A stretch of 20,995 bases of DNA from a virus, in the IMG/VR virus record IMGVR_UViG_3300036393_000022, positions 1 to 20,995 of that record. One strand, 5' to 3'. A program made the position numbers and the translations under genes. The notes under the pieces were generated by a model that was not told the origin of the DNA, did no database searches, and was given only the letters and a program-made list of their open reading frames with translations. Below, one piece after another: positions 1 to 20,995 of this stretch; the first letter of the stretch is position 1; each line of letters opens with the position of its first letter.

Positions 1-2139
1 CTACAGCGAAAGTGTCAAAGCGGCCGGCGCCGACACGGCGCGCGTCCCCACCTGCACGACGGATAAAGTCACTTCGCCCGCGACCGGATCTTCCGCCGGA
101 TCATAGACGAACGCCGATACGCTCAGTTCTTGCGTGCGGCTCGGCCCTACGTCGGGCGCGATTGTCAGCCGGTAGGCCTCGCGGTCTTCCGCCAACGGCG
201 CATCGGTCCCGTCGAGCCAAGCCCAACCGGCGCGGCTCGATCTGATCCATGAAATATCGAAGCGGCCATCACTACGGTGCCGCGCCGCCAAATGCACCGG
301 CGCTGGCGGCCGTAGCGCCGCTCCAATCGCCGGCACGCTGGCCGTCGCCGGATCAGCATCTCCGATCCCGGATGCCATGACCGTGACCGTCCCGCCTGCG
401 GCGGACAGCGGCGGGTCATAGGCAGCGAGTGCCTCCGCCTCGATCAGCACGAAGCGATCGCCGGCGGCATGCGCGCCGGCTGCCGCCCCGGTCCCGCGCC
501 GCCCCCGCGTCAGCCGGGACAGCCGCCACCGCGCGTCCTCCAGCGGCTCGGCCCGCCCGAACTGGATCAGCTCATCGCCCAGCAATGCCAGGTTCGCGCC
601 GGCGAGAAGCCGAGCGTCATCGGCATCCTCCAGCAGCATCCTGTCGTGCAGCAGGACGATTTCGACGGCGTGCTCAGTGTCTATCAGCGCTTCACCGGCC
701 TCGCCCAGCCCAGTCGTAGCGGTCCCGATCAGCGCAGGCGCCGCTGTGCCTCCGATCGACGTCCAGCTGACGCCGCTGTCCAGGCTCGCCAGCAACGCCG
801 CGCGCCGCCAACCCGGCGAAGGCCCGGCCGCAGCGACATACAGCCGCGGAACATCGATCGCGGCATCGTCGAGTCCGGGCAAATCGAAAGCATGCACCAC
901 GGTCGGCCCGTGCACTTCGTCCGGGGCACTCACGCCGCGCCCTGGTTCTGCCGGAGGCACCATTGCGCCCCCGGTCCACACCCGCCCGAGTTTCAGCCGA
1001 ACGCCCGCACGATCGACGCTGCGCTCGGCGACCCGCCACCCGCCCGGGTCACCCGGCAGCCGAACGTCCCTCCCCGGCCCTGCCGTCATCCGCGCCCAGC
1101 CGACCCGAACCTCGCGGCGCCCCCGCTCGCGCGCCAGCCGCGCCAGCGCATCCTCCGCGACCGCCCGCGCTTCGTCCGCCGCCAAGGCAGCCGGCAGTTC
1201 CAGGTCGATCGCGCGGCGTCTGCCCGGGCGCAGCGCCTGCTGCACGCCGGCCTGGTAATCCCGCGCCGGCTCGTAGTAGCTGAGACGCAGCGTCTCCGGC
1301 ACATCGGCCGCGGCCGCGAACGCTTCGCTGCCGTCCTCGGCCATCTCGCTCGCCGTCAGCATCAGCGGCGCGCCGCCAGCGCCGATCCGCAACGCCACGC
1401 CATCGTCGTTGAGCACGATCGGCAAGGCCGCGCCGAGCGTCTCGACCAGCGAAGCAACGCTGTCGCCGCTCGCCGCGAACCCGCGCAGGGACACTCCCGC
1501 GCCTCCGATCGTCCCCATCGAAAGCTCGCCGAGCATCGCGCCCACCGGCACCGGCCCCGCATCCGCGTCCACTTCGAATGTGAGCGATGGGATCCGGTTG
1601 CCGAACGGCCCGAGCGCCATGTTCTCGAACACCGCATAGGCGCCGCCGCGATAGGCAGGCGTGCCGCCTGCCCCTTCCGCCGATGCGATGAACGGATCGG
1701 CCGCCTGATCCTCGCCGCCAAGATGCAGGCGGAAGCCCGTCTCGCTTTTCCAGTCGCCGGCGGTGCCGCGCAGCAGATTGCCGTCCGCCCAAATGCGCCC
1801 GACCGACCGGATCGCCCGGCCGGATAGCAGCACCGCGAACGACGCCGAATAGCTATAGGTCGTGGTGCTCGGCCGTCCCTTGCCGCCGCCCTGCTTCGAT
1901 CGGTGCTCGACCAGGTCGGTCGCCCATATCACCGTCCCCGCCACCCTGAGCGTGCCGAACAGCTTCGGAATCGCCGCGCCATAGCTGGATGTTTGGACCT
2001 TCAGGTCCTGCAGCCGCGGCCCTTGGCGACCCTTGGGTTTGAAAATCTGGCCGTCGATCGCCTGGCCGGCCAGCGCGCCGACCGCGCCACCGATCGGCCC
2101 CAGCAGCGATCCCGCTGCCGTCAGGACAAGCGTCGCCAT
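1..2139 (-). CDS. GTA gp15-type tail-tip protein (short form without TIM barrel)
   Basis: This is the homologue of RcGTA gp15 (the 'megatron' tail-tip/host-contact protein), 712 residues from the chosen ATG. That ATG follows GGGAGGT with about 8 nt spacing; an in-frame ATG at 2157 lies within or before that ribosome site and is less likely. The N-terminus (MATLVLTAAGSLLGPIGGAV) is a hydrophobic glycine/alanine segment. It is followed by the family-typical blocks PKGRQGPRLQDL (about 35-46), YSYSASFAV (about 95-103) and VGRIWADGNLLRG (about 113-125). The C-terminal third is beta-rich, with a fibronectin-like end. RcGTA gp15 is about 1,300 residues and carries a GTA TIM-barrel domain; here the sequence passes from the N-terminal block straight into the Phage-tail_3-like part, and no TIM barrel is seen. 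The gene overlaps the upstream peptidase gene by 19 nt, implying coupled translation. The stop codon is at window position 1. Confidence 0.88.
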   Translation of the reverse strand: MATLVLTAAGSLLGPIGGAVGALAGQAIDGQIFKPKGRQGPRLQDLKVQTSSYGAAIPKLFGTLRVAGTVIWATDLVEHRSKQGGGKGRPSTTTYSYSASFAVLLSGRAIRSVGRIWADGNLLRGTAGDWKSETGFRLHLGGEDQAADPFIASAEGAGGTPAYRGGAYAVFENMALGPFGNRIPSLTFEVDADAGPVPVGAMLGELSMGTIGGAGVSLRGFAASGDSVASLVETLGAALPIVLNDDGVALRIGAGGAPLMLTASEMAEDGSEAFAAAADVPETLRLSYYEPARDYQAGVQQALRPGRRRAIDLELPAALAADEARAVAEDALARLARERGRREVRVGWARMTAGPGRDVRLPGDPGGWRVAERSVDRAGVRLKLGRVWTGGAMVPPAEPGRGVSAPDEVHGPTVVHAFDLPGLDDAAIDVPRLYVAAAGPSPGWRRAALLASLDSGVSWTSIGGTAAPALIGTATTGLGEAGEALIDTEHAVEIVLLHDRMLLEDADDARLLAGANLALLGDELIQFGRAEPLEDARWRLSRLTRGRRGTGAAAGAHAAGDRFVLIEAEALAAYDPPLSAAGGTVTVMASGIGDADPATASVPAIGAALRPPAPVHLAARHRSDGRFDISWIRSSRAGWAWLDGTDAPLAEDREAYRLTIAPDVGPSRTQELSVSAFVYDPAEDPVAGEVTLSVVQVGTRAVSAPAALTLSL

Positions 2140-2498
2140 AGCCCAAGTACCTCCCATTCCGGTTCACCGGGCCGCTCGACCACCCGTCGCAGCCCCGCAT
2201 CGGCATGCACGAAGCCGCGCGCCGTCTTCACCGCCAGATGCAGCTGCCCCGGCCCGGTCCGCATCAGCATGATATCACCCGGCAACGCCCGCTCGACCGC
2301 AACCAGCCCCGCCGCCAAAATTCGCGCGGCGACGCCACCGGCGTCCCCGCCCCGCAAAGCATACCCGCCGGCGACCTCCACTCCCGCCGCGACCGCCGCC
2401 ACGCCCACACAGTCCAGCCCTGTCTCCGGCTCGCGCCCATGCGACCGAAACCGGCACCCCACGAGCGCCAGCGCCTCTGCTTCGACTACGTTCTTCAC
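2121..2498 (-). CDS. NlpC/P60-type cell-wall peptidase, GTA gp14
   Basis: A 125-residue cysteine peptidase of the NlpC/P60 (C40) superfamily, equivalent to RcGTA gp14. It is thought to cut peptidoglycan at the tail tip during DNA delivery. Catalytic Cys lies in GLDCVGV (about residue 46), the His in QLHLAVKT, and the following HADAGLRRVVE block matches the family's C-terminal region. The start is GTG, preceded by AGAGGGG a few bases upstream; no ATG is available in frame near the expected N-terminus. The gene follows gp13 after a 73-nt spacer filled by a palindromic repeat and overlaps gp15. The length is slightly short but the catalytic motifs are complete. Confidence 0.85.
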   Translation of the reverse strand: MKNVVEAEALALVGCRFRSHGREPETGLDCVGVAAVAAGVEVAGGYALRGGDAGGVAARILAAGLVAVERALPGDIMLMRTGPGQLHLAVKTARGFVHADAGLRRVVERPGEPEWEVLGLWRRLS

Positions 2499-2505
2499 TT
2501 TGCCC

Positions 2506-2567
2506 CTCTGTCATCCCGGCGAAGGCCGGGACCCAGTCCGTCAAGATCGCGCGCGGGAGCGCGCGAT
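2506..2567. repeat. Palindromic intergenic repeat, GTCATCCCGGCGAAGGCCGG family
   Basis: The gp13-gp14 spacer contains the GTCATCCCGGCGAAGGCCGG motif followed by a perfect 9-bp inverted repeat (ATCGCGCGC / GCGCGCGAT, 2546-2567, loop GGGA). The same motif recurs as a large inverted repeat at 20185-20290. It is a dispersed chromosomal repeat, not a gene part. Confidence 0.8.
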
Positions 2568-2571
2568 TGGC

Positions 2572-3384
2572 CTATTCCCCAGGATACCGCGTCAGCAGGT
2601 CCACACCCGGCAGATGCGGCTCGCCGCGAAAGTTCGCGACATTCCCGAACCGCTCCCGGCACGTCGCGAAACGCTTGTCGCACCCCTCCGAAACCTCGAC
2701 CCGCAAGCCCGCCTCCACTACGAACGCCGGCGGCTCCGCCAGCGTCACCGCGGCGCCCGCACTCGCCAGCACCATGCTCGAAAGCCCGCCATTCGCCCCG
2801 TCCAGCCAGCGCAGCCGCCCCCCGCCCCAGCCGTTCGCGACCGGCTCGCCCGCATCCAGCGTCACCGCATCCACGTCCGCCGAAACCACGCGTGCGATCG
2901 CGCGCCGCCCCGCCATGTCGACCCGGCAGCGCCGGTCGCCCAGCTCCGCGCGGCACAACGGCGAAGTCGCCTCGCACACCGGCATGTCCAGCGCCGCGCC
3001 CGGCCCTTTCAGCTCCGCCGAAAACCTGCCCCGCTCGATCGAGACTGCGGCCAGCTCGCCTCGCGCCACCTGCACCCATTGGTTCGGATCGCTCCAATCC
3101 ACCGCCAGCACCTTGACCGCCGCGCCATTCCATCGTCCGGCGCGCAGATCGGCCGCACTGATCGCCGAAGCGGTCAGCGCTCCCGCCACCTCCAGCGCGT
3201 CCGCCTCGAGCGGATCGCCATCCTCGATCGCGGACGGCACGATCCCCGGCGCCGCCCGATAGCGAAAGCCTTCGACCACCAGATCCCGGTCATGCGCGGC
3301 AAAGCCCAGCGCCACTCCGTCCCGCCGCTCCACCCGCCAGCACAGGGCGAATTGCGTCAGCGGCCGCTCAAGAAAGGCGGGCAT
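2572..3384 (-). CDS. DUF2163 tail hub protein, GTA gp13
   Basis: A 270-residue DUF2163 / phage BR0599-like protein corresponding to RcGTA gp13, the tail hub that joins the distal tail ring to the tip. Evidence is the N-terminal region (MPAFLERPLTQFALCWRVER) and the family-conserved C-terminal block GCDKRFATCRERFGNVANF, followed by FRGEPHLPG. Cysteines at 137, 144, 153, 235 and 242 are placed like the cluster ligands of lambda gpL-type tail-tip proteins, so a bound Fe-S cluster is plausible (inference). The ATG is preceded by CGGAGAGAGCC. In standard GTAs gp13 directly follows gp12; here about 2 kb of unrelated genes separate them. Confidence 0.87.
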   Translation of the reverse strand: MPAFLERPLTQFALCWRVERRDGVALGFAAHDRDLVVEGFRYRAAPGIVPSAIEDGDPLEADALEVAGALTASAISAADLRAGRWNGAAVKVLAVDWSDPNQWVQVARGELAAVSIERGRFSAELKGPGAALDMPVCEATSPLCRAELGDRRCRVDMAGRRAIARVVSADVDAVTLDAGEPVANGWGGGRLRWLDGANGGLSSMVLASAGAAVTLAEPPAFVVEAGLRVEVSEGCDKRFATCRERFGNVANFRGEPHLPGVDLLTRYPGE

Positions 3385-3432
3385 GGCTCTCTCCGATCAA
3401 ATGCAAAATCCCGCCAGTCGCGGGGTGAACAC

Positions 3433-4098
3433 TCAGCTCTCGGCGGGCCCGCTCTCCGGGCTGACCTCGTCCTCGTCGATCTTGGTGCGTGGAACCGCGG
3501 CGTCACCGGGTCCCTGTGGAACCACCGGCGGCCGGCTCGTCTCGCGGGAAATGCGCACGACCTTCAGGCCGCACTTCTTTCCCCATTTGCGCGCCAGCTT
3601 CTCGAAGCCCTCATAGACGCGCGGGTGATACAGCCAGGCGCCGTTATCGGCGTCATATTTCCACCGCTCCCGCTGGATATAGTCGGACGCCAGGTTCCAG
3701 TCGTTGACGAACACCGACATCATCCAGGATCGGTAGGTCCGTTCGTGCAGGCTGCCGCCCAGGATGCCGATCGCGATCAGCTCATAGTGATTGAGGAAAT
3801 ACTGGATGCGCCGGCGGATTGCCCGCTCCATCTGGCCGTGCGGCACGATCAGCCGTTCCAGCATCTCCGGCGTCTGGTCGCTGAAATGATCCTTGAAGGT
3901 TTTCAGGACCCGCCGGTAATGCTCCGACGATTCCGACTTCTCGATCAGGTCGATGGTCGCCCGCCTGCGGTTGACGTCGGCGTTCTTGGCGATGTTGCGG
4001 AGCGCGATCAGCGCGGAAACGGCGATGAGGATGGGAGAAAATGCCGCGATCAGCGGCTGCCACTCCCTGAGAAAATCGAGAATCTGGGTCTTTAACAC
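3433..4098 (-). CDS. DUF4760-like membrane protein of unknown function
   Basis: A 221-residue protein with one N-terminal membrane segment (about 18-34, PLIAAFSPILIAVSALIAL) followed by a basic NVNRRRAT-like motif (VNRRRATIDLIEKSE, about 42-56). That layout resembles DUF4760 proteins, which have no known function. The middle is helical and the C-terminal about 35 residues are polar, acidic and likely disordered. The frame opens with GTG at 4098, which has no clear ribosome site and lies 3 nt after a terminator-like hairpin and T-run, so the start is uncertain. It is part of an accessory cassette splitting gp12 from gp13 and is not a known GTA component. It may act in the host membrane; no reaction can be assigned. 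Confidence 0.7.
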   Translation of the reverse strand: MLKTQILDFLREWQPLIAAFSPILIAVSALIALRNIAKNADVNRRRATIDLIEKSESSEHYRRVLKTFKDHFSDQTPEMLERLIVPHGQMERAIRRRIQYFLNHYELIAIGILGGSLHERTYRSWMMSVFVNDWNLASDYIQRERWKYDADNGAWLYHPRVYEGFEKLARKWGKKCGLKVVRISRETSRPPVVPQGPGDAAVPRTKIDEDEVSPESGPAES

Positions 4099-4100
4099 GC

Positions 4101-4128
4101 AAAAAGCGGCCGCATTGCCAGCGGCCGC
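4101..4128 (-). terminator. Intrinsic terminator-like hairpin abutting the DUF4760-like gene
   Basis: On the minus strand GCGGCCGC (4128-4121) and a second GCGGCCGC (4113-4106) form an all-GC 8-bp stem with a 7-nt loop, followed directly by TTTTT (4105-4101). The next gene starts at 4098, so a transcript ending here would exclude it. This is either the end of a short leader/small RNA or an attenuator. Confidence 0.65.
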
Positions 4129-4162
4129 CCGTCATCAGCTAGCGCAACGCGGCAAACCTGCC

Positions 4163-4189
4163 TCAGTCGCGAGTGCCTTCCTTGCTCAT
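4163..4189 (-). CDS. Putative 8-residue leader peptide (MSKEGTRD)
   Basis: ATG at 4189 is preceded by AGGAAAGGA with about 7 nt spacing, a better ribosome site than those of its larger neighbours. It encodes MSKEGTRD and stops with TGA at 4163. The terminator-like hairpin begins about 35 nt downstream, just before the DUF4760-like gene. The arrangement promoter, short ORF with strong ribosome site, hairpin with T-run, gene is that of a leader-peptide attenuator. Translation is not shown, and a chance ORF remains possible. Confidence 0.35.
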   Translation of the reverse strand: MSKEGTRD

Positions 4190-4287
4190 GCCCGGTTCCT
4201 TTCCTCGATAACCCTAGCGATACCCGTTGAACGCTCTCTTAACAAGCTTCCATCCCAAGAGCGAACGCCTTCGCGCTTACGTCTCAT
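4186..4287 (-). CDS. Possible small ORF (33 residues) in the same leader
   Basis: An ATG-initiated frame encodes 33 very basic residues beginning MRRKREGVRSWDG and ending in ERNRA. Its stop TGA overlaps the ATG of the 8-residue ORF (ATGA), which would couple the two. It has no visible ribosome site and would begin only about 8 nt after the predicted transcription start, so it could be untranslated leader. No family is recognised. Confidence 0.2.
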   Translation of the reverse strand: MRRKREGVRSWDGSLLRERSTGIARVIEERNRA

Positions 4288-4301
4288 GCCTTACGCTTCA
4301 T

Positions 4302-4330
4302 AAATTATGGACGCCGCCTGCTTATGTCAA
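4302..4330 (-). promoter_or_regulatory. Promoter-like site downstream of the GNAT gene
   Basis: The minus strand has a consensus -35 TTGACA (4330-4325), a 17-nt spacer and -10 TAATTT (4307-4302); CATAAT at 15-nt spacing is an alternative. The -35 overlaps the GNAT stop codon. It would start a transcript near 4295 that runs through the short ORFs to the hairpin at 4128-4101. Confidence 0.45.
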
Positions 4331-4905
4331 CGAACGGTTGCGATCGGGTTTGATGTCTTTTCAACTTCCTCCATCACGTCCCGTAAATCGAGAAACATGA
4401 TAGGGTTCTCGGACTTGCGGTTTTCTGAAGTATCCAAAAGTCGAAACCCCATTCTCTGATAGAAAGCGACGGATTTGCGTTTCGCATCAAGGATGAGAAA
4501 ACGGCAACCTGCATGCGGCACGATTGAAAGCAGCACTATACCGATAACCGTCTCGACTAGCCTACGACCAAGGCCGGCACCTTTATGCTTGTCGCAGCAA
4601 GCGAGTCGCGCGATCCGAACCGCAGGCTGATACGCATAAGCGTTGGCGTCCGCCTTGTCCGGCAACTCGTAAGCATCTTCTAGCCGCACCTCAGCACACA
4701 TTATGCTGATATAGGCTATGACATGTGGACCGTCCTTCACCTTGGCAACGTATGTTTGGGTGAGATTGGCCCCCGCAGATTTCCGGGCCTTTCGGCGCAG
4801 AAAATTCTGCAGAGGCCGATCCTCTTCGGCCGCCATAGAAAATCTGCTGACCTGATCGATCTCAGCAGCTTCCAGTCTTTTAATGATAATTTCTTGCCCC
4901 GCCAT
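4327..4905 (-). CDS. GNAT-family N-acetyltransferase, TacT-like (candidate toxin)
   Basis: A 192-residue GNAT acetyltransferase, expected to transfer an acetyl group from acetyl-CoA to an amine. The acetyl-CoA loop is in IARLACCDKHKGAGLGRRL (about 98-116; K108-x-x-G-x-G in place of the usual R/Q-x-x-G-x-G). Motif B is SVAFYQRMGF (about 145-154). The N-terminal half (LQNFLRRKARKSAGANLTQTY, then VAKVKDG and VIAYISI) follows the layout of TacT-type toxins, which acetylate aminoacyl-tRNA, more than that of protein acetyltransferases. A 58-residue basic protein is encoded 24 nt upstream, as expected for a toxin with a small partner. No clear ribosome site precedes the ATG, so it may depend on coupling. 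The region is AT-richer than the surrounding GTA genes. GNAT membership is clear; the toxin role is inference. Confidence 0.82.
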   Translation of the reverse strand: MAGQEIIIKRLEAAEIDQVSRFSMAAEEDRPLQNFLRRKARKSAGANLTQTYVAKVKDGPHVIAYISIMCAEVRLEDAYELPDKADANAYAYQPAVRIARLACCDKHKGAGLGRRLVETVIGIVLLSIVPHAGCRFLILDAKRKSVAFYQRMGFRLLDTSENRKSENPIMFLDLRDVMEEVEKTSNPIATVR

Positions 4906-4929
4906 GCGGGGAGCTAGCGATGTAGGCGC

Positions 4930-5106
4930 TTACTTTGCAACCGTCACGAAGCCATTCTCAATCAACGCCCTTGCCGCAGCGATGCCACTACGAGCCGACG
5001 CCTTCGCAGCGCGGCTCTTGGTTCGAGCGCGAGTCTGATTGCGAAATTTCTTTGCGTCCTCGCCAGAAAGCTGGAGGCCGCCGAACGTGTTTGATATAAC
5101 CGCCAT
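4930..5106 (-). CDS. 58-residue basic protein, candidate partner/antitoxin of the GNAT protein
   Basis: A small protein starting MAVISNTFGGLQLSGEDAKK and ending ALIENGFVTVAK. The ATG at 5106 has an excellent ribosome site (AAAGGAGG, 5 nt spacing); the frame extends upstream to 5214, but that part lacks such a site. The centre is strongly basic (KKFRNQTRARTKSRAAKASAR). It is not a recognised ribbon-helix-helix or DUF1778 antitoxin. It lies 24 nt upstream of the GNAT gene on the same strand and downstream of a palindrome overlapping a promoter-like site, an arrangement typical of self-regulated toxin-antitoxin pairs. The antitoxin role is inferred only from context. Confidence 0.7.
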   Translation of the reverse strand: MAVISNTFGGLQLSGEDAKKFRNQTRARTKSRAAKASARSGIAAARALIENGFVTVAK

Positions 5107-5221
5107 CTCAACCTCCTTTCGTTCAGAGACGCGAATCAACGCCTGCCAAAATGCAGCGTTGGAAGCGGAGCTACTAAGATTTTGTGGCGGTGTCATGGTA
5201 AGACAAGTCGCCATGACCTAA

Positions 5222-5244
5222 AATATGGCTTAGAGCCATATTTG
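5222..5244. promoter_or_regulatory. Perfect palindrome upstream of the small-protein/GNAT pair (possible operator)
   Basis: AAATATGGCT, TAG, AGCCATATTT is a perfect 10-bp inverted repeat with a 3-nt centre. It covers the -10 of the promoter-like site at 5236-5264. A second inverted repeat, GTCATGG / CCATGAC (5192-5198, 5211-5217), lies between it and the gene. It could be an operator or a weak hairpin after gp12. Confidence 0.4.
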
Positions 5245-5264
5245 AAAATCCCGAAAAGATCAAT
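5236..5264 (-). promoter_or_regulatory. Weak promoter-like site for the accessory pair
   Basis: On the minus strand TTGATC (5264-5259), a 17-nt spacer and TATGGC (5241-5236) lie about 130 nt upstream of the 58-residue gene in a segment of roughly 40% GC. The -10 match is poor; the site is notable mainly because the palindrome at 5222-5244 covers it. Confidence 0.25.
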
Positions 5265-5374
5265 AGAAAACTCCAGAAAACTGGGGTTTGGGGTTTTTGG
5301 AAAACTACCGAAAGGTGCGAAAAAATCGCAAATAGGCAAATTCCTACCGTAGTCGCACTCTACCTTGAAATATA

Positions 5375-7591
5375 TCATTCCTTCACTTCCACCAACGGCA
5401 CGCTCAGCGCCTCGCCGGCCAGGAACGTCGCGCGGTTCACGGTCAGCCGGTCCTCGGCGAAGCGCACCGGCACGTCGAAGCGGAAGCCCGCCGTCACCGC
5501 CGCGCCGTCCTCCGGCGCCGCGTCCAGCATCACCACGCCGCCCGCACCCAGCGTCCAGCCCGCCACTTCCACCCCATCCACGGCAACCCGCACCGATCCC
5601 GGCACCGGCCGCGTGATCCGGCGCGCGACGCCGTCATAATCCTTCACCAGCGGGAACGCCGTGGCCACGCCGTCGCCCGTTCCCAGCAGCTGATCCCCAG
5701 CCCCCGGCAAGCCCGTCATCTCCGCTGAGCTGTCGTCGAACGGATCGCGAAAGCGAAACGCCTGCGCCGCCCCCCTTCTCGCCCGGAAGAATGCGATCAG
5801 CGCGCCCAGATCGGCCTCGGAGCGCACGCCCGGCCCGGCATCGAAGCTCAGCCGCGCCTCCGCCCATTCGGCATTGCGCTGCTCCCGCCCGCCCGCGCCG
5901 GCCGCGATCGCCGTGGAGGTCGCCGCCTCCACGCTCGCCTCGCGCCCCACGCTCAACGGAAAGCTCACATCGGCGAACGCGTCCACATCCCCCTCCTCTT
6001 CAAACCAGGTGAAGCCGTCGCGGATCACCTGCGGCAGCGCCCAGGCGAACACTTGCCCCACGCCGCGTTCCCGCGCCGCCTCGATCGCGTCCGCGATCGG
6101 CGCCCACTGCGCCCGATCCTCCGGCCGCAGCACGAACCCGCTCAGATAATGCTGCGCCTCCGCCGGATAGCCGAGCCGCGCCGTCATCGCCGCCGCGCCC
6201 CGCGCGCTGGCGCCGGTGTCGCCCGCCGTCACCCACTCATAATCTTCCAGCTGCAGCACATCGAACGCCGGCCATGCCCAGCCCAGCGGCGCCAGCGCCG
6301 TCTCCCGCCCCGCGATCGTCGGCAGATACAGCAGCAGCAATGTCTCCGCTCCGGGATGTGCCGCCTTCACCGCCCCGGCGAGCGCCATCGACGAAGCCGC
6401 GAGCATCGCCCCGGCCTGCGCGTCGCTCGGCACGCCTCCAGCGGCCGCCAGCGCCGCCGCGTCGTGCACGCACAGCCCGTCGTCAGGCGCGACCCACCAC
6501 CACGGCTCGCCGATCTGAAACCGCACACGCAGGCCCGCAGCATCGGCGATCCCGGCAAAGGCCAAAGCCACCGCCCGCAGATACCCCATCGCTTGCGTGT
6601 TCGCCGGCGACAGCAGGGTCGAAGGCGGCACCCACCCGGTCAAAGCCGGCCTGCCGTCGCTCGCCCGCTGCTTCCAGTCCGCCGGGCAATGCGCGTCGAA
6701 CAATTCGTAGGACAGCGACAGGATCAGCGCATAATCCAGCGCCGCCGCGCCCTCCGCGAAGCCCTGGTGCCAAGCCGCGCAAGGTCCATTCAGCGCACCG
6801 CCGTCCAGTGTCGCCAGCCCGCCCGAGAGCCAGAAATAATGGCTCATCCCGACATAATGGTTGATGACGCCGCGATAGCCGAGCTGCAGCACATTCCGCA
6901 GCACCCGCGCCGGCGTCAGGTTGTAGCAATCGTCATACCCCGTCGCGACGCGCAACTCGTGCGGCGGCACCATCACGTCGCCGATCGCCAGCACCGATCC
7001 CGACCCGTCGCAGCGTATCGCGGACAGTTCCGCCCAGCCCTCGACCGGCGTCGCCAGTGCACCGCCCGCCACGTCATATCCCGGCGGCACCAGCGAAACG
7101 AACATCCGGTCGACATCGCCCGCCCATACCGCCTCGCCCGGCAGCGAAAACCCGCCCTGCAGCGCGGCGAAGTCCAGCGTCACCACCGCATCCTCGGGCG
7201 TGCCGACCGCATAATTCCACAACCGCACATACCAGGCCCGCGCGACACCCGCCGCATCCCGCCCCTCGATTGTCAAGGTCGGCCCGTTGATCGCGTCCAG
7301 CGCAATGACGCCCGCAGACCGCCACCGGAACGACAAGCTGCAGCCGCGAAAGTCGCGCGAGGTCTCATATGCCAGCAGCGGATGGTCATGCCCGTCCTCG
7401 CTCCACCAGATCAGCCCGGCCAGATCGTCCCTGCGATAGAAAACGGCATCCACCCGCAGCGCATCAGGCGTCCCGGTCACCACCGAAGCCATCATCGGCC
7501 GCGGAAAATCCACCGTCCAGAACCGCGCATCGAACCGCTTGATGAAACCCGCGTCCTGCCCGGCCCGCGCGCCGCACAACCAATACCCCAT
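5375..7591 (-). CDS. DUF2460 distal tail protein (GTA gp12) fused to a large N-terminal TIM-barrel-like domain
   Basis: A 738-residue protein. The C-terminal about 200 residues (from FADVSFPLSVGREASVEA, about 539 onward, including FFRARRGAAQAFRFRDPFDD) are the DUF2460/TIGR02217 domain of RcGTA gp12, the distal tail protein. RcGTA gp12 is only about 210 residues; here some 540 residues precede it. Residues 1-210 look beta-rich, and about 215-530 resemble a glycosidase-like TIM barrel, with GYRGVINHYVGMSHYFW, FQIGEPWWWV (E362), DVLQLEDYEWV (D450, E452) and GQVFAWALPQVIRDGFTWF. The acidic residues are candidate catalytic residues, untested. The start chosen is the ATG at 7591, just after GGGAGAGGGGAA; upstream in-frame residues are read from a palindromic repeat. 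A role in surface glycan binding or cleavage by the tail is inference. Confidence 0.85.
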   Translation of the reverse strand: MGYWLCGARAGQDAGFIKRFDARFWTVDFPRPMMASVVTGTPDALRVDAVFYRRDDLAGLIWWSEDGHDHPLLAYETSRDFRGCSLSFRWRSAGVIALDAINGPTLTIEGRDAAGVARAWYVRLWNYAVGTPEDAVVTLDFAALQGGFSLPGEAVWAGDVDRMFVSLVPPGYDVAGGALATPVEGWAELSAIRCDGSGSVLAIGDVMVPPHELRVATGYDDCYNLTPARVLRNVLQLGYRGVINHYVGMSHYFWLSGGLATLDGGALNGPCAAWHQGFAEGAAALDYALILSLSYELFDAHCPADWKQRASDGRPALTGWVPPSTLLSPANTQAMGYLRAVALAFAGIADAAGLRVRFQIGEPWWWVAPDDGLCVHDAAALAAAGGVPSDAQAGAMLAASSMALAGAVKAAHPGAETLLLLYLPTIAGRETALAPLGWAWPAFDVLQLEDYEWVTAGDTGASARGAAAMTARLGYPAEAQHYLSGFVLRPEDRAQWAPIADAIEAARERGVGQVFAWALPQVIRDGFTWFEEEGDVDAFADVSFPLSVGREASVEAATSTAIAAGAGGREQRNAEWAEARLSFDAGPGVRSEADLGALIAFFRARRGAAQAFRFRDPFDDSSAEMTGLPGAGDQLLGTGDGVATAFPLVKDYDGVARRITRPVPGSVRVAVDGVEVAGWTLGAGGVVMLDAAPEDGAAVTAGFRFDVPVRFAEDRLTVNRATFLAGEALSVPLVEVKE

Positions 7592-7593
7592 TT

Positions 7594-7751
7594 CCCCTCT
7601 CCCACCCCTCCACCCAGCGGGGAGAGGGCGACTCGCCGCCAGGCGAGCGGGGTGAGGGGGCACCGAGTCAGAGAATAATCTCCAATCCGGAACCCCCTCA
7701 CCCGGTTCAGCGCTGCCGCGCTGACTCGACCTCTCCCCGCTGGGGAGAGGT
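7594..7751. repeat. Head-to-head pair of CCCTCTCCC/GGGGAGAGGG repeats
   Basis: Unit 1 (7594-7660) and an inverted unit 2 (about 7693-7751) fill the entire space between the tape measure stop (7754) and the gp12 start (7591). Each has a CCCTCTCCC / GGGGAGAGG stem, a CGACTCG-type arm and an end of the form GTGAGGGGG. The inner GGGAGAGGGG is the apparent ribosome site of gp12. Confidence 0.85.
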
Positions 7752-7753
7752 GC

Positions 7754-8281
7754 TTATCCCTCCACCGCCCGCCGCACCGCCCGCGCCACTTGCCGCGATG
7801 ATCGCATCAGCGCCTCCCCGGCGTCCGCCCCTGCCGGCGCATTGACGTTCACCGTCACCCGCACCTCTCGCCCGCTCGCAGCCACCGGCGCCTCGACCCG
7901 CCCCGCGCCGGTCGGCACGAACAGCTCCGGCCCGCGCTCCCCCACGACATAGGCGCGGCCGGGCGAGACCGGCCCGCCCGTCGCCCGCCCCGGCAGGCCG
8001 AGCAGCCCGCCAACACTGCCGAGGATCGACTGCACGCCCGATTTCACCGCCCCCGCCGCGACCTGGCTCAGCACCGACATCGCGACCCGGCCCAGATCCT
8101 CGAAGCCCAGCTTGCCCGTGCGGATCGCCCGCGCCAGCCCCGCTTCCAGCGCCCGCCCGGCCCGGTCCACGCCGGCCCCGAACGGCCCGTCCAGCTCGGC
8201 CCGCATCGCCGCCACGTCGCGCGCGAACCCCTGCGTGTCGGCGCGCACGGAAACAACCAGCCGCTCGATTTCCTCATCCAT
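7754..8281 (-). CDS. Short tail tape measure protein, GTA gp11
   Basis: A 175-residue tape measure protein, corresponding to RcGTA gp11, which sets tail length. Its C-terminal half carries the tape-measure signature LPGRATGGPVSPGRAYVVGE then RGPELFVPTGAG, followed by a VTVNVNAPAG segment. The N-terminus (MDEEIERLVVSVRADTQGF) is helical. The length is close to RcGTA gp11 (about 219) and fits a short GTA tail. The ATG at 8281 overlaps the upstream gene by 8 nt and matches the conserved N-terminus; the extension to 8323 has no support. Confidence 0.83.
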   Translation of the reverse strand: MDEEIERLVVSVRADTQGFARDVAAMRAELDGPFGAGVDRAGRALEAGLARAIRTGKLGFEDLGRVAMSVLSQVAAGAVKSGVQSILGSVGGLLGLPGRATGGPVSPGRAYVVGERGPELFVPTGAGRVEAPVAASGREVRVTVNVNAPAGADAGEALMRSSRQVARAVRRAVEG

Positions 8282-8549
8282 CCGGAAAAAGCTCCTGCAA
8301 CTGCGCCAGCACGTCACCGCCAACCGGCGTTTCGCTCGGCGGATTCATCGCGCCGAACACCCCCGCCAGCTCGGCCGGTGTCGCGTCCCAAAACTCAACC
8401 GGCCGCCACCCGAGCAACGCGCCCGCGAGTCCCGCCAGCCTCAAAGCGGCAACCGAAAATTCTCCGTTCGTTTCGAGCGAAGTCGAGAAACCCAGCTCAC
8501 CACGCTCGCGCTTCTCGACTTCGCTCGAAGCAAACGGATGCTGTTGCAT
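8274..8549 (-). CDS. Tail assembly chaperone-like protein (DUF2376 / GTA gp10.1 type) with repeat-derived N-terminus
   Basis: A 91-residue protein. The recognised domain is the C-terminal part, FSVAALRLAGLAGALLGWRP then EFWDATPAELAGVFGAM, as in the small GTA protein located between gp10 and the tape measure. Residues 5-29 (from PFASSEVEKRERGELGFSTS on) are encoded by a palindromic repeat (8463-8538) and have no counterpart in the family. The ATG at 8549 shares one base with the gp10 stop (TGATG), so the start is well fixed and the repeat is translated. A role in tail assembly is inferred from family and position. Confidence 0.75.
   Translation of the reverse strand: MQQHPFASSEVEKRERGELGFSTSLETNGEFSVAALRLAGLAGALLGWRPVEFWDATPAELAGVFGAMNPPSETPVGGDVLAQLQELFPDG
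8463..8538. repeat. Palindromic repeat inside the tail chaperone gene
   Basis: Inverted arms of 27 bp (8463-8489 and 8512-8538) match at 25 of 27 positions around a 22-nt loop; the core is TTCGAGCGAAGTCGAGAA. The same GAGCGAAGTCGAG core occurs in the repeats within portal and terL. The element keeps the reading frame and encodes residues 5-29 of the host gene. Confidence 0.88.
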
Positions 8550-8941
8550 CACCGCCCCTGCAGCACCTGCCGCAGCAACACCCGCAGCGCCGGCGTCGCC
8601 GCCGCCAATCCGCCCGTCGCCAGCCCGTCCGAAAACGCCTCGCGCGTCAGCCCCTCAGGCCGCTTGGCGACGCAATGCCAGAACAGCCCCGCCATCTCGC
8701 CCAGCCCCAGCCCGCCCGCCGCCGCCCGCTCCACCAGCGCGAACAATGGCCCCAGCTCAGCCTCCGCCGCCACCAGCGCCGAGAATGTCGGCCGCAGCAC
8801 CAGCTCCACCCCGCCAACCCGCACCGCTGCCTCGCCCCTAGCTGCGTTCGCAAAAATGCGCTCACCCTGAGCTTGTCGAAGGGTGTCGGCGCCGCGGGCT
8901 TCGACAAGCTCAGCCTGAGCGCGAAAAGGGGCGCCCGTCAC
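8549..8941 (-). CDS. GTA gp10 family tail protein with repeat-derived N-terminal insert
   Basis: A 130-residue protein of the GTA gp10 / phage tail assembly chaperone group. The family region runs from NAARGEAAVRVGGVELVLRP (about 32) through FSALVAAEAELGPLFALVER and GLGLGEMAGLFWHCV to the end. The start is GTG at 8941, which overlaps the tail tube stop (GTGA), the usual coupling in this block. Between residues 7 and 28 the protein is read from a palindromic repeat (RAQAELVEARG, LRQAQGER), so an original N-terminus close to V/M-TGAPF-ANAARGE appears to have been split by the insertion. An alternative internal start after the repeat is not evident because no ATG or GTG with a ribosome site is found there. 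Confidence 0.78.
   Translation of the reverse strand: MTGAPFRAQAELVEARGADTLRQAQGERIFANAARGEAAVRVGGVELVLRPTFSALVAAEAELGPLFALVERAAAGGLGLGEMAGLFWHCVAKRPEGLTREAFSDGLATGGLAAATPALRVLLRQVLQGR
8858..8922. repeat. Palindromic repeat inside the gp10 gene
   Basis: Inverted arms of 24 bp (8858-8881, 8899-8922) match at 22 of 24 positions around a 17-nt loop; the core is CTGAGCTTGTCGAAG. It spans residues 7-28 of gp10 exactly in frame (66 nt of coding length). Confidence 0.88.
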
Positions 8942-9345
8942 AACGACACCACCTGACCCGAACTCTCCAAACTCAACGTATAGCTCCGCTCGCCATTGAA
9001 ATCCCCGGCATAATCCAGCCGCGACACCAGGAACCGGCCCCGCATCCTGTCCCCGCTCTCGAAGCTCAGCTCGAAATCGTCTAGCACGCCCGAAAGCGCA
9101 TTCCCCTTCAGCCGCGCCTCCGCGACGGAGCCGGTGAACACTCCCGCGCCGGACACGGACACGGACCGTACTCCGGCACCCGACAGCAGCTCGCGCCACC
9201 CGCCGGATCCCTTGTGCGTCACCACCACCGCTTCGCCATTCACGCTCAGCTGCGTGGTGCGCAAACCCGCCACGGTCGCATACGCCACCGGCGACCCGCC
9301 ATCCCCCACCTTCAGCAAGAAGGCGGAACCCCGTTCAATCGCCAT
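8938..9345 (-). CDS. Major tail tube protein, GTA gp9
   Basis: A 135-residue protein of the TP901-1-type major tail protein family, corresponding to RcGTA gp9, which polymerises into the tail tube. Features include the N-terminal MAIERGSAFLLKVGDG, the central ATVAGLRTTQLSVNGEAVVV and VTHKGSGGWRELL, and the C-terminal DFNGERSYTLSLESSGQVVS, all typical of the family. The ribosome site is GGAGGT with 6 nt spacing. It starts 2 nt after the gp8 stop, and its stop overlaps the gp10 GTG. It has no repeat insertions. Confidence 0.9.
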   Translation of the reverse strand: MAIERGSAFLLKVGDGGSPVAYATVAGLRTTQLSVNGEAVVVTHKGSGGWRELLSGAGVRSVSVSGAGVFTGSVAEARLKGNALSGVLDDFELSFESGDRMRGRFLVSRLDYAGDFNGERSYTLSLESSGQVVSL

Positions 9346-9347
9346 TG

Positions 9348-9728
9348 TCAGACCTCCATTCCCCGCACCCGATACTCGACCGTCCCGACCCAGCCGCCCG
9401 CATCGCGCGACGTCCGCGCCCGCAGCATCACGACCGATCCCACCGACCAGCCGCCGATCGCGCGCGGCAGATCCTCGATCGCCCGCGACGCCGCGCCCTG
9501 CAGAGCCACCGTCCGCGCCCAGCCTTCACCCGCGTCGTGCACCCGCACCAGCAGCCGCACTTCCCGTCCAGCCAGCCCCTTCGCGCCCCAGTCCGCGCTC
9601 AGCATTTCGCCCAGCGCCAGATAGGGTGGCGACGCCCGCGCCGGCCGCTCCAGGAACGCGCCATTGGTCCCCTCGACCGCACGCAGCGCCGCCAGCACCG
9701 CGCCCTGCAGCGCCGCCTCGAAACTCAT
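9348..9728 (-). CDS. DUF3168 tail terminator protein, GTA gp8
   Basis: A 126-residue DUF3168 protein corresponding to RcGTA gp8, which caps the tail tube at the head junction. It begins MSFEAALQGAVLAALRAVEG, has the usual RVHDAGEGWARTVALQG helix region, and ends with a beta pair (VGTVEYRVRGMEV). The ATG at 9728 overlaps the upstream stop (ATGA), which fixes the start; the frame extends upstream to 9749 without support. The family is clear from both length and the conserved middle. Confidence 0.85.
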   Translation of the reverse strand: MSFEAALQGAVLAALRAVEGTNGAFLERPARASPPYLALGEMLSADWGAKGLAGREVRLLVRVHDAGEGWARTVALQGAASRAIEDLPRAIGGWSVGSVVMLRARTSRDAGGWVGTVEYRVRGMEV

Positions 9729-9883
9729 CGCCAAAGCCTCCCCAGCCACCGCAGCCGCGCATCATCGCGGCGCACGCGCACGATCACAGCGTCCCCGCGC
9801 CGCTCCCCGCCAAACGAGGCCGCCACCCGCTCCAGCGCTTCGGCGCCAATCGAACGCCCATGCTTCTCAAGACCGTCGAGCAT
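9725..9883 (-). CDS. Very short neck protein in the gp7 position
   Basis: A 52-residue ORF (MLDGLEKHGRSIGAEALERV at the start, RRDDARLRWLGRLWR at the end) lies between the adaptor and the tail terminator genes. It occupies the place of RcGTA gp7, the head-tail stopper (about 110 residues), but is half that size, and no stopper motif is certain. The ATG has GGAGGG only 2-3 nt upstream, which is short spacing. The frame runs open further upstream, but that part is read from a palindromic repeat (9909-10046). The stop overlaps the gp8 ATG (ATGA), supporting that this frame is translated. It may be a truncated or naturally small neck protein. Confidence 0.6.
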   Translation of the reverse strand: MLDGLEKHGRSIGAEALERVAASFGGERRGDAVIVRVRRDDARLRWLGRLWR

Positions 9884-9908
9884 CGCGCCCTCCAAGTGTT
9901 GGAATTGC

Positions 9909-10046
9909 TTCGCGCGGAGGCGTGGAGGCGCAGAGAATATGGTGTTGAAGCGTGCTTCCGGCGAAGCCGAGCCAACAATATCCCGGCTTCGCCGATCAAA
10001 GCGCTGGAAACTCAGAAACCTCCGCGCCTCCGCGCCTCCGCGCGAA
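9909..10046. repeat. Palindromic repeat between the adaptor and neck genes
   Basis: Outer arms of 27 bp (9909-9935, 10020-10046; core TTCGCGCGGAGGCG) match with few mismatches. An inner perfect 11-bp inverted repeat (CGGCGAAGCCG / CGGCTTCGCCG) lies between them. The element fills most of the 176-nt gap between the gp6 stop and the neck gene start. Confidence 0.82.
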
Positions 10047-10059
10047 CCAATCTTCTTTT

Positions 10060-10602
10060 CTACAGCGCCACCCGCCGCCACGGCCGCCACAAGGCAGCCA
10101 CCGCAGCCGGCGGCGCCCCCTCGCGCGCGTCATCCCGGTGCGCATACAGATGCGTCGCCAGCCGCACCGCGCCCTGGCGCAGCGGCTCGGGCAAGGTCGC
10201 CCAATCCGCCGCCAGCCCCGCCTGATATGTCACCCGCAGCCGCGACGCTGCACCCGGCGAGGTCACCCGAACCCAGCCGCACCCTTCCGCGTCGATGTCG
10301 ATCGCATAGGCCTCGACCGGCAGCGCGAACGTCTCGCCATCCGCGTGCATGCCCTCGACCGAAGTAATGCCCCGCACCGGCGACGCCCCCAGCCGCGTCC
10401 AGTTCAGCCCCACCGGCGCCAGCTCGACCGCTTCCCGCGCGATCCCGATCCGCCCGCAAAATGCCTCGCACAGCAGCAAGGCCGTCGCCGCCAGCCCCTC
10501 GATCAGCACATCCTCGTCGCTCATCGCGACCCGTGCATAGGTCTTCACCGCCTCCCGCGCCGCCGCGAGATCGCCGCTCCCGAATGCCGCCATCATCAGC
10601 AC
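10060..10602 (-). CDS. Head-tail adaptor (gp6-like connector), GTA gp6
   Basis: A 180-residue head-tail connector corresponding to RcGTA gp6. The N-terminal helical region (AREAVKTYARVAMSDEDVLI then EGLAATALLLCEAFCGR) is the gp6-like connector signature, and the C-terminus (LPEPLRQGAVRLATHLYAHR) is the usual closing helix. The start is GTG at 10602, 5 nt after GGGGAGG; ATGs at 10596 and 10593 are alternatives with poorer spacing. In typical GTAs this gene directly follows the capsid gene; here the head-spike pair and an opposite-strand gene lie between them, so it must rely on read-through antisense to that gene or on an unseen promoter. Confidence 0.83.
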   Translation of the reverse strand: MLMMAAFGSGDLAAAREAVKTYARVAMSDEDVLIEGLAATALLLCEAFCGRIGIAREAVELAPVGLNWTRLGASPVRGITSVEGMHADGETFALPVEAYAIDIDAEGCGWVRVTSPGAASRLRVTYQAGLAADWATLPEPLRQGAVRLATHLYAHRDDAREGAPPAAVAALWRPWRRVAL

Positions 10603-10649
10603 GCGCGCCTCCCCTCACAGCGCGCCAGGCGCCGCGTCATCTGCGTCAT
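10596..10649 (-). CDS. Possible 17-residue leader ORF overlapping gp6 start
   Basis: ATG at 10649 has GGAGA 7 nt upstream and encodes MTQMTRRLARCEGRRAC. Its TGA overlaps the start region of gp6, so its translation could deliver ribosomes to the gp6 GTG. It may be a true leader peptide, a remnant of an older gene end, or chance. Confidence 0.25.
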   Translation of the reverse strand: MTQMTRRLARCEGRRAC

Positions 10650-10745
10650 CGGATTGTCTCCAAATGGGACCAAGAAAGGCCTGGAACCGGAAAGCGTTAA
10701 CCGCGTAAGGCCCTGGTTCAGGGACTTAAAAACAGGGGTTCAGAA

Positions 10746-11258
10746 ATGCTCAGCAAGACATTGCTCGCAGCAGCCGCGCTGCTCGCCGCTTCGTCCGCGA
10801 ACGCAGCGATAATTTACGAGCACAGCGGTGTGCTCGATCAATTCAACGATGCGTTCGAGGGCTACGCGTTAAGCCCTGGAAAATATCTCGTGTCAGTGAG
10901 TTTCGATGCTGACGCAACGCTAGCAACCTCCAGCTTTGTGGAAGGCATTTTCATCTATGACATCGATTGTGGCGGATTCATCTGCGGTGGAAGCGACGGC
11001 CCATTAGGCTGGGCCTATGTTCGCAGATCTCCGCGTTCATTTGAGGCTGCTGTGGAACTTCGTCCCGCGCACCGAGATGGATCGCTGATCTTCCAAGCTG
11101 ACAGAGGCGTTTTCTCGCGCATCGCGACATTTGGACCCGCCGGCTATACATTCGCCATATCTAGCGCGCCGGAACCCGCCAGCTGGGCGCTGATGATCGC
11201 CGGCTTCGGCCTCGCCGGTGCTGCCCTCCGCCGCCGTCCAACGCCGGCAATAGCCTGA
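10746..11258 (+). CDS. PEP-CTERM-anchored secreted protein
   Basis: A 170-residue exported protein, the only plus-strand gene in the cluster. It has an N-terminal signal peptide (MLSKTLLAAAALLAASSANA, cleavage after ANA) and a C-terminal sorting signal of the PEPxxWA type: PEPASWALMIAGFGLAGAAL followed by RRR. Such proteins are processed by exosortase A and are linked to exopolysaccharide or floc formation. The middle is beta-rich, with two cysteines (DIDCGGFICGG), and matches no known domain. The ribosome site is AGGGG about 8 nt before the ATG. It converges with the head-spike fibre gene and is not a known GTA component, so it looks like an insertion. Confidence 0.85.
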   Translation: MLSKTLLAAAALLAASSANAAIIYEHSGVLDQFNDAFEGYALSPGKYLVSVSFDADATLATSSFVEGIFIYDIDCGGFICGGSDGPLGWAYVRRSPRSFEAAVELRPAHRDGSLIFQADRGVFSRIATFGPAGYTFAISSAPEPASWALMIAGFGLAGAALRRRPTPAIA

Positions 11259-11265
11259 CCCAAAA

Positions 11266-11320
11266 CCCTCTCCCCGGTGGGGAGAGGGCGACTCGTGAAG
11301 CGAGCGGGGTGAGGGGGTTC
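11266..11320. repeat. CCCTCTCCCC/GGGGAGAGGG palindromic repeat (single unit)
   Basis: A perfect 10-bp stem (11266-11275 / 11279-11288, loop GGT) is followed by the CGACTCG...GTGAGGGGG tail common to this family. It lies just after the PEP-CTERM stop and could end transcripts from either side, although no T-run follows. Confidence 0.85.
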
Positions 11321-11350
11321 TGAGTCCGCCGCCGCGCCCTATCACCCCAT

Positions 11351-11433
11351 CGTCATTGCGAGGAGCATAGCGACGAAGCAATCCAGCCGGCGCGCCCGGC
11401 ACACTGGATTGCTTCGCTTCGCTCGCAATGACG
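11351..11433. repeat. CGTCATTGCGAG...CAATCCAG inverted repeat
   Basis: Arms CGTCATTGCGAG...AAGCAATCCAG (11351-11386) and their inverse (11404-11433) pair closely; the left arm carries about 6 extra bases. This is a different repeat family, placed between the converging PEP-CTERM and spike fibre genes. The 11259-11441 gap holds only these two repeats. Confidence 0.82.
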
Positions 11434-11441
11434 CAGCGGCT

Positions 11442-13775
11442 TCAAACCGTCCGCTCATAAGCCCCCGCGGCCCCCGTCCCGTCCTGCCGCCTGAGCACGC
11501 CCGCCAAATCATAGCGCAGCACGCCGCGCCCGGCCGGCACCCGCGAGTAGGCCGCGTTCACCACCCCGCTCAGCGCATAGCTGCCGCCGCCCGCACCGGC
11601 CGTGCCGGCCTTATTGTCCGCGAAGGTCATATTCGCCTCGCCCGCCACCAGCACGCTGCCTGGATCGAAATACTCGCCCGTCCAATTGCCGTTGGCGCCG
11701 GTCCCGCTCGGGTGCGCGGCGGACGATAGCCCCGCCTGCGCGTCGCCCGTCACCACGACCATGCCGAGCTGCGAGACGCCATAGCGGTATCGCCAGGTGC
11801 CGGTGCGTCCGGTGTTCGTCACCGTTCCCGGCGTCGTGCCGGTGAAGGTGTCCCCCTTGGTGTTGCGCTGGTGCAGGATGTCGAACCGCTCGGCCATCGC
11901 CTTTTGCACGCCCGCCGCGCCCGCCACATCGGCATACATCGCGTTCTGCCGGCCGATATTGGAGCTGGCGACGCCCACGCCCGGCACGGTGTTGCACATC
12001 GATACGAAGCCAAAGACCGCGACCGTCGTGTTGTCATTGCCGATGCCCCACGCCGCCGGACCCGACACACCCGCCATCTCGAACACATTCTGCACCCGCG
12101 CAAAGCCCGCCAGCGCTTTCGACTGCCCCAGCAGGTTCGATGCCTGCTGCTTCAGGAAGCGGTTGTTGTAGAGAATGCCCCCATCGATCGGCAGCGCCGT
12201 CGAGCTGTCATTCTCGTAAACGGTGACGCCCTCGAAAACATTGCCCACGCACACATTCGGCACCAGCCGCTTCGTGCCGGAAACGGTGCCGGTGCACCCC
12301 AGCACCAGCGCGTTATTCTCCCGCGTCGCGCCGGTGAACGGATAGAAGGGCTGCGCCACGTTCGCCATCGTGACATTGCGGAAATATTTGAGGCCGAACT
12401 GGATGCAGAAACCGGTCGCCTGCCCGGTCACGTTATAGGTGATCGTGGCCCCGTCAAACGCGATCCGCTTCAGGTTGGAGGCCGATCCCCCGTTCAGCGT
12501 CACCGCGCCGGTCGCGTTCACCCATATCGGGCAGCGGAAGTTCAGCAGGTCGGAAATGCTGTTGAGATTGCCCGCAAGCGTCAGCCGCACTATGCCCGTC
12601 GCCGCCGGATCCACCCTGATCTCTGTCCAGCACTTGCCCGCGGCCGCGCTGGTCGCGGACATCGCGTGATCCGCGCCCGCGCCACCGCTCGTCTCCATCA
12701 GGTAGATGGTCGATCCGCTATGATCGTTATGCCCCTTGCCCACATTGTTCGCCGCCGCCAGCGCGGTCAGCGCCGCATCCACGGTCGCGAAAGGCGTGGC
12801 CGCACTGCCCACCGCGCCGCCGCCCGCGCCCGGCTTCACATAGGCGATATTGCCGCCATAGCCCCCCGTCCTGTCCACCACGAATCGCAGCGGCGTCTGC
12901 CCCTGCGCGACATCGACGTGCGATCCGGGCGCCACCGTTCCCGCCGCGCCCTTCGCCGCATCGCTCGTGTCCAGCACCGCGTTCGCATCCCCGATCCAGG
13001 GAAACACCTTCGCGTTGACCTGCGCCAGATCGCCCTGCGTCAGCGCGGTCACCGGAATCGCCGCTTTCCAGACCTCGGCGATATTGCCTTGCGTCTGCAG
13101 GCTGGAGAGCACCGTCGCCGAGACTGCCTGCACCGCTGTCACGTTCGGCGTCGCCTGCGCGTCGCGCCCCTGGAACTGCACGCAGGCCACTTGCTGCCCG
13201 CCCTGCGCATGCTGATGCATCGCGACCGCCTCCACCGCCAGGCTGGAGCCCGTGGCGCGCTCGTGCTGCGGGTTGAGCCAGCCGAACTGCGGCCGCGGAT
13301 AGGCCAGGGTCGAGCTGTTGGCGACGACGCCGATCGTGCCGGCCGGCGCGCCGCCATAATAGCCGGCGGCCGCGCTCGCCGCCGTCACCACGCTGCCCGC
13401 GTAAACCTCTTCGCTCAGCGCGAAATACACGGTCCGCACGCCGCCGCTCGCGCCGTTCAGCCTCCCGCTATTGCCCGGATATTGCTGGCGGATCACCGCC
13501 GTCCCCCGGATCGTGCGCGAAACCGTCGTCGCGTTGCCGGCACTATCGAAACCTGGATCGATCACCGTCAGCACGATCTTGGCCGGGTCGAAGGCCGATG
13601 CTCCGTCGTCCGGCAGCACCGCCTTCGCGACCCAGCCATTGGGCGCCGCCGCGTCCGCCCCGTCCGGCAGCACGCCCGGCCCCAGCATCTCCAGCGCGGT
13701 GATGCTGGATGCGGGCGCCGCCGCGCCCCCGCGCGGCCCCGCTTCCATGCCAAGGCCGAAGCCGATACGCGCCAT
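11442..13775 (-). CDS. Large GTA head-spike fibre candidate (GhsB-like position, beta-helical)
   Basis: A 777-residue glycine/alanine-rich structural protein. The N-terminal 300 residues are globular-looking (MARIGFGLGMEAGPRGGAAA, later QFGWLNPQHERATGSSLAVE). From about 315 (NIAYVKPGAGGGAVGSAATP then FATVDAALTALAAAN) the sequence looks like a right-handed beta-helix entry, with short repeated Asn/Gly turns to about 600 and a beta-rich tail. The start shares one base with the stop of the spike base gene (TGATG), so the two are co-translated. In R. capsulatus the base (GhsA, rcc01079) and fibre (GhsB, rcc01080) pair lies outside the main cluster and binds the recipient capsule. Fibre function here rests on the pairing and fold impression; sequence identity with GhsB is not established. 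Confidence 0.65.
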   Translation of the reverse strand: MARIGFGLGMEAGPRGGAAAPASSITALEMLGPGVLPDGADAAAPNGWVAKAVLPDDGASAFDPAKIVLTVIDPGFDSAGNATTVSRTIRGTAVIRQQYPGNSGRLNGASGGVRTVYFALSEEVYAGSVVTAASAAAGYYGGAPAGTIGVVANSSTLAYPRPQFGWLNPQHERATGSSLAVEAVAMHQHAQGGQQVACVQFQGRDAQATPNVTAVQAVSATVLSSLQTQGNIAEVWKAAIPVTALTQGDLAQVNAKVFPWIGDANAVLDTSDAAKGAAGTVAPGSHVDVAQGQTPLRFVVDRTGGYGGNIAYVKPGAGGGAVGSAATPFATVDAALTALAAANNVGKGHNDHSGSTIYLMETSGGAGADHAMSATSAAAGKCWTEIRVDPAATGIVRLTLAGNLNSISDLLNFRCPIWVNATGAVTLNGGSASNLKRIAFDGATITYNVTGQATGFCIQFGLKYFRNVTMANVAQPFYPFTGATRENNALVLGCTGTVSGTKRLVPNVCVGNVFEGVTVYENDSSTALPIDGGILYNNRFLKQQASNLLGQSKALAGFARVQNVFEMAGVSGPAAWGIGNDNTTVAVFGFVSMCNTVPGVGVASSNIGRQNAMYADVAGAAGVQKAMAERFDILHQRNTKGDTFTGTTPGTVTNTGRTGTWRYRYGVSQLGMVVVTGDAQAGLSSAAHPSGTGANGNWTGEYFDPGSVLVAGEANMTFADNKAGTAGAGGGSYALSGVVNAAYSRVPAGRGVLRYDLAGVLRRQDGTGAAGAYERTV

Positions 13776-14038
13776 CAGTAGAGTGCCACGATCGCCGAGG
13801 CGGTCGTCCCTGTCGCCCGCACGAACCGCGCCCGGAACGGCAGCACCGATCCGCTCGCGAGGTTCTTGAACGTCACATCGGCGGTATCGGCGACACCCCG
13901 CGCCACCACATCGCCGCCCACGCCCACGAATAAAGCCTTGGGAATATCGGCAAGCGCATTCACGTCATGCGGCGTGACGGCAATCCCGCGCGTCGCCGGC
14001 GCGGTCACCCCATCCGCCCCCGAAAAAGCATCGGCCAT
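13775..14038 (-). CDS. ghsA: GTA head-spike base protein (GhsA / rcc01079 family)
   Basis: An 87-residue protein resembling the spike base protein of the RCAP_rcc01079 family. The pattern is conserved: an ATRGIAVTPHDVNALADIPK block (the TPxD motif), ALFVGVGGDVV, a central VTFKNLASGSVLPFRARFVR stretch, and the closing ATGTTASAIVALY. In R. capsulatus this protein sits on the capsid and carries the GhsB fibre used to bind recipient cells. The ribosome site is AAGGAGA, 5 nt before the ATG at 14038; the upstream extension is repeat-derived. The gene follows the major capsid gene directly, which fits a capsid-decorating protein. Confidence 0.75.
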   Translation of the reverse strand: MADAFSGADGVTAPATRGIAVTPHDVNALADIPKALFVGVGGDVVARGVADTADVTFKNLASGSVLPFRARFVRATGTTASAIVALY

Positions 14039-14060
14039 GATTGTCTCCTTCGTTCTGAAA

Positions 14061-14201
14061 CCCCTCTCCCTTTCGGGAGAGGGCGACTCGCGCCTGCGGG
14101 CGCGAGCGGGGAGAGGGTACTGGGCGCCAAAACGTCCAACCCCCACCCCCTCACCCGGACGCGCTCGCGCACGTCTCGACCTCTCCCCGCCGGGGAGAGG
14201 T
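14061..14201. repeat. Head-to-head pair of CCCTCTCCC-type repeats after the capsid gene
   Basis: Unit 1 (14061-14117) and inverted unit 2 (about 14146-14201) fill the gap between the capsid stop (14207) and the spike base ribosome site. Stems are CCCTCTCCC/GGGAGAGGG and CCTCTCCCCG/CGGGGAGAGG. Confidence 0.85.
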
Positions 14202-14206
14202 GGGCG

Positions 14207-15268
14207 TCACGACACCCCGAACTTCAGCAGCTTGATCGCCTCGCTGTTCATCACCATCCCGCCGATCCGCTTCACCGCATAGAAATGCACGAACGGCTTG
14301 TGGCTGAACGGATCGCGCAGGATCGTCGTCTCGGCCCGTTCCGCGATCAGATAGCCGGCGCGGAAATTGCCGAACGCGACCGAAAGACTGTCGGTCGCGA
14401 TGTCCGGCATGTCCTCGGCCTCCACCACCGGATAGCCGAGCAAAGTGTCCGGCCGCCCTTCGGTCATCGCCGGCTGCCACAGAAATGCGCCGTCGGTCGT
14501 CTTGAATTTGCGGATTTTGGCCAGGGTGGCCGAGTTCATCACGAACGCCGCACCCTGGCGATACGGCGTGCGCAACGCCTGGATCAGGTCGACCAATTTG
14601 TCCTGCGGGTTCGTCCCCGGAAACGCGCTGGCCGTTCCCGTCGCCAGATATTGCAGCGTTCCGAACGCGCGCACCCCGTCCGCCTCGTTGGTCGGCGTGC
14701 TATTGAGAAAGCCCTTGGGCTTGTTGACCCCGTCGCCGCTCACGAACGCCGCGCCTTCGGCCCGCGCGAACTCGGTCGCGATCTCGCCCGCCAGCCAGCT
14801 TTCGACGTCGAACGCGGCGTCATCCAGCATCGCCTGGCTCGCCGCCGGATTGGCGAACAGCTCGCCCATCGGCGGCGCGATTTCCTTGAACGCGGGCGTA
14901 TTGGTCTCCGCCCGCGCCCCCGTCTCGGACGCCCAGCCCGAAGGCGTGCCGCCCGTCGTCACCAATTTGCGGTATCCAGCCGTGCCGACACGAACCACAT
15001 TGGCGATCCTGCGGATCGGCGAGATCGCCGTCAGCGTGCGGTCCACCATCGCATCGATCTCGCGCGGCACCGCATAGCCGCCATCACCCGCCACCGCGCC
15101 CGAAAAGCTCTTCAGCTCGACATCGGACCCGCGCCGCAGATACCCGTCCACGAAAGCCTCCCGCGCGCCGCTCACGCGCCCGCCCGACAACACCGGCCGC
15201 TCAATTGCTGTCGGCGCATGCGTCACCTCATCGAAACTCGCCTCGAGCGAGCTCGTCACCTGTTCCAT
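14207..15268 (-). CDS. HK97-type major capsid protein, GTA gp5
   Basis: A 353-residue HK97-fold capsid protein corresponding to RcGTA gp5. Clear family blocks are ELKSFSGAVAGDGGYAVPRE (about 51-70), YRKLVTTGGTPSGWASETGA (about 99-118), the SWLAGEIATEFARAEGAAFV helix with GDGVNKPKGFL (about 157-188), and the C-terminal FSHKPFVHFYAVKRIGGMV (about 321-339). Only about 50 residues precede the ELKSFSG region, so the cleaved scaffold (delta) part is short compared with HK97 (about 100). The ATG at 15268 (GTG at 15271 is the alternative) follows GGAG. A strong terminator-like hairpin ends just upstream, leaving no room for a promoter between it and the gene. Confidence 0.93.
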   Translation of the reverse strand: MEQVTSSLEASFDEVTHAPTAIERPVLSGGRVSGAREAFVDGYLRRGSDVELKSFSGAVAGDGGYAVPREIDAMVDRTLTAISPIRRIANVVRVGTAGYRKLVTTGGTPSGWASETGARAETNTPAFKEIAPPMGELFANPAASQAMLDDAAFDVESWLAGEIATEFARAEGAAFVSGDGVNKPKGFLNSTPTNEADGVRAFGTLQYLATGTASAFPGTNPQDKLVDLIQALRTPYRQGAAFVMNSATLAKIRKFKTTDGAFLWQPAMTEGRPDTLLGYPVVEAEDMPDIATDSLSVAFGNFRAGYLIAERAETTILRDPFSHKPFVHFYAVKRIGGMVMNSEAIKLLKFGVS

Positions 15269-15279
15269 CACTTTTCTCC

Positions 15280-15315
15280 AAAAAAGAAGCGCGCCGGATC
15301 GCTCCGACGCGCTTC
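15280..15315 (-). terminator. Strong intrinsic terminator directly 5' of the capsid gene
   Basis: On the minus strand GAAGCGCGTCGGA (15315-15303), loop GCGA, TCCGGCGCGCTTC (15298-15286) forms a 13-bp stem with a single G-U pair and a GNRA tetraloop. It is followed by TTTTTT (15285-15280), then GGAG and the capsid ATG. It lies 35 nt after the stop of the secreted-protein gene. Confidence 0.85.
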
Positions 15316-15349
15316 GTTGCTGGCCTCCCGGCCGGTTCTTCGGCCGATC

Positions 15350-15871
15350 TCAGCCGCCGTCGTCGATCACCACCTCACTGAAATCAAAGTCCCCGGACGA
15401 GCAGCTCAGCTCCAACTTGACTGCCGATGCGCCCAGGTCCGCCTGAGCTTCCTTGCCGCCAAGCGTCACTTGAACATGCCCCACCGCATCGCCGGCCAAC
15501 ACGAACGGCACGTCGGTTTTCAGCGCCACCTCGCCGAGCACGACATAGTTCTTGTCCGCGCCCACCGATTGATCGACCACCAGAGTGATGTCCCGTTCTC
15601 GTTTGTTGCGGACCAGTCGCACCAGAACCGCGGCCTCGTCGTTCGCCGTGCGCACCACGACACTCACGACAGGATTGAAGCGCCCGGCCATTAGTTCCTC
15701 GACACGGAAAGTCCCGGTCACACGATAAGGGCCGCCCGGCAGGACCTGCTTGAAAGCGCTGAAATGGTCCTTCGCCGCTGAGCAATCGAAGTTGACAGGC
15801 AGTCGAGGCGCCGCCGCCAACGGTGCGGAAACAAACACGCACGCGATCACGGAAATGGCGAATGGACGCAT
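15350..15871 (-). CDS. Secreted protein of unknown function inserted between protease and capsid genes
   Basis: A 173-residue exported protein with a clear signal peptide (MRPFAISVIACVFVSAPLAA, cleavage near A20-A21). The mature part is beta-rich, with two cysteines (C30 and about C156) that could form a disulfide, and an acidic C-terminus (DFDFSEVVIDDGG). No family is recognised. The ATG at 15871 follows AAGGGGAAG; the frame is open from a GTG at 15895, but that start would bury the signal peptide. The gene is not a GTA component and brings its own terminator, so it looks like cargo inserted at a tolerated site. Confidence 0.75.
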   Translation of the reverse strand: MRPFAISVIACVFVSAPLAAAPRLPVNFDCSAAKDHFSAFKQVLPGGPYRVTGTFRVEELMAGRFNPVVSVVVRTANDEAAVLVRLVRNKRERDITLVVDQSVGADKNYVVLGEVALKTDVPFVLAGDAVGHVQVTLGGKEAQADLGASAVKLELSCSSGDFDFSEVVIDDGG

Positions 15872-15896
15872 GACAATCTTCCCCTTTGCACCCACG

Positions 15897-16238
15897 CTAT
15901 TCCACCGCGATCACACGCGCCAGCGGCTGCATCGGAAACCGCACCAGGCTCACCTCGATCAGCTGCAGATCGATCAGCTCGCGCCCCTGCGGCAAATCCC
16001 GCGCGGCCCGCACCCGATACCCGATCGAAAGCCCCATCCCCGTCGCCACATCCCGCGCCGCCGCCCCGATCACCCGCAATCCGCGCGCATCCTCCGCGAC
16101 CGCCTCGACAGCCCCAATCGCGGCACCATGCTCCCACCGCAGCGGCACCGGCCCGGCACCGGCGAAAGCCCCGCCCCGGATCACATCCCCGCCCCGATCC
16201 ACCCGGTCGAACACCGCCGCATAGCCGGCGAACCGCAC
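15897..16238 (-). CDS. HK97 family prohead protease, GTA gp4
   Basis: A 113-residue prohead protease starting at GTG (VRFAGYAAVFDRVDRGGDVI), the exact N-terminus usual in this family. GAGG and GGGAGAGGGG just upstream come from a palindromic repeat. The longer frame to 16442 reads through that repeat and over the preceding gene and is rejected. Catalytic candidates are H37 (LRWEHGAAIG) and S71 (MGLSIGYR), with the conserved ELIDLQLIEVSLV block near the C-terminus. It is slightly short before the serine, where the usual alanine-rich helix is reduced. It cleaves the scaffold part of the capsid protein during head maturation. Confidence 0.83.
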   Translation of the reverse strand: MRFAGYAAVFDRVDRGGDVIRGGAFAGAGPVPLRWEHGAAIGAVEAVAEDARGLRVIGAAARDVATGMGLSIGYRVRAARDLPQGRELIDLQLIEVSLVRFPMQPLARVIAVE

Positions 16239-16244
16239 CCTCGT

Positions 16245-16312
16245 CCCCTCTCCCCTCGCGGGAGAGGGAGGGACCCGCTCGCCATCGGCGAGCGGGAGGG
16301 TGAGGGGGGACT
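16245..16312. repeat. CCCTCTCCCC-type repeat upstream of the protease start
   Basis: The stem CCCCTCTCCC/GGGAGAGGG, a CCGCTCGCC/GGCGAGCGG second stem and the GTGAGGGGG end fill the gap between the g3.5-like stop (16322) and the protease GTG (16238). The repeat supplies the purine-rich sequence that serves as the ribosome site. Confidence 0.82.
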
Positions 16313-16321
16313 TGCCGGCGC

Positions 16322-16630
16322 TCACGAAAGCCGCTCCCAAAGCCCGGTCTTCACCGCGATGCCGACCACCACCAGCGCCAGCACCAGCCGCACGCACCAT
16401 TCCGCGACCGCCTTCACCGCCGACGTCTTCGCGTCGCGCCACGCGCCCAGCAGCCCACGCAGCTCGCGCAGGTCCTGCCCCGCCCCCTCATCTTCCAGTC
16501 CCAGCGAGGCCAGCGCCCGCCGCGCGCCCAGCTCGGATGCTTCCTCGATCACCCCGCGCAACGTCGCGCGCGAAGCCCCCTCGCCCTCCGCCTGCGCCAG
16601 CAGGGAGGCGAGCACATGGTCACTGGTCAT
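16322..16630 (-). CDS. DUF6127-like small membrane protein, g3.5 position
   Basis: A 102-residue protein between portal and protease, the place of RcGTA g3.5. The N-terminal 75 residues are helical and charged (SRATLRGVIEEASELGARRA), followed by one C-terminal membrane segment (about 79-95, CVRLVLALVVVGIAVKTGL). It resembles the DUF6127 proteins found in sphingomonad GTA clusters. The ATG follows TAGGAG with 6 nt spacing. Its role is unknown; a membrane-linked assembly function is possible. Confidence 0.72.
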   Translation of the reverse strand: MTSDHVLASLLAQAEGEGASRATLRGVIEEASELGARRALASLGLEDEGAGQDLRELRGLLGAWRDAKTSAVKAVAEWCVRLVLALVVVGIAVKTGLWERLS

Positions 16631-16642
16631 TGCTAACTCCTA

Positions 16643-16779
16643 CCCCTCTCCCCTGCGGGGAGAGGGCGACTCGCGCAGCGAGCGGGGTGAGGGGGTTCTG
16701 AGTCCGAACCCAAACTCAGAACCCCCTCACCCGGTCAGCGCATCCGCGCCGACTCGACCTCTCCCCGCAGGGGAGAGGT
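16643..16779. repeat. Head-to-head pair of CCCTCTCCC-type repeats overlapping the portal 3' end
   Basis: Unit 1 (16643-16697) is intergenic. The inverted unit 2 (about 16721-16779) lies inside the portal gene and encodes its last 17 residues and stop codon. Confidence 0.85.
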
Positions 16780-17890
16780 GCACGAATGCCCGCTTCTCGT
16801 CCGCCGACAGGAAATCCGCCGCCGACACCATCGCCCACAGCCGCTCGCGATCCTCGCTCAGCTCCGGCACCCGGTCGATGTCGACGCCGATCGTCACTCC
16901 CGGCCACCAGGGCGCCAGCCCCTGCGCCAGCGCCCCGTAGATCTTCGCCGCCAACGGCAGGATGGTCAGCCGCCACAGCGCCCGGTTGGCCTCACGATAG
17001 TTGGCGTAAGTCGCGTCGCCCGGCAGCCCCAGCAGCATCGGCGGCACCCCGAAGGCCAGCGCGATCTCCCGCGCCGCCGTCGCCTTCAGCCCCACGAAAT
17101 CCATGTCGGCAGGCGACAGTGATAAGGCCTGCCACTTCAGCCCGCCCTCCAGCAGCAGCGGCCGCCCGGCATTGCCCGCGCCCTGAAAACTCGCTTCCAG
17201 CTCCGCCTTCAGCCGCTCGAATTGCTCGGCCGACAACCCGCTGCCGTCACCCGGCTCATACACGAGCGCGCCGGAAGGCCGCGCCGCATTGTCCAGCAGC
17301 GCCTTGTTCCACCGCGTCGCCGCATTGTGGATCGCGACCGCCCCCGCTGCCGCGCCCAGGCACCCGAGGCCGTAATGATCGTCCGACGGATGAAAACTCC
17401 GCACATGGACGATCTGCCCGGCGTCGATCCGCTGCGAAACCTCGCCGACCCGATACAGATAACCTCCCGGCCACCCCCGCGCATCCGCTTCGATCGAAAC
17501 CCTGTCCGGCCGCAAAGCATATAGCTCCGCGACCCCTTCCCCGCTCGTCCCGAGCGAAGTCGAGGGGCGCGGAGACCCGCTCAAAACCTGCGCATACCCA
17601 TTCCCATGCAGCAACAGGTGCGAAGCTAAAGTCTCCACCAGCCCCTGCCCGCCCGAGGTCGCCGCGACCAGCCGCGCCACCTCCGGCTCGGAACAGGAAA
17701 CCGGCGCCGCCCCCACGCTCTCGGCCACCAGCCGCACCGCCCGCTGCGCGATGGGGTTCAGCGCATAAGCCTCCCGTACCTGCGCCTCATACGATCGCGG
17801 CCAGGCCCCGTCCGAAAACGCCACCCCAAACCCACGCGCCAAAGCCGGCCGCGCGGCACCGCCGCCGGCCTTCCTGCCGAACCATTTCAT
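16727..17890 (-). CDS. HK97 family portal protein, GTA gp3
   Basis: A 387-residue portal protein corresponding to RcGTA gp3, the dodecameric DNA gate of the head. Family blocks include REAYALNPIAQRAVRLVAES (about 39-58), HLLLHGNGYAQVL (about 91-103), HVRSFHPSDDHYGLGCLGAA (about 162-181) and AAREIALAFGVPPMLLGLPG (about 272-291). Two segments are foreign: residues 106-117 (SPRPSTSLGTSG) come from a 34-bp repeat (17540-17573) also present in terL, and the last 17 residues (371-387, HLSPAGRGRVGADALTG) come from another repeat that supplies the stop. Both preserve the frame. The insert lies in a likely surface loop, between HGNGYAQVL and AELYALRPDRV. Confidence 0.92.
   Translation of the reverse strand: MKWFGRKAGGGAARPALARGFGVAFSDGAWPRSYEAQVREAYALNPIAQRAVRLVAESVGAAPVSCSEPEVARLVAATSGGQGLVETLASHLLLHGNGYAQVLSGSPRPSTSLGTSGEGVAELYALRPDRVSIEADARGWPGGYLYRVGEVSQRIDAGQIVHVRSFHPSDDHYGLGCLGAAAGAVAIHNAATRWNKALLDNAARPSGALVYEPGDGSGLSAEQFERLKAELEASFQGAGNAGRPLLLEGGLKWQALSLSPADMDFVGLKATAAREIALAFGVPPMLLGLPGDATYANYREANRALWRLTILPLAAKIYGALAQGLAPWWPGVTIGVDIDRVPELSEDRERLWAMVSAADFLSADEKRAFVHLSPAGRGRVGADALTG
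17540..17573. repeat. 34-bp repeat inside the portal gene
   Basis: Identical over 34 bp to 18597-18630 in terL. The core CGAGCGAAGTCGAGG is shared with the palindrome at 8463-8538. It encodes portal residues 106-117. Confidence 0.9.
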
Positions 17891-17907
17891 CTGAAGCTCT
17901 CCAATAA

Positions 17908-17970
17908 CCCCTCTCCCCTCGCGGGAGAGGGCGACTCGCGCCTGCGGGCGCGAGCGGGGCGAGGGGGTTC
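17908..17970. repeat. CCCTCTCCCC-type repeat between terL and portal
   Basis: A CCCCTCTCCC/GGGAGAGGG-type stem, a second stem CTCGCGCC/GGCGCGAG and a GAGGGGGTT end lie just upstream of the portal ATG. Confidence 0.82.
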
Positions 17971-17982
17971 AGCGCCGAAGCA

Positions 17983-18057
17983 TCACGCTCCCGTGTCCAG
18001 CAAGGCCCAGCCCCGCCGCGTGTCCGGCAGCAGCAACAGCCACAGATCGTCCAGCAT
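17983..18057 (-). CDS. Possible 24-residue ORF between terL and portal
   Basis: An ATG frame encodes a tryptophan/leucine-rich peptide starting MLDDLWLLLLPDTRRGWALL. It is preceded by GGGG at about 4 nt and lies 27 nt after the terL stop, in the right direction and position for an operon member. No family is recognised. It could be a remnant of a longer gene cut by the adjacent repeat. Confidence 0.3.
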   Translation of the reverse strand: MLDDLWLLLLPDTRRGWALLDTGA

Positions 18058-18084
18058 CAATCCCCGTCTAACGCCAAGCACACG

Positions 18085-19422
18085 TCAAACCAACACCCGC
18101 ACCCGCGCCGGCGCCCTCGTCCCCAACATCAGTTCCGTCAGCGCCCAGACCAGCGCGTCGGCCCGGTCCGGCGATCTCCCCGGGCCTTCATAGCCGCCGC
18201 CGATCATGAACCCGCACAGCTGGTCTTCCAGCGCGGGGAAGGCGCCCATGTGCCGCACCCGGCCCTGTTCGTAGAGCCAGACCACCGGCTCCGCCCGCGC
18301 CGCCTTGCCGCGCGTCGCGTGGACGCCCCTCACCGGCAGCCCGGGATCGACGAGCCGCAGCATCTCCGTCACCAGATTGCCGCCATTGTTCACTTCCGCG
18401 ATCACCCGGTCGGCGCCGTGCCGCCGCGCCGCGCGGCTCACCGCCCCCGCCCAGCCGGTCGCGCTCAGCCCCTCGACGGTCGCATCCTCGATCACATGCC
18501 CGCATCCGTCGGCGCCCAGCCCGACCACCACGATGCCGCAAGCATCGCCCGTCTCTGAAGCCGGCGGATCGACCCCGACCACCACCCTGACAAAATCCCG
18601 CTCGTCCCGAGCGAAGTCGAGGGGCGCGGAACGAGAATCCTCGAGAAGCCCCCGCGTCCACAACGCGCCCTCCACGTCCTCGATCAGTTCCCCGTCCAGC
18701 TCCTGCCGGCCCAACCGCGTGCCGTCATACGCCCCGCGCATCGCCGCCAGGAACGCGTCCTCCAGCACCAGATTGTCTTCCATCCGCCCGCCGGTCTTGG
18801 CGGTCGCGGCATCCTTCACGATCCGCTTCAACAGCGCGATCGGGCGCGGCGTCGTCGTCACCAGCGCGCGTGGGTTGATGCCCGATCGCAGTGCCATCTG
18901 CAGATTGTCCCAAGTCTCCTGCGGCTTCGCCCATTTGGCGAGCTCGTCGCACCAGGCGAAGTGATGATTGCCGCCGCGTAAGCCATCCGGATTCTCGCCC
19001 GAATACAGCCGGACGATGCTGCCGTTCGGAAACCTGATCTGCTTCAGCGCCGGCTCCCAGTGGCACCGCCTGCGCCGCCGCCTCAGCACCGCGAGCAGCC
19101 CGCTATCTCCCTCCACCATCACCGCCCGCGCTTCGTCGATCGTGGCGCCGGCCAGCGCGATCCGGACCGGCGACGCGAGCGCCTTCGCCGCCACCCACTC
19201 CGCCCCCGCGCGCGTCTTGCCATAGCCACGCCCCGCTTGCATCAGCCAGGTCCGCCAGGTCCCCGGCGGCTCCAGCTGACCCTCATGCGCCCAGCTGGCG
19301 AAGTCCGCGATCCATGCCTTCAGGTCGGCGGGAGTCAGTGTTTTGAGATAAGCGTCGCTCTGTTCGGCCGACATGTTCGCCAGCTTTTCGGCGTGCGCAC
19401 GCACCAGGATGGATCGCCGCAT
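18085..19422 (-). CDS. terL: Terminase large subunit, GTA gp2
   Basis: A 445-residue DNA-packaging ATPase/nuclease. Walker A is GRGYGKT (64-70) and Walker B is FAWCDE (155-160). The coupling motif is LVTTTPRP (187-194). Nuclease-domain acids are D285 (VVVGVDPPAS) and the pair D419/D422 (SPDRADALVWAL). ATG at 19422 follows AGGAGG with 5 nt spacing; the extension to 19500 reads a repeat. Residues 265-276 (SAPLDFARDERD), just before the first nuclease strand, are encoded by a 34-bp repeat identical to one in portal, read in another frame. In GTAs this enzyme packages host DNA by headful cutting, without strong sequence specificity. Confidence 0.95.
   Translation of the reverse strand: MRRSILVRAHAEKLANMSAEQSDAYLKTLTPADLKAWIADFASWAHEGQLEPPGTWRTWLMQAGRGYGKTRAGAEWVAAKALASPVRIALAGATIDEARAVMVEGDSGLLAVLRRRRRRCHWEPALKQIRFPNGSIVRLYSGENPDGLRGGNHHFAWCDELAKWAKPQETWDNLQMALRSGINPRALVTTTPRPIALLKRIVKDAATAKTGGRMEDNLVLEDAFLAAMRGAYDGTRLGRQELDGELIEDVEGALWTRGLLEDSRSAPLDFARDERDFVRVVVGVDPPASETGDACGIVVVGLGADGCGHVIEDATVEGLSATGWAGAVSRAARRHGADRVIAEVNNGGNLVTEMLRLVDPGLPVRGVHATRGKAARAEPVVWLYEQGRVRHMGAFPALEDQLCGFMIGGGYEGPGRSPDRADALVWALTELMLGTRAPARVRVLV
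18597..18630. repeat. 34-bp repeat inside the terL gene
   Basis: Exact match over 34 bp to 17540-17573 in the portal gene. It encodes TerL residues 265-276, in the linker between the ATPase and nuclease domains. Confidence 0.9.
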
Positions 19423-19429
19423 ACGCTCC

Positions 19430-19566
19430 TCCTCTCCCTTGCGGGGAGAGGCGACTCGGCCCCAGCCGAGCGGGTGAGGGGGCTTCCAGGCCCGACCCAC
19501 AAACCCAGAACCCCCTCACCCGGACGCGCTTCCGCGCGTCTCGACCCCTCCCCGCCGGGGAGGGGT
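19430..19566. repeat. Head-to-head pair of CCTCTCCC-type repeats between terS and terL
   Basis: Unit 1 (about 19430-19482) and inverted unit 2 (about 19510-19566) fill the gap from the terS stop (19568) to the terL ribosome site. The AGAGGAGGAG sequence before terL is at the edge of unit 1. Confidence 0.85.
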
Positions 19567-19567
19567 G

Positions 19568-20041
19568 TTATTTCTTCCGCTTCATCTGGCGGATGCGCTC
19601 GATCCGCCGCGCGATCTCCGCCCGCAGCGCTTCGGTGTCCTCCTCGTCCGGCAACTCCTCCGCTTCCGCCGCCGTGTCGCGGTGCAGCCGCAACAGCGTC
19701 AGCGCGATCGCGTTCGGATATTCGTGGGTGCGGTCGATCGTGCCGTCATGCTTGGTCACGGTCTTGACGGTTCCGTTCATCGCGCGCTCGAGCATCATCA
19801 GCTCCAGCTTGCGATAGGCCTCGCCCAGCGCCGTGCCCCAGCCGGCGCGGAACGCCGCGTCCTTCGCCTTGCGGTCATACACCGTCCCTACCGATACGCC
19901 CGCCCGCTTGGCCGCCAACGACACATTGCACGTCGCCGCCAGCTCGGCGAGGAACCGCGCCTGCTTGGCCCTGTCGAACGCGTTCTTGCGCGCCTGCGTC
20001 ACCCGCGGAACCTTGCCGCCGGCCAACTCCGTCTTTTCCAT
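19568..20041 (-). CDS. terS: Terminase small subunit-like protein, GTA gp1
   Basis: A 157-residue protein at the head of the cluster. Residues about 30-60 (FLAELAATCNVSLAAKRAGV then SVGTVYDRKAKD) form a helix-turn-helix typical of small terminases. The middle (YRKLELMMLERAMNGTVKTV) is the oligomerisation region and the C-terminus (ALRAEIARRIERIRQMKRKK) is a basic helix. It would feed DNA to TerL; GTA small terminases recognise DNA without a specific pac site. The start ATG has GGGGGT about 9 nt upstream. The leader carries a stable hairpin and a promoter-like site lies just beyond it, consistent with the first gene of the operon. Confidence 0.85.
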   Translation of the reverse strand: MEKTELAGGKVPRVTQARKNAFDRAKQARFLAELAATCNVSLAAKRAGVSVGTVYDRKAKDAAFRAGWGTALGEAYRKLELMMLERAMNGTVKTVTKHDGTIDRTHEYPNAIALTLLRLHRDTAAEAEELPDEEDTEALRAEIARRIERIRQMKRKK

Positions 20042-20049
20042 CTTCGAAC

Positions 20050-20097
20050 ACCCCCAAAAGCAACGGGCGGCCCCTCCAACCCCGGAGGAACCGCCCG
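20050..20097 (-). promoter_or_regulatory. Leader hairpin before terS
   Basis: On the minus strand CGGGCGGTTCCTCC (20097-20084), a short loop and GGAGGGGCCGCCCG (20077-20064) form a 14-bp stem with two G-U pairs. It is followed by GTTGCTTTT and then the ribosome site of terS. It is terminator-like with an imperfect T-run and would lie in the 5' leader of the GTA transcript. Confidence 0.55.
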
Positions 20098-20121
20098 ACT
20101 CACATTTCTTCAGCGTTCACG

Positions 20122-20151
20122 ATATGTGCCAGATCATCGTCACGATGTCAA
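20122..20151 (-). promoter_or_regulatory. Promoter-like site for the GTA cluster
   Basis: On the minus strand a consensus -35 TTGACA (20151-20146) is followed, after 18 nt, by ACATAT (20127-20122); CACATA at 17 nt is an alternative. It lies between the clpP terminator and the terS leader hairpin, where the cluster's main promoter is expected. No convincing CtrA or LexA site was found next to it. Confidence 0.45.
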
Positions 20152-20184
20152 GCAATTTTTACCGGTTTGGTTATTTGACAACCG

Positions 20185-20290
20185 TCATCCCGGCGCAGGC
20201 CGGGGTCCAGCCCTAACAACACCAAGCGCGGCAGCGCTTCGTACCACCACGCTATTCAATCGGGCTGGATCCCGGCCTTCGCCGGGATGA
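20185..20290. repeat. Large inverted repeat of the GTCATCCCGGCG family
   Basis: Arms of 29 bp (20185-20213, 20262-20290) match at 27 of 29 positions around a 48-nt centre. It sits in the 306-nt clpP-terS spacer, which otherwise holds the clpP terminator, the promoter-like site and the leader hairpin. The core CCCGGCGAAGGCCGGG also occurs at 2515-2530. Confidence 0.85.
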
Positions 20291-20292
20291 TG

Positions 20293-20324
20293 AAATAAAA
20301 AGGGCCGGAGAAGACCTCCGACCC
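20293..20324 (-). terminator. Intrinsic terminator of clpP
   Basis: On the minus strand GGGTCGGAG (20324-20316), loop GTCTT, CTCCGGCCC (20310-20302) and then TTTTTATTT form a standard rho-independent terminator 24 nt after the clpP stop. It separates clpP transcription from the GTA cluster. Confidence 0.85.
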
Positions 20325-20347
20325 CTTCGCGTCTTCGCGCGAAACAA

Positions 20348-20995
20348 TTAGGCCGCCGCCGCGATTTCCTCGCTCGGCACCGGGCGCTTGTCGAATACTT
20401 CGTCGATCAGGCCGAATTCCTTGGCTTCGGCCGCCGACAAGAACTTGTCGCGGTCCATCGCCCGCTCGATCTCTTCCAGCGCCTTGCCAGTATATTTGGC
20501 GTAGAGCGTGTTCAGGTCGTGGCGCATGCGCAGGATCTCGCGCGCCTGAATCTCGATATCGGCGGCCATGCCCTGCGCGCCGCCGCTGGGCTGGTGGATC
20601 ATGATCCGGCTGTTGGTCAACGCCATGCGCATGCCCGGCTCGCCGGCCGACAGCAGAAAGCTGCCCATCGATGCCGCCTGCCCGATACACACCGTGCCGA
20701 TGCGCGGGCGAACATACTGCATCGTGTCGTGGATCGCCATGCCCGCCGTGACGACGCCGCCGGGCGAGTTGATGTACATGAAGATGTCCTTTTTCGGGTT
20801 CTCCGATTCCAGGAACAGCAGTTGGGCGGTGATCAGGGAGGCCATGTGATCCTCGACCTGGCCGGTCACGAACACGATCCGCTCGCGCAGCAGCCGCGAA
20901 TAAATATCGAAGCTGCGCTCGCCCCGGTTCGACTGCTCGATGACGATCGGCACCAGCGCGTCGTGGATCTGGCCGTTCACGAACGGATTATTCAT
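20348..20995 (-). CDS. clpP: ATP-dependent Clp protease proteolytic subunit
   Basis: A complete 215-residue ClpP whose ATG is at the window edge. It forms the two-ring serine protease chamber that works with ClpA or ClpX. The catalytic triad is S109 (GQAASMGS), H134 (IMIHQPSGG) and D183 (MDRDKF). The oxyanion-loop motif is YINSPGGVV (74-82), and the helix around [20 protein letters not shown] is typical. The C-terminal tail ends in IAAAA. This is a core chromosomal gene, which places the GTA cluster at a fixed chromosomal locus rather than on a mobile element. Confidence 0.98.

Follow-up and report, generated by a model that had tools for sequence, protein, structure and literature searches.

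Short dispersed palindromic repeats carried in frame by the portal and large terminase genes of an RcGTA-like cluster

In this study, we analyzed the whole of IMG/VR virus record IMGVR_UViG_3300036393_000022 (20,995 bp, hereafter the window) and found that the sequence common to its portal and large terminase (terL) genes belongs to a family of small dispersed elements, which we name REP-A, resident units of which were very probably inserted into both genes and survived there through tolerance. An earlier note, made from the sequence, had described a 34-bp identity between the two genes that is translated in two different frames, and both statements proved exact: CCCGCTCGTCCCGAGCGAAGTCGAGGGGCGCGGA is present in each gene with 34/34 bp identical and is read as different peptides (Table 1). 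The repeat supplies codons 108–117 of portal and codons 269–278 of the 448 in TerL.

Results and Discussion

The window and its relatives

Pfam matches and profile comparison identified an RcGTA-like cluster in the window, with genes for TerL, an HK97-type portal, an S78 protease, capsid, GTA-gp10, a baseplate hub and Rcc01698-like proteins. The portal profile matched the structures of the R. capsulatus GTA portal (6te8/6tba) with an E value of ~1e-121, and it is this homology, together with the GTA-type neighbors, that places the cluster among RcGTA-like gene transfer agents. The portal and terL genes are both on the minus strand; a plus-strand gene at 10746–11258, whose product has a PEP-CTERM-like C-terminus (EPASWALMIAGFGLAGAALRRR), lies amid the otherwise minus-strand cluster. 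The nearest genome found was G001 (MAG SZAS KAN-30, contig JAFEEY010000016.1), whose TerL is 80% identical over its best segment, and the genus of the window as sampled comprises G001, G151, G083, G243, G202 and G278.

Broken or truncated GTA clusters are frequent in this genus. The portal of G001 is fused to a host-specificity gene through a large deletion (L003, 9900–13400), that of G202 (L151) is cut at residue 96, and G083 (L099) and G243 (L101) have a portal without an adjoining terL.

Table 1. Repeats of the window and the genes that carry REP-A (positions in the window).
Feature	Position	Strand	Description
Window record	1-20,995		Whole IMG/VR record IMGVR_UViG_3300036393_000022, 20,995 bp
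CGTC-type REP-like units (TCATCCCGGCGAAGGCCGGGA)	2510-2539, 20184-20213, 20262-20291		Last two form an inverted pair
Second dispersed palindrome family (CCCTCTCCCC...GGGGAGAGGG)	7599-7753, 11255-11328, 14068-14202, 16633-16785, 17902-17979, 19424-19567		Between GTA genes
Intergenic inverted REP-A pair	8463..8538	.	Arms 8463-8489 and 8512-8538; fold z -6.6 against shuffles
Inverted pair of related REP-B (TTCGACAAGCTCAG)	8858..8922	.	Directly before GTA-gp10 gene
Portal gene	16727..17890	-	Homolog of R. capsulatus GTA portal Rcc01684
REP-A copy in portal	17540..17573	-	Read as SPRPSTSLGTSG; between two beta-hairpin strands (model strands 97-107, 118-126)
terL, large terminase	18085..19431	-	ATPase and RNase-H-like nuclease domain; model mean pLDDT 90.7
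REP-A copy in terL	18597..18630	-	Read as SAPLDFARDERD; linker between Pfam Terminase_6N (to residue 262) and Terminase_6C (from 285)

REP-A is a dispersed family

A search with the 23-bp core, allowing up to three mismatches, matched the window at three sites and 100 dinucleotide-shuffled versions of it at none; the third and more diverged site is part of the intergenic inverted pair. Alignment of 103 copies gave a consensus of ~29 bp, CG-NNN-C-TCGACTTCGCTCG-N'N'N'-CG(A/G)ACGG, with a core written TCGACT(T/G/A)CGCTCG. Therefore, ~5 of the 34 identical bases fall outside the repeat, and the 34 bp proposed earlier as the unit is the span of the identity, the family consensus being shorter. The arms NNN and N'N'N' covary, as they are fully paired in 21 of the 103 copies compared to a mean of 7.8 and a maximum of 12 in shuffled data.

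Within three mismatches there are 99 copies of REP-A in G001 and 58 in G151, compared to 0 in the control, and in both genomes these are mostly inverted pairs whose starts are ~47–53 bp apart. A broader pattern found 158 copies in G001, 221 in G151, 175 in G202, 174 in G207, 59 in G083, 46 in G170 and 21 in G091, so that four congeners of the window have 59–221 copies each; the genomes behind these counts are a sample that includes some draft MAGs. The window being only 20,995 bp long, the copy number in its own host is inferred from those congeners. The same pattern found 0 copies in G243, G109 and several other genomes, and G243 has an empty portal site and G109 an empty TerL site.

Inverted doublets with a strong hairpin, as in the window's intergenic pair, give REP-A the form of a REPIN. 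The earlier description of the repeat as palindromic holds for this pair, which makes a strong hairpin, but a unit on its own is weakly palindromic; a stable hairpin of one unit was not supported, since it folds no better than shuffles (z near 0). The consensus of 103 copies carries neither the unpaired GTAG nor the unpaired CGTC tag that marks one end of repeats in the REP superfamilies so named. Subtypes of REP-A are stop-free in all six frames, which is weak as a special trait since 27% of random 34-mers at 68% GC share it. No Rfam family reached its gathering score within the window, and occurrences of the repeat core in the literature were chance matches only.

REP-A is also found in other genes. 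In-frame pairs interrupt ligA, rnr, carA, trpE, putA, hrpB and dnaE2 in two relatives. Exact or near-exact matching in G001 and G151 yielded a sample of 46 distinct elements, of which at least 10 are intragenic, in portal (G001), terL (G151), ligA (both genomes, at an identical position), rnr, carA, hrpB, putA, trpE and an acyl-CoA ligase gene. The identities of ligA, rnr, carA, trpE, putA, hrpB and ligase_PEP_1 come from family models that span the repeat, and those of portal and terL from homology; in G001, five long ORFs that extend across elements had no Pfam match and were left out of the intragenic count. Beyond this sample, pairs are present in dnaE2, a phytoene synthase gene and a biotin carboxylase gene, the last being less secure because the repeat is where most model matches stop. 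Confinement of the repeat to portal and terL, which the earlier note had named as a finding that would count against it, is thus removed by its 59–221 copies in congeners and its presence in other genes, in several frames.

The near-identity of the DNA in two frames might instead mean that both genes retain the repeat as a binding site or a regulatory DNA or RNA signal of the GTA cluster. Third-position identity within the repeat is indeed high (35/40 with four comparisons pooled, P ~0.001 against 0.65). However, the repeat is missing from both genes in most relatives, is dispersed genome-wide and occurs in unrelated genes, and the identity is explained by recent insertion or by gene conversion among copies. 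We consider a conserved site of this kind highly improbable.

A single gain at the portal hairpin

The portal hairpin has 21 codons in 94 of 104 orthologue rows. These rows, like the 86 for TerL, slightly outnumber the genomes because two locus ids exist for a few of them. REP-A is present at the hairpin in the same frame in the window, G151, G001 and G083, and in the portal tree these four form one clade (support 98) adjoining G243, a fourth congener with an empty portal site and a genome without any REP-A. The portal copy is, therefore, a single gain common to the window and three congeners. In the structural model of the portal the insert lies between two strands; the model is of moderate confidence (mean pLDDT 67.4) and the placement therefore leans on the strand assignment and on the alignment to the RcGTA portal (Rcc01684, PDB 6tba/6te8), in which the matching hairpin has no insert. 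The related REP-B entered the hairpin of G068 independently (GPSTSSGP), and in G299 a different loop of the portal, near residue 149, holds an insert resembling REP-B.

Repeated entry into the TerL linker

The linker between the ATPase and nuclease domains of TerL, measured between anchors, has 24–27 codons in 64 of 86 sphingomonad rows. Inserts extend it to as many as 75 codons, and the longest of them are repeats; a few linkers of 28–32 codons show no repeat. Across the 86 rows, the linker received repeats of four kinds, always in frame, through about eight separate events, and parsimony required 8 changes on a TerL tree from which the linker had been left out. A single REP-A unit is present in the window, G151 and G170, and a REP-A pair in G091. 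REP-B is found in G205, and CCCCTCCC...GGGAGGGG palindromes in a G083 paralogue, G106, G133, G285 and the trio G007/G164/G213; the GGGAGGGG family has 5–51 palindromes per genome compared to 0–1 in the control. The linker of G245 has a CGTC-like pair, which did not hold up as a multi-copy element, since a search within three mismatches returned nothing beyond the copy itself, and its status as a repeat therefore rests on its CGTC-like form. One ancestral insertion for G170 and the window was rejected, as G170 groups with the empty G109 (support 100); its REP-A insert is therefore separate from that of the window. In the AlphaFold2 model of the window's TerL (mean pLDDT 90.7), the sole internal stretch below 50 is residues 271–275, inside the insert.

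The orthologues bear out the earlier expectation that the 12-residue segments would be absent elsewhere, as most relatives lack them and empty sites dominate, and no distant relative among those examined has that peptide without also having the DNA repeat. Both the portal and the terL inserts are thus in frame within conserved genes that have orthologous empty sites. The terL linker of G001 (L140 10513; L003 10785–10811) has a REP-A of the CTTC/GAAG subtype with no net change in length from its empty relatives. This runs against simple insertion, and possibly reflects either a deletion that followed insertion or conversion by a different subtype.

The ~5 identical bases beyond the consensus (TCCG before the repeat and G after it) raise the question of whether the two copies of the window derive from each other by ectopic gene conversion or duplication, which would give 34 rather than 29 identical bases. 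In addition, the flanks of G151 that match those of the window differ between portal and terL. Set against such local copying is the phylogenetic spread of the copies, as REP-A is in the portal of G083, G151, G001 and the window and is clearly in terL in the window and G151; moreover, five extra matches have a chance of ~1 in 1000, which is weak evidence given the many copies. We regard derivation of one copy from the other as doubtful.

Probable insertion and tolerance

The explanation we prefer is insertion of resident units followed by tolerance. REP-A is a small dispersed element in the genomes of this sphingomonad genus, existing as single units or as REPIN-like inverted pairs. A resident unit probably inserted into portal in the ancestor of the four congeners, and another into terL in an ancestor that the window and G151, at least, have in common. 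In other lineages the same sites independently acquired REP-A, REP-B, a palindrome of the GGGAGGGG type or a CGTC-like element. Both copies probably survived because the six frames are stop-free, the net change in length is a multiple of three and the sites are tolerant loops or linkers, that is, they would have been retained by tolerance and not for a benefit. The subtypes within genes equal the resident subtypes (GGGACGAACGG in G170; GAG with GAC in G091), which fits insertion of each genome's own repeats. The compared relatives are too diverged for a target-site duplication or an exact empty site to be demonstrable.

A mover for REP-A was sought among RAYTs. Pfam Y1_Tnp had no match in G151, G083 or G170, and of the two Y1_Tnp genes of G001 neither has REP-A or REP-B beside it, the one inspected (L110) being flanked by a different palindrome, AAAATAGGGACTGTCCCTATTTT. 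A RAYT as the mover of REP-A was, therefore, not supported, as none could be linked to it in the tested genomes.

Genes with inserts are under purifying selection (dN/dS 0.17–0.39). This argues against the inserts persisting only because the GTA genes have fallen out of use, a reading to which the broken clusters of G001, G202, G083 and G243 lend some weight. Also counting against decay are the long repeat inserts of the TerL linker, which are in frame, and the housekeeping genes that hold the same inserts; the sole linker frameshift inspected is a ~14 bp tandem duplication and not a repeat element. We judge decay to be an unlikely explanation. The earlier term "essential packaging genes" has to be dropped, as GTA genes are dispensable to the cell and their clusters in this genus are often truncated.

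It is conceivable that the repeats are kept because DNA packaging by the GTA is altered by a longer or charged TerL linker (between ATPase and nuclease) and by lengthening of the portal loop. Several kinds of repeat converge repeatedly on the single TerL linker, an LDFARDER-like frame is used in the TerL REP-A units of the window, G151, G170 and G001 as well as in unit two of the pair in G091, and the PSTS frame is common to the two events at the portal hairpin. However, most TerLs keep a linker of 24–27 codons, the inserts are alike in neither sequence nor length, and similar inserts are present in many unrelated housekeeping genes, which indicates general tolerance. Such an adaptive role is decidedly unlikely. 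A bolder form of the idea, which we hold to be improbable, is that the GTA TerL linker is a recurrent point of entry where selfish repeats turn into coding sequence, unrelated repeats being co-opted in parallel and kept since an altered linker changes packaging.

Use of frame differs between the two sites, with single TerL REP-A units being LDFARDER-like and portal-hairpin REPs PSTS-like. These few events suggest that local structure selects the reading frame of inserts.

Relation to known repeats

In-frame intragenic REPs and Rickettsia palindromic elements (RPEs) are already known (PMC3733652; PMC2229807). Di Nocera, De Gregorio and Rocco reported REPs within genes of alphaproteobacteria, including Sphingopyxis alaskensis and Erythrobacter litoralis, in 2013; tagged genes in other species include those for DnaE2, DNA ligase and tRNA synthetases, flexible linkers or loops were proposed as the sites, and no transposase is known for CGTC REPs either (PMC3733652). 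Those REPs and REP-A are alike in being short palindromic sequences of sphingomonads with many copies, often inverted dimers, some of them in frame in ORFs. REP-A differs from them in ending in neither GTAG nor CGTC; terminase and portal are not named in the passages of that paper compared, and in the present case several kinds of repeat, traced by gene trees and empty sites, meet in a single linker.

RPEs (Ogata et al. 2000, 2002; described in PMC2229807) are palindromic repeats found between genes and fused in frame within conserved protein genes, and the host protein Gmk stayed active despite its insert (PMC2229807). They are 105–146 bp long (PMC2229807), compared to ~29 bp for REP-A and ~76 bp for its pair, and their hosts belong to a different order of Alphaproteobacteria. 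The earlier note's proposal that the repeat entered two genes and was kept in frame, as RPEs do, is supported because REP-A is dispersed, its sites are empty in relatives and housekeeping genes also hold in-frame pairs. The likeness is one of behavior, that of an in-frame coding repeat, and is not a claim of membership by sequence. REPINs (Bertels and Rainey 2011, PMC3116915) resemble REP-A in being inverted REP doublets with a strong hairpin at tens to hundreds per genome; unlike REPINs with their RAYTs, REP-A had no linked RAYT in the tested genomes.

As far as the literature searched shows, the REP-A class without a GTAG or CGTC tag, its occurrence in the packaging genes of a GTA and the arrival of four kinds of repeat on one linker are new; the main text of a 2021 study of GTA TerL evolution has neither the word "linker" nor "insertion" (PMC7947584). 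The earlier view of in-gene elements within a GTA cluster as a distinctive case thus stands for the packaging-gene sites but not for in-frame intragenic REPs as such (PMC3733652). Our findings suggest that short selfish repeats becoming protein segments are not peculiar to reduced intracellular genomes like those of Rickettsia. In addition, recurrent uptake of unrelated elements at the TerL linker amounts to a natural insertion experiment marking the parts of the packaging motor that tolerate extra sequence, and the empty, single and paired states offer a comparative system for the origin and possible usefulness of inserts.

Other repeats of the window

Besides REP-A, the window carries REP-B, CGTC-type REP-like units and a second dispersed palindrome family (Table 1). 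The units of the latter, CCCTCTCCCC...GGGGAGAGGG, are paired in several places, and relatives of it are inserted in the TerL of other species. A further copy, at 16245–16268, falls within the protease ORF immediately ahead of the S78 domain (...PPSPARGEGT...), where its translation depends on the true start.
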